The notes beneath the pieces are model-generated. The model was given only the letters and a program-made list of their open reading frames with translations, had not been told where the DNA came from and did no database searches. From Pirellulales bacterium (GTDB taxonomy: Bacteria > Planctomycetota > Planctomycetia > Pirellulales > JALHPA01), in the NCBI GenBank assembly GCA_033762255.1, contig JANRLT010000021.1, positions 124,001-188,000 of the forward strand: 64,000 bases of DNA, given 5' to 3'. Of this stretch, positions 1 through 64,000 are shown in pieces. Each line of letters opens with the position of its first letter. Within the stretch, counting starts at the first letter, position 1. The position numbers were made by a program, and so were the translations under genes.

Positions 1-1
1 C

Positions 2-1387
<1,386 letters not shown>

Positions 1388-1423
1388 CGTGGCTGTCGCC
1401 CCCTCGCCCGCGGATTAAAATTT

Positions 1424-2419
1424 ATGTCAGGAACGGTAATAAAAATGCCTAGTTACGCTGATAATTGGCCGATCGATTTTAGTTTTTTAGAATTGCGGCC
1501 GGCGAATGTCACGTTGCAAATCTGGTTAAAAAACTCCCTCGAACAGCGGATCGTCTCCGCCACGTTGATCGGTCCCCAATCGCGTTATTCCCAAACGCTC
1601 TCCACGCGCTATAACTTTCGCGTGGCGCGACAGGTCCGGGTGATGCCTGACGCCTGGCAAGTCACTTGTCCGGATCCTTGCTACTGGACGCCAAACCTGC
1701 CATTTTTTTACGAAATTCACCTGGATGTGCGAGACGCGAGGCAACCCGAGGGGCCTATTACCAGTTACCGTCTGCCCCTGGCACTCAAACGGCTGTCGAT
1801 CGGCAAGCAGTCGTTGTACTGCGACGGAGAACGGACCGTCTTGCGCGGCATTACCCTCAAACTAGCCGAACTGGCGGACGAGCTTTGGCCTGAATTACGG
1901 AGAAAACGGGTTACCGTGCTTAGCGACGCGCCGACCGAGGAAATTTTGCGCAATTGCGGGGATCACGGCATACCCATTATTTGGGATTGCCGCAGTCAAT
2001 TTCCCACCGATGATCAACTTCGCTGGGCACGGCAACAAGGGGCTTTGTGGGGCATTTGGGTAAAGGCGAAAGAATTAATCCATTCGGATTGGGAAACCGA
2101 AATCAATCCGCTGTTTTGGTGGGTGGAGCTAGAGGCGGATAGCGAGCCGCGCGACTTACATTCTGACGTGGACTTTTTGACCGATTTCCAGACTAATTTG
2201 GGGATTATTTTGGCTAAGGCAAATTCCATTGCAGCCTGGCAAACCTGCTTGAAAGCCCTAAAGGAAATGCCATTTCCCCGCGGAATATGGACAACGGCCC
2301 CAGCGGACGAAAGCGACTGGACCGCCCGCCGCGCGGCCTGCGACCGGCTGCAGGCGGAAATGGCCAAGCAGCCAAACATGGCCCCCCAGGAGGATTTCTC
2401 GGCATATTGGGTGGTCTGA
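1424..2419 (+). CDS. Hypothetical protein with a GH2-like beta-sandwich signature
   Basis: A 331-residue soluble protein with no signal peptide and no membrane segment. I do not recognise an enzyme family with confidence. Residues 87-102 (YWTPNLPFFYEIHLDV) and 123-143 (RLSIGKQSLYCDGERT, then VLRGI) resemble the end of the immunoglobulin-like domain and the entry strand of the TIM barrel in glycoside hydrolase family 2. The rest is far too short for a GH2 barrel, and no catalytic Asn-Glu or second Glu can be placed. The C-terminal half, with several Trp residues (IIWDCRSQFPTDDQLRW, GIWVKAKEL), could be a degenerate barrel fragment. It sits between acnA and a MoeB/ThiF gene, 32 nt before the latter. 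ATG at 1424 is used; ATG at 1445 is an alternative. A structure-like remnant without activity is my inference. Confidence 0.75.
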   Translation: MSGTVIKMPSYADNWPIDFSFLELRPANVTLQIWLKNSLEQRIVSATLIGPQSRYSQTLSTRYNFRVARQVRVMPDAWQVTCPDPCYWTPNLPFFYEIHLDVRDARQPEGPITSYRLPLALKRLSIGKQSLYCDGERTVLRGITLKLAELADELWPELRRKRVTVLSDAPTEEILRNCGDHGIPIIWDCRSQFPTDDQLRWARQQGALWGIWVKAKELIHSDWETEINPLFWWVELEADSEPRDLHSDVDFLTDFQTNLGIILAKANSIAAWQTCLKALKEMPFPRGIWTTAPADESDWTARRAACDRLQAEMAKQPNMAPQEDFSAYWVV

Positions 2420-2451
2420 CGCAAATTGTCCCCGCGTAAAATATATCCCCC

Positions 2452-3489
2452 ATGGCCGACACCCTTGCCCGCTATGCCCGCCAGATCAATTACGCTCCCC
2501 TGGGCGCAAAGGGACAGAGCGCGCTTCTGGCCAGCACGGCATTGATCGTTGGCTGCGGCGCGCTGGGGACCGTGCAGGCTAATTTGCTCGCCCGCGCGGG
2601 CGTGGGTCGATTACGGATTGTGGATCGGGACTTTGTCGAATTGACCAACTTGCAGCGGCAAGTTCTCTTTGACGAGGAAGACCTGCGACGGGAACTCCCC
2701 AAGGCCGTGGCCGCGGCGAATAAACTGGCGGTGATTAATTCCACCATCACACTCGAGCCTATCGTCGCCGATCTGCATAGCGGCAATATCCGCGAACTGT
2801 GCCAGGGCGTGGATTGCATTCTGGACGGGACGGATAATTTTGAAACGCGCTTTCTGATCAACGACGCGGCACACGCGCTGGGCATCCCCTGGATCTATGG
2901 GGGGTGCATCGGGGCGGAAGGGCAAATGTTGGCGATACTCCCCGGCGAAACCCCATGCTTGCGCTGCGTCTTGCCGGAACCACCCCCCCCCGGCACGCAA
3001 CAAACTTGCGATACGGCGGGAGTGCTCGGCCCCGCGGCGGGAATCGTGGCCGCCTGGCAAGCCGCCGAAGCCCTCAAAATCCTCAGCGGCAACCGCGCCG
3101 CCGTTAACCGTCACTGGGTGGTGTTTGACTTGTGGCGGGGGGATTGGCGGCAGTTGGCGGTGGCGGGACTGCGGGAAGCCGGGGGTTGCGGCTCTTGCCA
3201 ACAAGGGGAGTACCCCTGGCTGTTGGGCGAGCGGGGTAATCAAGCGGCGGTCCTCTGCGGGCGAAACGCCGTGCAACTGACCTTTGCCGATGTGCGCTGG
3301 TCGCTGGCGGAGCTACGGGAAAAGCTCCGCCTATTACCCGAGGCGCAACTGAGCGGCAACAATTACCTGCTGCGGTTGCGGGTGGATCCTTATTTATTGA
3401 CGTTCTTTCCCGATGGGCGTGTGATTGTCCAGGGGACGGACGACATTGCTGCGGCCAAGACCGTCTTTACAAAGTATCTGGGGGGGTGA
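2452..3489 (+). CDS. ThiF/MoeB/HesA family E1-like adenylyltransferase
   Basis: It adenylates the C-terminal Gly-Gly of a small ubiquitin-like sulfur carrier (MoaD or ThiS type) for molybdopterin, thiamine or cysteine synthesis in the cytosol. It has 345 residues. Visible features are the nucleotide-binding GCGALG (34-39), RIVDRDFVELTNLQRQ (55-70), DGTDNFETRF (125-134), two zinc CxxC pairs (C169/C172 and C246/C249), and the catalytic-type Cys186 in TCDTAGVLGP. All match MoeB. The MoeB core is followed by about 85 extra residues that do not look like a rhodanese domain. No carrier-protein gene lies next to it, so MoeB and ThiF roles cannot be told apart here. No clear Shine-Dalgarno precedes ATG 2452. 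Confidence 0.9.
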   Translation: MADTLARYARQINYAPLGAKGQSALLASTALIVGCGALGTVQANLLARAGVGRLRIVDRDFVELTNLQRQVLFDEEDLRRELPKAVAAANKLAVINSTITLEPIVADLHSGNIRELCQGVDCILDGTDNFETRFLINDAAHALGIPWIYGGCIGAEGQMLAILPGETPCLRCVLPEPPPPGTQQTCDTAGVLGPAAGIVAAWQAAEALKILSGNRAAVNRHWVVFDLWRGDWRQLAVAGLREAGGCGSCQQGEYPWLLGERGNQAAVLCGRNAVQLTFADVRWSLAELREKLRLLPEAQLSGNNYLLRLRVDPYLLTFFPDGRVIVQGTDDIAAAKTVFTKYLGG

Positions 3490-3526
3490 GAAGTCGGATA
3501 TGCAGACAGCAATAAGTAAAATTTAT

Positions 3527-3703
3527 GACGGAGTTACGGAGGAATGCATTGAGGTGCACGGAGAAGAGGTTTATTGTAATTTGCAATTTATGATTAGAGC
3601 TCGCTCTTTGCCGATTAAGCAACTCTCCGTAGCCATCCCTGCCACCTGTTCAAAATATCTTCTCTGTGTAACTCAATCTGCCGCCGTGTCTCCGTGCTAA
3701 ACG
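3527..3703. repeat. Inverted pair of CACGGAG-type intergenic repeats
   Basis: The 311-nt gap after the E1 gene holds no convincing gene. Bases 3527-3569 match, with few changes, the repeat at 60763-60810 (GGAGTxACGxAGGAAT, then GAGGxGCACxGAGAAGA). Bases 3658-3703 are the same type in reverse orientation (reverse complement starts TTTAGCACGGAGACACGG and ends ACACAGAGAAGA). The pair could fold into a large stem around about 90 nt. Such repeats are common intergenic sequence in several phyla; their function is unknown. Confidence 0.7.
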
Positions 3704-3800
3704 TATTCAAGATATTCCCTGGCTGACGCGGCGGGCTGAAAGATGCCCTGGCTGACGGGGCGGGCTAAATACTCCATCACAACGGACAGTGATGAGCACA

Positions 3801-4823
3801 TTATACTTCCAGTAGTTGATTCGCTTGCGACGAAAAGCGTTCGCGAATGGCAACAAACTGATCTTCGATTTCCAGAAACGCCGCGACGATCTCGGGGTCA
3901 AAGTGTGTCCCGGCTTCCTGCGTGATGATGGAGTTGGCCACCAACTGGTCAAAGGCGTCTTTATAACAACGCTTGCTGGTGAGCGCGTCGTACACATCCG
4001 CGAGCGCCACGATACGGCCACAAAGGGGTATTTCCTCCCCTTTCAGTCCCAAGGGATATCCGGTGCCGTCCCACCGTTCGTGATGGGTGGCGGCGATATC
4101 CCGGGCCACTCGCAAAAACCGCGCATCGGGAAATTTGATCAACGCCGCATCCAGGGTTTCGGCCCCTAACAGGGCGTGGGTTTTCATGATGGCGTATTCC
4201 TGGTCGTTGAGCCGACCTGGCTTGCGCAACACGCAATCCGGCACGCCCACCTTGCCAATGTCATGCAGCGGACTGGTCAAATAGATCAAGCGAATGTATT
4301 CGGCGTCGATTTCGTGGCGGTATTTGGGGTGGGTGGCCAGTTTTTCGGCCAAAACCCGGGAATAACACTGCACCCGTTCAAGATGGTGCCCCGTTTCGGG
4401 ATCTCGGGATTCGGCCAGTTTAGCCAGGGCAAAAATCGCGACTTCGCGCGTTTCCAGCGATAAGACCCGCTCCCCCGAACGAATCCGCACCAACAATTCC
4501 GGCGTATGAAACGGCTTGATGACAAAGTCGTCGGCGCCGGCGGACATTCCCTGGACGATCTCGTCGGACGCGGCGCGACTGGTCAGTAAGATCACATACA
4601 CATAACCGTCAAAGTCCCCCGCGCGGATGGCTTGGCAAAGCTGGATGCCGGTCATCTCGGGCATTTCCCAGTCCGAGATCACCAGCCGCGCCGCCCCGGC
4701 GCGCAGGAGTTCCAGCGCCTCCCGGCCATTATTGGCCGTGACCACGTCATAACCCGCCTTGATCAAGGTATGTTCCAATAACTCCAAGGCGATTTCGTCA
4801 TCGTCGGCAATCAAAATTCTCAT
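3801..4823 (-). CDS. Response regulator with HD-GYP c-di-GMP phosphodiesterase output
   Basis: 340 residues. The receiver domain (1-120) has the acidic pair DDD (7-9), phosphoacceptor Asp51, Thr81 and Lys103. The HD-GYP domain (about 125-330) keeps HDIGKVGVPD (187-196), His216, HHERWDGTGYP (247-257, with the GYP triad) and DVYDALTSKRCY, so hydrolysis of c-di-GMP is expected. The start ATG overlaps the stop of the upstream Amt-kinase gene by 4 nt (ATGA), indicating translational coupling and a cognate pair: the kinase's HPt domain is the natural phosphodonor. By inference this gives ammonium-dependent control of c-di-GMP. Soluble, cytoplasmic. No catalytic residue is missing. The domain calls are secure; the pairing is inferred from the overlap. 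Confidence 0.95.
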   Translation of the reverse strand: MRILIADDDEIALELLEHTLIKAGYDVVTANNGREALELLRAGAARLVISDWEMPEMTGIQLCQAIRAGDFDGYVYVILLTSRAASDEIVQGMSAGADDFVIKPFHTPELLVRIRSGERVLSLETREVAIFALAKLAESRDPETGHHLERVQCYSRVLAEKLATHPKYRHEIDAEYIRLIYLTSPLHDIGKVGVPDCVLRKPGRLNDQEYAIMKTHALLGAETLDAALIKFPDARFLRVARDIAATHHERWDGTGYPLGLKGEEIPLCGRIVALADVYDALTSKRCYKDAFDQLVANSIITQEAGTHFDPEIVAAFLEIEDQFVAIRERFSSQANQLLEV

Positions 4824-7800
4824 GATGGTGAATTTTCCAAAACTTGTCGCCCCTCGGTGTTATCCACCTGTAATATTTGCGCCAATTCCAGCAGGCACTC
4901 TTCAATGCGGGACTCTAATTCGGCCAGCGACTCCGGAGCCACGGCCAAATCCGCCGTGGCTAACGCGCTTTCCAGCGCGGCCGCCTGCGTTTGCACCGCC
5001 ACCGCCGCCAAATTTCCTGCCGCCCCTTTGAGCGTATGGGCCAGCTTGCGGGCCTGTTCAAAATTTCCCGCCTGCACGGCCGCCGTCAGCGCGGTCCGAT
5101 CAGCGGGGAGCCGTTGATGAAATTTTGTGAGCATTTTATGGGCAAATCTGGCATCCCCGCCACAACGCTCCAATAGCTGGGAAAAATCCAGCGTTGGGGC
5201 GCACGCCGCCGGTTGCGGCACATTTGCCAATACGGGGCCTACCGGTTGAGCGCTGGAGGACTCATTATTCGACGTTCCCCGTTGTTCGTTCCCTGCGATG
5301 GGGGCCGCGATCGCCCCCCCGCTCCCGGGGGTATTGATCCATTTGGCGATCGTGGACAGTAGCGCGCGGGGATCGATGGGCTTGGTAGCGTAATCATCCA
5401 TGCCGGCCTCTAGGCAATTTTCGCGATCACCGCGGACCGCGTTGGCGGTCAGGGCGATGACGGGAATTTTACCCCGGGAGCAATGGGGCAGGCTGGCGGT
5501 GGATTCCAGCCGGCGAATTTCTCCCGTCGCGGCAAAACCGTCCATTTCCGGCATTTGGCAATCCATCAAGACCAGGTCATATCCTCCCCGGGCCAGCGCG
5601 GCGAGCGCCTCCTTGCCATTACCAACAATGTCGCAAGAGTAACCAGCGCTGCGCAAAATTTCCCCCGTGACCTGTTGGTTGATCTCGTTATCATCCGCCA
5701 CCAGGATCTTTTTATTCTTTCCATGGGAGGGTATCGCGGCGACGGCCGGGGCCAGGCTGGCTGGATCCAGTTTGCCGGTGGGCTTGAGTAATTGCACCAC
5801 TTCATCCAACAAGCGCGATTGGCGAATCGGCTTGCTCATCACCCCTTCCAGGCCTTTTTCCCGCGCCGCGCCGCGGTCAATCTGCATATCGGCCGAAGTT
5901 AACATCAACAGCGGCGTCCGTTTTAGTTTGGGCACCGCTTTGATCCGCGCGGCCAGTTCCATGCCGTCCATTTCCGGCATTTGATGGTCCAAAATGACCA
6001 ACTGGTAGGGCTGGCTGGCTTCGAGCGCGGACTGCAGTTCGGCCACCGCCGCGCGCGGCTCGGCCAGGGTGGTGACCTGCAACCCCCATAGCCGCAATTG
6101 ATCGCGCAGGATTTCCAGATTGGTATTGGTGTCATCCACGGCGAGTACGCGCAGGCCGCGAATATCGGCCGGCGGCAGCGAGGAGACCGGCGTTTGGGAA
6201 GAGATAACCTCCATCGGCATATCCACAAAAAATGTTGATCCCCGGCCGTCGACGCTTTCCACGTCAATCCGACCCCCCATCAGCTCGACCAGTTGTTTGC
6301 AGATGGCCAGGCCCAGCCCGGTGCCGCCATATTTGCGAGTGGTGGAGGCGTCGACCTGGCTAAAGGCGTTGAATAAGCGATTGCGGCGGTCCGGTGGGAT
6401 CCCGATTCCGGTATCCTCCACCGCCAAGCGGACCAAAGCGCGATCCGCGCCTTGCTCAAGTACCGTGGCTTTCAGCCGAATTTCGCCGGATTCGGTAAAC
6501 TTTATCGCGTTGTTGCACAAATTAATAAGCACTTGCCGCAAGCGTTCGGGGTCGCCGCGGACGACCGGTGGGACGCCGGGCTGAATTTGGCAGATCAACT
6601 CCAGTTTTTTTTGCGCGGCGCGGTGCGAGAACATCTCGGCGATATCTTCTAACAACAACGGCAAGTCGTAGTTGACGATTTCCAGTTCCAGCTTGCCGGC
6701 TTCGATCTTGCTAAAGTCGAGCACATCATTGATCAGCCCCAAGAGCGTCCCCGCGGAAGACCGGGCGATCCGCGCATAGCGGGCCTGCCGCTCGTCCAGG
6801 GTGGTCGCGCAGAGCAACTCCAACATGCCAATGACCCCGTTGAGTGGGGTGCGGATTTCGTGGCTCATATTGGCCAAAAACGCGCTCTTGGCGGCGCTGG
6901 CGGCCAGAGCGGCGTCTTTTTCGGCTTGTAAATCGGCATTCCGTTTGCGCTCGGTGATGTCCTCGACGGTACCTTCGTAATATTGAATCTCTCCTTGCGC
7001 GTCGCGCACCGCGCGCGCGTTTTCCGAAATCCAAATCACCGATCCGTCCCGGCGATATACCTGCGACTCAAATTCCGTGACGATTCCCCGCTCTTCGATC
7101 AATTTGCGAAATTCCTCGCGGCGTTCATCCAGCACGTACAATTGCTTGCGAATATCGCATAACGATTGCATTAGCTCTTGTGGCGTATCATATCCATAAA
7201 TTTGGGCCAGCTTTGGATTGGCGCTCAGGTAAGTTCCCGCGGGCGTCGTCTGAAAAATACCTTCGACGGCATTCTCAAAAATTGATCGATACTTTTCCTC
7301 GGCCTGACGGGCTTGCTCGATGGCGATCTCCCTCGCGGCGATTTCGGCATTGACCCGCTCCAGCACGCGGTTGTACTCCGCGGCAATCTGGCCCACCTCG
7401 GTGTGAGGCTCGACTCGCACCCCTTGCGAGAAATTGCCACATAACCGCTGCTCATGCATGCTACCCAGCAATACCTGGATTTCACTCACCGCCCCATGCT
7501 CCGAGACATTCAGCCCTAGTTCTTCATGAGCGACACTGACGCGCAGCGGCCAAAAGCGGTTTACCAGCCAAAAGACCAGATAACTTAAGCCAAACGACCA
7601 GCCGGCACAGACCCCAATACCCAGTAACTGCACCAGGAATTGCTGGCCCCGCCCTCCGGCAATGCCAAAACTATCCTCAGGAGCAAAAATCGCCACCGCC
7701 AGCGTGCCCAGCATGCCGCACAAGCCATGCACCGGGAACGCCCCGACCACATCGTCAATTTTTAGCTTTTCCAGCGCATACGTCCCCCCCGCCGCCAAGG

Positions 7801-8686
7801 CCCCGGCTATTAGGCCAATCACCACCGCGCTTACCGGCGAGACCAAATGGCAACCCGCCGTCACCGCCACCAGTCCGGCAATCACGCCGTTCAGCGTCTG
7901 GCCGACATTTGGCAGCCGTTCGATCGACCAGGCCACGCCCAAGGCCGCCAATCCCCCCGCCGCGGCGGCCAGGTTGGTGTTTAGCAGAATCAGCGGTACT
8001 TTATCCGTCATCCCGAGCGCGCTGCCGCCATTAAATCCAAACCAGCCAAACCACAATAAGAACGTCCCCATGGTTGATAACACCAGGCTATGCCCATGCA
8101 TCGGCGCTTGTTGCTCCGCAAAGCGTCCTATTCGCGGCCCCAGCACTAAAATTAACGCCAGCGACACCCACCCTCCCACCGAATGCACGCAGGTCGAGCC
8201 CGCAAAGTCAATAAAACCCATTCGCGCCAGCCATCCCGTGGGCGTGCCGGTAATTGTGCCCCCCCAGGCCCAATGGCCAAAGATGGGATAAATCACCGCC
8301 GAGACAAATAAAGCCACGACCAGATAGGCGGAAAATCTAATTCGCTCGGCCGCCGCGCCCGAGATGATCGTGGTGGAGGTGCTACAAAACATGAGCTGAA
8401 ACAGGAACAACGTGAGGAACCACGGTGTGGCGGTTTCCCCCGGAAAAAAGTCGGTGGTCCCCACCAATCCATGCCAGCTTTGCCCAAACATGAGCGCGAA
8501 TCCAAACGCCCAAAACGCCAAGCCCGAGATGCAAAAATCGATTAGATTTTTGATGGCGACATTGATGCTGTTTTTTGCGCGGGAGAAACCCGTTTCTAAC
8601 AGACAAAATCCCCCCTGCATCAGCATGACCAGGGCCGAAGCGATTAAAACCCAAACCAGATCGGCGGCGGAGGGAGAGGCGGACAT
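4820..8686 (-). CDS. Ammonium transporter-like sensor fused to hybrid histidine kinase (Amt-PAS-HisKA-HATPase-REC-REC-HPt)
   Basis: 1288 residues. Residues 1-385 form an 11-helix Amt/Rh domain with both pore histidines (His168 in FAGSTCVHS, His320 in FPVHGLCG). A linker with a HAMP-like segment and coiled coil (about 400-465) and a PAS domain (466-582) follow. HisKA has the phosphorylatable His609 ([15 protein letters not shown]). The HATPase keeps its N box (NLCNNAIKF), DTGIGIPP and GGTGLGL. Receiver 1 has Asp900 ([13 protein letters not shown]), receiver 2 has Asp1042 ([13 protein letters not shown]), and the HPt domain has His1217 ([11 protein letters not shown]). All phosphotransfer residues are intact. 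Amt-kinase fusions are known as ammonium sensors (Kuenenia Ks-Amt5); this one adds PAS, two receivers and HPt. It acts at the cytoplasmic membrane. The downstream HD-GYP regulator overlaps by 4 nt. Confidence 0.97.
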
Positions 8687-9012
8687 GGGACTTCTTAATA
8701 AATCAAATAATTATTTTGCGCAACAGCAACGATCGCCGCGCGCAAAGAATGATCCTGCACAAGCCTTTGCCGCCTCGCAAAAACCTGATAGATCGAAAAA
8801 ACCTAGGTCAAAGCCGGATTGAGTGGGAATAAAATTCCTTCAATCGCGCAGTTTTTTCTGACAATTTCCCCTTAACCCGGGCGGTTCCCCCCCGATAGAG
8901 GCAGATTCCGCCGTAAAAATTGTGCGTATTGGAATAATGCGAACGATGAAGGTTAAGCAGGTTTTTAGACGAACGTTCGCCAGACAATCATGCGCTTTCA
9001 AGTAATTAACCA
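8687..9012. other. Intergenic region with no recognisable gene
   Basis: This 326-nt stretch lies between the start of the Amt-kinase gene and the terminator of the VOC gene. It must hold the promoter of the Amt-kinase operon on the minus strand, but I find neither a convincing -35/-10 pair nor a -24/-12 element. Small open frames here lack coding character. Confidence 0.5.
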
Positions 9013-9060
9013 AAAGAAAAGCCGCATCCGACATGACCGGGGGTTTGTGTCGGACGCGGC
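9013..9060 (-). terminator. Rho-independent terminator of the SRPBCC-ArsR-VOC operon
   Basis: Arms GCCGCGTCCGACA and TGTCGGATGCGGC (minus strand) form a 13-bp stem with one G-U pair, spanning 9021-9060. A T-rich tract (TTTTCTTTT) follows at 9020-9012 on the minus strand. It lies about 60 nt after the VOC stop codon. Confidence 0.85.
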
Positions 9061-9121
9061 GGCAAAAGTAAGACCGCCAACGGTCAAGGCTGGCCACAGG
9101 ATGAATCCAATCGACCGATGC

Positions 9122-9523
9122 TTAGCCCGCTGGTTGGCCGGGGGGCGTCTCGTGCAGGGCCACACGGCTCCCCTCGCTATCAATAAACTGCGCAATAAAC
9201 CCATATTGGCCGATACTGGTTCGCGGCATGCAAATTTTTCCCCCTGCCGCTTGGATTTTTGTTAATACCGGTTCGATCGACGCAACCTTAAAATAAATCG
9301 TCGCGCCCATGGCCGAAGGTTGCACCTGGGGCAGATGGATCAACGAGCCTCCCGCGCCGGGAGCGGACATTTCCATCGGGAAAAAAGACATTTTGTTGCC
9401 ACCCACCTCATCGATGGGGGACATCTGCACTTCAAAGGCTTGTTCGTAAAATTTGATCGCGCGGGGAAGATCAACCACCGGCAATTCGAACCAGTTCACG
9501 GGATTGGGGGAAATCAAGGCCAT
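9122..9523 (-). CDS. VOC (glyoxalase/bleomycin-resistance) family protein
   Basis: 133 residues, the usual length for a two-module vicinal-oxygen-chelate protein. NWFELPVVDLPRAIKFYEQA opens the first beta-alpha-beta-beta-beta unit and GATIYFKVASIEPVLTKIQA the second. GQYGFIAQFIDSEGSRVAL is the typical final strand of the YdcE/PhnB-like VOC group. Substrate unknown. The start at 9523 is chosen over a frame 62 codons longer because AGGAGT sits 6 nt upstream and homology-like sequence begins there. Third gene of an SRPBCC-ArsR-VOC operon, about 100 nt after the ArsR gene. This trio is a recurrent set in bacteria, often annotated as stress-responsive, without a settled role. Confidence 0.9.
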   Translation of the reverse strand: MALISPNPVNWFELPVVDLPRAIKFYEQAFEVQMSPIDEVGGNKMSFFPMEMSAPGAGGSLIHLPQVQPSAMGATIYFKVASIEPVLTKIQAAGGKICMPRTSIGQYGFIAQFIDSEGSRVALHETPPGQPAG

Positions 9524-9624
9524 GACAAACTCCTGTGATAAAAGTAGGGGGACAAGTGTAACCAAACGAACACAATTATCGTCAGCCACAGAAGGCGTAT
9601 TGCTCGCTCCCCGTGGTAAAAAAA

Positions 9625-10020
9625 CTATTTTCGCCGTGTTGGAGGAGGTTTGGCCGCGGCGGCTTCGCGCTCGGCGGCTTGTTTGATATCCAACAGCGCA
9701 TCCGACCAAAATTCGGCATATTTACCCACCCAGCGCTCATAAATCAGGCGGATGGGAACGGCGTTAAGGGAATTCATGCGGACCCGGCCTTCTTCACGGA
9801 CAAGCAACAATCCCGCGTCGCGCAGCACCTGCATATGCTTCATCACGCCAAAGCGCGACAATTCGGGAAAGCGGGCGACAATGTCGGTGGTGGTTTTTGG
9901 CCCGTCGCGCAAACAATCCAGAATCGCCCGGCGGGTCGCATCGGCCAGGGCTTTCCAGATCACATCCAAATCGTGCGGTGGAATCCGGGGTGGAGTGGTG
10001 TTAACTGTTACGCGGGGCAT
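9625..10020 (-). CDS. ArsR-family winged-helix transcriptional regulator
   Basis: 131 residues. The HTH core lies at about 18-85: DVIWKALADATRRAILDCL, then DIVARFPELSRFGVMKHMQV as recognition region and the wing LVREEGRVRMNSLN. The C-terminal part (RLIYERWVGKYAEFWSDAL) is characteristic of the SdpR-like subgroup, which lacks the cysteine pairs of metal-sensing ArsR proteins. No such cysteines are seen here. It overlaps the upstream SRPBCC gene by 13 nt, so the two are co-transcribed. Autoregulation through the palindrome at 10489-10508 is likely but inferred. Confidence 0.93.
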   Translation of the reverse strand: MPRVTVNTTPPRIPPHDLDVIWKALADATRRAILDCLRDGPKTTTDIVARFPELSRFGVMKHMQVLRDAGLLLVREEGRVRMNSLNAVPIRLIYERWVGKYAEFWSDALLDIKQAAEREAAAAKPPPTRRK

Positions 10021-10430
10021 GCGTCCGCCGCCATGCTGTTAAGGATTTCCCGCCAGCCCAGGACGGCGTTTTCGCGATGTTCGGGCTCGATCAGGCCGAT
10101 GGCCCGATGACGCAGCAGCACACGGGAACCGCCGGGAGTGGGACTAACGCGCACCTGCACATGCCCCGCGACCGGATAGGACATAAATAACGGGCCTTGA
10201 ATTTCCAACAGTTGGGGGGGCTTGTAAACCTGCACCAATCCCCACAAATGCCCGCTGCCATCTCCCAAATCCCGATACCAGCGCCCGCCGGGAAAGCGTT
10301 CCAGCGTCAGCGGCATCTTAATATTTTGCTCTCCCAGGCGGCGGAGCATGATTTCAAACACGGTTGCCGGCGGGGCCTGAATATCAATCTGTTGCTCAAT
10401 CTCCAAAATTAATTTATCGAGTTCGGGCAT
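10008..10430 (-). CDS. SRPBCC (AHSA1-like) domain protein
   Basis: 140 residues forming a single START/Bet v1-like fold. EIEQQIDIQAPPATVFEIML is the first strand and helix; FPGGRWYRDLGDGSGHLWG and LEIQGPLFM are typical AHSA1/CalC strands; a long C-terminal helix follows. These proteins bind hydrophobic ligands; no catalytic residues can be assigned. First gene of the SRPBCC-ArsR-VOC operon. It ends inside the start of the arsR-like gene (13-nt overlap), the common arrangement for this ArsR subgroup, where the SRPBCC partner is thought to be the regulated target. The ligand is unknown. Confidence 0.88.
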   Translation of the reverse strand: MPELDKLILEIEQQIDIQAPPATVFEIMLRRLGEQNIKMPLTLERFPGGRWYRDLGDGSGHLWGLVQVYKPPQLLEIQGPLFMSYPVAGHVQVRVSPTPGGSRVLLRHRAIGLIEPEHRENAVLGWREILNSMAADACPA

Positions 10431-10488
10431 GGCTGGGGTCTTTAAAAAATGAGCGGAGAAAATGCTACCGACGCGGCGGCAACCTTAT

Positions 10489-10508
10489 ATGTGACTAAAT
10501 GGTAACAT
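10489..10508 (-). promoter_or_regulatory. Candidate ArsR operator
   Basis: ATGTGACTAAATGGTAACAT is a 9-2-9 inverted repeat with 7 of 9 positions matching between arms. It lies 59 nt upstream of the SRPBCC start, where the operon promoter should be. Size and symmetry fit ArsR-family operators; binding is inferred. Confidence 0.5.
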
Positions 10509-10884
10509 GTTTTGCGGGAGCGTCAAGGGTATCCCACTCACAGTTATAAAAAATCGTGTCGGGGCTAATCGCCATAAGAACCGACCTCCTCTCTATTTGC
10601 CTGATCGACCGCCGCGGGGTGGTGGCCACGGAACACGCGATCTACCGCAATGAGAGTTTTCTTGATCCCTAAAATTCCCCAGACTTTACAAAATATTTCC
10701 AAATCCGCGCGGAAATTTGTTTCGAAAATCCGCACAGCCCAATTACACTAAAAATCAGGCGACCTTGTGGGGCATAAAATCCCCGACGCGCCCTTGAACA
10801 GCGGGCCTAAGCGATTGTTGCCTTGCCCCCTCTTTGTTTATTTGCGATTGCTAGCCCCGTGTTACGGGGCGATTGTGTGTGCCC
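10509..10884. other. Intergenic region with no recognisable gene
   Basis: This stretch separates the divergent SRPBCC operon and the HEAT/TPR gene. It should contain both promoters. I see no coding frame, no terminator hairpin and no repeat from the families noted elsewhere. Confidence 0.45.
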
Positions 10885-11547
10885 ATGTCTTTCATCCAAA
10901 ATCCCCGCAATCCGGTCTTGCTCGAATTGTACGACCAGTTCCTGGCGGATGAGGATTCCGCCGCGTTTATTCACCGCGTGGGCCAGCGGTACGCGTTGGC
11001 GACGCTGGCAAGATTGCTCGCGCATAGCCATCGGCTGGTCCGGCGGGCGACGGCGCTCGCGTTGGGATATCTTGGGGATTACAGCGTCAACGCCCCCCTG
11101 GGCAAGGCGCTCAATGACGTGGACCGGGGCGTGCGTCTCTTGGCCGAGAACGGCATTCGCAGCGTCTGGTGCCGGGCGGGAAATGAGCGCCAGCGGCGGG
11201 AAATCGCGGCGATTATTGCCTTAAATACCACGAAGCAATACCAAGCCGCGCTGGACCGCGCGAGCGACTTTGTCGAGCGGCACCCCTGGTTTGCCGAGGG
11301 ATGGAACCAACAGGCAATCGCGCTCTATTGCCTGGAGCAATACGAAGATTCCATCCAAAGCTGCCAGGAAGCCCTGGAAATCAACCCCTACCACTTTGGC
11401 GCGGCGGCGGGCATGGGCCAGTGCTATTTGAAGCAGGGGAACCAAGCGTACGCCCTGGAATCCTTCCGCCGGGCTTTGAAGCTTAACCCCAATCTCGAAG
11501 GAGTCCGGGCAAACGTGGTTTATCTGGAACGACTGCTGGAAAAATAG
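10885..11547 (+). CDS. HEAT-like and TPR repeat protein
   Basis: 220 residues. The N-terminal half has HEAT-like helices (ATLARLLAHSHRLVRRATAL and ALGYLGDYSVNAPLGKALND). The C-terminal half holds about three TPR units: KQYQAALDRASDFVERHPWF, GWNQQAIALYCLEQYEDSIQ and AAAGMGQCYLKQGNQAYALE, with the usual A-x-x-x-Y and P spacing. No signal peptide and no membrane segment, so probably a cytosolic scaffold. ATG at 10885 is preferred over an upstream TTG at 10873. Partner unknown. It stands alone between divergent and convergent neighbours. Confidence 0.85.
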   Translation: MSFIQNPRNPVLLELYDQFLADEDSAAFIHRVGQRYALATLARLLAHSHRLVRRATALALGYLGDYSVNAPLGKALNDVDRGVRLLAENGIRSVWCRAGNERQRREIAAIIALNTTKQYQAALDRASDFVERHPWFAEGWNQQAIALYCLEQYEDSIQSCQEALEINPYHFGAAAGMGQCYLKQGNQAYALESFRRALKLNPNLEGVRANVVYLERLLEK

Positions 11548-11645
11548 ATTTGTAGGTCGGCACGGGTTCCGAATTTTCAGTTTTGTCGGATCAGCGCGGC
11601 TTTTGTCGGATCACAATCCGACCGACGGGAATTTCCAGCCGCTAT

Positions 11646-12773
11646 TTACTTATCCGCCGTCTGCGCGTCGATAAACACATCCACCTGCTGGCCCACGCGC
11701 AGCTTTTGGGTGGCGGGTTGCATGGCATAGATGACCTGCAGGACGCGGGTATCGACCCGTTCGGTGTTGAGACCCGTGAGGGATTTTTTGGGGATCACAT
11801 AAGGTTCCTCGCGGACAAAAGTGAGCGGGAATTTTTCTTTGCTTTCCCCCTTGAGCATGGCATAGGCCGGGGTATCCGGACGAAAACGGGGAATGTCATG
11901 CTCATCAATGTCCACCCGCACATGCAGCGTGTCGATGTCACCTAATAATATGAGCGATTGCCCCGCCTGAGCGGCGGCAAATTCTCCCGGGCGAATATTG
12001 ACCTGCAAAACCTTGCCCGGCACCAGCGCGCGTACCTCGGTCCGTTTGATTAAGAGATTTGTCTGCTGGATCAGCGCCTCGGTCCGTTTAATTTCCATCT
12101 GGGCGACATCCAGGTCATACTGCCAAGTGCCGGCTTTTAACAGATCCAATTCCGCCTTGGCTTTTTTGACCTTGGCAATGCCGATATTATAGGCCTGGCG
12201 CCGCTTGATCACATCCTGTTCGGTCATGGCCCGCGCCGGGCCGCGGGCCAGTTGCTCGGTCCGTTGCAGGTCGTCCAGCAGATCCGCCAGGTTGGCTTCA
12301 GCTTCTTCGATGGCGGCCAAATTCACCGGTAGTTGCTCTTTGCGGGGCATATTTTGCAACCGGGTCAGTTCGGTCTGCGCCGCGATCAGGCTGGCCTTGC
12401 GCACTTCTAGTTCCGCCTGCAATTCACGGTCGTCAATTTTAAATAGCAAATCGCCGGGATTCACCCGGTCATCCACTTTGACAAAGACTTCCATCACCAA
12501 CCCCGAAACCGGAGTGCCGATGGCAATATTTTCGTAGCGGGCCTCAATGATGCCCGAACCCGCCACGGTGTTCGTAAATTCGGTCTGGGGCGGGGCGAGT
12601 GGCGGCGTGGTCTGCTCGTCGGGGCGGGGGGCCGTCACCATCACGTGATAGGCGGTAAAAATGATTAACCCCAAAGCGCTGACCGGCAATATCAACCGGA
12701 TCAACAAGTTCATCGGGCTGAACATTCGCCAAAATTGGCTGCCACCAGAATTCGAATCAACAAGAGGCGGCAT
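11646..12773 (-). CDS. HlyD/RND-type periplasmic adaptor (membrane fusion protein)
   Basis: 375 residues. An N-terminal membrane anchor (about 22-45, LIRLILPVSALGLIIFTAYH) precedes a split biotinyl-lipoyl domain (GTPVSGLVMEVFVKVDDRV and VRALVPGKVLQVNIRPGEF), an alpha-helical hairpin (about 125-235) and a beta-barrel (LHVRVDIDEHDIPRF). Such adaptors link an inner-membrane ABC or RND pump to an outer-membrane channel. No pump or TolC-like gene lies nearby: the neighbours are a HEAT/TPR gene and pepF, so the partner is elsewhere. The start at 12773 has GGAAATT just upstream; Met codons at residues 17 and 21 are alternatives. Confidence 0.92.
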   Translation of the reverse strand: MPPLVDSNSGGSQFWRMFSPMNLLIRLILPVSALGLIIFTAYHVMVTAPRPDEQTTPPLAPPQTEFTNTVAGSGIIEARYENIAIGTPVSGLVMEVFVKVDDRVNPGDLLFKIDDRELQAELEVRKASLIAAQTELTRLQNMPRKEQLPVNLAAIEEAEANLADLLDDLQRTEQLARGPARAMTEQDVIKRRQAYNIGIAKVKKAKAELDLLKAGTWQYDLDVAQMEIKRTEALIQQTNLLIKRTEVRALVPGKVLQVNIRPGEFAAAQAGQSLILLGDIDTLHVRVDIDEHDIPRFRPDTPAYAMLKGESKEKFPLTFVREEPYVIPKKSLTGLNTERVDTRVLQVIYAMQPATQKLRVGQQVDVFIDAQTADK

Positions 12774-12944
12774 AATTTCCGGACCGTAAAAAAATTGATC
12801 TTATTCCCAATTACATTATTTTAAGCACAAATCGGCTTCTGGCAAACAGGGATTGCGGGTGTTATGGTAACTGGCACACGGCGCACACGACGGGCGTGGG
12901 CGCAAATGTGAACGAACCTACCGTCCATATAACCGAAATTCGCC

Positions 12945-14756
12945 ATGCAAGACCTGCCCCGTTGGAATTTGCAGTCGATTTATCCTAGTTTGTCCAGTCC
13001 CGAGTATACCGCCGCCCGCGCGGATTACCAAAATCGCCTGACCGCGCTGGAAGCCTATTTTGACCAACACGATATCCGCCGACTGACCACCGAAACTTCT
13101 TCCGCGGCGTCCCAACTAGGGTCGGAATTAGTCGAAATCATGGGACAATTGCAGGAATTAAGCCTCCAGGGAGAGACCCTAGGGGCATACCTGTATGGGC
13201 TAATTACCACCGATAGTTTTGATGCCGCCGCCGCCAAGGAAAACTCGCAACTCGAGATTTTAGGAACTCGCCGCCAGAAATTAGAAGTGCGGCTGAAGGG
13301 TTGGTTAGGGAGTATTGCCCAGCGGATACCCGCAATTTTATCCAGCACTCCCACCTTAGAGCCTTATCGATTTTTTCTAGAATTTAACGCCGCTCAAAGC
13401 CGCTATCTGATGAGCGAAGAACTGGAATCGCTGGCGGCGGAGTTATGCCTGGACGCGGGGACGGCATTTGGCCGACTCCAAGGTAATATCACCAGTCAAT
13501 TGCAGGTCCCTTGGGAGGAAAACGGCCAAACGCGGTTACTACCGATCGCGCAGATACATAATTTTTCCTTTGATCCAAATCCTGACATCCGACGGCGCGC
13601 CTACCAGGCGGAGATAGCGGGCTGGCATAGCTTGCGCACGACCGTGGCGGCGTGTCTAAACGGCGTCAAGGGGACGTCCATTACGCTAGCCCGATCCCGC
13701 GGCCGCGAAAGCCCATTAACGGTGGCGCTGGAGCAAAACCGGATCGACCGGGATATCTTGGAAGCGCTGCTCGGAGCCATTGACGAAGCCCTCCCCATGT
13801 TTCGACGGTACCTTTTAGACAAGGCAAAAAAGCTGTGCCATGCGGGGGCCATGCCGTGGTGGGATTTATTCGCCCCGGTCGGACATGCCGAACAGCGGTT
13901 TACTTGGGCCGAGGCCCGCGCGTTTATCATCGAAAAGTTTAGCGTGTTCAGCCCTGAACTGGGGGAATATGCCCGCCGGGCATTTGATGAACAGTGGATC
14001 GACGCCGAGCCGCGGTTGGGAAAACGGGGGGGAGCGTACTGCATGCCGGTTCCGGGAGTGGAGGAAAGCCGCATCCTGGCGAATTATGACGGCAGCTTTG
14101 AGCAGTTGATGACCCTCGCGCACGAGTTGGGGCATGGTTATCACAACGAATGCCAAAAGGGCCTGGAAATGCCGCGGCGGGGCTCCCCCGCGACCCTGGC
14201 GGAAACAGCCAGTATTTTTTGCGAAACGTTGGTTGCCACGGCGGCCCTGCAAACCGCCCCCCCGGGGGACCAACTAGCGATTTTAGAGACCCAACTGGCC
14301 AACGCCATGCAGGTCTGCGTGGACATTCGCTCCCGCTATCTGTTTGAGACGGCGATTTTTGAACGCCGCGCGTCCGGAGAGTTATCGCCGGAAGAATTTT
14401 GCGATTTGATGCGCGACGCCCAAGCGCGCACCTACGGCGAGGCGGTCTTGCCGGAAACCTATCACCAATATATGTGGCTTTGGAAACCGCACTACTATAG
14501 TCATGAGGAATATTTTTATAACTTTCCTTATGCCTTTGGGCATTTATTTGGCATGGGTCTATACGCATATTATCAATCGGCGGGGGAGACGTTTATTCCC
14601 CAATACCGGCAATTGCTGCGCGATACGGCGCAGGATTGGGCGGGGCCGTTGGCGGGCAGATTTGGCATTAACCTGGCCGATCGCGAATTTTGGCGCGGTT
14701 CCCTGGCCATCATCGCCCGCTTGATTGAGCAATACGAAAAGCTATCCCCCACTTAA
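12945..14756 (+). CDS. pepF: Oligoendopeptidase F (peptidase family M3B)
   Basis: 603 residues, the usual size for PepF. A zinc metallopeptidase that cleaves oligopeptides in the cytosol. The HExxH site is TLAHELGHGYH with His393, Glu394 and His397; the third ligand is the Glu of ETASIF some 25 residues later. The N-terminal helical part (LQGETLGAYLYGLITTDS) and the FNFPYAFGHLFGMGLYAYY segment near the C-terminus match the family. No signal peptide. It lies alone, divergent from the adaptor gene and convergent with the O-antigen-ligase-like gene. Confidence 0.95.
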   Translation: MQDLPRWNLQSIYPSLSSPEYTAARADYQNRLTALEAYFDQHDIRRLTTETSSAASQLGSELVEIMGQLQELSLQGETLGAYLYGLITTDSFDAAAAKENSQLEILGTRRQKLEVRLKGWLGSIAQRIPAILSSTPTLEPYRFFLEFNAAQSRYLMSEELESLAAELCLDAGTAFGRLQGNITSQLQVPWEENGQTRLLPIAQIHNFSFDPNPDIRRRAYQAEIAGWHSLRTTVAACLNGVKGTSITLARSRGRESPLTVALEQNRIDRDILEALLGAIDEALPMFRRYLLDKAKKLCHAGAMPWWDLFAPVGHAEQRFTWAEARAFIIEKFSVFSPELGEYARRAFDEQWIDAEPRLGKRGGAYCMPVPGVEESRILANYDGSFEQLMTLAHELGHGYHNECQKGLEMPRRGSPATLAETASIFCETLVATAALQTAPPGDQLAILETQLANAMQVCVDIRSRYLFETAIFERRASGELSPEEFCDLMRDAQARTYGEAVLPETYHQYMWLWKPHYYSHEEYFYNFPYAFGHLFGMGLYAYYQSAGETFIPQYRQLLRDTAQDWAGPLAGRFGINLADREFWRGSLAIIARLIEQYEKLSPT

Positions 14757-14834
14757 CCGCACTGCGTCCGATTAACGCACTGCGCTCGTACTACTACACT
14801 GTGTCCGCATAACCGCTTTTGGTAGGCAAATGCG

Positions 14835-16379
14835 TTATGCCGGTGAGGCATTGGCGTTCGGCACCGGCGCGGCCGTAGGGGCCTGGGGAGCTGATCCCCT
14901 GGGCGGGACCGGGGGGTTAGGGGACTGGCTGGCATACACTGGCACACCGCGATTGACGGGAGGTGTGCGGTACAGCGGAATGTTTGCTCCCCGCCTCCCA
15001 AATTGATGGCCGTAGTAGAGGTAATAGGCCAGGACCGCCATGATGGGACCGGTATAATGGTTGGCAAAGAGACTATGGCCGAACATCTCTGTCATAAATA
15101 ACATCGTAATGGCCCCCATGAGCGGGCCGCGAATGGAAATATCTGGAATGGTGTAGGCCTGATAAACAATCACCGTCAAAAATATCAGATAAACCAAGAG
15201 CGCGATCGCGCCGGAATTTCCCCACAGATAGATAAACTCATTATGGGGGGACAAAAAGTCGCGGTTCATCCCCTCCATGCCGCCATCCATCGAACCATGG
15301 CCCAACCCCAGAATGGGGTTATTATCCATGATTCGCTGCGAGTGCAACTGCCACAGATCGGTGCGGTTATCCATGGCGTTTTCTTCGGTAAAGCGGCCGG
15401 TGATAATCCCCGAAATGCTGTTGATGCGGGTCTTGACGCTTTTGGACTCGATGGGAATTACCCCTTGTTCCACCAGCACGCCAAAATACAAGAAGCCCAA
15501 CAAGATGGAAAAAATCCCGGCTCCGGCGGCCACCGCGCGTCCCACTTTGCCGGTGGAGATGCTCGCCACGATTGACCCCATCACAATTCCCAAAAACGCC
15601 GTGCGGGACAAGGTAAGCATTACCATCAAAAGCATCATCCCCCGCAGGCCCCACATGAGCCACTGGTATTTTCCCTTGTACAAAAAACTAAAAAAGAAAC
15701 ACATCGTCACCATAAAGCCGGTGCTATTGGGATTGATCCACAAACCCGAACCACGACCTTTTTCGACGGAAAAATAATCCACCGCCTCCAGTCCTAAAAT
15801 TTGCAGTACCATGACCGCAAAACCCAGCACCATGCACGCCATCAGGATCCACAAGATCCGCTGCGACTTATCATAGGAAATCACCCGAAACATCATCCAC
15901 GGAAACCCGATCACGGAAATCCAGCTTTTGACAATACCCTGGGAAATGTACACCGGCGACAGCATGGTCAGTTGCTGTTCTCCGGCAAAACCAAACAGAG
16001 TGTAGAGAATCCAATAGGTCCACGCCCACCAAAAATACTGCCCCTTGGCCCGCTCTTTGGTAAAGAAAAAGATAATGGCAAAGGCACCAGCCACGACAAA
16101 CGGAAAGAGCTGCATTTGCCGCTCGCCGGTACCGACAAACCGCTGCATACGGGTGAGCACGGCAATCAAATTGCACGTGGTCAAAAAATACAGAATGTAA
16201 AACACCCACAGCGGCAGCGGATGCACATAAAACGACTGCGCCTGCTGCCAGGCCCCTTGCAAGCGTTGTCGGGCGGCGGGCATAAAGCCCAGGCTTTGCG
16301 GCGCGGCATAGGGATTTGAGCCAGCATAGCCAGTTGCCAATGCGATCCGCGGACCGGCAAAACTCTTGTCGTGCGTCAT
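14835..16379 (-). CDS. O-antigen ligase/polymerase-like multipass membrane protein
   Basis: 514 residues from ATG 16379 (an in-frame ATG at 16472 would add 31 residues without family character). About 11 hydrophobic helices begin at residue 52. The Wzy_C/WaaL signature is present as a loop with FLSPHNEFIYLWGNSGAIAL, where the His is conserved in ligases. GLGHGSMDGGMEG precedes it. The cytosolic N-terminal tail contains SNPYAAPQ (residues 21-28), a motif shared with the membrane protein at 55.6-56.6 kb. The C-terminus is a Pro/Ala-rich tail. It probably acts in polysaccharide polymerisation or attachment at the cytoplasmic membrane. No glycosyltransferase cluster is nearby, so the substrate is unknown. 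Confidence 0.85.
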   Translation of the reverse strand: MTHDKSFAGPRIALATGYAGSNPYAAPQSLGFMPAARQRLQGAWQQAQSFYVHPLPLWVFYILYFLTTCNLIAVLTRMQRFVGTGERQMQLFPFVVAGAFAIIFFFTKERAKGQYFWWAWTYWILYTLFGFAGEQQLTMLSPVYISQGIVKSWISVIGFPWMMFRVISYDKSQRILWILMACMVLGFAVMVLQILGLEAVDYFSVEKGRGSGLWINPNSTGFMVTMCFFFSFLYKGKYQWLMWGLRGMMLLMVMLTLSRTAFLGIVMGSIVASISTGKVGRAVAAGAGIFSILLGFLYFGVLVEQGVIPIESKSVKTRINSISGIITGRFTEENAMDNRTDLWQLHSQRIMDNNPILGLGHGSMDGGMEGMNRDFLSPHNEFIYLWGNSGAIALLVYLIFLTVIVYQAYTIPDISIRGPLMGAITMLFMTEMFGHSLFANHYTGPIMAVLAYYLYYGHQFGRRGANIPLYRTPPVNRGVPVYASQSPNPPVPPRGSAPQAPTAAPVPNANASPA

Positions 16380-16928
16380 AGTGCGACTGCCAAAAGTAAA
16401 AAAACGGGGGTGTGGGACATCCGCCGCGTCGATTGCGCTCCCTATCCGCCCGGAAACCGTGGCGGCCTGCATTCTAGTTTAGCAAATCCCTACAAGTTAG
16501 CCGCCAGGTTAGCTCGTGGCGGAAGGCTCTCGATCGGGCAAATCCCACTTAAAACCAGCAATTCATTGGAATAAGCCAATAATACCGATTGTAATGCCTC
16601 TCCCCGGAAGTGTGTGAGGGCCGGGCGGGCGACTTCTTTGGTAAAAATTCCCGATCTTGCCGGAATGGCGATTCTTACGCCATACGCCGCCACAGCCCGG
16701 GAGGTTTGCTCTATTTTTAACCCAGCTAAAAAGTTTGCGGCAAAAAAACCTGAAATCCGGGCAATTGCCTTTTCACTGACCGGAGATGTTTTATAATGCG
16801 CCGACATTCGCGGGGGGAATGGTCGGCGCCAGCCTGGTTTGGTTGCCCTGGCGATGATTTCCCCCCGGTATGTCCCTGGCAAACCTGCTTACCCTTAACT
16901 TCTCTTTTCCCGGCGAGGAGCGATTTTC
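16380..16928. other. Intergenic region with one candidate promoter, no convincing gene
   Basis: About 550 nt between divergent genes. A minus-strand frame of 130 codons (16490-16882) exists but has no recognisable domain and no ribosome-binding site. The right end carries the promoter candidate for the sugar isomerase gene. Confidence 0.5.
16770..16797 (+). promoter_or_regulatory. Candidate sigma-70 promoter of the sugar isomerase gene
   Basis: TTTTCA (16770-16775), a 16-nt spacer and a perfect TATAAT (16792-16797) lie about 130 nt upstream of the gene start. The -10 box is consensus, the -35 box weak. Confidence 0.4.
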
Positions 16929-17927
16929 ATGGCACGCCCTGTTACATTATTTACCGGTCAATGGGCCGACCTTCCCCTGGCGGATATGGCGCGTAAAACG
17001 CGGGAATTTGGCTTTGATGGGATTGAGTTGGCGTGTTGGGGGGATCACTTTGACGTGGAGCAAGCGCTCAAGGATAGCGGCTATTGCACCCGTCAACGGG
17101 ACATCTTGGCAAAAAACGACCTACAGGTCTTTGCCATTAGCAACCACTTGGTCGGTCAAGCGGTGCTGGACACGATTGACGAACGGCACAAGGCGATTCT
17201 GCCCCCCCGCATATGGGGGGACGGCAAACCCGCGGGCGTCAATCAGCGCGCCGCCGAGGAAATGAAAAACACCGCCCGCGCCGCCCAAAAACTGGGCGTG
17301 GGAATTGTTAATGGCTTTACTGGCTCCAGCATTTGGCATTTGATTTACGACTTTCCGCCGGTTCCGCGCAAGATGATCGACGATGGTTTTGCGTTATTGG
17401 CGGAGCGGTGGAATCCCATCTTGGACGTGTTTGGCGAGTGCGGGGTAAAATTTGCCCTGGAAGTCCATCCCACGGAGATCGCGTTTGACATTTACACCGC
17501 CGAACGCGCCTTGCAGGCGCTCAATCATCGACCGGAATTTGGCTTTAATTTTGATCCCAGCCATTTACTTTGGCAGTTTGTCGATCCCGTGGAATTTATT
17601 CGGGCGTTCCCCGATCGGATTTACCATGTCCATATCAAGGACGCCATCACCACACTAAACGGCCGTAGCGGCATTCTGGCCAGCCATTTGGCGTTTAATG
17701 ATCCGCGGCGCGGTTGGAACTTCCGCTCGCCGGGACGGGGCGGGGTCAATTTTGAAGAGATTATCCGGGCCCTCAACGAAGTTGGTTACAAGGGACCGTT
17801 GTCGGTCGAATGGGAAGATTGCGGCATGGATCGCGAGCATGGTGCGCGCGAATCGGCGGAATTTGTTAAAAAGCTGGATTTTACCCCCAGCAATGTGCGA
17901 TTTGACGCGGCCTTTGAAAAGGCCTAA
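16929..17927 (+). CDS. Sugar phosphate isomerase/epimerase (xylose isomerase-like TIM barrel)
   Basis: 332 residues, a single AP endonuclease-2 family TIM barrel. Metal-ligand segments are [14 protein letters not shown] (Glu), [12 protein letters not shown] (Asp and His), YHVHIKDAI (His) and [14 protein letters not shown] (Glu near the end). Family members isomerise or epimerise keto-sugars, but the substrate cannot be read from the sequence. Planctomycetes carry many such paralogues, usually linked to Gfo/Idh/MocA oxidoreductases, one of which lies 700 nt downstream. The start is supported by GAGGAG 8 nt upstream. A good terminator follows. Confidence 0.92.
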
Positions 17928-17995
17928 GGCCAACGCTTGAGTCTTTCTTTCTTGTCGAGCAGCAAATAACGACGCAAGAGATTTGAACCAGCACA

Positions 17996-18032
17996 ACAGC
18001 CGCCGAGCATTTCGGCGGCTGTTTTAGTTTTC
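17996..18032 (+). terminator. Rho-independent terminator of the sugar isomerase gene
   Basis: Perfect 11-bp stem ACAGCCGCCGA / TCGGCGGCTGT (17996-18006 and 18012-18022) with a 5-nt loop, then TTTAGTTTT. It lies about 70 nt after the stop codon. Confidence 0.88.
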
Positions 18033-18155
18033 CTGCTTTACCAGATCTGCCCATTTTAAGTTTTATTAAAAATCTGCTCTTGGCCGCAGCTGGTCTCCAC
18101 GCTAGGGTTTAGCCGCGCATGATGCGGCACTTTTTCCCATTTGTTCTGGTGGTCT

Positions 18156-18503
18156 ATGCAAAAACCCTTGCCTTTTTGGCGCGTTCTATGGAGCTCGCTG
18201 GTGGCTGTTGCAACCCTCGGTCTGCCGCTGGAGATGGGTACCGCCCAAACCATACGCCGGCCAAAACTGGGCTCCGCCACGGGAGCGACGTTGGAAGAAA
18301 CCTTGGCGGCGGGGCTGCGTTGCCGCCGGCCTGAGGAATTTGCTTTTGTAAAACTTGTCGCCGATCGCGTGGAGGAGGGGACATTGCCCCGTAGCTTGGT
18401 CGAAGGAACGTTTTTTTGGGCCCGCCGACAAAACCAATACCCCTATATTTCATTCCGCTACGCCCTGGAATTACGAGCAAAAAAATTAGGCCTGGTTTTA
18501 TAA
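18156..18503 (+). CDS. Small secreted hypothetical protein
   Basis: 115 residues from ATG 18156. The N-terminus (MQKPLPFWRVLWSSLVAVAT, then LGLPLEMGTAQT) is a clear signal peptide with cleavage near residue 31. The mature part is about 85 residues: LEETLAAGLRCRRPEEFAFV, then a polar helix and TFFWARRQNQYPYISFRYAL. It has one cysteine and no known domain. From memory, similar short secreted proteins with a LEETL...RRPEEFAF core occur in Pirellulales, but I cannot verify this here. Function unknown. It stands alone on the plus strand before the convergent Gfo/Idh/MocA gene. Confidence 0.75.
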   Translation: MQKPLPFWRVLWSSLVAVATLGLPLEMGTAQTIRRPKLGSATGATLEETLAAGLRCRRPEEFAFVKLVADRVEEGTLPRSLVEGTFFWARRQNQYPYISFRYALELRAKKLGLVL

Positions 18504-18647
18504 GACGGGACCAGCAAAGTACGATCCGCTAGCCAGCGGTCAATGAGCAAAGCCCAGACCTTCTTGCAGATCGTCCCCCCCCGATGCAGGCGGACGAGTG
18601 TGCCCGCCTATCCGGCGTGATGATTGCGTGTCTTAAAGGGGATCAGC

Positions 18648-20081
18648 TTAGTATTCGCGGCTGGTCTTGATGCCCGGTTGGGGGATCGGATATTTCCCGT
18701 TGGCATCCGCTAACAGCGGAGCCGGTCCATCCAAGGTCAACTGGTCGCTCAAGGGTGAAAATTCATGCTCGCAACCCAGCATGTCGTCCCAGGTAATGAC
18801 CTGTCCGGTGTGGGCGGCCATCCGTCCCATGGCGGTGACCAAGCTGGCCTCCACCCCTCGTTTGACTTCATTGTAGGGTTTGTCGGTGCGAATCGCCTCA
18901 ATCAGGTCGTTCCATTCCAGTTGATAGGGATTAGGCTCGTTGGGTCCATACGTCCATAACTGGTTTTTCTTGTTCATTTCCTGGCCGGTAAAGGTGCGGG
19001 CTTTGGACGGGGCATGCCCCGCCGAAGAGATTACTGCGGATCCCTTGGTCCCATGCGCAAAGCTGGCAAATTCGTCATGACAGCCCGGCATGGCCCGGCC
19101 ATTGAGGAACAGCTTTGCGCCATCCTTAAATGTGTATTCCACGTGGTAGCTGTCAAAATTTTGGTCAACGAATTCTTTGCCGGTGGCAATATCCGTGCGG
19201 TAAGTCCGCCCGCCAATCGCCTGCGCCTTGATCGGCCAATCATTTTTCATCCAGCAACATTCGTCAATGTTGTGAATCATGTAATCGCTATAAGAACCGC
19301 CGCTCGCCCATAAAAAGCTGTGAAATCGGTCGATTTGCCATAACAGTTCGGTAATGCCGTCCGGCTTGGCCGTGGAAAAGCAGGACGCAATGGGGCCCGA
19401 CATGCGATAGGCCCGCAGCATGGTAATGTCGCCGATCTCGCCATTTTGAATCCGGTCAAAGAGTTGCCCGCGCGCGACGCAATGGCGGCACATCAGGCCG
19501 ACGCCCACCTTTAGGTTTTTGGCGACGGATTGCTCACCCAGGGCGAACATCTTGCGCGAGGTTGGCCCATCGACGGTGACGGGCTTTTCCATAAAAACGT
19601 TCATGTTTTTATCGATGGCATACCCAAAGTGCACCCAGCGAAACGCGGGGGGCGTGGCAAAAATCACGACATCGCCGGGTCGCAGGCAATCGATCGCCTT
19701 TTTATATCCGTCAAAACCGATAAACCGGCGATCCTCTGGCACGTCCACCTTGGAGCCAAATTGCGCCGCCAAGCCGTTATAGCTGCTCTTGAGCTTGCTG
19801 GGAAAAACATCGGCCATGGCGACCAGCTTGAGGGGGCCGTTCTGCACATTCAAAGCGTCCGCCGCGGCGCCAGTCCCTCGCCCGCCACAACCGACCAGGG
19901 CAATCTGAATTTCGTTGTTTTCCCCGGCATGGACCGCTGGAATAGCCATTTGCGACAGCGCGCCCACTGCGGCCAGAGCCGTGGACTGTTGCAAAAAACG
20001 TCGACGGCTGGGGGAGCCTATCGACTCGGAGGGAACGCTTTGTGGAGCAACAGCAGCGGGGGTGGGCGGATTCATACTCAT
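18648..20081 (-). CDS. Tat-exported Gfo/Idh/MocA family oxidoreductase
   Basis: 477 residues from ATG 20081, chosen because AGGGAG lies 9 nt upstream. The Tat signal SRRRFLQQSTALAAVGALSQ is followed by cleavage after AVHA. The Rossmann fold starts with IQIALVGCGGRGTGAAADAL. The family catalytic segment is EKPVTVDGPTSRKM. The C-terminal alpha/beta domain has WDDMLGCEHEFSPL near the end. These are NAD(P)-dependent sugar or inositol dehydrogenases that fold in the cytosol and are exported with cofactor bound. The nearby sugar isomerase fits a sugar-degradation role. Substrate unknown. Confidence 0.95.
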   Translation of the reverse strand: MSMNPPTPAAVAPQSVPSESIGSPSRRRFLQQSTALAAVGALSQMAIPAVHAGENNEIQIALVGCGGRGTGAAADALNVQNGPLKLVAMADVFPSKLKSSYNGLAAQFGSKVDVPEDRRFIGFDGYKKAIDCLRPGDVVIFATPPAFRWVHFGYAIDKNMNVFMEKPVTVDGPTSRKMFALGEQSVAKNLKVGVGLMCRHCVARGQLFDRIQNGEIGDITMLRAYRMSGPIASCFSTAKPDGITELLWQIDRFHSFLWASGGSYSDYMIHNIDECCWMKNDWPIKAQAIGGRTYRTDIATGKEFVDQNFDSYHVEYTFKDGAKLFLNGRAMPGCHDEFASFAHGTKGSAVISSAGHAPSKARTFTGQEMNKKNQLWTYGPNEPNPYQLEWNDLIEAIRTDKPYNEVKRGVEASLVTAMGRMAAHTGQVITWDDMLGCEHEFSPLSDQLTLDGPAPLLADANGKYPIPQPGIKTSREY

Positions 20082-20413
20082 ACAAGATGGCTCCCTAAAC
20101 ATGAAGGCGGGGTTGGTGGACGATTAATCCGGCAAGGAGGGATAGGAATACGATTTCGGGCGGTACACTCAATTAGCCAGTTTAGCAAAGGAAACCTTTG
20201 ACCGGCAAATGCCGCAAACTGTTACTAGGTACCGGGGTAAATCCCATGCTCGAAACATATGAAATGGCAGCGTGCCTTGGCACCCCGCAATCCATTTCCC
20301 CCCTCAGTTCCTTCAGTATGCGCCTAGCAGGGGCGAAAGAAAACAGCTTTTTCCACAAAATCTTAGATCGGGCAGATTTGTAATTTCCGCTTTTATCCTG
20401 AGCCTGCCACCCC
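20082..20413. other. Intergenic region with no recognisable gene
   Basis: 332 nt between the start of the Gfo/Idh/MocA gene and the stop of the CarH-like regulator gene, both on the minus strand. It should carry the promoter of the former and the terminator of the latter. I find no strong hairpin and no coding frame. Confidence 0.45.
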
Positions 20414-21307
20414 TTAGGGGACAGCCGGACTGGCGGTTAAAGTAGACTTTGGCATTATCAAACTTTGCGAATAATTCAGCAAATCCTGTAGATTTTCACA
20501 ATAAACTGTATAACTAAGCTCGCTCCGCAGCTTAGTAGTCAGGGCCTGGCCCCCGATTGCCAGCGGAATCTGCAACTCCGCGGCCGTGGCCGCGACCTTA
20601 TGGTATTGCTGCAAAAACAGCTCCCGATCGGCAAAATAAGAGATACTTAGCCAAAACAGTCGCGGCTGATGATCCCGCATGCTAGTCCCCAGCGTCCCAG
20701 AAGGCAAATTACAACCTAGGGAACTAGCCTGCCAACCCTGGTCCTGAAGCACCAATTCGACCATTTGGGTGGGTAGTTGATAATAATCGCCTGTCAGGGT
20801 CCCCCCCATGGCCACGGGCCCTGTGGTCCGCAAAGGAATTTTTAGGCCTAAATCGTGCAAATGTTTGGAAATAAGCTCACAAGCCCGTCGTTCGGCATAT
20901 ACCTCCACAGAACCGCAACTCCAATTCTCTCCCATTTCCCGCATGGCTGCGCAAATAAGATGATCGCAAATTTTAGCAATAGAATGCCCTCCCAAGTACA
21001 GGTCATAAATGATTTGCTGAATCGCCGTAGAGTCACCGTTTTGAATCGCTTGCGAAAACTGTCCCAACAACGCATCCCAGTTGTCTTCTGTATGCTGGGA
21101 ACGTTGTGGCAGGCCCAAAAGTTCGGGGTGAATCAGGGATTTGCCCTGTTGGCGTAAGAAACTTAATACATCGGCCAAGGCCAACTTGCGGTGCCCCCCC
21201 GCTGTGCGGTTGGTGGGAAGCATTCCTTTATCGCACCAGCGTTTTAAGGAGGATTCGCTAACCCCGAGCGCCTGCGCCACACGTTTGGGAGAGACAAATC
21301 GATCCAT
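20414..21307 (-). CDS. MerR-type regulator with CarH/LitR-like B12-binding region lacking key cobalamin residues
   Basis: 297 residues from ATG 21307. An N-terminal MerR helix-turn-helix (FVSPKRVAQALGVSESSLKR, then TAGGHRKL) is followed by a four-helix B12-cap domain (about 75-150) and a Rossmann-like B12 domain (about 160-285). CarH proteins show W-x9-E-H in the cap and E/D-x-H-x-x-G in the B12 domain. Here the cap has Trp129-x9-Glu139-Arg140 and the B12 loop reads GDYYQLP, with Tyr176 in place of the lower-ligand His and Pro179 in place of Gly. Cobalamin is therefore unlikely to bind in the CarH manner. The gene is divergent from a sigma factor gene across an AT-rich spacer, its likely target. 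Confidence 0.88.
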   Translation of the reverse strand: MDRFVSPKRVAQALGVSESSLKRWCDKGMLPTNRTAGGHRKLALADVLSFLRQQGKSLIHPELLGLPQRSQHTEDNWDALLGQFSQAIQNGDSTAIQQIIYDLYLGGHSIAKICDHLICAAMREMGENWSCGSVEVYAERRACELISKHLHDLGLKIPLRTTGPVAMGGTLTGDYYQLPTQMVELVLQDQGWQASSLGCNLPSGTLGTSMRDHQPRLFWLSISYFADRELFLQQYHKVAATAAELQIPLAIGGQALTTKLRSELSYTVYCENLQDLLNYSQSLIMPKSTLTASPAVP

Positions 21308-21434
21308 AGCTGGACGTTTTGAACGAAAAAATAAACCACGAAACAAATCTGAAATAACAAATCGTATTATAGCCACCATCTTTTTTTGGTCAATTAAAAT
21401 TCACGCAACTATATTACAAATATAGACTTAAGTT

Positions 21435-21450
21435 ATAATCTAAAGATTAT
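21435..21450. promoter_or_regulatory. Candidate operator in the regulator/sigma divergent region
   Basis: ATAATCTAAAGATTAT is a perfect 7-2-7 palindrome 24 nt upstream of the -35 box of the sigma factor promoter, in the AT-rich spacer between the divergent genes. It may bind the MerR-type regulator; inferred from position only. Confidence 0.4.
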
Positions 21451-21474
21451 TTTTAAAAGATTTCCACAAATCGT

Positions 21475-21503
21475 TTGACACCAGTTTCAGAAATGCGTAT
21501 TAA
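21475..21503 (+). promoter_or_regulatory. Sigma-70 promoter of the sigma factor gene
   Basis: TTGACA (21475-21480), a 17-nt spacer and TATTAA (21498-21503). The -35 is perfect, the -10 has five of six consensus bases, and spacing is optimal. Transcription should start near 21510, giving a leader of about 70 nt and excluding upstream in-frame starts of the gene. Confidence 0.75.
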
Positions 21504-21579
21504 TAATGTGAATGTTTTGAACGATTTTGCGGTATCCAATAGAGGGCTGAATGTCATTTTTAGGGAAACGGAGTTTTTT

Positions 21580-22632
21580 ATGGTCGCCGCTCACAAACTG
21601 TCGCAAACGTCCCCAGCGGTCCGTGCCCGACAAAAACCCCTGGCTGCACGGGACGCTTCTTTGTCGTTGCATACACCCAAACAGCGCTTAACGGGGAATA
21701 AACCGACGGATGTGGCCCTGGAATTGAACGCCTTGCGCCACCGCGCCGCCGCGCTCAAGGAATTAGAGATTGACTACATCGCCAGCGAGGATTTTTCCAA
21801 TCGCAAGCTGCAAGCGGTCATGTTACGCGACTATGACTCCGTGGGATCGGTCTCCGCCGAGGTGGTAAAAAGCCTCAACGGCAACTCCGTTCCTTTGTTT
21901 GTGGCAAAGCTGTACGAAACAGAATTGTTGGACAAGGCTGAAGAGTCGCACTTGTTCCGCCAAATGAACTATTTGCGCCACTGTGCCAAGAAATTGCAAA
22001 AAAAACTAAAACCGACCACCCCTGATCTGCGCTTGATTGAGCAAATTCAGCGATATCTGCAAGCCGCCGACCATGTCAAAGGACGTATCATCCAGGCCAA
22101 CATGCGGTTGGTGGTTTCCATTGCCAAGAAATTTGTCGATCAACACAATAGTTTGGAGGAATTGGTCAGCGATGGAAATCTGTCTTTGATAAAGGCGGTC
22201 GAAAAATTCAATTATTCGCTGGGAAATCGCTTTAGCACGTATGCGACTTACGCGATTCAGCGAAATTTTTACCGCACCGTCCAGCGTAGCCGCAAACAGC
22301 ACGCGCGGTTTATCTCGGACGAAGACTCCCTGGCTGGATTGTCTCAAGCCCTAGACACCCCGCAAGCCAGTGAACGCCAATTGCGGGATCTTCACCAATC
22401 CTTTGAGCGACTGCTTCCCCGGCTAAATCCCCGCGAGCAGTTGATTATTCGCAAACGCTTTGGCTTTGACCAAGGTGAAGAACAAACTTTTAAGGATTTA
22501 GGGGATGAACTGGGCGTGTGCAAGGAACGAATCCGCCAAATCCAGGCTCGAGCCATGGAAAAACTGCGGAAATTTGTGGATGAAGAACGCCTCATGCAGC
22601 GCTACGAGGATGACATTTACTGCCAAGTCTGA
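21580..22632 (+). CDS. RNA polymerase sigma factor, sigma-70 family (group 2/3-like)
   Basis: 350 residues from ATG 21580, chosen because GGAG lies upstream and because the promoter at 21475-21503 lies inside the longer frame. Region 1.2 (VPLFVAKLYETELLDKAEES), region 2 (RGRIIQANMRLVVSIAKKF type, here beginning GRIIQANMRLVVSIAKKFVD), SDGNLSLIKAVEKFNYSLGN, and the -10 recognition segment FSTYATYAIQRNFYRTVQRS are present. Region 4 is GEEQTFKDLGDELGVCKERI with RQIQARAMEKLRKF. Region 3 is short or absent. It directs RNA polymerase to an alternative promoter set. The 80-residue N-terminal extension is unusual. Divergent from the CarH-like regulator. The stop lies only 2 nt from the stop of the convergent M28 gene. 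Confidence 0.95.
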   Translation: MVAAHKLSQTSPAVRARQKPLAARDASLSLHTPKQRLTGNKPTDVALELNALRHRAAALKELEIDYIASEDFSNRKLQAVMLRDYDSVGSVSAEVVKSLNGNSVPLFVAKLYETELLDKAEESHLFRQMNYLRHCAKKLQKKLKPTTPDLRLIEQIQRYLQAADHVKGRIIQANMRLVVSIAKKFVDQHNSLEELVSDGNLSLIKAVEKFNYSLGNRFSTYATYAIQRNFYRTVQRSRKQHARFISDEDSLAGLSQALDTPQASERQLRDLHQSFERLLPRLNPREQLIIRKRFGFDQGEEQTFKDLGDELGVCKERIRQIQARAMEKLRKFVDEERLMQRYEDDIYCQV

Positions 22633-22634
22633 GA

Positions 22635-24797
22635 TTAGGACCGCGGCGGCTCCAGCGTTACTTGAAACTTCTTTTCCTCTTCCCCGCGCTTCACGGTTAT
22701 TTCCACGCTTTCACCACTCTTATATTTGCGTAAAGCACTGTCAAAATCGGCTAAATTGCCGATTTTATTCTCGCCCACGGCGATAATGACGTCTCCACCC
22801 ATGATTCCCCCTTTGGCGGCGGGGCCTTGCTCCGCCACTCCTTGCAGGGCATACCCCTCTCCATTGTAAGAAAGATCGGGAATGCTGCCAAAATAAGGCC
22901 TAGCTCCTTTTGGAGCGGGGGCGGCGTTGGGGTCCCCATGTCCATGAAAGCTCTCCTTAGTGGCCAGCGTAAAGAACGGGCGTTCCTTGGCGTCTACGAT
23001 ACCGACGGCGGTATCACCCAGAAATTGCAGCACGCGTCGCATTCCCGGGAAATTGATTTTTTCCACATCATCCCCGGGACGATGGTAATCAGCGTGCAAT
23101 CCCGTAAAAAAATGGAGGACGGGGATTTTTTTGGCGTAAAAACTGGCATGATCACTCGGCCCAAAGCCCCCCGGCTCGCGTTTGATATTCAATTTGTAAG
23201 CTTGGTTGACGCGTTCCAGCAATTCATCAAATTCCTTGGCGGTGTCAAAGCCGTAGATGATGAGTTGTTCGTTTTGCAGCCTTCCGACCATGTCCATGTT
23301 GAGCATGGCGATCGTGTTTTCCAGGGGAAAGAGGGGATGTTGCACGTAGTGGGCACTTCCCAGTAACCCCCGTTCCTCGCCGGAAAAGGCGATAAAAACC
23401 ACCCGGCGAGATAGTTTTTTTCCTGCAAAGCGCCGGGCGACTTCCAAGAGCGCCGCTGTTCCAGAAGCATTGTCATCCGCGCCGTTGTGGACATCCCGTG
23501 ACCCAGGATCCAATGTCCCCGCGTCTCCCCGTCCCAAATGGTCATAATGGGCGCCGATGATTAAGGTCTCTTCGGCGTGGGGGCCTGTTCCTTCGAGCAC
23601 GCCGATGACATTTCGCAGCGTGGCGTCCACCCGTTGCACATTTGTCTCACCCAAGATGGTCGCTCCGGAAAGCGGAAAAGAGCGCGGACGCAGATCCTGA
23701 TCGATCGCGGCTTCCAGCTCTGCCAAAGACTTTTGGCCCGTGCGGGCCAGCAGCAGATTCACCACTTCGCGGGTGGCATGAATCACCGGCATTTTGCGGG
23801 CGTCGCTGACATCCCCTCGTTCAAAGGGAATCAGCGGATCGCGATTAGCCACAAATTGCTCTCCCGCCGCTTGAAAGGCTGTCGTCAATCGTTGGATTTC
23901 TTTCGATTTATCAGCGAGGGCGGGATCATCGGGAGAGAGCGCCGCAAATTCCCGCATGGCGGTTTGCAATTTTTCAAATGTTGCTTCCCAATGCTTGCGG
24001 TTTTCGGCGGTACGGGTGCGAATTTCCACCTCGTCGGTGACAAAGACCACCGCCGCCGCTCCATGTTGGTAGGCATTGCTGACTTTTCGAGATAACGCGG
24101 CCTGCGGAGAATCCGCGGTCCCGGCAAAAGGACTGTGGGGGTCGCTTTGGCGCGGTTCATGCCGAAGCAATATCACGGCTTTGCCCGTGACATCCAGCCC
24201 TTCGTAATCGTCATAGTTGTCCTCCTTGCTGGAGATGCCATACCCGGCAAAAACTAATGGAAAATTCCACTCGGCCGAACCGCCTAAACTAAGGGGTCTA
24301 AAATCGACGTCCAGCTCCCAGACACGTGGTTCTACGCTTTTGGTATTCGCTTCGGCGGGCGAATCCGCCATGGCGGGAGAAAACACGATTTTGAGCTGGT
24401 TTTTATCGGCCGGGCCTCGTTCCACTTTGGCGGTGATCGAAAATTCCTGAAATGGCGTCCCATTTACAAGGTCGGTTTTAAGACCCAAGTTGCGAAATTC
24501 CTCGGCGATATACTCCGCCGCTAGATCCAGGCCCTTAGTCCCCGGCCCACGTCCTTCCCACTCGTCGGCGGCCAATTTTTGCACGGATGCGCGAAGCCGG
24601 GCCTCGGCGGCAAGATCTTCCACGGATGACTGCTCTGTGCTAGCTACGGCAGCCTCCGCTTTTGTCGCGGGGGGTGCTTCCGGGATATCCGCGGCGATAG
24701 CCCCAAATCGCCCCGACAGTGATGCCCAGCAGGCCAGCACCAAAGTCCAATGACGCCATTTCAACCAGCCAAAACGCTCAATCATCGGTGAATTCAT
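22635..24797 (-). CDS. Secreted M28 family aminopeptidase with PA and PDZ domains
   Basis: 720 residues. A signal peptide (1-36, ending GAIAA) is followed by a split M28 domain. A PA-like insertion lies at about 150-260 (LVFAGYGISSKEDNYDDYEG). The di-zinc site has His417 (GAHYDHLG), Asp441 (HNGADDN), the Glu pair in FSGEERGLLG, Asp in LNMDMVGRL and the final His in HADYHRPGDD; all ligands are present. A C-terminal PDZ domain (about 625-715) includes GYALQGVAEQGPAAKGGIMG. A peptidase in the periplasm or outside the cell. PDZ fusion to M28 recurs in planctomycetes. Convergent with the sigma factor gene, 2 nt between stops. Confidence 0.94.
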   Translation of the reverse strand: MNSPMIERFGWLKWRHWTLVLACWASLSGRFGAIAADIPEAPPATKAEAAVASTEQSSVEDLAAEARLRASVQKLAADEWEGRGPGTKGLDLAAEYIAEEFRNLGLKTDLVNGTPFQEFSITAKVERGPADKNQLKIVFSPAMADSPAEANTKSVEPRVWELDVDFRPLSLGGSAEWNFPLVFAGYGISSKEDNYDDYEGLDVTGKAVILLRHEPRQSDPHSPFAGTADSPQAALSRKVSNAYQHGAAAVVFVTDEVEIRTRTAENRKHWEATFEKLQTAMREFAALSPDDPALADKSKEIQRLTTAFQAAGEQFVANRDPLIPFERGDVSDARKMPVIHATREVVNLLLARTGQKSLAELEAAIDQDLRPRSFPLSGATILGETNVQRVDATLRNVIGVLEGTGPHAEETLIIGAHYDHLGRGDAGTLDPGSRDVHNGADDNASGTAALLEVARRFAGKKLSRRVVFIAFSGEERGLLGSAHYVQHPLFPLENTIAMLNMDMVGRLQNEQLIIYGFDTAKEFDELLERVNQAYKLNIKREPGGFGPSDHASFYAKKIPVLHFFTGLHADYHRPGDDVEKINFPGMRRVLQFLGDTAVGIVDAKERPFFTLATKESFHGHGDPNAAPAPKGARPYFGSIPDLSYNGEGYALQGVAEQGPAAKGGIMGGDVIIAVGENKIGNLADFDSALRKYKSGESVEITVKRGEEEKKFQVTLEPPRS

Positions 24798-25105
24798 ATA
24801 AGAAAATGGGTAATGCCGGGTAACTAGCCCTATTGTAGACCAGAGAGGGGGGTAAAATAAGGGATTTTACCGGACGAATGGCGGGAAAAGCGGGTTAAGT
24901 TCCCTTGCCAAGCGTAAAATGTCGAGTTACCGGCTTTGACACAATTCTTCCCGCTCGCTATAGTTCCGACCCGCCAACATTTCACCCCTCCGGCCGCGAT
25001 ATGTGCCTGGCGCGCTCGCCTGAGCCTGGCTCCATCCGATTGCCATTAACAGTCGTTTCGGACGCCCCCGGTGGATGAATTCCTTTAGCTGTTAAGGTCA
25101 GGTCA
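24798..25105. other. Intergenic region with no recognisable gene
   Basis: 308 nt between divergent genes, with no coding frame and no clear hairpin. Promoters of the M28 gene and of the degenerate receiver gene should lie here. Confidence 0.45.
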
Positions 25106-25471
25106 ATGCCCCCATCCTCCCGAATTTTGATCGTGGATGCTTCGCCGGATAACCGGCAAGTCTTGCGGACGGCGTTGGAAAAGCGGGGGATCGAAATTTT
25201 GGAAGCCGCGCGGACCAGGCAAGGTTTGGCGCTTGCGCAAACCGCCCGGCCAGACCTGGTGATCTGGAACCTGGAAGATAGCCCTCCGAACACGGCGGCA
25301 GTCACCGATGAAGTGCTGCGGCAAACGCCCGCCAGCACGGAATTGGTCTTTTTAGGCGGGGTTGGGCGTCCCGTCGCGCATGCACGCAGCGCGTTTGTGC
25401 CGCAACCCTACCATTATCCTCGATTGATCTCTACAATCGAACACATGTTATCAGCCCGTCGCGCGGCATGA
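25106..25471 (+). CDS. Degenerate (pseudo-) receiver domain protein
   Basis: 121 residues, a single CheY-like fold with no output domain: RILIVDASPDNRQVLRTALE is the first strand and helix, PDLVIWNLEDSP the third strand. The phosphoacceptor position reads Asn55 instead of Asp, the acidic pair is reduced to one Asp (Asp11), and the conserved Lys is a Gln (FVPQPY). Phosphorylation is therefore not expected. It could act as a constitutive or protein-binding receiver. The FHA-GAF histidine kinase follows 216 nt downstream on the same strand, separated by hairpin repeats, so co-regulation is uncertain. ATG 25106 has AGG about 5 nt upstream. Confidence 0.85.
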   Translation: MPPSSRILIVDASPDNRQVLRTALEKRGIEILEAARTRQGLALAQTARPDLVIWNLEDSPPNTAAVTDEVLRQTPASTELVFLGGVGRPVAHARSAFVPQPYHYPRLISTIEHMLSARRAA

Positions 25472-25640
25472 TATGTACTCATCTCACTCCGTGAGATGTC
25501 ATATCGTACTCATCTCACTCCGTGAGATGGATTACACCCATAACAACCACACCTTGTTGACATAACTCCATATAGCAGCCGGTTCCTACGTTACCCGCAC
25601 GTTATTGCGGTTATTGTTCCTCTCACGGAGTCAAGAGGAC
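25471..25640. repeat. REP-like hairpin elements (two direct copies and one inverted degenerate copy)
   Basis: CATCTCACTCCGTGAGATG occurs at 25480-25498 and 25511-25529, each an 8-bp perfect stem with a TCC loop and each preceded by a GTACT tract. A degenerate inverted relative (CCTCTCACGGAGTCAAGAGG, 25619-25638) closes the block. The first copy begins directly after the stop codon of the receiver gene. Related elements occur at 28.64 and 47.8 kb. The 216-nt gap holds nothing else that I recognise. Confidence 0.8.
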
Positions 25641-25687
25641 CCCCACCAGCGGCACGGATCGCCACTCGCCAGCCAGGAGTCGCCGCC

Positions 25688-27493
25688 GTGCCTTCGCTGT
25701 TCGTGATTCAAGGACGCGATCAAGGCTCTCGCTTTGAGTTAGGACCCCCTCCCCAGACATTCACCCTGGGACGGGATCCGGGGAACGCCGTGCAATTGCA
25801 CGATACCGAAGTCTCCCGCCGCCATGCGGAGTTGCTCTTTACCGGCGATCAAATGGTGCTGACGGACCTGGGAAGCTCCAACGGCACTTATGTCAATCAT
25901 CAGCGGATCGAGCGGCAAGAATTGGCCAGCGGTGACCAAATTCAAATCGGACGCTCGGTGCTGCTGTTTACCGCTGGCGGCGATTCGTTTTTGCGGGATG
26001 CGGGTCAGCGCGTCAGTATCGTGGAGCAAAATGCTTCCCGCGAAGAACCCTCCCGCATTGTGCGCACCATGGCCGAGACCGAGGGGAGCGCCCTTTTTGA
26101 CCTGGAAATCGACCCCACCCAGTCCAATTGGCTCGCCCAGGCCCGCTCCAACCTGCAGATCATGTATCGCACGGCCCTGGCGGTAAGTCGGACGCTGGAT
26201 ATTGATCGGTTGCTGGACCGGATCATGCAGTTGATTTTTGAATGGGTAGAGGCTGACCGGGGCTGCGTCATGTTGTGGGATGCCGCCAGCGAAAAACTGG
26301 TGCCGCATGTGCGGCGCGATCGACGCCCGCGCAAAAAATCAGTGCCACCCCCTAGCCACGCGCTCCCGGGTGAACCCCCCGCTCCCCCGGAAGACACCCT
26401 GGCCATTAGCCAGACGATCCTCGATTATGTCTTACAACGCAAGGAAGGGGTTATCACCAGCGACGCCCGCGACGACGCCCGCTGGGACGGCGCGGAAAGC
26501 ATTGTCAGCCTGGGCGTGCGAGAGGCGATTTGCGTCCCCATGCTGGGCAGATACGGGCTGCAGGGGGTCATTTATATCGATACCCATACGCCCGCCGCGG
26601 CGGCCCTGACCCAAGGGCGCAAATTTGGCGAGGATCACCTAAAGTTGATGGTGGCCATCGGGCATCAAGCGGCTCTAGCGGTCGAGGACACCAACTATTA
26701 TGCCGCCATGGTCCGGTCCGAACGCTTGGCCGCCATGGGCCAGACGATCGCCCTGCTATCCCATCACATTAAAAATATTTTGCAGGGAATCCGCGGGGGG
26801 AGCTATTTGATTGAAATGGGTTTAAAGGAACATGATGAGCCGCTGATCAGCAAAGGCTGGGGGATTGTCGAGCGCAATCAAAAGAGGATCTCCAACATGG
26901 TCCTGGATATGCTGACTTTTAGTAAAGAGCGCGAGCCCGAATTAGCCCCCGCCTACCTCAATCGGACCGTGGCCGAAGTCATCGAACTGATGCAGGTCCA
27001 TGCAGCGGAAAAACAGATCCAAATATCCTGGCAACCCGATACCCAATTGCCGCAAATGGTGTTTGACGAGGAAGGCCTGCACCGCGCGGTCCTGAATGTG
27101 CTAACCAACGCGATCGACGCCGTCGAGGACCGCCTGGCGGCCGCCGCCGAAATTGTCGGCCAGGCGGGAGGGAACGCCTCGACAATCGACGCGACCCCTG
27201 GCAGAATTGTGGTGCGGACGTTGTGGCTGCGCGACGAGCAACTTGCCCGGGTTTGCATTCAGGATAACGGCACGGGAATCGAACCCGCCAAAATCGGCGA
27301 AATTTTTCAAATGTTCGTCTCGTCCAAAGGGGGACGCGGAACCGGCCTGGGCCTGTCCGTCAGTCAAAAAATACTGCAGGAGCATGGAGGACAAATTCGC
27401 GTGCAAAGCCAATTGGGGAGCGGCACAGAGTTTCAGCTAGAGCTACCGGTCCAACTTCCCGAGGAAAAAGCCTCTCCGACCGTTCAACAATAA
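25688..27493 (+). CDS. FHA-GAF sensor histidine kinase
   Basis: 601 residues from a GTG start with AGGAG 8 nt upstream. The FHA domain (1-98) includes LGRDPGNAVQLHDTEVSRRH and GSSNGTYVNHQ, the phosphothreonine-binding residues. GAF covers about 160-345. HisKA follows with His359 (LLSHHIKNILQGI), and the HATPase with LNVLTNAIDAVED, QDNGTGIEP and GRGTGLGLSVSQK. All kinase motifs are intact, and no membrane segment is seen, so it is a cytosolic kinase that may read a phosphoprotein (perhaps a Ser/Thr kinase target) plus a small ligand. FHA on a histidine kinase links eukaryotic-type and two-component signalling. No canonical response regulator is adjacent; only the degenerate receiver upstream. 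Confidence 0.94.
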   Translation: MPSLFVIQGRDQGSRFELGPPPQTFTLGRDPGNAVQLHDTEVSRRHAELLFTGDQMVLTDLGSSNGTYVNHQRIERQELASGDQIQIGRSVLLFTAGGDSFLRDAGQRVSIVEQNASREEPSRIVRTMAETEGSALFDLEIDPTQSNWLAQARSNLQIMYRTALAVSRTLDIDRLLDRIMQLIFEWVEADRGCVMLWDAASEKLVPHVRRDRRPRKKSVPPPSHALPGEPPAPPEDTLAISQTILDYVLQRKEGVITSDARDDARWDGAESIVSLGVREAICVPMLGRYGLQGVIYIDTHTPAAAALTQGRKFGEDHLKLMVAIGHQAALAVEDTNYYAAMVRSERLAAMGQTIALLSHHIKNILQGIRGGSYLIEMGLKEHDEPLISKGWGIVERNQKRISNMVLDMLTFSKEREPELAPAYLNRTVAEVIELMQVHAAEKQIQISWQPDTQLPQMVFDEEGLHRAVLNVLTNAIDAVEDRLAAAAEIVGQAGGNASTIDATPGRIVVRTLWLRDEQLARVCIQDNGTGIEPAKIGEIFQMFVSSKGGRGTGLGLSVSQKILQEHGGQIRVQSQLGSGTEFQLELPVQLPEEKASPTVQQ

Positions 27494-27626
27494 TTCTTGC
27501 CTGTTCAAAAATTCCTGACTGTCCACGAATAAATATTCCTCCCGCGAGAATCTTTCCCGCCAGTCCCGTACCGCATTCACAAGTCACTTTTATCGCACCT
27601 TGACCTCTTAAAATATTTGCGCCACG

Positions 27627-28634
27627 ATGTTACCCACTCAATCAACAATGGAAATGCGTCCCTTTGGCAAAAGCGGCATCCAGGTTTCGGGAATCGGGAT
27701 CGGCACCTGGCAAATTGGAGGCCAATGGGGACCGGAGTTTACCGATGAAACGGCACTGGAGATTTTGCGCGCCGCCGCGGACCAGGGCGTAACCTTTATC
27801 GATACGGCCGATATTTATGGGCTAGGGCGCAGCGAAACCGTCATTGGTAAATTTCTGCGCGAAAATCGGGGCAACTTTTTTGTCGCGACCAAACTTGGCC
27901 GCAATCCCCATCCCGGTTGGCCGCACAACTTTACCCCCCGCGTCATTCGCGAACATACTGAAAATTCGCTATTGAATCTGGGGGTCGATTGCCTGGACCT
28001 GACCCAGTTGCATTGCGTTCCGCAGGAAGAGCTGGAATCGGGCGTGGTGTTTGAAGCGCTGGAGGATCTCAAACAAGCGGGCAAGATTCGCAATTACGGC
28101 GCCAGCGTGGAAAGCATGGAAGAAGCCCTCATTTGCCTGCGATATCCCGGTTGTGCCTCGCTGCAGATTATTTTTAACATCTTTCGCCAAAAACCGATTA
28201 GCACGCTTTTTGACCAGGCCCAACGACAGGGGGTCGCCATTATTGTCCGGTTGCCGCTGGCTAGCGGGCTGCTCTCGGGCAAGATGACCAAAGATCGCGT
28301 CTTTGACGAAAATGACCATCGCAATTACAACCGCGATGGACAGCAATTTAACGTGGGGGAGACCTTTGCCGGGCTCCCCTATGAGGCGGGCGTGGATCTA
28401 GCGAATCAAGTGGCGGCTCTGGTTCCTCCGGGCATGACCATGACACAAATGGCGTTACGGTGGTGTCTGGACTTTGACGCGGTAACCACCGTTATCCCCG
28501 GTGCCCGCAGCCCCGAACAAGCCATCGAAAATAGCCAGGCAGGCCATTTGCCGCGCTTGCCCAGTCCGCTGCATGATCGCCTGGCCGCGCTGTACCATAC
28601 CGAGGTCGAGCCCCTCATCCGAGGCAAATACTAA
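27627..28634 (+). CDS. Aldo/keto reductase
   Basis: 335 residues, TIM barrel, NADPH-dependent carbonyl reductase. EMRPFGKSGIQVSGIGIGTW opens the barrel. The catalytic Asp and Tyr lie in FIDTADIYGLGRSE, Lys in FVATKLGRNPHP and His in TQLHCVPQEE, so the tetrad is complete. VTTVIPGARSPEQAIENSQA is the cofactor-binding end typical of the YajO/perakine-reductase-like group. Start: ATG 27627; ATG 27648 and 27654 are alternatives. It lies between the FHA kinase and tatD, with hairpin repeats after its stop codon. Substrate unknown. Confidence 0.94.
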   Translation: MLPTQSTMEMRPFGKSGIQVSGIGIGTWQIGGQWGPEFTDETALEILRAAADQGVTFIDTADIYGLGRSETVIGKFLRENRGNFFVATKLGRNPHPGWPHNFTPRVIREHTENSLLNLGVDCLDLTQLHCVPQEELESGVVFEALEDLKQAGKIRNYGASVESMEEALICLRYPGCASLQIIFNIFRQKPISTLFDQAQRQGVAIIVRLPLASGLLSGKMTKDRVFDENDHRNYNRDGQQFNVGETFAGLPYEAGVDLANQVAALVPPGMTMTQMALRWCLDFDAVTTVIPGARSPEQAIENSQAGHLPRLPSPLHDRLAALYHTEVEPLIRGKY

Positions 28635-28637
28635 CCC

Positions 28638-28722
28638 ATACTCTTCACAGTCCCTGTGAAGTTATAATGTACTCTTCACAGTCTCCGTGAAGTCAAAATA
28701 AAACTCTTCACAATCCCTGCAG
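28638..28722. repeat. REP-like hairpin elements (three tandem copies)
   Basis: CTTCACAGTCCCTGTGAAG (28643-28661) is a perfect 8-bp stem with a TCC loop. Copies at 28674-28692 (CTTCACAGTCTCCGTGAAG) and 28706-28722 are progressively degenerate. Each is preceded by TACTCTT or AACTCTT. The loop and lead-in match the 25.5-kb elements while the stem differs on both sides. Confidence 0.75.
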
Positions 28723-28811
28723 CATCCCACATCACAAGCTACGGTATTCCCATTTTTTGCGGAAATTTGCCAGATTGATTTTTGCTGAGTATCAGAGGAT
28801 GGACGTGGTTT

Positions 28812-29597
28812 ATGTTAATTGACACCCATGCCCATCTGGATCATGATCCGTTTGACAATGACCGGCAGTTGGTGATCGAGCGTAGTCTGGCCGCCGGCGT
28901 GACAGAAATCGTCGTGGTGGGAACGACGTTGGCTGGCAGTCAACGTGCGGTTAAGCTGGCTAGCGAGCAGGCGTGTCTGTATGCTACCGTGGGGATTCAC
29001 CCCAACCACGCCGCTGAGGCCGCCCCCGCCGATTGGGAAGAAATTTGCCAACTGGCGGCGCACCCCCGTTGCGTCGCGCTGGGGGAGACAGGATTGGACC
29101 GATATTGGGATGATACGCCCTTCGCCCAGCAGCAGGATTATTTTGACCGGCATATCCAATTATCCCAACAAACCGGATTGCCGCTGGTGATCCATACCCG
29201 CGAATCCCTGGCCGAAACGCTAGAAATGCTAACCGCCGCCCGCCAGCGCGGCCCTGTGTCCGGCGTGCTGCATTCCTACACCGGCGATTATGCCAGCGCA
29301 TTGATGGCAATTGAACTAGGTTTGTACATCAGCTTTGCGGGGATGGTGACTTTTAAAAAAAATACCGCTTTACGAGAGGTCGCCCGGCAAATTCCCACAG
29401 AACGAATTTTGGTGGAAACCGACTCGCCGTATCTTGCCCCCGAACCGGTCCGGGGCAAACGCAACGAACCAGCCAATACGCGGTACACGGCTGAGTGTCT
29501 GGCGCGGGAACGAGGGACCAGCCTGGCGGAATTTGCGGCATTAACCACGGAAAACGCGCGGCGGTTGTTTCGTCTGGGCGTTGCCAAAAACCGCTAA
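28812..29597 (+). CDS. tatD: TatD family metal-dependent DNase/hydrolase
   Basis: 261 residues from ATG 28812; an upstream start at 28782 adds only non-family residues. The metal site is complete: LIDTHAHLDHDP, the Glu in ALGETGLDRY, VIHTRESL, VLHSYTGD and VETDSPYLAPEP. TatD proteins are cytosolic 3'-5' DNA exonucleases or hydrolases of the amidohydrolase superfamily. YLAPEPVRGKRNEPANTRYT near the end is characteristic of the family. In the same direction as the aldo/keto reductase and the glycosyltransferase but with gaps of about 170 nt, so it is probably independently expressed. Confidence 0.95.
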   Translation: MLIDTHAHLDHDPFDNDRQLVIERSLAAGVTEIVVVGTTLAGSQRAVKLASEQACLYATVGIHPNHAAEAAPADWEEICQLAAHPRCVALGETGLDRYWDDTPFAQQQDYFDRHIQLSQQTGLPLVIHTRESLAETLEMLTAARQRGPVSGVLHSYTGDYASALMAIELGLYISFAGMVTFKKNTALREVARQIPTERILVETDSPYLAPEPVRGKRNEPANTRYTAECLARERGTSLAEFAALTTENARRLFRLGVAKNR

Positions 29598-29764
29598 TGC
29601 ACGACGCCGTTCAGGCAAGACAGTATCCTCTCAAAGCGCAACCCCCGACAGCCGGGTTCCTGATAAAAATATTTTGTAAAAGAGATTTCTACTAAAATCG
29701 AATATACTATGGCTGCGGACGAATATCCCCTGGCAAGCTGGGAAATTAAATAAAGTTAGGACGC

Positions 29765-30943
29765 ATGGATACAATGTCACCAAAAATTTTAGTTCTTTCC
29801 GCCGCGGTGGGGGCGGGGCATTTACGCGCGGCGGAAGCGGTGGAATTAGCGCTCCGGCAAATTGCCCCGGCCGCGGAGGTGCGCAATGTGGACTTGTTGA
29901 CCATGACAAACGCCATGTTTCGCCGCGTCTATGGAACGGCGTACCTGGATATGGTCAACAAGCTTCCCCATGTGCTGGGATATTTTTATGATTACATGGA
30001 TCAAGCCCCCTCTCCGCAGCACAAAACCGATCGCCTGCGGAAGATGGTGCAACGGCTAAATTTGGGGACGTTTCTCAAATTTTTGCGTAGTCAGCCCTGG
30101 TCCGCCGTGGTTAGCACGCATTTTTTACCCGCGGAGTTGATTGCGGGACTGAAGGAACAGGGGGAATTTTCTCCGCCGCAATTGACCGTCACGACTGATT
30201 TTGAAACGCACCGCCTGTGGGTCAACCAACCGTGCGAACATTACTTTACGGCCACACAACAAGGGGCGATCTATTTACAACACTGGGGCGTACCCGCCGA
30301 GACGATCCAAGTCACGGGAATTCCCATCCACCCCAAATTTTGCGAGCCGCTGGATCGAACCGAGTGCCAAAAAAAGCACCAGATCCTGGGGAATCGGCCG
30401 GTGATATTGCAACTTGCGGGGGGCTTTGGCGTGGGGCCGATCTTGCAGATTTATCAAGCGATCCTGCGGGTGGAAACGCCCGTGGAACTGATCGTGGTCA
30501 CCGGCAAGAACCAGGAACTGTATGAGCAGCTTCAGGCCGATCATGATATCGGTCCGCATCGCGTGCATATCCTGGGCTACACGACTGAAATGCACGAACT
30601 AATGTGCTCGGCGGATCTGGTCGTGACCAAGCCAGGAGGACTAACCTCTTCCGAAGCCCTGGCCAGCGGACTGGGTATGGTGATCGTCAATCCCATACCC
30701 GGTCAAGAAAGCCGCAACAGCGATTACCTTTTAGAACAAGGGGCGGCGATCAAGGCCAACAACATGGCTACGCTGACCTACAAGCTGCAAGAATTGGTCC
30801 AATGTCCCGCCCGCATGCAAAAGCTGCAATGCCAAGCCCGCCAAATCGCCCAACCCCATGCGGCCTTTACCGTGGCGGAAAAAGTGTTGGAGTTTGCGAT
30901 GCTGCATGAGGCCCAAAGCTTACCAACGACAGCGGCACATTAG
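29765..30943 (+). CDS. MGDG synthase-like / GT28-type glycosyltransferase
   Basis: 392 residues. The N-terminal MGDG-synthase domain starts with PKILVLSAAVGAGHLRAAEA and includes VVSTHFLPAE. The C-terminal GT28 domain has QLAGGFGVGPILQIYQAI, LGYTTEMHELMCSADLVVTK, PGGLTSSEALASGLGMVIVN and NSDYLLEQGAAIKANN, the nucleotide-sugar site. Members such as UgtP and MGD1 transfer a hexose from a UDP-sugar to diacylglycerol at the cytoplasmic membrane, so a glycolipid synthase is likely. Its stop shares bases with the stop of the convergent App1-like phosphatase gene, an enzyme type that produces diacylglycerol. Confidence 0.9.
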   Translation: MDTMSPKILVLSAAVGAGHLRAAEAVELALRQIAPAAEVRNVDLLTMTNAMFRRVYGTAYLDMVNKLPHVLGYFYDYMDQAPSPQHKTDRLRKMVQRLNLGTFLKFLRSQPWSAVVSTHFLPAELIAGLKEQGEFSPPQLTVTTDFETHRLWVNQPCEHYFTATQQGAIYLQHWGVPAETIQVTGIPIHPKFCEPLDRTECQKKHQILGNRPVILQLAGGFGVGPILQIYQAILRVETPVELIVVTGKNQELYEQLQADHDIGPHRVHILGYTTEMHELMCSADLVVTKPGGLTSSEALASGLGMVIVNPIPGQESRNSDYLLEQGAAIKANNMATLTYKLQELVQCPARMQKLQCQARQIAQPHAAFTVAEKVLEFAMLHEAQSLPTTAAH

Positions 30944-32037
30944 CCCACCGTCGCGGCCGGGGCGCAAAGGTCTTTTGGCAATTCCCCCGCTTCGTGAAAA
31001 ATCTTCCACTGTTCGCTGGGCAATCCGTGAAAAGCCGCCGCGAAACGCATCGCCGGATCGACCGGGGGGATGGCTTGACGCGGCGCGGTTGGCGAATTGC
31101 GAATCCAGATCTTTTCCACTTGCTCCGGAAACTTGCGGGCCACTGCGCCGTAAATTTCCGGGTCTTGCTCGCTCGAATCCCCCACCAGTAAAAACCGCCG
31201 CTGGGGAAAGTCCCGCAGGATCGCGGTAATCAACTCTTGCTTATACTTGGTCGGTGAACGCAAAAAGCTCCACCCCGAACGATCCGATAACCGAAAAAAA
31301 CGCAAGTGCCACGACCCCTGGGGAAAACCGCGCTCGGAGCGAAATTCCTCTAGCACGGGATATAACTGCCAGGGACTGCTTGACACATAATGAAAAGCCA
31401 CATCCCGCGCCGCCCAACGGGCGTAGACCTCCGCCATGCCGGGGACCGCCTGAAAGGGATGCAAAAAAGTATTGGCCAGCAACTGCCGCCGGTCGGTCAC
31501 TTGGCTGATTTTGATCGTATCATCAATATCCGAAATGACACTGATCCCGCGCGGAGGGATGCTTTGCCAACACCCCTGAAATTGACGCGAATCCTGCTCT
31601 TGCAAAATCGCGGTAAAGTGTTGCCAGCGGATAGCGGGGCCGTCGGGAGTTAGCGGTGCCGGGATGCATCCTGTAAGTTGCTCTCCCGATAACAACGCCG
31701 AATTCACAACATGCCCATTGGGCGCGGTTCGTCCTAGGGGAATGGCCAACGAGCCGCAACGAATCTCGATTTCTTTGCCTCGTTCATGATCCACTAAAAA
31801 TAACTGGGAGCGTTGTTGAAAGAGTTCGGTACGGGCGTCCGCGGCGGAAATCCGCAACGCCCTCCGCATGATGGACATGAGGGCCGTGCGACGAAACCCG
31901 GGATGCCGCGGTTCGTGAACAGAAGCATGAAAGGCGACCTTCCAGGCTTGCGCGTCATCGTTCCAGGTGGCGTAAGTCGGGTAAAAAACGACGACTTCGT
32001 CAGGTTTAATCTGCCGGGAAAAGAGCCGAAAAAGCAT
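30940..32037 (-). CDS. App1-family phosphatidate phosphatase (DUF2183)
   Basis: 365 residues. The HAD-like catalytic motif is DIDDTIK with Asp170 and Asp172 (DxDxT), followed by FHYVSSSPWQLYPVLEEFRS and FLLVGDSSEQDPEIYGAVAR, all diagnostic of the App1/DUF2183 family that dephosphorylates phosphatidate to diacylglycerol. The N-terminal part (1-160) has FYPTYATWNDDAQAWKVAFH and RRALRISAADARTELFQQRS, the family's leading domain. No signal peptide. Stop codons of this gene and the glycosyltransferase gene overlap (TTAG), so the pair is convergent. The link of diacylglycerol supply to glycolipid synthesis is an inference. Confidence 0.88.
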   Translation of the reverse strand: MLFRLFSRQIKPDEVVVFYPTYATWNDDAQAWKVAFHASVHEPRHPGFRRTALMSIMRRALRISAADARTELFQQRSQLFLVDHERGKEIEIRCGSLAIPLGRTAPNGHVVNSALLSGEQLTGCIPAPLTPDGPAIRWQHFTAILQEQDSRQFQGCWQSIPPRGISVISDIDDTIKISQVTDRRQLLANTFLHPFQAVPGMAEVYARWAARDVAFHYVSSSPWQLYPVLEEFRSERGFPQGSWHLRFFRLSDRSGWSFLRSPTKYKQELITAILRDFPQRRFLLVGDSSEQDPEIYGAVARKFPEQVEKIWIRNSPTAPRQAIPPVDPAMRFAAAFHGLPSEQWKIFHEAGELPKDLCAPAATVG

Positions 32038-32296
32038 ATCCGCAGCACCTGCCGTAAAGTTTGAACCAGTTGCCGCAAAATTTGAAAATGAGTCTTAAAA
32101 ATTGGAATTCTTGCAAAATCCTGCATTTTGACACAAAAATAGTGGCAAATGCGCCCAATAATAGCCAGTAGCTTTCCTTATTTGAATCCTCTCCGCTGGA
32201 AAAATCAATTCTCTCTATTGACAAATAATTTTGATTAGTCAAAAATTAAATTCTTGCCACTCAAAACCTTTCGGTTTCTATTTGACTCTCGTAAAA

Positions 32297-33310
32297 ATGA
32301 CCTCGCAACCTTGTCCAAGTTACCCGTATCCCCATCTATTAAAACTCTGGGTGGGGGAACTGGTTACTCTTTGCTTGGCTCTCGGTTGTAATTATTCGCC
32401 TCCCGCCAATTCCGATTCAGCGCCATATGCTGGAACTGCCATAACGGGACAAGAAAAAACGTCTTCCCCTCTGGTTGTGCTCTGTACCACGCAACAGGCG
32501 GCGGATCTTGTCAAAAATGTGGGTGGGAAACATGTCCGCGTGGAGGCGCTCTTTGGGCCTGGGGTCGATCCGCACACCTACCGCGCCAGCACCAAGGATA
32601 CTCGACTTTTAGAGCAAGCCGAATTGATTGTTTATAACGGGTTGCATCTGGAAGGCAAAATGGCCGAAATGTTGGGAAAAATGTCGAGCATGAAGCCAAC
32701 ATTGAGCCTCGGGGATACCATTGCCGGGGTGGCACCGGAAAAAATGCGTCATCCCCCGGAATTTACCGACGGTATCGATCCTCACCTGTGGTTTGATGTG
32801 GAACTATGGAGCCTGTCAATCCCGCCGCTGGTACAAAAGCTGGGCGAATTACGCCCCGCATTCAAGGAGGAATTTGCACAGCAGGGCCAGGCGTATGCCG
32901 CGGAATTAGGCAAATTGCACGCGGAGTGCAAAGCGACGCTGGCCGCCATTCCCCGCGAACAACGAATCCTGGTCACCGCGCATGACGCATTTGGATACTT
33001 TGGCGCGGCCTACGATGTCGAGGTTCGCGGCTTGCAAGGGATCAGCACCGCCAGCGATGTCAGCATTCAACATGTAAATGAATTGGTGAAATTGCTGGTC
33101 GAGCGTAAAATTAAAGCGATCTTCGTGGAAAGCAGCGTCGCGCCGGAAAATTTTCGCAACGTGATCGCCGGTTGTGCCGCGGAAGGTCATACGGTGGTCG
33201 TGGGAGGAGAGTTGTTCTCCGACGCGATGGGGCCCGCCGATACTCCCGAAGGCACCTATGCTGGCATGATTCGGCATAATTTGCGGCTGATTTCCACGGC
33301 TTTAAAGTAA
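32297..33310 (+). CDS. Metal ABC transporter substrate-binding lipoprotein (ZnuA/MntA family)
   Basis: 337 residues from ATG 32297. A lipoprotein signal peptide ends in the lipobox LALGC (Cys near residue 31). The cluster A-I binding protein has VDPHTYRAS (first His), IDPHLWFDVELW (second His), VTAHDAFGYFGAAYDVEVRG (third ligand) and ELFSDAMGPADTPEG (final Asp), the four-ligand set of Mn/Zn/Fe proteins. The absence of the His-rich loop found in many zinc proteins, and the final Asp, favour Mn or Fe. Periplasmic, membrane-tethered. The ATPase gene begins 349 nt downstream and the two permeases follow, so it belongs to the same transporter. Confidence 0.93.
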   Translation: MTSQPCPSYPYPHLLKLWVGELVTLCLALGCNYSPPANSDSAPYAGTAITGQEKTSSPLVVLCTTQQAADLVKNVGGKHVRVEALFGPGVDPHTYRASTKDTRLLEQAELIVYNGLHLEGKMAEMLGKMSSMKPTLSLGDTIAGVAPEKMRHPPEFTDGIDPHLWFDVELWSLSIPPLVQKLGELRPAFKEEFAQQGQAYAAELGKLHAECKATLAAIPREQRILVTAHDAFGYFGAAYDVEVRGLQGISTASDVSIQHVNELVKLLVERKIKAIFVESSVAPENFRNVIAGCAAEGHTVVVGGELFSDAMGPADTPEGTYAGMIRHNLRLISTALK

Positions 33311-33659
33311 GACGGCGGGGGAGTTAACTCGCAACACCATATATTGCCGACTCGTTTTTATTGCTTTTCCTCAATGAATCAGCCCGTTGGCCCTTGCCTA
33401 GTTAAACTTTGAACTTACCCCGGGAGATGCCGCGGCTGTCCTCTTGTTTAGTCAAACCTTATTTTATCGATGAGTCGCGAGGCGCGCTCGCGCACAGGAG
33501 GAACGGCAAAACACTGGACTTGCGCCCGACGGCAGATTCGTCCAACTCAAATCATTAGCTTTGAAAAAAATTAAGGTGGTATCACTTAGGCCCCCAAAGA
33601 ATCGCACACCTTTGGCCAGCAACAGTTTTGCAGCGAAGAATCCTTGCACAACACGGAAA
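33311..33659. other. Gap inside the metal transporter locus with a diverged copy of the 58.7/61.0-kb repeat
   Basis: 349 nt without a gene. TGAATCAGCCCGTTGGCCCT (33375-33394) and GGCCCCCAAAGAATCGCACA with CCTTTGGCCAGC (about 33589-33622) resemble the two ends of the 128-bp inverted repeats around the PEP-CTERM gene, with about 100 nt of unrelated sequence between. I see no known metal riboswitch. A separate promoter for the ATPase-permease genes may lie here. Confidence 0.4.
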
Positions 33660-34427
33660 ATGGCAAAAATTCCCGTTGAGATCCATGACATGACGGTGGC
33701 CTACCAGCGCAAGCCGGTGTTGTGGGATATCGACCTGATTGTGCCGGAAGGGGAGTTGATCGGCATCATCGGGCCTAATGGCGCGGGTAAATCCACACTT
33801 ATCAAGGCTGTGTTGGGACTTCTACCGTTGGCCAGTGGCAAAGTCGAAATTTATGGCCAACCCGCCGAGCGGCAGCGGCACTTGATTGGTTATGTGCCCC
33901 AACGCGAAACGGTGGATTGGGATTTTCCCGTGAATGCCCTGGACGTGGTGTTGATGGGGACTTACGGGCGGTTGGGATGGTTTCGACGCCCCGGAGCGGT
34001 GGAACGCCGCTTGGCCCGCGAGTGTCTGCAAAAAGTGGGAATGTTGGAATATGCCGAGCGGCAAATCCGCCAATTATCCGGCGGTCAGCAGCAGCGCGTG
34101 TTTTTGGCCCGAGCGCTCGCCCAAGATGCGCAGATTTATTTTTTAGATGAGCCATTTGCGGGGGTGGATGCCGCAACCGAACAAGCGATCGTGCGCATCC
34201 TGCAAGATCTGCGCAAACAGGGAAAAACGGTCCTGGTGGTGCACCACGATTTAAATACTGTCGAACTGTACTTTGACAGCGTGATCCTGCTGAATCTACG
34301 TCTCATTGCCGCCGGGCCGACGCGCACGACATTTACCCCGGATAATTTGCAAACCACTTTTGGCGGCCGATTAACTATTTTGGATCAAGCGGTGGAGGCG
34401 GTCCACCGGGGGCAACACTTGCCATGA
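33660..34427 (+). CDS. Metal ABC transporter ATP-binding protein
   Basis: 255 residues from ATG 33660; an upstream TTG in the same frame (33561) adds repeat-derived residues. Walker A is GPNGAGKST, the Q-loop is in [13 protein letters not shown], the signature is [18 protein letters not shown], Walker B is [10 protein letters not shown] and the H-loop is [10 protein letters not shown]. The [20 protein letters not shown] segment is typical of Mn/Zn/Fe transporters (ZnuC/MntA/TroB). It powers uptake with the two permeases downstream; its stop overlaps the first permease start by 4 nt. Confidence 0.95.
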
Positions 34428-35746
34428 GCAGCGTCACCCTCACTGTTTTGTGTGGCACGAGCCTGCTGGGAGCCATTGCCGGTACCATCGGCGCGTGGTC
34501 GGTCTTGCGGCGACAAGCCCTGGCGGGAGATTTGATATCTCACGCCGCCTTGCCGGGGATTTGCCTGGCATATTGGTTCACGGGAGAGCGCGACTATGGG
34601 ACGCTGCTTATCGGAGCCATGACCACCGGGCTGCTTAGCGTGCTATTGGTCAGTTACCTGACCCGCCGGACCCGGACCAAGGATGATGCCGCCATTGGCA
34701 TCGTGCTAAGCGTCTTTTTTTCGCTAGGAGTCGTCGGACTCTCGCTGATCCAACGCGATCCCCGGCTCTCGCGGCAATCCGCCGGGCTGGCAACCTTTGC
34801 CCTGGGTCAAGCGGCAAATCTTTCCACAGGCGATCTTTGGTGGATTGGGGGCGTGGGGGGAACCGCGCTGGCGATCATGCTGCTTTGCTACAAGGAATTC
34901 AAACTACTCAGCTTTGACGTCAACTTTGCCCGGTCGTTGGGTTTGCCCATTTTGACCCTGGATATCGCGCTGATGACTTGCTTGGCCGCCGTGACCGTCA
35001 TCGGCATCAAGGCCGCTGGCGTGCTGCTTAGTCCGGCGCTGCTCATCATTCCCGCGGTAACCGCGCGGCTGTGGGTGGATCAACTGGGCAAGCTTTTATG
35101 GTTAGCCGCGGCGATTGGCGCGGTCATGGGCTGCCTGGGAACGCTCTTAACGGCGGGAGAGGGCCAAGCCTGGCTGGCCGCGCGGGGATGGTATACTCCC
35201 CCGGAACTACCCACCGGACCGGTGATCGTGCTGTGCGGCGCGGTTGCGTTTGGTCTGTCGTTGCTGCTCGCCCCGCAAAACGGAGTCTTTGCCCGTTATT
35301 TGCGCCAAACCCAATATCAACACCGCATCGCGCGGGAAAACTTTTTACGCGCTTTATATGAGCTGCACGAACGTCAGCCCCCGCGCCAGCAAACCTGGAG
35401 CCGCAAAGAATTACTCGAGTGGCATTCCTGGGACACGTCCGGATTAGAGCGTCAAATTGCCCTAGCCCTGCAGCGGGGAGACCTGCGGGAAAATGCCGCC
35501 GGCGTAGCCTTTACCGAGGAAGGCTTGCGCAACGCGCAAAGCGTGACCCGCGCGCATCGGCTGTGGGAACTGTTTTTGATCCAGGGGGCAAATATCGCCC
35601 GGGATCATGTGGATCGCGACGCCGATGGCATCGAGCATCTCTTGTCGCCGGAATTATTGGCGGAGCTAGAGTCGGAACTACGCGCCGCCGGACGCTGGCC
35701 CGTGCATGATCCCGTCCCCGCTTCTCCGCACGCGGTGCAATCATGA
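34424..35746 (+). CDS. Metal ABC transporter permease fused to DtxR/MntR-like domain (1)
   Basis: 440 residues against about 290 for the usual family member. Residues 1-285 are the ABC-3 permease with 8-9 helices, including [20 protein letters not shown] and [20 protein letters not shown]. Residues 298-370 look like a DtxR winged helix ([44 protein letters not shown]). Residues 375-420 match the DtxR dimerisation/metal domain ([33 protein letters not shown]). The MntR ligand pattern H77, E99-x-x-E102-H103 is kept as His378 and Asp401-x-x-Glu404-His405. The tail would lie in the cytosol, where it could sense Mn or Fe. It overlaps both neighbours by 4 nt. Confidence 0.93.
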
Positions 35747-37059
35747 ATGGCCTGACCTGGTGGTTTACGGAAAGCTGGCAATGGTGGTTGTTTATCACCG
35801 CCGCCCTCACCAGCGTCAGTTGCGGCATGCTGGGGGTGGTGCTGGTCCTGCGCAAGCTTAGCCTGATGGGGGATGCCATTTCCCATGCCGTGCTGCCGGG
35901 CTTGGTGTTGGCGTTTGTGCTGACCGGTTCCATTGATCCCGGCATGATGCTCTTGGGAGCGTTTATCGTCGGGCTGCTGACGACCTGGCTGATAGAACTG
36001 CTCGGCCGCAGCGGCGCGATCGCCGCGGATGCCGGTATGGGCGTGGTGTTTACCTCTCTATTTGCCGTGGGGGTGGTGCTCATCGCGGTGTTTACGCAGG
36101 GAAAGGTGGACTTGGATATTGATTGCGTGTTGCAGGGGCATTTGGCCCATGTGGCGACCGTCACACGGAATTATTTTGGATGGGAAATTCCCGCGGCGGT
36201 GCCGGCGCTGGCCGCGACGCTGGTGGTGAATTTGCTGTTTTTAGTGATTTGGCGCAAGGAACTGCTGGTCAGCGCGTTTGATTGGGAATTTGCACAAGCG
36301 CAGGGGCTGCGCCCCGCCTGGGTGCATTATGCGCTGATGGCCCTCACGGCGATGACCACGGTGGCTTCTTTTGAAGTGGTTGGCTCGATTCTAGTAATCG
36401 CCATGTTGATTTTGCCCGCCGCCACGGCGCAATTATTGACCAATCGTTGGCAATGGCTGCTCCCCCTGGCGGTATTGCTGGCGTTGTTGTCGGCCTATTT
36501 GGGAATTGTGCTCAGTTTGACGCCCTGGCTAGAAAACGCCGAGCCTGCCGCGCTGGTGGCGGTGACGGGAGGGGTCATCTACGCCTTGGCCGTGGCTTTC
36601 TCTCCCACCGAAGGGTTGGCTTTTGTCTGGTGGCGACAAGCGGCGGAGCGGCTGCGCATCATGTGCGAGGACTTGCTGGCGGTGCTGTTTCGGATTGCGG
36701 AACTCGCCCCGGCAAAAACGTTGGGGACCCGCGAACTGGCCAGCGCGATCGGCGGGGGATGGCTGGCGTGGCTGGCGATCTGGTCGGTGCGGCGGCGAAA
36801 TCAGATTATCTTTGCCGAAGGAGGCTGGCAACTTACCACCGAGGGACGTGGCACCGCCAAGCGGCTGGTGCGCTCGCACCGGCTGTGGGAGGCTTGGCTC
36901 GTGCGGCATTTGGGGTTGCCCCTGGATCATGTGCATGCCCCCGCCGAGCGGATGGAACACTTTATCGATCACGAGCTGCAGGCGGAAATCGCGGCCCAAA
37001 TCGCCCCTCCGCCACAAGCGCCCCTGCTGGATCCCCATGGCAAGGAGATACCGGAATAG
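35743..37059 (+). CDS. Metal ABC transporter permease fused to DtxR/MntR-like domain (2)
   Basis: 438 residues. The ABC-3 permease domain spans 1-290 (LSLMGDAISHAVLPGLVLAF, SFEVVGSILVIAMLILPAAT). The cytosolic tail 300-438 again has DtxR character: a worn winged helix (TLGTRELASAIGGGWL, WQLTTEGRGTAKRLV) and a dimerisation domain (RSHRLWEAWLVRHLG, APAERMEHFIDHEL) ending in DPHGKEIP, the usual end of that DtxR domain. The metal pattern is exact: His379 and Glu402-x-x-Glu405-His406. Two permeases with matching tails could form a DtxR-like dimer under the transporter. Last gene of the operon. Confidence 0.93.
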   Translation: MNGLTWWFTESWQWWLFITAALTSVSCGMLGVVLVLRKLSLMGDAISHAVLPGLVLAFVLTGSIDPGMMLLGAFIVGLLTTWLIELLGRSGAIAADAGMGVVFTSLFAVGVVLIAVFTQGKVDLDIDCVLQGHLAHVATVTRNYFGWEIPAAVPALAATLVVNLLFLVIWRKELLVSAFDWEFAQAQGLRPAWVHYALMALTAMTTVASFEVVGSILVIAMLILPAATAQLLTNRWQWLLPLAVLLALLSAYLGIVLSLTPWLENAEPAALVAVTGGVIYALAVAFSPTEGLAFVWWRQAAERLRIMCEDLLAVLFRIAELAPAKTLGTRELASAIGGGWLAWLAIWSVRRRNQIIFAEGGWQLTTEGRGTAKRLVRSHRLWEAWLVRHLGLPLDHVHAPAERMEHFIDHELQAEIAAQIAPPPQAPLLDPHGKEIPE

Positions 37060-37182
37060 CTCGGCGCGTACTTTACCATTTGAATTCCGGCTGGATAGAG
37101 TGAAATTCAAGAGGCGAATTTAAAGATAGAAATAATTCAAACCCTTTTAACTTACAACTTTAACCCGGTATCTTGTCCCGCG

Positions 37183-38118
37183 TTACAGGATTCCCTGTTC
37201 GGGATCATAGCCGTATTCGTTGGCTTTTTGATAATCCGCGGCGGCTTTTTCCTCGTTTTTAAGGGCTTGGTAGACTTCCGCCCGGTGATGATACATGACC
37301 GCCAAATTTTCACGAACATGAGCTTGTTGGGCATGCGAACGGCGGCGGCGCGGGTGCAGCCGCATCAGTTCTTCCGCGTCCTCATAATCCTGGATGGCGG
37401 CGTTCAGGTCCTTGAGCGCGAGCTGATAATTCTTGAGGCGGTAATGCACATAACCCCGCGTGTCCAGGAACGCCGCATTGCGCTGCGGAGACAACTTGAT
37501 CGCCAGGTTGATATCCTCCAGCGCTTGCTCGCAATTTTTATCGCACAGCGAACAAAGGTAGGCCCGCGCGTTCAAGGCTCCTTCCCAACTGGGAGCCCGC
37601 ATTTCGACCAACTTGTCGATTTCCGCCAGGGCCTCATCGGGCTTATTCATGCGAAATAAAATATAGGCCCGACCCTGGATCCCGTCAGGCAAGCACGTAT
37701 GATCGCGCATCACCGCCGTAAAATCCGCCAAACTTTCCGGTAATTGATTTAGCCGGGAGTGCACTTCCGCCCGCAACAAACGCCATTCATTCCGCTCCGG
37801 CAAGATGCCCAAGGCGGAATCCAAATGATCGCGGGCGCTGCCAAAATCTCCTTCCAAATAAGCCCGTGCTCCCATTTGGGCCCGGGCCTCCGCATAGAGT
37901 TCTTGGATTGGATTGGCGAATTTCCAGGCTATCATTCCCAGGATGCCGCCGATCAACAAAAGCCACAGTAACCGCTTTTTCCAGACAAACGCCCCCGGGG
38001 ACATCGTGCCCCATCCCCGTCCGGCCATTTCTTGCCGGTCGGTCCGCGCCGGCAAGTCGGTAAATGTCCCGGGAATCGGAAAGCCCTGCTTATCAAATCG
38101 CTTTTGCGGTTGGCTCAT
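37183..38118 (-). CDS. Membrane-anchored TPR protein
   Basis: 311 residues. A short cytosolic N-terminus (1-47) with basic residues, one membrane helix (about 48-68, RLLWLLLIGGILGMIAW), then 6-7 tetratricopeptide units (for example MGARAYLEGDFGSARDHLDS, LPESLADFTAVMRDH, FRMNKPDEALAEIDKLVEMR, QALEDINLAIKLSPQRNAAF and VYQALKNEEKAAADYQKANE). TPR proteins are assembly scaffolds; the partner is unknown. One segment (LMRLHPRRRRSHAQQAHVRE) is strongly basic. Convergent with the metal transporter operon and divergent from floA, so it is transcribed alone. Confidence 0.9.
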   Translation of the reverse strand: MSQPQKRFDKQGFPIPGTFTDLPARTDRQEMAGRGWGTMSPGAFVWKKRLLWLLLIGGILGMIAWKFANPIQELYAEARAQMGARAYLEGDFGSARDHLDSALGILPERNEWRLLRAEVHSRLNQLPESLADFTAVMRDHTCLPDGIQGRAYILFRMNKPDEALAEIDKLVEMRAPSWEGALNARAYLCSLCDKNCEQALEDINLAIKLSPQRNAAFLDTRGYVHYRLKNYQLALKDLNAAIQDYEDAEELMRLHPRRRRSHAQQAHVRENLAVMYHHRAEVYQALKNEEKAAADYQKANEYGYDPEQGIL

Positions 38119-38399
38119 ATTGACGGTCGATAGGATTTGGCTCGTTTCGTGCTTTACCTGCGGGGTAAAAATCCGGGTCCCCTCATTTTAGCATAGATTC
38201 CAGTGAAGCGTGGGCCAAGGGTGTGGCCCGGGGCTTTTGTTCATCCCCGATGATTTTACGACTTTCCCTGTCCATTCGTCCAGAAACAGTTGCCAGCGGG
38301 CCTGAATTCCCGCTAGTATAGCACTGTCGGTCGGATGAAGGGGCGAGTCTGGCGCGCTTTGCCCTAGTTACCGTATGCCAACTTTTTTGTTTTTGAGCT

Positions 38400-39422
38400 A
38401 TGAATTCACTTTTGACAAGTCTCTCGCCGCTGTGGGCCCAATTGGAAGCGCCGGAACGGGATTTGATTGGTTCCGGCATGATTTATGATGTTTTGCTGGG
38501 AATTTTCTTGGTTGTGGTCGGGATTTTCATGCTGGTCCTGTTGATCATCTATGGAAATCTGTGGTTTCAAGCCTACATGTCCAATGCCAGCATCTCCATC
38601 TGGAATTTGGTCGGCATGAGCTTGCGCCAGGTCAACGCCCAAACAATTGTCAAAGCCAAAATCATCGCCATGCAGTCGGGAATCGCCAATGACCCGCAGG
38701 CGCAAATCACCACCCGGCGGCTAGAGGCGCACTATTTGGCGGGGGGGGACATTCCGCGTGTGATCACGGCGCTGGTCGCGGCGCACCGGGCCGGGATTGA
38801 TTTGGACTTTGATCGGGCCTGCGCGATCGACCTGGCGGGACGGGACGTACTCGAAGCGGTGCAAACCAGCGTCAATCCCAAGGTGATTTCCTGTCCCGAC
38901 CCTAACATCAGCCGCCGCAATATGCTCAGCGCGGTGGCTAAAAATGGCATCGAGCTGAATGTCAAGGCCAAGGTGACCGTCCGCACCAATCTGACGCAAT
39001 TGATCGGCGGTGCAACCGAAGAGACCATTATCGCCCGCGTGGGCGAAGGAATCATTACGGCGATCGGCTCTGCCGACACGCATAGCGTAGTCATGGAAAA
39101 CCCCGACATGATCTCGCGCACCGTGCTTAGCCGGGGGCTTGACGCCCAGACCGCGTTTGAGATTGTGGCGATCAATATCGAGGAAATCCAGTTGGGAAAT
39201 AACATCGGTGCTCGCCTCCAGGCGGACCAGGCCGAGGCCAACACCCGGGTCGCGCGGGCGGAGGCCGCCGGTCGGCGGGCTTTGGCGGTTTCGATGGAAC
39301 AAGAAATGAAAGCCAAAGTGGCCGAAAACCGCGCCAAAGTGGTCCTGGCCGAAGCGGAGGTTCCCATTGCCATGGCGGAAGCTTTTCGCACCGGACGGAT
39401 GCAAGGCCTGGACGACAAATAA
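38400..39422 (+). CDS. floA: Flotillin-like protein FloA
   Basis: 340 residues, as in Bacillus FloA (UPF0365). One N-terminal membrane helix (27-52), then the PHB-type domain ([60 protein letters not shown]-type segment here starting IELNVKAKV). The C-terminal Ala/Glu-rich coiled coil ([20 protein letters not shown]) ends in [11 protein letters not shown]. It organises functional membrane microdomains at the cytoplasmic membrane. Two zinc-ribbon membrane proteins and an AAA ATPase follow on the same strand with gaps of about 250, 12 and 310 nt. Confidence 0.96.
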
Positions 39423-39675
39423 CGCGACCTGCGGTATTGGGCGTGGCAAACCGCGGCATTTGACGTCCTATAATAATTGCCTGCGGCGTGGGAAACTGTT
39501 TGCGAGAGAGGGACGGTCAAACCGAACACCAGGCATAAGGCGCGCATAGTTGGCCGCTTTCGGACCACCATTACCCAAGATTTGATCCGCGGGAACGAAC
39601 AAGTTACGCCGCATAGAGTCATAGCGTCTGTAATTTTTTCGCTAGGGGATAACCTTGACGGAGCCACCGACTGTC

Positions 39676-40815
39676 ATGACGGAGACGCAGCCGCCGTTGG
39701 TCGACCAGCAAGCCCGTGCTTTGGATCTACCACTCCCCGCAGGGACCAGTTGTCAAGCGTGCGGCAGTCCCGTGGACGAGCGGGACCGTTTTTGTCCGGC
39801 ATGCGGCTCCACCCGTGATAACATGGTCGCCCCCAATCTGGCGACGGGAAACGGAATTCAGGAATTACCCGAAATTCCCCCCGCGGAGTCCCCGCTGGAG
39901 ACCGCCAGTCATCAAAAACACTTTCGCTGCCAAAATTGCAGCGCTGAAATCAACATTGATCCGGGACAACGCAGTTACGTTTGTCCCTTTTGTGAATCGA
40001 CGTACGTGATTGAGCTGACGGACCACAGCCAACGCCAACGTCCGGAATTTGTGCTGGGGTTTGGCATCACTCCCGCGGCGGCCTGGGAAAAGTTTCAACA
40101 GTGGCTCCGCTCCAAGACCTGGTTTCATCCGTTAGATCTGCAAAAAATCGACCTGCCCGACCGGCTCCGCGGGGTGTATTTGCCCTTTTGGTCGTTTAGC
40201 ATGCTGGCCGTCGCCGATTGGGAGGCGATGATCGGCGAATACTGGTATCGGACCGAAACCTACACCACCACCGTCAATGGCAAGACCGAAACCCATACCC
40301 GCCAAGTGCAAGAAACCGAATGGTGGCCGTTGGCCGGAAATTTTCATCACTATTATTACGGCTACCTGATCTCCGGCAGCAAAGGGCTGGCCCAAAACTA
40401 TGCCGATGCCATCCAGCCGTACCACTTGCAGGGAATCAAGCGCTTTGAACCATATTTCTTGGCTGGCTGGCTGAGCGAGGAATATTCCCTGGAACGGGAC
40501 GAGGCGGAACGAATTTGCCGCGGCGTCTTTCAAAAAGCCACCATTCGCGATATTGACGCTTTCTTGCCCGGGGACACCCATCGTGACCTGCAATCCCGGG
40601 TTGAGTTTCAGAATGTCAGTTCGGACTTGATCTTATTGCCGATTTACTTGCTCACCTACCAATACAAAAATCGCACCTACCACTTTGTCATGAATGGCCA
40701 AACTGGCAAAATCCACGGCGAGCGGCCATTTTCTTGGATACGGTTGGGCCTCTATGCCCTAGCGGCTATTTTGCTGGGATTGATCATTGGCGTGGGCTTG
40801 CAGGCTTTTACCTAG
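39676..40815 (+). CDS. Double zinc-ribbon membrane protein (paralogue 1)
   Basis: 379 residues from ATG 39676 (a TTG at 39655 is an alternative). Two zinc ribbons: CQACGSPVDERDRFCPACGS near the N-terminus and FRCQNC plus YVCPFC (about 84-110), the second close to the TFIIB-type ribbon. A middle domain rich in aromatics follows (LRGVYLPFWSFSMLAVADWE, IGEYWYRTETYTT). The C-terminus is VMNGQTGKIHGERPF then one membrane helix (about 355-377, LGLYALAAILLGLIIGVGLQ). Most of the chain should be cytosolic. It is 12 nt upstream of a clear paralogue. Function unknown; position after floA suggests a membrane-domain role. Confidence 0.85.
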   Translation: MTETQPPLVDQQARALDLPLPAGTSCQACGSPVDERDRFCPACGSTRDNMVAPNLATGNGIQELPEIPPAESPLETASHQKHFRCQNCSAEINIDPGQRSYVCPFCESTYVIELTDHSQRQRPEFVLGFGITPAAAWEKFQQWLRSKTWFHPLDLQKIDLPDRLRGVYLPFWSFSMLAVADWEAMIGEYWYRTETYTTTVNGKTETHTRQVQETEWWPLAGNFHHYYYGYLISGSKGLAQNYADAIQPYHLQGIKRFEPYFLAGWLSEEYSLERDEAERICRGVFQKATIRDIDAFLPGDTHRDLQSRVEFQNVSSDLILLPIYLLTYQYKNRTYHFVMNGQTGKIHGERPFSWIRLGLYALAAILLGLIIGVGLQAFT

Positions 40816-40827
40816 GCGGGGGCCAAA

Positions 40828-41793
40828 ATGTCGGATCTATTGATCAAATGCAATGTGTGCGGGGCGGTCCAGGACGAGGAGGACTTGTTTTGCTCCGAAT
40901 GCGGCACCGAGGTCCCCCGCCGCGCGGAACAGAGCGAGGAACAGCACACGCGACAATCGACGCATAACTTTATTTGCCAGGGCTGCGGCGCGTCCATGAG
41001 TTATGACGCTCACGCGGGAGCGCTGCGCTGCCCGTTTTGCGGATCCGAAAGCCTAGCCGCGCAAGAGGATTCGACGGAAATTTTGCCCCGTTGGGTAATA
41101 CCCTTTTTCAGCGATCGAGCGCAAGCGGAAGCAGCGCTCCGGGCCTGGTTACGCAAGGGCATTTGGCGGCCGGGGGATCTCAGCGAGCAAGCCCTGGTCG
41201 TGGCGATGCAGCCGGTGCTGATCCCGTATTGGGTATTTGCCGCCGAGACGCACACTTACTGGACCGCCGACACTAGCGACGTCCCCTGGTCGGCCAGCGG
41301 GACCTGGCGGCCGATCGCGGGAGAGCATCGCGGCAGCTACGAATCCGTCTTGGTTGGGACCAGCAGCGCGCTGACCCCGGCCGAAATGCAGGCCCTGGGC
41401 GAATACAATCTGGACCAGGCCCAGCCCCCCGACAAGGTAAAATTGGACGATTTTACCAGCGAGCGCTTTGTCGTGCCGCGCAAATACGCCCGTCCACTGG
41501 CGCGGCAGGGTCTGGAAGCGCGCGAGCGGGCCGCCTGCGCGCGATATGTGCCGGGCAACCAGCGAAATCTAAAAGTCAATGTGCGCATTGTGGAATTAAC
41601 CAGTTACCCAATATTAGCGCCCGTGTGGATCATGGCCTATCGTTACCGCGACCAGGTGTATCGCTTTTTATGCAACGGCCAGACGGGAATCTCCACCGGC
41701 AAAGCTCCGTTGTCCTATAAAAAAATCGGTCTGGCGATCGCCTTGTTATTTGTGCTCATTGGCATCATCGTGGCATTCATGCTGCTAAATTAA
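40828..41793 (+). CDS. Double zinc-ribbon membrane protein (paralogue 2)
   Basis: 321 residues. Same architecture as its upstream neighbour: ribbon 1 CNVCGAVQDEEDLFCSECGT, ribbon 2 CQGCGASMSYDAHAGALRCP with FCGS, a middle domain (IPYWVFAAETHTYWTADTSD), then FLCNGQTGISTGKAPLSYKK and one C-terminal membrane helix (about 298-320). The shared NGQTG-membrane-helix ending, spacing of the ribbons and 12-nt gap show tandem duplication. The pair could form a heterodimer. A purine-rich stretch (GGCGGGGGCC) precedes ATG 40828. Function unknown. Confidence 0.85.
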   Translation: MSDLLIKCNVCGAVQDEEDLFCSECGTEVPRRAEQSEEQHTRQSTHNFICQGCGASMSYDAHAGALRCPFCGSESLAAQEDSTEILPRWVIPFFSDRAQAEAALRAWLRKGIWRPGDLSEQALVVAMQPVLIPYWVFAAETHTYWTADTSDVPWSASGTWRPIAGEHRGSYESVLVGTSSALTPAEMQALGEYNLDQAQPPDKVKLDDFTSERFVVPRKYARPLARQGLEARERAACARYVPGNQRNLKVNVRIVELTSYPILAPVWIMAYRYRDQVYRFLCNGQTGISTGKAPLSYKKIGLAIALLFVLIGIIVAFMLLN

Positions 41794-42106
41794 GGCTCTA
41801 ATCCATTATCGCGGATCGGCGTCACCGTGATGGGTCAAAGGTTACCCCTGGTTGTTGGCGGCGCTCTATTTGGTTAAAAAGCGTCACGGAAAACCCGCTT
41901 ATCCCCCTCTGGCGACCAATCTTTTTGACTCTCTTCCCGCGCAATTGTTACAGACGGATTATTGCGCCCGGTGGATTTGACCGGGAAAAAATGCGGCGTA
42001 GGCTTTTGGCATAGGTTTTTTCGCGAACGGGGACAGCGTTTTGCGGGCGTACGCGCCGCGGCTGACCCGGACGCCACCCACCAGAAATCTCGCGGGAGAG
42101 GTCGCA
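41794..42106. other. Intergenic region with no recognisable gene
   Basis: 313 nt between the second zinc-ribbon gene and the AAA ATPase. No hairpin terminator is clear, so read-through from the zinc-ribbon genes is possible. The frame upstream of the ATPase start has no family character. Confidence 0.4.
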
Positions 42107-43756
42107 ATGTCGCTGGTTTCCTCGTTGCAAAAGTTCGCATCCCTGGTCAAGCCAGGCTCCGCCAGCACGGCGGTGGCCGAGCCGCTCCCCGCTACGCCGG
42201 CGACCCCTTATGTGCCTCCGCTAACTGATCTAAGCGCGGTGGAACCCGGCCCCGTGGATTCAGCCGCGACGACGTTAAAAGCCGCTCCCGACGTCGCGGT
42301 CGATCCGCAAGAGTCAAATAAGCTGGATCATTTGCTAGGGCGAATCGCCAAGCTGACCGGGCATGAGTCCATCGAACGCGACAACGGCGCCCCCAAACCC
42401 GAAACCTTTGTCGGCAAAGCCAACCCGCAAAATTTTGGCGAAGCGCCCGGGTCGACCCCTGATCCAGAAGCGGCGGGGAATAAAACCTACACGCAGGGAG
42501 AGTTTTTTCCGGATGAACCTAAAAGTTACCGAGACGCCAAAGTCACCGAGACCCTGATCGAAGAGCTGATCCTTAAATTCCTGTTGACGCGCGGGGAAGC
42601 CAGCGGCAGGGAATGCAGCGATCAAATCAAAATGCCCTTTGTGCTGCTGGAAGAAACCCTGCGGCAAATGAAGTCGGACCAGTGGGTGTACCACCGCGGC
42701 GCGGCGACAATGAACGATTACGTGTTTTCGCTGACGGACAAGGGACGGGAACGGGCCCGGCGGCATGTGCAAATTAGCACCTATTATGGCGCGGCGCCCG
42801 TCGCATTGGAGGATTACATTGTCAGCGTCAAGGCCCAATCCCTGGAAAAGCAGCATCCCACGGCGGCTGATTTGCAGGCGGCGTTTGCGGATCTGCTAGT
42901 GAATGAACGAATGTTGCGGCGGCTGGGTCCGGCGGTAAATTCCGGCCGCGGGATGTTTTTATATGGTCCCGCCGGCAACGGCAAAACCAGCATCGCCGAG
43001 CGGATCACCCAGGCGTTTGGCGAATATATTTGGATACCCCGGGCGATCGGCATGGATGGCGAGATTTTGCGCGTGTTTGATCCCAACTGTCATGTTGTGG
43101 CTCCGCGGGACACCGGTGCGGGGATCGTCGAAAGCCGCAAGGTGGACCGCCGCTGGATTCGCATCAAGCGGCCCACGATTGTCGTCGGCGGCGAATTAAC
43201 GCTGGAAAACCTGGAAGTCAGCGTCAGCAAGGCGACCGGCATCAGCGAGGCCCCCGTTCAGCTCAAAAGCAACTGCGGCACGCTGGTTATTGACGATTTT
43301 GGCCGCCAAAAAATGAGCACCGACGCGCTGCTCAACCGCTGGATCGTTCCCCTGGAAAAACGCTACGACTTTCTGAATTTGGCCAGCGGGAAAAAAATCC
43401 AAGTCCCCTTTGACCAGTTGATTATCTTTTCCACGAATTTGCAGCCCAAGGATCTGGTGGATGAGGCGTTTTTGCGGCGTATTCCCTACAAGATTGACGT
43501 GATCGACCCGACGGAGGGGGAATTTCGCGAGCTGTTTAAGATCCTGGTTCCCAAAATCGGCTTTGAATATCGCCAAGAACCGATCGATTATCTGATCGAG
43601 CGTTATTATAAAAGCGTGAATCGCCCCTTCCGCAATTGCCAGCCGCGCGACTTGCTGCATCAGGTGCGCAACTATTGCCACTTTATGAATCTGCCCGCGG
43701 AGCTGACCAACGAATACTTTGACATCGCGGTGGAAAACTACTTTGCGGTGATGTAA
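42107..43756 (+). CDS. AAA ATPase with N-terminal winged-helix domain
   Basis: 549 residues from ATG 42107, supported by GGGAGAGG 5-6 nt upstream. A disordered Pro/Ala-rich start (1-150) precedes a winged-helix domain (about 155-235: LIEELILKFLLTRGEASGRE, FVLLEETLRQMKSDQWVYHR, FSLTDKGRERARRHV). The AAA core has Walker A GPAGNGKT (287-294), Walker B GTLVIDDFGRQ and sensor IFSTNLQP, with the Arg-rich VDEAFLRRIPYKIDV. Similar planctomycete proteins are often annotated as ATPases linked to Flp pilus assembly, a label I cannot confirm. The wHTH may bind DNA or a partner protein. It closes the floA/zinc-ribbon cluster. Confidence 0.9.
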   Translation: MSLVSSLQKFASLVKPGSASTAVAEPLPATPATPYVPPLTDLSAVEPGPVDSAATTLKAAPDVAVDPQESNKLDHLLGRIAKLTGHESIERDNGAPKPETFVGKANPQNFGEAPGSTPDPEAAGNKTYTQGEFFPDEPKSYRDAKVTETLIEELILKFLLTRGEASGRECSDQIKMPFVLLEETLRQMKSDQWVYHRGAATMNDYVFSLTDKGRERARRHVQISTYYGAAPVALEDYIVSVKAQSLEKQHPTAADLQAAFADLLVNERMLRRLGPAVNSGRGMFLYGPAGNGKTSIAERITQAFGEYIWIPRAIGMDGEILRVFDPNCHVVAPRDTGAGIVESRKVDRRWIRIKRPTIVVGGELTLENLEVSVSKATGISEAPVQLKSNCGTLVIDDFGRQKMSTDALLNRWIVPLEKRYDFLNLASGKKIQVPFDQLIIFSTNLQPKDLVDEAFLRRIPYKIDVIDPTEGEFRELFKILVPKIGFEYRQEPIDYLIERYYKSVNRPFRNCQPRDLLHQVRNYCHFMNLPAELTNEYFDIAVENYFAVM

Positions 43757-43765
43757 GCGGGAGAA

Positions 43766-43860
43766 GTGGAGTTTGGAGGAATGGAGGAATGGAGGGGCAT
43801 GTAGATCTATCTGGCAATCAATTTGTAATTCTAAATTTTTAATTCTTAATTCTTAATTGG
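43766..43860. repeat. GGAGTTTGGAGGAATGG repeat followed by TTAATTC run
   Basis: Bases 43768-43799 hold TGGAGTTTGGAGGAATGG repeated into AGGAATGGAGGGG, and about 30 nt later a run of AATTCTTAATTCTTAATT ends at the next gene. The same two-part arrangement follows ispD at 50214-50400. Low-complexity intergenic sequence. Confidence 0.6.
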
Positions 43861-43864
43861 AAGA

Positions 43865-44800
43865 CTACGCTGTGATCCCCTTGGTCAGCACCATGAATGC
43901 CGATTCCAGGTTGAATTCCTCTTCGCGGAACAAGCGTAGGCGCAACCCCTGCCCGACCAGCATGGTCGGCAGGTCGCTATAGTCCGGCGCGCCTAGCCGC
44001 AGCGTCACTTTATAGTCCCCTCCGGCGCGTTCGACTTTGTCGGTATGGGGATAATCCAAGAGCGCCTGGGCGCCCCGTTCGTCCTCGGCGGCTCCTCCGG
44101 CAAATCCGATCTGCAGCACCACTTGCTTGCGCAGGCGTTTCATGAACTCCTGCACGTCGGAGTTCTCGATCAATACGCCCTTCTCGATGATCCCGATTTT
44201 ATTGCACATATCGGCCAGTTCGGGCAGGATATGGCTGCTGACCATGATCGTCTTACCCATGGTCCCCAGCTTTTTTATTAACTCCCGGATTTCAATTCGC
44301 ACCCGCGGATCCAGTCCGCTGGCCGGCTCATCCAGCAGCAGCACCTGCGGATCATGCAACAAAACGCGAGCCAGGCCCAGCCGCTGGTTCATCCCCCGCG
44401 ACAAGCTAGTCGCCAGTGCGTCCCGTTTAAACGTTAGTCCGACGAGCTCCAGCACTTCCTCGCACTTTTTTCGCCGGGCGGGCCCATTGATCCGATACGC
44501 AGCGGCAAAAAACTCGAGATATTCGATGACCTTTAAGTCGTCATACACGCCAAACGCGTCCGGCATAAAGCCGATCAGGCGGCGGATTTCCTTGGCCTGG
44601 GTGTAAATGGAATGCCCACAGACATAAGCTTCTCCCCAGGTGGGATTGAGCAGCGTCGAAAGCATTTTCATCGTGGTGGTTTTACCCGCGCCATTCGGCC
44701 CAATAAAGCCGAACACATCCCCCGCCTCCAACTTTAGGTTGAGCGCCTTGACGGCAAACAGATCGCCGTATTTTTTATTCAAATCGCGGGTTTCGATCAC
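43865..44800 (-). CDS. ABC transporter ATP-binding protein (export or lipid/gliding type)
   Basis: 311 residues from a GTG start at 44800, chosen because AGGGGA lies 7 nt upstream; the longer frame would run into the preceding gene. Walker A is GPNGAGKTT, the signature LSRGMNQRLGLARVLLHDPQ (an SRGM variant), Walker B LLLDEPASGLDP, and the H-loop is VSSHILPELADMC. The C-terminal tail (230-311) is the regulatory part of CcmA/NodI/DrrA-like ATPases. The upstream gene on the same strand encodes a large membrane protein, 47 nt away. No ABC-2 permease is in the window, so its partner is unclear. Confidence 0.93.
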   Translation of the reverse strand: MIETRDLNKKYGDLFAVKALNLKLEAGDVFGFIGPNGAGKTTTMKMLSTLLNPTWGEAYVCGHSIYTQAKEIRRLIGFMPDAFGVYDDLKVIEYLEFFAAAYRINGPARRKKCEEVLELVGLTFKRDALATSLSRGMNQRLGLARVLLHDPQVLLLDEPASGLDPRVRIEIRELIKKLGTMGKTIMVSSHILPELADMCNKIGIIEKGVLIENSDVQEFMKRLRKQVVLQIGFAGGAAEDERGAQALLDYPHTDKVERAGGDYKVTLRLGAPDYSDLPTMLVGQGLRLRLFREEEFNLESAFMVLTKGITA

Positions 44801-44847
44801 AAACTGTTCCCCTTGATGATGAGGGCAAAACCAAAACTGGCTGTGGT

Positions 44848-47409
44848 CTATTTGGCGGGTTGCGGCGGTGGCCCCGGCCACCGTAGTGTGGTGGGCCTAG
44901 CACCGGCCGCGGGTGTGGCTGTGGCCGGAGGACTGTTATCCAGGGATGTGGAGGTATCTAATTTTTCCACGGGAAGCCAGATCCGATAGAGCGTCTGTTG
45001 GGCTTCCACTTGCAACCCCTTGCCTTCAAAAACACTGCTATCCATTTGTGTCCCGCTGGCCTCACGCAATTCGGTTTGCCGCAAATGCCAGGCGGCGGGC
45101 CCCCAACCAATCACCACCGCGTGCTTTCGCAGTTTTTCGCTCTGGTCAAGCTGGGACAAATAGCGATTCCACAGGCCCGAATATCGCGTCCCGCCAGCGG
45201 CCCGGTGAAAAGCCAGCATTTTTAGAATTTGCGGCACGCTGGCCTGTTCACGGGGATACTGTTGTAACTGCGATCCGCCGCGAATGTTGGACTTTCCCGC
45301 GACCTGCGACCCCACGGACATTCCCGTTCCGGCCAATTCATCCAAGGCCACCAATTTTCCCGGTTCCAGCCGGCCCAGGGGCATCGCCCATTGATCATGC
45401 AACAGCCAGCAATCATCCAGGGAAATATGCAAATCGTTGTGGATCGTGCCGCGCAGGCCGCTTTCATTGGGTCGCTTTTGTAAGGGGGGGGGCAAGGCGG
45501 CGTCCCCTTGCCACTGGCCCAGCACGGTAAAACAGCGGCTGAACTGCGCGGGCAGGGTGAAATGCCGTAAGCCAGGGGGCGCGCAAACGATTGGCGCACG
45601 AGGCAAACTAGCGTGGTAGTTGGCTCCCACAAGGGGAGTTAAGGAGAGGACGGGTGGATTCCATAAATTAGCCGGTTCCGCAATCAAACTTGTGCTCGCC
45701 AGTTGCGAATCCAATCCCCCCCAGCTCGTACCGGGGATCCCAAACCAATCCAATTGACAGGCAACGCATTGCTGTTCGAGTAGCTCCTTTAATTTCGGAA
45801 AAGCCCTCAAATTTATCTCTGCCGCGTTCTCGCTATAGATCGCCCCCCAGGCTTGGCTTTGCACCCAACCGGTCGAGCTGTCTATATCCACGATTTCCGC
45901 GACATTTGCTCGTGGCGACTGCCCGATTGGCGCATAGTCAGTCGCGGCAAAGAGCCAGCCCAATCCGGCCGACTGTAAAAAAACCGCCCCCCAAATCAAC
46001 CACACCGACATCCGCTCTCGCAGCCGCCAGAGGATCAACCAGAACAGCGCGGATAAACCCGCCAGCAAAAATATCCACCAAAAGCGGCCGGAATCGACCT
46101 GTTGTCCGTCAAACTGCTGTAAGGCCGTGCGAAATTGCCCCGCCAGGTCGTCATAGCCCAATCTCGCGACTTGATTCCCCACGTAATTGCCGCTGTCAAC
46201 TTCGGCGGTTAGCGGCCAGGGAAGCAATTCCTGCAGCAGTTTCTTGCGCGAGGCGTGCCAATTCACCCAGGGTTCTTGCGAAAAATCGATGATGCATGTC
46301 CGAATCCGTCCCAGACCCACCGCTTCGTCAATGATCAACGGCACGCCATCGCTAGCCAGAAGAGTACTCCCCCGCATATCCCGCCATACGGGGACCAGCA
46401 GCGAAGGAGTAGCCTCGGTCACGGGGATCGGCTCTTCGGCGTTCAGGTAGGATTCCCAAGCGGTAAATTTGCGAAAAGGAACAATTTGCCGAATTTCCCC
46501 CGGCAACAGCGTCGAGAACGAGTGGTTTTTTACAATCTCTAGGCTCGATGTCCCTCCCCGGGCCGGAACCGCCGACACGCAGAGCAGCAATTGTCCCCCT
46601 CCGGCCACCCAATGGCGGAGGGCATTCGCCTGCAATTCTGTTAATTGCTGGTTGGCCTGATCCAGCCGTACGGTCAGCATGATTCCGGTGCATCCCGAAT
46701 AGGCCAAGCCGTTTTCGGGCAAGTTACCTAGATCCGTAAGCGGCACGGAAATCAACGGATCGTGGCGGGCGCGCCCCCATAACTCCTTCGCCAAGTCAGT
46801 CAAAATACTTGTTCCGCCGATCTCTAACCAGTAGGCCTGTTGAGAGTTGCGGAGGATGCTGTTTGGCGGAGGAGTCCAAGTTTGGGTGGCTAAGGTTTGA
46901 GTGGCCAGGGTTTGATTTGTAAAAGGTCTCGTACCCCCCCCGCCCCTCTCGTTAGGAGAATTCACCACGGCGACCTCGGCATCAATGGCGCGGGCGGTGA
47001 TTTTTAGGGGTTGTCGGCCAAGCTTGACTAGCATGCGGATCGTGGTCGATTCGCGCGGTTGAAGCATGGTTGGCGGGGAACGAACGATAAGCGGCGCATC
47101 ATCGCCATCCAAGATTTCTAATTCAATTATCAACGTTTGCGGTTCATTGGCGGTAGAACCAAGCCGGCAGGGAATATGCACCGCGGTTTCAAAGCCCACC
47201 CGCAGGATCGGACCTATGCCCACGCGCAAGGGCCCCAGTACCGGGGGTCGATAGGGAATATCGGCACAAGCCCCCCGTGGGGCAAACGACACGCCGTGAA
47301 AAAACATACCGTCCAGACCCCAACCAGCGATTAACAATACCGCTAGCCACAGGTGCTTGCCGAGATTCGCGCGGTATCCGCCGATCATTGTTGATATGCT
47401 CTGGCCCAT
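44848..47409 (-). CDS. Large membrane protein with glutamine-amidotransferase-like segment
   Basis: 853 residues from ATG 47409, whose start overlaps the upstream stop as TAATG. An N-terminal membrane helix or signal (about 20-42), an extracytoplasmic beta-rich region (45-200), a segment (about 205-360) with LQANALRHWVAGGGQLLLCV that resembles the GATase-like fold seen in GldG/DUF4350 proteins, two membrane helices (about 445-500, WWIFLLAGLSALFWLILWRL and LIWGAVFLQSAGLGWLFAAT), and a C-terminal soluble part. No catalytic residues are assigned. Downstream is an ABC ATPase, so it may be an accessory factor of an ABC system. Function unknown. Confidence 0.85.
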   Translation of the reverse strand: MGQSISTMIGGYRANLGKHLWLAVLLIAGWGLDGMFFHGVSFAPRGACADIPYRPPVLGPLRVGIGPILRVGFETAVHIPCRLGSTANEPQTLIIELEILDGDDAPLIVRSPPTMLQPRESTTIRMLVKLGRQPLKITARAIDAEVAVVNSPNERGGGGTRPFTNQTLATQTLATQTWTPPPNSILRNSQQAYWLEIGGTSILTDLAKELWGRARHDPLISVPLTDLGNLPENGLAYSGCTGIMLTVRLDQANQQLTELQANALRHWVAGGGQLLLCVSAVPARGGTSSLEIVKNHSFSTLLPGEIRQIVPFRKFTAWESYLNAEEPIPVTEATPSLLVPVWRDMRGSTLLASDGVPLIIDEAVGLGRIRTCIIDFSQEPWVNWHASRKKLLQELLPWPLTAEVDSGNYVGNQVARLGYDDLAGQFRTALQQFDGQQVDSGRFWWIFLLAGLSALFWLILWRLRERMSVWLIWGAVFLQSAGLGWLFAATDYAPIGQSPRANVAEIVDIDSSTGWVQSQAWGAIYSENAAEINLRAFPKLKELLEQQCVACQLDWFGIPGTSWGGLDSQLASTSLIAEPANLWNPPVLSLTPLVGANYHASLPRAPIVCAPPGLRHFTLPAQFSRCFTVLGQWQGDAALPPPLQKRPNESGLRGTIHNDLHISLDDCWLLHDQWAMPLGRLEPGKLVALDELAGTGMSVGSQVAGKSNIRGGSQLQQYPREQASVPQILKMLAFHRAAGGTRYSGLWNRYLSQLDQSEKLRKHAVVIGWGPAAWHLRQTELREASGTQMDSSVFEGKGLQVEAQQTLYRIWLPVEKLDTSTSLDNSPPATATPAAGARPTTLRWPGPPPQPAK

Positions 47410-47747
47410 TATGGTTTTTCTGTCTGATCGCAGGTACACACAAATAGGCCGCAGCCGGGGCAGCCCGCGCCGTACTTGCGAAAGACGGCCTCGGTCAGAT
47501 CCACGCCGACCACGTTGGCAATGGTGGTCAACCAGGCGATGACATCGGCAAATTCCCCCAGTCGTTCCTCATGCGTGCCGTTGCGGAGGGCGCTGGCCAA
47601 TTCGCCGATTTCCTCCATCAGCCACATGAAAGTGCCATCCACACCGCGCGCCAAGTCTTTTTCCAGGTACATCTTGCGAATAAGAGCCTGAAAATCGGCC
47701 AAAGTGATTTGGGGAGCTATAGGTGGTGATGATTCGGCGGCGGACAA
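47409..47747 (-). CDS. MazG-like nucleotide pyrophosphohydrolase with Cys-rich tail
   Basis: 112 residues. FMWLMEEIGELASALRNG and RLGEFADVIAWLTTIANVVG give the EExxE...ExxD metal-binding pattern of the all-alpha NTP-pyrophosphatase superfamily, which removes pyrophosphate from non-canonical or excess nucleotides. The C-terminus carries a compact CPGCGLFVCTC, four cysteines that could bind zinc or iron; this is not part of typical MazG. Start ATG 47747. It is first in a three-gene set on the minus strand with the large membrane protein (TAATG coupling) and the ABC ATPase. Confidence 0.88.
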   Translation of the reverse strand: MSAAESSPPIAPQITLADFQALIRKMYLEKDLARGVDGTFMWLMEEIGELASALRNGTHEERLGEFADVIAWLTTIANVVGVDLTEAVFRKYGAGCPGCGLFVCTCDQTEKP

Positions 47748-47796
47748 CTGGCACCCCTTTTTGATTAATTTGTTCTACGATCTTGTAATAATCTGA

Positions 47797-47890
47797 AATG
47801 TACTCATCACACTCCCGTGTGATCAATTCTGCCGTTGCGACTAGCTCCCCCAACAAAACACTAATGTTCCTCTCACGGAGTGAGAGGAGC
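47797..47890. repeat. REP-like hairpin pair, inverted relative to each other
   Basis: ATCACACTCCCGTGTGAT (47806-47823) is a 7-bp stem with a TCCC loop, preceded by TGTACTC. CCTCTCACGGAGTGAGAGG (47869-47887) is a perfect 8-bp stem with GGA loop, the reverse-orientation form, with the same TCTCACTCCGTGAGA core as the 25.5-kb copies once complemented. The pair fills most of the gap between the Cof-type and MazG-like genes. Confidence 0.8.
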
Positions 47891-47903
47891 ACACTACCCA
47901 ATT

Positions 47904-48767
47904 TTACGCAAATCCCCCCTCCCCTAATAGCCAATCCACCACCTGCAACAATCCCTCGTCGGTGTTTTTTCCCGTCACCCGCGACGCCTGGGCACGCACA
48001 TCGGGGGGGGCATTTCCCATTGCCACGCCCAATCCCGCCTGGGTGAGCATGGGCAGGTCATTCACATCGTCCCCAACTGCGCAAATTTGTGCGGGAGAAA
48101 GTTGCAATTGGCGGGCAACGTATTGGACCCCGCTCCATTTGCTGACGCCAGCGGGGGCGATTTCGCACATATATCCGAAATAGCGGGGGCTGCGAATGAC
48201 ATGCACATACAATTCTCCCGGCCACAAACGCTCCAGGTTGGCGGCCAAATCCCGCATTTCATCCGCCGTCCCCATGACGAATCCGGCAAAGACGTCTGCG
48301 GGGGGGGACGTCATCAGGTCGGGCGAAAGCCGGATGGAATCGGCGTTCAACGACAAAAACTCCGCCAACTCCGGCGATTTCGCCCGCGCTTCGGCCAGAT
48401 GAAAATCGTACCCCAGCCCAAAGCTATCGGTATACAAAATCGGCTGAAAACCGCGGTCATGGACATACGCCAACAGCGGCAGCAGCACGGCGGGACGAAT
48501 CTGGGCTTGAAATAAGGTTTCGTGTGTGGCGGGAGATTTAATCAGCGCCCCGCTGGCGGTCACCAGCGGCAAATGCAGGTTCAACCGCCTGGCAATCGGC
48601 AGCGCGCGGCTATACCGCCGTCCCGTGCAAAGCATGATCTCCACCCCCCGCGCTTGGGCCTTCGCCAGCGCGGCTAAAGTGCGCTCGCCAATTTTATCCC
48701 CCAAATCGACCAGCGTGCCGTCTATGTCGAGGGCTAACAGGCGGTAAAAAGGGGGGGACGAAGGCAT
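47904..48767 (-). CDS. HAD-IIB (Cof-type) phosphatase
   Basis: 287 residues from ATG 48767 (an in-frame ATG at 48776 is 3 codons upstream). Motif I is LLALDIDGTLVD with the nucleophile Asp and the acid/base Asp. Motif II is LCTGRRYSRA, motif III the Lys in GVSKWSGVQYVARQL, motif IV AVGDDVNDLPMLTQAGLGVA. The large alpha/beta cap between motifs II and III places it in subclass IIB, which dephosphorylates sugar phosphates, flavin or thiamine intermediates. All catalytic residues are present. Substrate unknown. Alone on the minus strand, upstream of MazG. Confidence 0.95.
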   Translation of the reverse strand: MPSSPPFYRLLALDIDGTLVDLGDKIGERTLAALAKAQARGVEIMLCTGRRYSRALPIARRLNLHLPLVTASGALIKSPATHETLFQAQIRPAVLLPLLAYVHDRGFQPILYTDSFGLGYDFHLAEARAKSPELAEFLSLNADSIRLSPDLMTSPPADVFAGFVMGTADEMRDLAANLERLWPGELYVHVIRSPRYFGYMCEIAPAGVSKWSGVQYVARQLQLSPAQICAVGDDVNDLPMLTQAGLGVAMGNAPPDVRAQASRVTGKNTDEGLLQVVDWLLGEGGFA

Positions 48768-48953
48768 AAAGACCACAGGTAACGGTTTATTCCACCAGAA
48801 AAAATAGAGTCAAATCGGGATGTCAACGGTAACAAGGAAATACAAACAACAGGCGGCGGTACGCACCCTCGGGCAACGCTCCGCTAGCACAAAACGCGGG
48901 AAATTTGCGATTTCCCCTTATCAAAAGTTGTTGATGGCTTTTATATTATGGTT

Positions 48954-49424
48954 ATGCGCTGCCCTTTTTGTAGACTGGATAACGATAAAGTCCTGGACTC
49001 CCGCAGTTGCGATGATGGCTTTTCCATCCGTCGCCGGCGCGAGTGCCAGGGCTGTTTCCGTCGTTTTACCACGTACGAACATTCGGAGGAAGCCGCCGTC
49101 AAAGTGGTAAAGCGGGACGGCTCGCGCATTCCCTATGACCGCCAAAAGATCAAGGCGGGCCTGACCAAAGCTTGCTGGAAGCGTCCGATTAGCGAGGAAC
49201 AAATCGAAGCTCTGGTCACCGCGGTCGAGCGTAACATTTATGATTCATTCGAAACCGAAGTGGAAACCAGCCATATTGGCGAACTGGTCATGCAAGAACT
49301 GCGCAAATTAGACCAAGTGGCCTTTGTGCGGTTTGCCAGTGTGTATCGTAAATTCCAGGATGTGCGCGATTTTGTCGATGAATTGCAGCCCATTTTGGCC
49401 GAAACGCAAAAAACCAAGCGTTAG
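48954..49424 (+). CDS. nrdR: Transcriptional repressor NrdR
   Basis: 156 residues from ATG 48954; ATG 48948 would add two. The zinc ribbon is MRCPFCRLDNDKVLDSR with CQGCFRRFTTYE, giving four Cys. The ATP-cone domain follows: VKRDGSRIPYDRQKIKAGLT and KACWKRPISEEQIEALVTAV. Ends with FVRFASVYRKFQDVRDFVDE, the family C-terminus. NrdR binds dATP/ATP and represses ribonucleotide reductase genes by binding paired NrdR boxes; none is visible nearby. Divergent from the Cof-type gene and 39 nt upstream of ispD. Confidence 0.97.
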   Translation: MRCPFCRLDNDKVLDSRSCDDGFSIRRRRECQGCFRRFTTYEHSEEAAVKVVKRDGSRIPYDRQKIKAGLTKACWKRPISEEQIEALVTAVERNIYDSFETEVETSHIGELVMQELRKLDQVAFVRFASVYRKFQDVRDFVDELQPILAETQKTKR

Positions 49425-49463
49425 TCGGGTCTCGATAACCGTTTTTTTCTTTCCCAGCTTTGT

Positions 49464-50207
49464 ATGGCCCACACGTTTGCCGTGATAATCGCCGCCGCGG
49501 GAAAAAGCACGCGTTTCCGTGACCAGCACTATAAAAAGCCGTTCGCCCCGCTGGCAAACAAACCGGTTTGGCTGCATTCCGCCGAGCGGTTTATCAATCG
49601 CGCCGATGTAAAGCAGGTTATTTTAGTTATTTCACCCGCTGACGCCGAAGTATTCGCGGCCAAATTCGCCGGCAACGCCGCGATCCTAGGAATAGAAATT
49701 GTGCACGGCGGCCAAGAGCGGGCCGATTCCATCGAAAAAGCCCTCGCGCGGGTCCGCCCCGACATCGGTTATGTGGCGGTGCATGACGCGGCCCGCCCCT
49801 GCCTGGCAGATGCCTGGATCACCCAGGTCTTTGACGCGGCGGCGCAGAGTGGCGCTGCGATCTTGGCTATTCCCGTGCGGGGAACGCTAAAAAAAGCCGA
49901 CAACCAGGGAAAAATAATCGACACCATTCCCCGTGACAACCTGTGGGAGGCCCAAACACCACAGGTCTTTCGCCGGGATTGGCTTTTGGCCGCGTACGCC
50001 CAGCGCAACGGCTTTAACGCGACCGATGACGCCCAATTGCTTGAACGCTCAGGCAAATCCGTGACCCTAGTCAGCGGCTCGGCCATCAATCTCAAGATCA
50101 CCACCCGCGAGGATCTAAAACTGGCGGAACACGCGCTGCAGGCCCTCCCCCGTCCTAAGCTGGGCAACGCCATGAACCCCTTTGCCGACGATGATATGTG
50201 GCGGTGA
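49464..50207 (+). CDS. ispD: 2-C-methyl-D-erythritol 4-phosphate cytidylyltransferase
   Basis: 247 residues, the usual length. MEP-pathway step 2: CTP + MEP to CDP-ME. The CTP-binding loop is IAAAGKSTRFRDQHYKKPFA (the family GxGxRxG is slightly altered: no Gly between Thr and Arg), and the catalytic segments are GGQERADSIEKAL, VAVHDAARPCL, RDNLWEAQTPQVFRRDWLLA and NGFNATDDAQLLE. Conserved Lys, Arg and Asp are present. It follows nrdR by 39 nt on the same strand; no ispF is adjacent. Cytosolic. Confidence 0.95.
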   Translation: MAHTFAVIIAAAGKSTRFRDQHYKKPFAPLANKPVWLHSAERFINRADVKQVILVISPADAEVFAAKFAGNAAILGIEIVHGGQERADSIEKALARVRPDIGYVAVHDAARPCLADAWITQVFDAAAQSGAAILAIPVRGTLKKADNQGKIIDTIPRDNLWEAQTPQVFRRDWLLAAYAQRNGFNATDDAQLLERSGKSVTLVSGSAINLKITTREDLKLAEHALQALPRPKLGNAMNPFADDDMWR

Positions 50208-50213
50208 GGGGAG

Positions 50214-50400
50214 GAATGGAGTTTGGAGGAGTGGAGTTTAGAGGAATGGAGGGGAAGAATTTGGGTGGCGGGGGACGAGCCTTGGCGAGGACCCTATAGG
50301 GCAAAGTCAGAAATCTGAATAGCCGCAATTCTTCATTCTTCATTCATACTTCTGCATTCAGCTGGCCTCATTCTTAATTTTAAATTCTTCATTTTTAATT
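50214..50400. repeat. GGAGTTTGGAGGAATGG-type repeat and ATTCTT-rich run
   Basis: After ispD, 50214-50253 repeats GGAATGGAGTTTGGAGGAGT and GGAGTTTAGAGGAATGGAGGGG, nearly the sequence found after the AAA ATPase gene (43768-43799). About 80 nt later (50325-50400) an ATTCTTCATTC run with TTAATTTTAAATTC appears, as at the first site. No gene is seen between ispD and the terminator. Confidence 0.6.
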
Positions 50401-50404
50401 CCAT

Positions 50405-50446
50405 AAAAAAACCCCGCGGGAGAGTCATCATGACTTTCCCGCGGGG
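50405..50446 (-). terminator. Rho-independent terminator of the amt gene
   Basis: On the minus strand CCCCGCGGGA and TCCCGCGGGG (50446-50437 and 50421-50412) form a 10-bp GC-rich stem, extended by a further imperfect 6 bp inside, then TTTTTTT. It lies about 70 nt after the amt stop. A weaker T tract on the other side makes bidirectional use possible. Confidence 0.9.
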
Positions 50447-50517
50447 TGTTTTGCAGCATCGCATGGCCATCCTGGCCCGATGGTACTGACAGCTATGCCC
50501 GCTTATTGCCAGTGGTA

Positions 50518-52443
50518 TTACTTGCTGTTGACGGTGAAATCGGCGTAGCCAATCGTCCCCATTTCGGGACCATCGCAACCCGCAATTTCCGTTTCCTTGC
50601 TCACTCGCAGTGGCGTGATCAGGTTTGACAGGTTAAACCAGACATACGCCATGCCAAAACCCACCACCCAGACCGTGACGGCGGAAATGAGCTGGGCGGT
50701 CAACTGACTGGCATCGCCATAGAACAATCCTCGCACGCCATCCTCGATTAAAGCGGGATCCCCGCCAGTGAATTTCTTTGCCGATTCGTCGAAAATTCCA
50801 CGTTCGACGCCATTAAAGCCCAGGCCGTACTTGCCATTGGCAAACAGACCCAGGGCAATGACGCCAAAGGTGCCATTCACCCCATGTACCGAGATGGCAC
50901 CGCAGGGATCGTCGACGCCCAATTTTTCAAAGAAAAAGACGCTAAAGACCACCAACACACCGGCGATAGCGCCGATCATACATGCCACCCAGGTATCCAC
51001 AAAGGCACAGGGGGCAGTGATTGCCACCAGGCCCGCTAACATACCATTACACAACATTGTTGGGTCGGGCTTCATCCCTTGGGCGGTCAAGGCCAAATGC
51101 GCGCCCACCGCGGCAAACACGCTGGCCAGCATTGTGTTAACCACTACCACGGAAATCCGCAAATCGGTCCCGGACAGCGTGCTACCCGCGTTAAATCCAA
51201 ACCAGCCAAAGGCCAGCACGAACGTGCCAAAAATCACCATCGGCACGTGGTGGCCGGGAATCGGTTGCGGCTTGCCATCTTTATATTTGCCAATACGCGG
51301 GCCAATGACCAGGCAGCCCGCCAGACCGATCGCTCCACCCATGGCGTGTACCACGCCCGAACCGGCAAAGTCCACCGCTCCATGGCCCAACCCCCAAAAT
51401 TTACCCATCTGCGCCAGCCAGCCGCCACCCCAGACCCAGTGGGCGTATATACAATACGGCAGCGCGACCCACAGACCATACAGTAGAAAGTTATTCCATG
51501 CCCACCGCTCGCACATGGTTCCCGTGGGAATCGTGGCCGTGGTGTCCATAAACACCATCATGAAAAAGAACAAGGCCAAGACACTCACGTCATCCTTGCC
51601 GGTCAAAAAGAAACCATTTGTCCCAATGAAACTCCATTTACCCTCGGATTCGATCTCTTGACCATCTTTGATTTCTTTATACTTAAAAGCGTCCGAGGTG
51701 TAACTTTTATCCAAGAGCACCGTTCCGGGACCGATTGGTGAATACCACCCGTCCGGCACCGGCGCGTTCCACCAGCCACCCCAGCCCAGGGCAAAACCGT
51801 ACACGTAAAACGCAATACAGCCCAGAGGGTAAATCATGAAGTTCATCGCCACGGTATGGGCCGAGTTCTTCGCCCGGCAAAGCCCGGTTTCCACCATTGC
51901 AAAGCCCAGTTGCATGAACATGACCAAGGCACCGCACAGCAGCACCCACATCATGTTGATAGAGAACAAATTGTGGGCGATACGGTTGTAAAGTTCAGTT
52001 GGAGTTTTGGCGGATAGATCGCCGTCACCCACGGGACCAGCGGATGGGGTTGTCCAGTAGCCCGCATTTCCCCCAATCGGATCGGGGAACTTTACGACAT
52101 CCCCCCCTTTGTCATCTTTTACAGAAATTGTGGGGGACTGATACAACTCAAGTGGCGGTGGTGCAGCCGCGCCTCCAGCGGCGGCATCAGGGGCAGGGGC
52201 CGCCGCATCAGGAGTCATCGTACTCGCGGGGGCGTCCGCTTTAGGTGGTTCAGCCGGTGCGTCCGCTTTCGGCTCATCAGCCTTGGGAGCGTCCGCGGCG
52301 GGTGTATCCGCCTTTGCTTCGGTTTTGGCCGCATCCGTAGCCGGAGGAGCATCCCCCGCGGATTGGGCAAAGAGAATCTGGCATGCCCAAATCCCTAGGC
52401 AAACATAAATCCCTGCAAAATAGAACCGCCTGCGTGTCAACAT
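50518..52443 (-). CDS. amt: Ammonium transporter (Amt family)
   Basis: 641 residues from ATG 52443 (GGAAGG 9 nt upstream). A signal peptide (1-27) and an unusual Ala/Pro/Lys/Asp-rich extracytoplasmic stretch of about 75 residues (repeats of PKADAP and AKADTP) precede the 11-helix Amt domain (about 145-630). Pore histidines lie in VDFAGSGVVHAMGG and ISVHGVNGTF; the gate segment GFAMVETGLCRAKN is present, as is a 60-residue insert (YTSDAFKYKEIKDGQEIESE) between helices. It conducts ammonium into the cell. No glnB/glnK lies next to it. A -24/-12 promoter upstream indicates sigma-54 control. Confidence 0.95.
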   Translation of the reverse strand: MLTRRRFYFAGIYVCLGIWACQILFAQSAGDAPPATDAAKTEAKADTPAADAPKADEPKADAPAEPPKADAPASTMTPDAAAPAPDAAAGGAAAPPPLELYQSPTISVKDDKGGDVVKFPDPIGGNAGYWTTPSAGPVGDGDLSAKTPTELYNRIAHNLFSINMMWVLLCGALVMFMQLGFAMVETGLCRAKNSAHTVAMNFMIYPLGCIAFYVYGFALGWGGWWNAPVPDGWYSPIGPGTVLLDKSYTSDAFKYKEIKDGQEIESEGKWSFIGTNGFFLTGKDDVSVLALFFFMMVFMDTTATIPTGTMCERWAWNNFLLYGLWVALPYCIYAHWVWGGGWLAQMGKFWGLGHGAVDFAGSGVVHAMGGAIGLAGCLVIGPRIGKYKDGKPQPIPGHHVPMVIFGTFVLAFGWFGFNAGSTLSGTDLRISVVVVNTMLASVFAAVGAHLALTAQGMKPDPTMLCNGMLAGLVAITAPCAFVDTWVACMIGAIAGVLVVFSVFFFEKLGVDDPCGAISVHGVNGTFGVIALGLFANGKYGLGFNGVERGIFDESAKKFTGGDPALIEDGVRGLFYGDASQLTAQLISAVTVWVVGFGMAYVWFNLSNLITPLRVSKETEIAGCDGPEMGTIGYADFTVNSK

Positions 52444-52524
52444 ACAAAAAACCTTCCCAGTATAGAGTAGGGGAAATCCACGTGTCACCAGAAAGCCGCC
52501 TGGAGCACTTCTCGCTGGGAAATA

Positions 52525-52540
52525 GGCAAGCGATATGCCA
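52525..52540 (-). promoter_or_regulatory. Sigma-54 (-24/-12) promoter of amt
   Basis: TGGCATATCGCTTGCC on the minus strand fits TGGCAY-N5-TTGC with 10 nt between the GG and GC dinucleotides, the strict sigma-54 spacing. It lies about 80 nt upstream of the amt start. Sigma-54 with an NtrC-type activator is the usual control of amt genes. No enhancer site was identified. Confidence 0.6.
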
Positions 52541-52728
52541 ATCGCAAAATCCTGTTTGTGAATCCACTCTTAATAACACGGGAAGTTGCCCCGCGCATTT
52601 TTAGATAACTTCCATATAGATAAGGGTTTAGGAATATTTTCAAAAAATTTATCGAAAATGAAACTATTTTTACAGGAATTTAACATCTAAACCGATAGTC
52701 GAGCTTTTCAGCAATTCTTGCCAGCTAA

Positions 52729-53922
52729 TTAAGCGATGCTTATTTCCCCTGTATCCGAGGATGGGCATTGGTAAACAAGTCGGTAGCCAGCTCTACCCCA
52801 CGCCCAATAACTTACTGAAAACAGCACAATCTCTAACAAGCCTAAAAATACCAATTCGACCATCTTCAGCACCGCAAAGACGCCATATAACCAAATCCAA
52901 CCCGCGGTAAACAGCACCACCAGCAAGACCAGCAGGATTTTGTACAGTATCCCCGCATTCCCGGGAAAGGTCAGTTGAACCTGGACCCCCACTAATAAAC
53001 AACACCAGGCGGCCAGATTAATTGCATATGCCGCCGTATCACTTTTGCCTAGGATAGGCAGAATTAAACTGATTCCCTGGCTAATAATCGCCGCAAACAC
53101 CAGGCCCACTAGCAAGTCTTGTAACGTAAACTGGGTCGGTCGCTCACCGGTCCCCCGCGACTTTATCACAGGTGGAAATAGAAAGGAGAGCGATGTGTAA
53201 CTCGGTTCTGCTTTATCTGAAGGTGTCGCGAATGTCCAACGCCAGCCTAATTGGGCAATCCCCCACCAGACTCCGGCGGGGACGAATATTCCCACAATCA
53301 CACAACCCCACCATTCCCACGGGTCAAGCCGCAGTTTGGTTTGGGCGTATTCCGACAGGGAAAAAGATAATCCGGTAAACGCATAACCCGTCAGCAGGCG
53401 CAGCCAAATAGGCTCCTTGCCAGCCCCGATCCACAGCGGGAGCCAAGAGGCGGTCGACAGCAAGGCCAAAACGCCATAAGCCAAGAGAGGGTTTAATTCT
53501 GGTTTGAGATAGGCCCCCCCCATAGCGGCAGAAACAGCCCCCAAGAGTGTCATTACCGCGATTCCCACGGCCAACCACCGCGCGGGCCAAAAAAGCTCGG
53601 CGGAAGCAAGCCGCTGCACTGGTCCAGGATTGGGAATCAGCGGTACCTGGGGTAGAGAGGGGAACACTTCTTCCGCCAGCGGCAGCGCCGGAACCGCCGT
53701 CCCAGGCAAAAGCTCTGCTGATATCTGGGCGTTTGCGGTATGGCCGGGGCGAGGGGGGCTGGCTTCCCCCTGGTCCAATGGGTACGGATCTAGTGGAGGG
53801 GGCAACACGGGATTTCCCGCATTGGTGGACAGAGGCGCGGGGGGCGCGGGCCGTTCCCGTGATCCAAACAACGGATCATGCGCCGGTCGCGCGGGCGTCG
53901 GACGTGGCGGTTTGCGGGACAC
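52729..53922 (-). CDS. Multipass membrane protein with Pro-rich N-terminal tail
   Basis: 397 residues. A disordered N-terminus of about 110 residues (SRKPPRPTPARPAHDPLFG, Pro-rich) is followed by about nine hydrophobic helices (for example LAVGIAVMTLLGAVSAAMGG, GCVIVGIFVPAGVWWGIAQL, ILYKILLVLLVVLFTAGWIW). One soluble loop (SYTSLSFLFPPVIKSRGTGE) lies near the middle and contains FTLQDLLVGLVFA. No known transporter or enzyme motif is visible. Long Pro-rich cytosolic tails before membrane domains are common in planctomycetes. Function unknown. It is upstream of amt on the same strand but has its own spacing of 285 nt. Confidence 0.8.
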   Translation of the reverse strand: MSRKPPRPTPARPAHDPLFGSRERPAPPAPLSTNAGNPVLPPPLDPYPLDQGEASPPRPGHTANAQISAELLPGTAVPALPLAEEVFPSLPQVPLIPNPGPVQRLASAELFWPARWLAVGIAVMTLLGAVSAAMGGAYLKPELNPLLAYGVLALLSTASWLPLWIGAGKEPIWLRLLTGYAFTGLSFSLSEYAQTKLRLDPWEWWGCVIVGIFVPAGVWWGIAQLGWRWTFATPSDKAEPSYTSLSFLFPPVIKSRGTGERPTQFTLQDLLVGLVFAAIISQGISLILPILGKSDTAAYAINLAAWCCLLVGVQVQLTFPGNAGILYKILLVLLVVLFTAGWIWLYGVFAVLKMVELVFLGLLEIVLFSVSYWAWGRAGYRLVYQCPSSDTGEISIA

Positions 53923-53984
53923 GGTATGTCAATTAATAATTAATAATTAAAAATTAAGAATTGAGGATGAAACGCTAGTTGCAT

Positions 53985-53996
53985 GGGCTTTAGCCC
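53985..53996. repeat. Short hairpin GGGCT-TT-AGCCC
   Basis: A 5-bp perfect inverted repeat with TT loop just before the 87-bp tandem repeat. Similar GGGCTxxAGCCC hairpins occur at 61137-61154. Confidence 0.4.
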
Positions 53997-54020
53997 GTGG
54001 CAGATTGTGTATTCCGCACA

Positions 54021-54320
54021 AACAATCAGCAGCCACGCGTTAGCGTCCGGTTGAATGGTCTGAACCGTGGGCTAACGCCTAATGCTGATTTCGTCCGGTT
54101 GTCCGCAAACAATCAGCCGCCACGCGCTAGCGCCCGGTTGAATGGCCTGAACCGTGGGCTAACGCCTAATGCTGTTTTCGTCCGGTTGTCCGCAAACAAT
54201 CAGCCGCCACGCGCTAGCGTCCGGTTCTGTTCATCCCGAATCAACATAAATCGTGGGCTAGCCTCCGGTTAAATAGTCTGAACCGTGGGCTAGCGCCCAG
54301 CGGCTGATTTTCCGGTTCTG
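54021..54320. repeat. 87-bp tandem repeat array (about 3.5 copies)
   Basis: The motif AACAATCAGCxGCCACGCG recurs at 54021, 54108 and 54195, exact period 87 bp, followed by a degenerate part to about 54320. Each unit holds GCTAGCGTCCGGTT and AACCGTGGGCTAACGCC, imperfect inverted copies of one another. Because 87 is a multiple of 3, an open frame runs through it, but it is not a gene. Confidence 0.85.
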
Positions 54321-54341
54321 ACTGTTACCGTATAACCTTTC

Positions 54342-55448
54342 CTACCGCGCCGCGAGCGGCGTATCGATCCAGCGGCGTTCACGGTGCGATTGCAGGCACG
54401 CGTCCGCCACCAGTTGCGCGTTTAGTCCATCATAAAAGCTGGGAACCGCCTGGCGCCCTTCGACAATCGCACTCACAAATTCCCACATCAGATCATAGCG
54501 AAAAACCGTGGCTGGATCACCAACCGCCGGGTCGCGGGGACTATCCGCCGGTTTGAGAAATTCCGCCGGTACTGGCACGGGGGCCAGGTCTTGGCCGGTC
54601 CTGCCCAGAAGCAGTGTGTTTGGCTCATGCAGTTGATACACGGCGGAGGCCTCGCTGCCGTTGATTTCCGCCCATTCATGGCCAAAGCCGCGGCGGCCGT
54701 ACCCCTTGGCCAGGGTGGTCCCTTCCCAGACTCCAGTCGCGCCGCTGGCAAATTCACCAATCAGACTCGACCAATCATCCACGTCGGAAGGAGCGCATTC
54801 CCGCCCATCGGGGGTCTGGGTGCGGGGGGCAAACCGGGCCACCGCGCCGCAGATCGATTTGATCGGCCCGAGTAAATCAATCGCAAAATCAAGCCGGTGG
54901 ATCGTCATGTCAAACAAGTCCCCCGCGCCCGCCAAGTGGGTATATTGTCGCCAACCCCAACTAGTCTCTGGCCAGTCGAGAAACCGCTGGCTGCGAAAGT
55001 GCCGCGGCTCCCCCAAGGCCCCCGTGGTCAGCAAATGCCGCAGATACCGCATCGACGGGGCAAAGCGATACGTAAACGCCGTCATGTGGACCACGCCATT
55101 GTCCCGCGCGGCGTGATACATGGCGGCGACCTCGCCGGCGTTCAGGCCCAGCGGTTTTTCACACATGATGTGCTTGCCATTGCGGGCGGCGGCCACGGCA
55201 ATGGGCAAATGCGTAAAGTTGGGCGTGGCGATAATGACCGCGTCGATGTCGGGATCGGCGCAGAGTTGTTCGGGATCGGTGGTGGTTTTGGCCAAATTCC
55301 AGTCGGATTGGCGCGCGGCCAGCAGGTTGGGATCGGTATCGCAAGCGGCGACTAACTGGCAGCGCGGGTCTAGCCGAATCGCGGGAACGTGGTGGTAATC
55401 GCTGACTTTACCAGCGCCGATAATGGCAATGCGTATGGGTTGGGTCAT
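54342..55448 (-). CDS. Gfo/Idh/MocA family oxidoreductase
   Basis: 368 residues. IRIAIIGAGKVSDYHHVPAI is the NAD(P)-binding strand, ATPNFTHLPIAVAAARNGKH the family loop, and MCEKPLGLNAGEVAAMYHAA carries the catalytic EKP. DMTIHRLDFAIDLLGPIKSI follows. The C-terminal part ends VADACLQSHRERRWIDTPL. No signal peptide, unlike the homologue at 18.6 kb, so it is cytosolic. Substrate unknown. Start ATG 55448. It lies between the 87-bp repeats and a zinc-ribbon membrane protein gene that has its own terminator. Confidence 0.95.
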   Translation of the reverse strand: MTQPIRIAIIGAGKVSDYHHVPAIRLDPRCQLVAACDTDPNLLAARQSDWNLAKTTTDPEQLCADPDIDAVIIATPNFTHLPIAVAAARNGKHIMCEKPLGLNAGEVAAMYHAARDNGVVHMTAFTYRFAPSMRYLRHLLTTGALGEPRHFRSQRFLDWPETSWGWRQYTHLAGAGDLFDMTIHRLDFAIDLLGPIKSICGAVARFAPRTQTPDGRECAPSDVDDWSSLIGEFASGATGVWEGTTLAKGYGRRGFGHEWAEINGSEASAVYQLHEPNTLLLGRTGQDLAPVPVPAEFLKPADSPRDPAVGDPATVFRYDLMWEFVSAIVEGRQAVPSFYDGLNAQLVADACLQSHRERRWIDTPLAAR

Positions 55449-55471
55449 GGGTAGTCCAAGTAAATGAAATA

Positions 55472-55513
55472 AATCCCGCGCGGAACAAGTTAAAGGGCGT
55501 TCCGCGCGGGATT
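55472..55513 (-). terminator. Rho-independent terminator of the zinc-ribbon membrane protein gene
   Basis: AATCCCGCGCGGAAC and GTTCCGCGCGGGATT (55472-55486 and 55499-55513) form a perfect 15-bp stem with a 12-nt loop. On the minus strand a T-rich stretch (TATTTCATTT) follows. It is 58 nt after the stop of the gene at 55571. Confidence 0.8.
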
Positions 55514-55570
55514 CTTGATTTTATGAAAGTTTTTGCGAGGACAACAGGCAAAATTAGCCGCAAGCCAGGA

Positions 55571-56566
55571 TTAGGTATCCTGATAAGCAACCGGTTGGCC
55601 GGTCATCTTGAGGTAGGCCACGTTTGCGAGCAAATAACCAAATAGCCCCACCGCAATGGCACCAATGATTGTGATGAATATTACCACAAAAATCAAAAAG
55701 AGCACCAACCCCGTTAAAAATAGGGTGAGTTTATTTCCTTCTGTATATTTTGTACATAAGCTATATACCTCTCCAACATTCGCATTTTTATCCACGACAA
55801 ATTGAAACGCAGGAGCAAACATTAACCCAAGATAGATTCCCGGCACGATTAACAGTAAAAAACCGATAATAACAGCAATACCTACCATCAATGAAGTTAA
55901 CAGAAAGTTAGTAAAATAAGGGCCGCCACTAGTCAGGTCATTAAATTCTGATGGTTCACCGCGGGCTACTTTGAGCAAAAATTTAATTAATCCTGCGCCG
56001 AAAAACACATTTACTGGCAAGGTCACAGCCAAATTAAGCAGTATTCCCAAAAAGCCAAAAGAATCATTTAGAAAAATGGCATCTGCAATCCGACCGATGA
56101 TATTCGTGATCAGTCCCGTAATGAACACCCCAAATAACACGCTCGACCAACGTTGCTTAAAAACTTTCCAGGTGGAGTTAAGCAGATCGCCAATCTCAAG
56201 CTTGGTGTGCTGCATTTCTCCCGTGCCGACGGGCTCTCCTTGATACGTCCGCACCGTTTGAGGGGCCGCGTACGGATTTTCGGCCTGACCGGGCTGCGGG
56301 CCACCCCAGTTGGGGGCTCCGGGGGCTGGTGGCGGCTGAAACTGCGGGAAATTTCCTCCCGGCGGAGGAGGGGGCGGCGGCGTGAATCCACCCGCCGGAA
56401 AACTGGGGGCCAAGGGAGACGCCACGCCAGCCCCCGGCGAGGGAACTGCTCCCCCCGGCACGGTCAATAACGTGGTGCAATTAGGGCATTTCGCCGTCCG
56501 ACCGGCAAATTCCTCGGGGACGCGCAGCTTCTTTTGGCACGAACCGCAGACAAATTCGATCGGCAT
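55571..56566 (-). CDS. Zinc-ribbon multipass membrane protein
   Basis: 331 residues from ATG 56566; the longer frame upstream has no homology character. An N-terminal ribbon (Cys7, Cys10, Cys27, Cys30 in EFVCGSCQKKLRVPEEFAG, then KCPNC), a Pro-rich linker (43-110) with ENPYAAPQ (96-103), then about six hydrophobic helices (VLFGVFITGLITNIIGRI, IAVIIGFLLLIVPGIYLGLM, LFLTGLVLFLIFVVIFITII). The C-terminal membrane domain resembles DUF975/YciC-like proteins. Function unknown. NPYAAPQ is also in the O-antigen-ligase-like protein at 14.8-16.4 kb. Confidence 0.85.
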   Translation of the reverse strand: MPIEFVCGSCQKKLRVPEEFAGRTAKCPNCTTLLTVPGGAVPSPGAGVASPLAPSFPAGGFTPPPPPPPGGNFPQFQPPPAPGAPNWGGPQPGQAENPYAAPQTVRTYQGEPVGTGEMQHTKLEIGDLLNSTWKVFKQRWSSVLFGVFITGLITNIIGRIADAIFLNDSFGFLGILLNLAVTLPVNVFFGAGLIKFLLKVARGEPSEFNDLTSGGPYFTNFLLTSLMVGIAVIIGFLLLIVPGIYLGLMFAPAFQFVVDKNANVGEVYSLCTKYTEGNKLTLFLTGLVLFLIFVVIFITIIGAIAVGLFGYLLANVAYLKMTGQPVAYQDT

Positions 56567-56738
56567 GGGATTGGCCCTGGAAAAATTTGCGTTTGATTTC
56601 AACTGGGAAATATCCGTGGCAGCCCTAGGCAGGGGACGGACGCAGCTAGATTGTGTCGAGTGCCGGGGAAAGTTGCAAGAATTCTTTCGGTGAATTCCGG
56701 GAAATCTTGGTAAAACCCCGCCTCTGTACCGCACGTAC

Positions 56739-56758
56739 CGGCGGACTTACGTCCGCCG
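56739..56758. repeat. Hairpin with TTAC loop
   Basis: CGGCGGAC / GTCCGCCG (56739-56746 and 56751-56758) is a perfect 8-bp stem with TTAC loop, next to the heptamer repeats. One of several small perfect hairpins in this region. Confidence 0.5.
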
Positions 56759-56759
56759 C

Positions 56760-56986
56760 TCGTCCCGCGTCTCCCATCTCCCGTCTCCCGCGTCTCCCAT
56801 TTCCCGTCTCCCGTCTCCCGTCATATCGCGCTCCGCTGCGCGTCGCGGCTAAACTTGCCGCGTCCCGCGCCTCCCGTCTCCCGTCTCCCGTCTCCCGTCT
56901 CCCGTCTCCCGTCTCCCGTCTCCCGTCTCCCGTCTCCCGTCATTTCGCGCTCCGCTGCGCGTCGCGGCTAAACTTGCCGCGTCCCG
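56760..56986. repeat. Heptamer (CTCCCGT) tandem repeats with duplicated 47-bp flank
   Basis: Bases 56871-56940 are ten perfect copies of CTCCCGT. A degenerate array of the same heptamer spans about 56764-56820. Each array is followed by a 47-bp block (56821-56867 and 56940-56986) that starts TCATxTCGCGCTCCGCTGCG and ends CTTGCCGCGTCCCG. The block repeats every 119 bp and is nearly identical between copies. No gene is seen. Confidence 0.85.
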
Positions 56987-57021
56987 CCGATACCATCGGC
57001 GGCTTTGTTACCTTGACGCGC

Positions 57022-57042
57022 GTCCCGTCCGGCGGACGGGAC
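57022..57042. repeat. Hairpin with GGC loop, same as the one at 61.19 kb
   Basis: GTCCCGTCC / GGACGGGAC around GGC, a perfect 9-bp stem followed by CTACACC. An identical hairpin lies at 61190-61210, followed by CTACCC. Confidence 0.6.
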
Positions 57043-57059
57043 CTACACCTCACTGGAAT

Positions 57060-57811
57060 TTTGTAAAAACGCTTGACGAATTCCAACATGTTCCGTATAG
57101 TCACCTGCATGATCCGCCGGGTTGGTGGTCGGGTTGCGTTGTTCGCACTCGACAAACAAGGGAACTGTGGTCGGGTGGGTTGGATAATTCACGTCGCATT
57201 CGATATTTTTTCGCGTTTGCGATCAGGCTTAGCCACTTCCGCCTTATTCCGCGACGGCCCCGCCGCTGTGATCGGGTAAGTATGGATTTGTCGGGGATTC
57301 TTGGCTCCATATCTTGGCAGCCACGAGTTATCGGCACCATCCACACACTGAACGGCCTCTCTGTTTGTGGCCATTGCGTTGGTTGTTGTGAGTAATCACA
57401 AATACCATTTGCGCGAGAAGGCCCTGGCTGTTTTGCCCGTAAGTCAGAAGACCTACCAACACGGTTCGAACGCGACTTCACGAGGGTCTGAAGTCTGTTC
57501 GGGTTTGTCGGTAATGATCTTAGAGTCGATGGCATTCTTGGATTAGCCGGCAATCTTTACTCAAAGGGACGCTAATCGCGCTTCACGTTTCGTCGCCAGC
57601 CCCCCGCTGCGCGCTACGGATGAAAATGCCAGCCCCGGACTGCGTTTAACGTATTTCCGTGTCCCGCAAAATTCCTCCATAGCCTCCGGCGCGAGGTCCG
57701 CGTAAAACGTGCGCGCCTGCGTTAAATGGAATGCCCCCGCGACCTGCCCACCAACCGGGATGCGCCCCTGCGCCGGGCCGCGCTTTCCCCACCGCCACGC
57801 CTCCGCGGGGC
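57060..57811. other. Intergenic region with no convincing gene
   Basis: About 750 nt. Frames of up to 150 codons exist on both strands but show no domain, low-complexity composition and no ribosome-binding site. The sequence may hold decayed gene remnants. The promoter of the DUF1559 gene should be at its right end. Confidence 0.45.
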
Positions 57812-58603
57812 GTGATTCGCGCGGCGGTCCGCGCGTTTACGCTGGTGGAGTTAATGGTGGTGATCGCGATTATCGGCCTTTTGGTAGCGCTCTTATTCGC
57901 GGGGTTGCAGGCGGCTCGTTCCGCCGCGCACAAAACTCGCTGCGGCAATAACTTGCGGCAAATTGGCCTGGCGTTGGTCGCTTATCATGACGCCCACAAG
58001 CAGTTCCCCCCCGGCGGGATCGAATGGCGGTCCAAACCGACCGATAACGATCGTCGACAACACGCCTGGTCGGCCTTGGTACTCCCTTTTTTAGAGGAAA
58101 CACCCCTCTATCGGCGGATCGATTTTGAACTTCCGTTTGATCATCCGGACAATGCCCCGGCCGCTATGACGGTTGTTCCCGTGTATCTGTGCCCGGCGTC
58201 GCTGCGGGGGGAACCCTTGGCCAGGGGACGGGGGGCGTGCGATTACGGCGGCATCTATGGCGAACGGATTTCCCGCCCTAACGACCCGCCGCGCGGCATC
58301 CTAATTTATGACCAGGCGTTTCGCGCGCGGCAAATCACCGATGGCCTGAGCCACACGATCATCGTGGGGGAAGATTCGCAATTTACTGACGGCCAATGGA
58401 TCAATGGGCGGAACATCTTTGATCAGGCGTTTGCCATCAACGCGGCCCCGCCGTTTGAAAATGACATCCGCAGCGGGCACCCGCGTGGGGCACAGGTCGT
58501 ATTGGCGGATGCGTCCGTCCATTTTTTGCGCGAGGAGCTATCCCTGCGCACATTGGCCGCACTTTGCACGCGGGCGGAGGGGGATCACGTGGGTGAGTAT
58601 TAA
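57812..58603 (+). CDS. DUF1559 family prepilin-like protein
   Basis: 263 residues from GTG 57812, which gives a short leader before the prepilin signature AFTLVELMVVIAIIGLLVAL; an ATG at 57731 would add 27 Pro-rich residues. The hydrophobic helix and Glu5-equivalent of type IV pilin-like N-termini are present. The DUF1559 part follows (RCGNNLRQIGLALVAYHDAH, FPPGGIEWRSKP) and ends with SGHPRGAQVVLADASVHFLR, the planctomycete signature of the family. This family is massively expanded in planctomycetes; the proteins are cell-surface or pseudopilin-like. Function unknown. Alone on the plus strand. Confidence 0.92.
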   Translation: MIRAAVRAFTLVELMVVIAIIGLLVALLFAGLQAARSAAHKTRCGNNLRQIGLALVAYHDAHKQFPPGGIEWRSKPTDNDRRQHAWSALVLPFLEETPLYRRIDFELPFDHPDNAPAAMTVVPVYLCPASLRGEPLARGRGACDYGGIYGERISRPNDPPRGILIYDQAFRARQITDGLSHTIIVGEDSQFTDGQWINGRNIFDQAFAINAAPPFENDIRSGHPRGAQVVLADASVHFLREELSLRTLAALCTRAEGDHVGEY

Positions 58604-58686
58604 AGTAGTTCTGGCTTCAGCCCGTTACTTGTTGTTTACACCCCCTAACTTTAACGACGGTTGAAAGTCATGAGTATCATGCGAAT

Positions 58687-58814
58687 GAATCGGGCCGTTG
58701 GCCCTATAACTTGTGTTTTACTGTTAACCTAGGGCGACGCTGCGCTTGCCCTAGGCTGGGACAGGTCGGGCCGTTGGCTCGCAAAGAATCGAATGCCTTT
58801 GGCCCGCGAAGACT
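58687..58814 (+). repeat. 128-bp inverted repeat, left copy
   Basis: Contains GAATCGGGCCGTTGGCCCT at one end, CCTAGGGCGACGCTGCGCTT with GCCCTAGGCTGGGA in the centre, and CCTTTGGCCCGCGAAG at the other end. Its reverse complement matches 60970-61097. Internal GGGCCGTTGGCCC and CCTAGGGC...GCCCTAGG are themselves palindromes. Confidence 0.8.
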
Positions 58815-58893
58815 TCAATAACAATCAATCTCTACAGAACAAAAAATCTAGGTGTTAGTAGTACAAGATCACATTTTCCCCCGGGAGCCAATC

Positions 58894-60573
58894 ATGACAC
58901 ACTTCTTGACTCGACAATTAATCGTCTGCCTGCTCTTATTCTGCGCTATTGATTTATCCCAGGCACGCGCCGCGACGATCACGCTAGAGGATCAAAGTCT
59001 CCTTCCCAACTCGCAACGGAATAATCCCGCGTTTGTCTCTGGCGGAGCGGCCTTTAACAATTTTTATGACGCTGGCACGGACTATTGGGCCGGTTGGGCG
59101 GTCTCCACTCAAACGGACATAACTACCGCCGGGTACTTTAACCAGTACAGCGCGTATGCCTTACCCGCTGGGGGTGGGGCTGGCGGCTCAAGTACCTACG
59201 CCTTGACTTATCTGGACGGCATTACGATTCCCAGGATCACGCTGCCTGCCGGGTCGCAACCGGTTTCCCTGCAAGTGGCCAACACTACTTACGCCGCGCT
59301 GTCGATGCGGGATGGGGATAGCTTTGTCGGACCAAAATTTGGCGGAACGGATGGCAATCTGCCGGATTTTTTGCTGTTAAAAATTACAGGTCTCAATGCC
59401 TTGAACCAACCCGTGGGGACGCCGATTGATTTTTATCTGGCCGATTTTCGGTTTGCGGATAATAGCCTGGATTACATGCTCACTGCTTGGACGAATGTGG
59501 ACTTGACCCCCTTGGCCGGAGCCACTCAACTGACGTTTGCGATTAGCGGCTCGCGAAATAACAATTTTGGCCTGTTGACCCCCGCATATTTTGCCCTGGA
59601 TAATTTGGAAGTGACCGTCATCCCGGAACCAGGGCTGGTGTGGGCGACTGTGGCGATTTTATGCCTGGGTGGTATTGGATTATTGATAAGAAAAAGCCCC
59701 CGCGCTGCCACAGTGTCAATCTTTTTTTGCACAGGGAGTCTGCTGTTACTCAATTCCACACCCGCCGTGGCGGGGCCGTTTAGCGTGGCGCCGATTGCAG
59801 CCGCAGACCCCGCGATCATCCACTGGGCCAGCGAAGTGAGCAGCTACCAGCCAGCGGCCGATTTAGATCCCGCGACGCAAATGCTGGCCCACGCCTTAGG
59901 TCCGGCCAACGGCAACATCGTGTCGCTGGGGGATTTGACCGCGGCGCAAATCACCGCCGGAATTCCGGCGGGGCGGATCACGCTGGGCTTTGCCACCCCC
60001 TTTGTCGATGGACCGGGGTGGGACCTGGCGGTATTTGAAAACGCCGGGGCCTTTTTTACCGCGCCGTTTATCTTTGGCGAACTGGGTTATGTGGAAGTCT
60101 CGAGCAACGGCGTGGATTTTGCCCGGTTTGCCAGCGAGTCGTTAAATGTGGAACAAGGGGCGGGAATTCCCGGCGACACGGAACTAAATGTCGCCTTTGG
60201 GCGGGCGTTTGCCGGACTGAATGTGACCAACACGCGGAACCTAGCGGGCGTGCATGCCAGCTTATTAGGAACGCCGTTTGACCTAGGGGAGCTGGCCACG
60301 CATCCGCTGGTTAGCGGGGGGCTTTTGGACCTGCAAAACGTCCGATATGTGCGCATTATCGACGTGCCGGGGAACGGGGCGTTCCTCGATAGTCAGGGCC
60401 GGCCGATCCTGGACCCCTGGCCGGGTACGGGGAACACCGCGGGATTTGACCTGGACGCCGTGGGCGTGCGATACATCGTGCCCGAGCCGGGAATGCTGCT
60501 CATGGCGTGCGCGGGTTTGGCGGCCTGGGCGTGGAGGCGAGGGAAAAAGTGTGGTGTTATTAAAGGTATATAA
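58894..60573 (+). CDS. Double PEP-CTERM protein (DUF4465-like domain plus second exported domain)
   Basis: 559 residues from ATG 58894 (GGGAG 8 nt upstream). A signal peptide (1-26) precedes a DUF4465-like domain (about 30-240, [20 protein letters not shown]). An internal PEP-CTERM signal follows at about 245-270 ([20 protein letters not shown], then RKS). A second signal-like stretch ([20 protein letters not shown]) is then in frame, and a second domain (about 300-525) ends in a second PEP-CTERM signal ([20 protein letters not shown], then RGKK). Such signals direct sorting by exosortase with an EPS context. The layout looks like two adjacent PEP-CTERM genes fused after stop loss: GTG 59713 would start the second with a normal signal peptide. 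Flanked by 128-bp inverted repeats. Confidence 0.88.
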
Positions 60574-60580
60574 AAACATT

Positions 60581-60850
60581 TTTAGCACAGAGTCACGAAG
60601 GTACATTAATTTGAAATTTGAAATTTGAGATTTGAGATTCTAAATCTGAAATCTGGGATTTGAGATCCGAAATTAGCACATCCGCGTCATCTGTGTTCCA
60701 ATCTGCTCCGTGGAATTCGATCTGGTTCTCCCTCCATTCCGCCTTATAAATTCAGTCGGATTTTTAGCACGGAGTCACGAAGGAATACACAGAGGCGCAC
60801 AGAGAAGAATGACAGAAGTACACAAGGATAATGATTTGAAATTTGAGATT
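60581..60850. repeat. CACGGAG-type repeats and TTTGAGAT low-complexity tract
   Basis: TTTAGCACAGAGTCACGAAG (60581-60600) and TTTTTAGCACGGAGTCACGA with AGGAATACACAGAGGCGCAC (60761-60800) are forward copies of the elements seen at 3.5 kb. Between them, and at 60836-60850, oligomers such as AATTTGAAATTTGAGATTTG repeat. The roughly 700-nt region after the PEP-CTERM gene contains no gene. Confidence 0.7.
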
Positions 60851-60969
60851 GAAGTCTGTCAAAATCAAAATTTCCAATCCGTAAAATTCCGTACTACCAA
60901 CCTTTCAAAGCTTCGAAATGTGCTAAGATTATTCGTTGCCCAAGCATTTGATTGCCAAGGGTGTTTAAT

Positions 60970-61097
60970 CCTTTGCGGGCTAAAGGCGTTTGTTAATTTT
61001 TGCGGGCCAAAGGCCCGACCTATCCCAGCCTAGGGCAAGCGCAGCGTCGCCCTAGGTAAATAGAAAGAAACAAATGGAAGGGCCAACGGCCCGATTC
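60970..61097 (-). repeat. 128-bp inverted repeat, right copy
   Basis: Reverse complement of 58687-58814 with good identity at both ends and in the centre (CCTAGGGCAAGCGCAGCGTC, written on the plus strand as GCCTAGGGCAAGCGC). Same length as the left copy. Together they enclose the double PEP-CTERM gene. Confidence 0.8.
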
Positions 61098-61136
61098 TTC
61101 CAGTTCAACTAACAAAGTCAATTTACAGCCTTGGGT

Positions 61137-61272
61137 TTCGGGCTGAAGCCCGAACTATGCCTATCCGTGGCAATGAATTTCTCGCGCCTGTCCCGTCCGG
61201 CGGACGGGACCTACCCACTCCACGGCACCGGGACGGTGCCTACTACAATCTCTACGGCACCGGGACGGTGCC
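61137..61272. repeat. Cluster of four small perfect hairpins upstream of the methyltransferase
   Basis: TTCGGGCTGAAGCCCGAA (61137-61154); GTCCCGTCC/GGACGGGAC around GGC (61190-61210); GGCACCGGGACGGTGCC twice (61224-61240 and 61256-61272), each with a GGA loop and each followed by TACTACAA. The last hairpin ends 11 nt before the methyltransferase ATG, so it would sit in the leader or the initiation region of its mRNA. Confidence 0.75.
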
Positions 61273-61283
61273 TACTACAATTC

Positions 61284-62108
61284 ATGTCGCACCTTGAACA
61301 TAATCGCCGCGCGTGGGATACCCTGGTCAGTCGTCAAGAGCGGCACACCCTGGCCGCGCGGGATGAGGATTTTGCCGATCCGCTGGCCACGATCAACGCC
61401 GATGGCTGGCTGGGGGAGGGGGTGACGGGTAAACGCGTGCTTTGTCTGGCGGCGGGCGGAGGGCGGCATAGCGCGCTTTATGCCGCGGCGGGGGGCGTGG
61501 TGACCGTGGTGGACCTGAGTCCCGCGATGCTGGCCCTGGACCGGGCTGTGGCCGCCGAGCGAAATTTGCCGATTCGCATCGTCGAAACCAGCATGGACAA
61601 CCTGCGGATGTTTGCCACCGGAGAGTTTGACCTGGTCGTGCAACCGGTTAGCACCTGTTATGTGCCGGATATCTTGGCCGTGTATCGGCAAGTCGCCTGG
61701 GTGTTACGGCCGGATGGCGTGTACATTAGCCAGCATAAATCCCCTGTCAGCCTGCAATGCGCGGTCGAGCCAAATGCGCAAGGGCGGTATGAACTGCGGG
61801 AACCCTATTATCGAGCCGGTCCCTTGCCCGACGTAACCGGCAGTCCCCATCGCGAGGGGGGAACGTTAGAGTATTTGCATCGCTGGCAGGAACTCATCGG
61901 CGGACTGTGCCAAGCGGGTTTTGTGATCGAGGATTGCCGCGAACCGCCGCACGCGCGGGCTAGCGCCGCGGCGGGAGTATTTGGCCACCGCAGCCAATTC
62001 GTGGCCCCGTATATCCGGCTGAAAGCGCGGCGGGTGACGGCGGGTAATTCCAGCACATTTAACGGTAAAAACAAAGACTCGAGCGTTAATTTATGGTTGC
62101 CCGAATAG
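61284..62108 (+). CDS. Class I SAM-dependent methyltransferase
   Basis: 274 residues from ATG 61284; the frame continues upstream through hairpin repeats, which are not coding. Motif I is RVLCLAAGGGRHSALYAAAG, motif II VVTVVDLSPAMLAL, motif III region FDLVVQPVSTCYVPD with the post-motif LRPDGVYISQ. A C-terminal extension of about 90 residues (REPYYRAGPLPDVTGSPHRE) is characteristic of the cyclopropane/UbiE-like group but its substrate is unknown. The RBS is not visible; the start lies directly after the hairpin cluster. Alone on the plus strand. Confidence 0.88.
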   Translation: MSHLEHNRRAWDTLVSRQERHTLAARDEDFADPLATINADGWLGEGVTGKRVLCLAAGGGRHSALYAAAGGVVTVVDLSPAMLALDRAVAAERNLPIRIVETSMDNLRMFATGEFDLVVQPVSTCYVPDILAVYRQVAWVLRPDGVYISQHKSPVSLQCAVEPNAQGRYELREPYYRAGPLPDVTGSPHREGGTLEYLHRWQELIGGLCQAGFVIEDCREPPHARASAAAGVFGHRSQFVAPYIRLKARRVTAGNSSTFNGKNKDSSVNLWLPE

Positions 62109-62245
62109 TAAAGTGTGTTAACGTAAACTGATCACCGTAAAAATTTCCTGCTTTGCCGATATCGTGATATAATAATAGAAAAATTTTGGAGCACAGTGTT
62201 CTTACCTCAATCAAGCTGCGATTTTTATTTCTTTGGACTGCATGC

Positions 62246-64000
62246 ATGACACAGATACTGATTCAACAAATCACGTTTCGCAGCCACTCACTCATCTCCC
62301 GACGGATGGTCGCTCTGCTTTTTATAATTGGCACGGCGGTCATCAGGGATACTTGGGGGGCTCAGTTGCCCGCAGTTGATGCCCCTTCCGTCTCTCCACC
62401 CCCAATCGACTTCCTAAAGGACATTCAGCCGCTGCTCTCCCGCTGCACCAGTTGCCACGGCATCGAACACCAAGAAGCCGGCCTCAACCTGCAAGTCCGC
62501 GCCGCCGCCCAAAAGGGAAGCGACAGCGGACCGGTCATTGTTCCCGGCAAACCAGAAGAAAGTCTCTTATTCCAGCGCGTGACATCGACCGACCCCCAAA
62601 CCGTCATGCCCCCGCCCGAGGAAAATAAACAGCTCTCTTCTGCCCAAGTTGATATGCTCAAACGCTGGATCGCCGCCGGGGCCGTCTGGCCCGACAGCGC
62701 CGAAGGCTCCGGCACCAATCATTTGGCGTACAAGCCCCCTAGCCGACCTCCCTTGCCCACGGTAAAGGACACTGCTTGGGTGCGGCAGCCGTGGGATGCG
62801 TTTGTGCTCATGACATTGGAACAAAAAGGGTGGCAGCCAACGGCGGCCGCGGACCGGGCGACTTGGCTGCGGCGCGTGAGCCTGGATTTGATTGGCCTCC
62901 CCCCGACGCCAACCGAGGTCACGGCCTTTTTGCAGGATGAGTCGCCGGATGCCTACGAAAAAGTGGTGGAACGGCTGCTGGCCAGTCCCCGTTATGGCGA
63001 ACGTTGGGCCAGTTACTGGCTGGATTTGGCCCGGTATGCGGATACCAATGGCTATGAAAAAGATGGCAGCCGCGTGATGTGGCTCTATCGCGATTGGGTG
63101 ATCGGGGCGTTTAACCGCGATTTGCCGTTTGACCAATTCACGATCGAGCAACTGGCGGGGGACCTCTTGCCAAATGCCACGCCAGAGCAGCGGATCGCCA
63201 CCGGATTTCACCGCAACACGATGATCAATACCGAAGGGGGTGTTGATCCCGAGGAATACCGCAATGTGGTGAATGTGGACCGGGTGAACACCACCGCCGC
63301 GGTCTGGCTAGCCACCACGCTCAACTGTGCCCAATGTCACACGCACAAGTACGATCCGTTTAAGCAAAAAGAGTACTATCAACTGTTGGCGTTTTTTAAT
63401 AACAATGCCGACTCCGCCACGGGTGAAAGCGTGGTGGAGGAGTTTCCCACACCGGCGCAAGCGGCGGCCTTGGCGGAACTGGACGCCCACGAGAAAATCC
63501 CCCACGGCTCGGTCGAACTTAAACCCCTGCGGGACAAAATCAATGAACTACGCAATCAAATTCGGGGACAAATCCCACGGACCATGATCATGCGCGACCA
63601 GCCCGAACCGCGCAAAACCCATATTCATATCCGGGGGAGTTTTTTGAATCCGGGAGAGGAAGTGACGGCGGGCTTTCCGGCTGTATTAAGCACCGCATCC
63701 TCCGCTCCCAATTCCTCGGATTCCGCCGCGAATTCAGCTAATTCGATGGACAATGCAACCAATCGCCTGGCCCTGGCCCGCTGGCTGGTTGACCGCCAAA
63801 ATCCCCTTACCGCGCGGGTGCTGGTCAATCGGATGTGGGAGCAGTTTTTTGGGCGGGGAATTGTCGGGACCAGCGAGGATTTTGGAACGCGGGGAGACAC
63901 GCCCACGCATCCGGAACTACTGGACTGGCTAGCGGTGGAATTCATGGAGCGGGGCTGGAGCCTCAAGCAATTGCACAGGTCAATTGTGCTATCGGCCACA
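62246..64000 (+). CDS. PSCyt1/DUF1549/DUF1553 planctomycete cytochrome-like protein (3' truncated by window edge)
   Basis: 585 codons visible, open to base 64000; the stop is outside the window. A signal peptide (residues 1-40) is followed by PSCyt1, with the haem-binding motif CTSCHG in [20 protein letters not shown], then [11 protein letters not shown] and MPPPEE, the usual cytochrome-c region. DUF1549 follows ([40 protein letters not shown]) with [20 protein letters not shown], a second CxxCH-like motif. DUF1553 begins at about residue 500 ([40 protein letters not shown]). This family is a planctomycete hallmark, exported and thought to act in polysaccharide or sulfated-glycan degradation. 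A DUF1501 partner gene usually follows it. Confidence 0.96.

Follow-up and report, generated by a model that had tools for sequence, protein, structure and literature searches.

The short hairpins that recur in the 64-kb stretch of DNA analysed here (hereafter the window) belong to a REP/BIME family, an identification that we regard as firm. The full reading, in which a REP-associated tyrosine transposase (RAYT) of a Planctomycetota clade once dispersed this REP/BIME family, is very probable, and the past spread by a RAYT is, as judged from sequence comparison, well supported. The observations on which the REP/BIME reading is based are the copy number, the palindrome, the covariation of its stem, the BIME geometry, the extragenic location and the presence of hairpin-flanked RAYT genes in related genomes. 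The repeat is a short palindrome that would fold as a single strand, with a GTNN tag at the foot of the hairpin and a TCC loop.

A scan of the window with R1, a 27-position covariance model whose seeds came from the window and from the genome, returned seven copies of one hairpin family, six of them good and one weak. Inspection of three loci and a scan for perfect stems recovered the hairpins that an earlier, sequence-only reading had described near 25.5, 28.6 and 47.8 kb. At the first locus, the copy at 25472–25498 (+; tag GTAC; stem CATCTCAC/GTGAGATG; loop TCC; R1 41.4 bits) begins immediately 3' of the TGA stop (25469–25471) of a response-regulator ORF (25106–25471, with a Response_reg domain match). 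The copy at 25503–25529 (+; 40.3 bits) is its direct repeat, 31 nt downstream. A degenerate inverted copy whose stem is disrupted, recognized from the sequence, lies at about 25621–25640 (–; CCTCTCACGGAGTCAAGAGGA); R1 did not report it in the window scan. At the second locus, the copy at 28635–28661 (+; head CCATACTC; stem CTTCACAG/CTGTGAAG; 33.7 bits) begins immediately 3' of the TAA stop of an aldo/keto reductase ORF (27627–28634; Aldo_ket_red domain match) and is followed 31 nt downstream by a tandem repeat at 28666–28692 (+; tag GTAC; 36.7 bits). The third locus is a tail-to-tail doublet. Its left arm lies at 47797–47824 (+; tag GTAC; stem ATCACAC/GTGTGAT; loop TCCC; 34.9 bits), and its right arm, at 47869–47895 (–; tag GTGC; stem TCCTCTCAC/GTGAGAGGA; 39.7 bits), follows the stop of a HAD-type hydrolase gene (47904–48776, –; Hydrolase_3 domain match) at a distance of 8 nt. 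The weak copy, at 3775–3802 (–; tag GTGC; imperfect stem; 21.0 bits, E 0.0039), overlaps the TAA stop of a minus-strand ORF ending at 3801. The R1 E-values of the six good copies (4.5e-08 to 3.4e-06) are a measure of fit and not independent proof, as five of the six are seeds or near-identical to seeds.

The arrangement of these copies departs in part from the earlier description. The pairing of a forward with an inverted copy holds for the doublet at 47.8 kb, but at 25.5 kb the inverted partner is the degenerate one and the good copies form a direct repeat. The 28.6-kb block is tandem, as had been proposed, with respect to its two good copies, but the third (28702–28731, +) is decayed, with 60% identity to the first. 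None of these hairpins was matched in an Rfam scan of the window. The same scan returned a cobalamin riboswitch at 57106–57474 (+), which scored 39.9 bits where the gathering score is 31.5. The window also contains a 1288-aa ORF (4820–8686, –) that fuses an ammonium transporter, PAS, a histidine kinase, and two receiver and Hpt domains. Two further hairpins, TTGTAGTA-GGCACCG-TCC-CGGTGCC, are found 32 nt apart at 61224–61240 and 61256–61272 (–); they probably represent another REP family, which carries a GTAG tag and shares the TCC loop.

The palindromes could be a product of chance or of base composition. We compared the window with 60 dinucleotide-preserving shuffles. Hairpins of this size are frequent, which speaks for chance: the window has 14 with a stem of at least 7 bp and any 3-nt loop, whereas the shuffles averaged 5.9 and reached 15 at most. 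The restriction to perfect hairpins with a TCC or GGA loop changed the outcome, with six in the window against a mean of 0.22 (maximum 2), and the TACTC-led members of this set numbered three against none in each of the shuffles. In the genome (an assembly of 5.47 Mb in 72 contigs, 96.6% complete), R1 gave 115 matches at E≤10, the best at E 8.1e-7; under the stricter limit of E≤0.01 there were 81. An independent pattern, with GT fixed and tag positions 3–4 free, had 73 matches against one for its reversed control. A looser pattern, allowing two mismatches, performed no better than its control (16 versus 18) and served only to find seeds. The genome counts thus refute chance, to which we assign a negligible probability. 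The sequence-only reading had suggested a genome-wide search, and had held absence of copies from the rest of the genome to be fatal to its REP-like interpretation; copies are abundant outside the window.

We aligned the 108 copies of the genome found at E≤0.05. Their consensus is AATGTnnTC-[NNCNCAS]-TCC-[stem']-GA, and sequence conservation stops approximately 2 nt beyond the element. The TACTC lead-in, earlier taken as invariant, varies across the genome: it is the most frequent version of GTnnTC, in which GT is present in 106/108 copies, T in 97/108 and C in 105/108, the two intervening bases being variable. The near-constancy of the TCC loop is borne out (100/108). The stem is of 8 bp, and 95.2% of its cells are paired in the 108 copies. 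Its covariation score was 0.346, compared to a shuffled mean of 0.085, and none of 500 shuffles scored as high; these values are to be read with R1 having been built on GTACTC seeds, the alignment having been fitted to the R1 structure, and kinship within subfamilies inflating the covariation cell counts. Controls in slid registers reached 0.11 at most, and the first seed alignment, made by MAFFT, gave the same picture. The variation is mainly at three stem positions, with compensating changes in the partners. The joint change of both sides of the stem, inferred initially from a handful of hairpins, therefore stands, as the stems covary well above both the shuffled and the slid controls.

Of the order's 296 genomes, 18 had matches to R1 at E≤0.001, dispersed over families, and 49 of the 57 genomes in the relatives search gave zero R1 matches. 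A scan of named genomes identified 38 loci whose RAYTs belong to the clade invoked here, nearly all in Planctomycetota. In genome G266, an uncultured Pirellulaceae bacterium, a 219-aa RAYT (L247, contig C16) has R1 matches on both sides, one of them being GTACTCATCACACTCCGTGTGATG. In G089 (L248, contig C154), a 221-aa RAYT is surrounded by GTACTC and GTATCC copies, and in G024 (L130) a 206-aa RAYT has doublets on both sides, GTAG-tagged at 3' and degenerate at 5'. With the same repeat on both sides of the RAYT, the three loci constitute complete REPtrons. Among RAYT loci with detectable hairpins, most have TCC loops; the tags are mostly GTAG, with some GTAC, GTAT, GTCG and GTGG. The proteins carry the HUH (PNHVH) and YIxxNP motifs. 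Their core is matched by NCBIfam REP_Tyr_transpos with a score below the cut-off, the match to Pfam Y1_Tnp is marginal, and that to E. coli TnpAREP (PDB 4er8) is weak (E 0.015).

The arrangement of the copies in the genome is that of BIMEs. The 115 copies fall into 60 clusters, 28 of which are single. Tail-to-tail neighbours (23) are mostly separated by 87–103 nt, head-to-head neighbours (12) mostly by 24 nt, and direct neighbours (20) mostly by 29–38 nt. The regular spacing of the tail-to-tail and head-to-head neighbours genome-wide bears out the comparison with BIME units that had been drawn from the window. Paired copies often mix two stem types, CTCTCAC and ATCACAC, and alternating arrays with units of 113–117 nt are seen at C70:34368/34485 and C70:71981/72094. 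The tail-to-tail pairs resemble an element of 115–120 nt with inverted ends, as would be expected of MITEs moved by a DDE transposase, with the paired hairpins as their terminal inverted repeats. In G144 and G212 (L201, L202, L211, L212), and similarly in G063 (L213), REP doublets do lie within a longer element whose ends (AGGACCGGCGAATCAATAA) are inverted, which speaks for such an origin. The common occurrence of single and direct-tandem copies argues against it, as does the stop of conservation so close to the hairpin, and in relatives the repeat brackets a gene for a Y1/HUH RAYT and not for a DDE transposase. We consider MITEs a very improbable source of the family. The AGGACCGGCGAATCAATAA-bounded element, which in G144 shows many identical model scores among its doublets, is perhaps a MITE carrying a REP doublet.

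The relationship of the copies to genes is pronounced. In a sequence of which approximately 80% is predicted coding, by home-made gene calls with the window as training set, 109 of the 115 copies lie outside predicted genes, and gaps between divergent genes hold only four of the 60 clusters. Among the 73 gene ends facing a copy, the copy lies within 4 nt in 23, all in the sense orientation and none antisense, and within 30 nt in 37 sense cases versus one antisense, a statistic that depends on these home-made calls. Random placement in the same gaps (2000 trials) gave a mean of 4.5 (maximum 10) sense copies within 4 nt and of 13.7 (maximum 23) within 30 nt. The stop codon lies within the head itself, as TAATGT or TAGTGT, in several cases, and the two tandem blocks of the window, at 25.5 and 28.6 kb, both begin directly after a stop codon. 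In relatives, a cruder stop-codon test revealed at most a weak tendency. The placement could reflect a preference at insertion, tolerance of copies at such sites, or selection for a hairpin at the mRNA 3' end, and that the repeat has a role at stop codons is something that we infer. According to work cited in PMC12306157, E. coli REPs stall ribosomes when they lie no more than 15 nt from a stop codon. The stop placement observed here offers a second, independent lineage in which to ask the question posed for E. coli, whether REPs act on translation termination.

This placement also favors an account in which the hairpins are structured RNA elements or terminators, each selected independently at its site without a transposase. 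The covariation of the stem and the predicted stability of the RNA hairpins (–8 to –13 kcal/mol) are in keeping with it. The hairpins are rejected as terminators: they have no T-tract behind them, and terminator scans of the three loci selected none. The fixed spacing of the head-to-head and tail-to-tail units, the conserved tag and loop, and the repeat-flanked RAYTs require common descent by copying, and the REPtrons in relatives weigh heavily against an origin that is wholly independent at each site. We deem independent selection improbable as the origin of the family, if slightly less so than the MITE account. Because selection may act on copies after their spread, it is in part complementary to the RAYT reading. 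The earlier text had left a choice between selection on structure and a REP-associated transposase; the transposase origin is supported, and the placement at stop codons suggests further selection afterwards.

The RAYT anticipated by the sequence-only reading was found in related genomes, with the repeat on both sides, but no intact RAYT flanked by this GTNN/TCC repeat was found in the present genome at 96.6% completeness in 72 contigs. The genome has ten Y1_Tnp matches and further RAYT pieces. One REP copy lies approximately 4.5 kb from a Y1_Tnp gene (L115) and was judged unassociated. Other palindromes flank the RAYT matches on contigs C65 (GTAGCGGCGAGG..CCTCGCC), C35 (GGTACCCCAGGAAC..GTTCCTGGG) and C30/C61 (GTAGCAGGCACGGTCCCCGTGCC). 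The segments C30:86292–86666 and C61:1–640 (L189 and L190) are parts of one RAYT gene, broken, with its halves at two contig ends. Each part adjoins insertion-sequence-like DNA, amid GTAGCAGGCACGGTCCCCGTGCC and CGACATCGTCCCGATGTCG hairpins, and the two are probably a disrupted REPtron of another REP family. A RAYT on C35 around 11657 (L011 and L117) lies between long repeats CCGGGTACCCCAGGAACTTGTTCCTGGGCGGCGCAGCCGCAAGAAGC; this locus resembles a TIRtron. As the genome is seemingly without an intact repeat-flanked RAYT, the family may be immobile there now. A RAYT beside its own repeat is common in REP-bearing genomes but not universal, and the loss of REPtrons from species that keep their REPs is documented (PMC3733652).

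The RAYT reading can be put in mechanistic terms. A RAYT binds its repeat in folded, single-stranded form and cleaves close by, and group 3 enzymes depend critically on the bases of the loop (PMC8266576). The RAYT of the present clade, an HUH/Y1 single-strand endonuclease, would bind the TCC-loop hairpin and would use the GTNN tag as a guide; the constant TCC loop and GT appear to fit recognition by this clade. The elements would be copied via single-strand transfer by the RAYT. Many copies may later have been retained behind stop codons, where a hairpin at the mRNA 3' end could influence RNA decay or the termination of translation. If the RAYT was lost or disrupted in the present genome, a resident repeat population would remain.

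The tag deserves separate consideration. Among the 73 pattern matches of the genome, GTAC accounts for 29, GTAG for nine and GTGG for one. In G138, 42 of 46 copies are GTAC, and this nearly pure population indicates that GTAC is not merely a product of decay. In G033, GTAC copies are found alongside a GTAG family with a GGCACAC stem, and GTAC-tagged copies flank the RAYTs L259 and L262 in relatives. Known enzymes prefer GTAG (PMC8266576), and for one group 3 RAYT in vitro the tag guides the choice of the cleavage dinucleotide, CT/CA with GTAG and GT/GA with GTAC (PMC8266576). We related the flanking dinucleotides to the tag by five rules in a guide-target test, none of which was significant (best max-stat p 0.10). 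Tag base 3 was weakly linked to position –4 of the upstream flank (max-stat p 0.03, duplicates removed; alignment A4 of the present genome), C going with pyrimidine and G with purine. The direction of this link is a misfit to base pairing, and we claim no mechanism for it. As a marker of RAYT lineage the tag was discarded, for L259 and L262 did not group on the RAYT tree, many forks of which are unresolved. The residues that contact the tag in E. coli, WQ....(E/D)H..R, are identical in L259, L262 and the GTAG-flanked RAYTs in an alignment by eye, and so do not account for the change of tag. A more speculative and, in our estimate, rather unlikely proposal combines two elements: that tag positions 3–4 have been naturally diversified, giving one hairpin with many guides for RAYTs that cut other sites, and that the immobile copies of the present genome are kept as sense hairpins at stops, controlling translation termination. 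The GTAC-tagged loci L259 and L262, with G138, are natural material for the testing of the tag as a programmable guide.

The family documented here is a Planctomycetota REP family that keeps GT and the TCC loop constant but deviates from the GTAG tag. A GTAG REP superfamily has been reported also in Planctomycetes, including Rhodopirellula baltica (PMC3733652). It is alike in phylum, in size and in having several families per genome, and the G024 locus and most RAYT loci do carry GTAG. The superfamily tag, GT[AG]G in PMC6006769, is present in 10 of our 73 copies, and the family is therefore not placed in that superfamily. The CGTC end tag of a second superfamily (PMC3733652) differs from the GTNN tags here. 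A limited literature search found no natural GTAC-tagged family, the comparison being exclusive of the R. baltica consensus sequences of PMC3733652, and the novelty of the exact repeat sequence is unproven. Class 3 of TnpAY1 (PMC6006769), which belongs to Planctomycetes and Acidobacteria, shares the Y1 transposase, the high-copy hairpins and the phylum, but its foot is CnGA and its motif Y....EQ, as opposed to the GTNN foot of the repeat and the YIxxNP motif of the RAYTs here. Pseudomonas REPINs (PMC3116915) are alike in having an inverted REP pair as the unit and a RAYT in related genomes, whereas many copies here are single or in direct tandem and the two arms are often of different stem types.

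The closest counterparts are the REP/BIME and REPtron systems of E. coli and Stenotrophomonas (PMC2817692, PMC6006769, PMC8266576). The differences are the GTNN tag, mostly GTAC, instead of GTAG, the TCC loop in place of the GCT of the S. maltophilia REP, the frequent direct tandem copies at 29–38 nt, and the failure to find an intact RAYT beside the repeat in the present genome. The systems are alike in their high-copy extragenic palindromes, the tetranucleotide tag at the foot and the BIME geometry, and the perfect 8-bp stem with a 3-nt loop resembles the group 3 REPs of S. maltophilia. Their RAYTs are flanked by the repeat, as in the relatives of the present genome. In E. coli, according to PMC12306157, a portion of the REP copies lies within 15 nt of stop codons, as is the case here.
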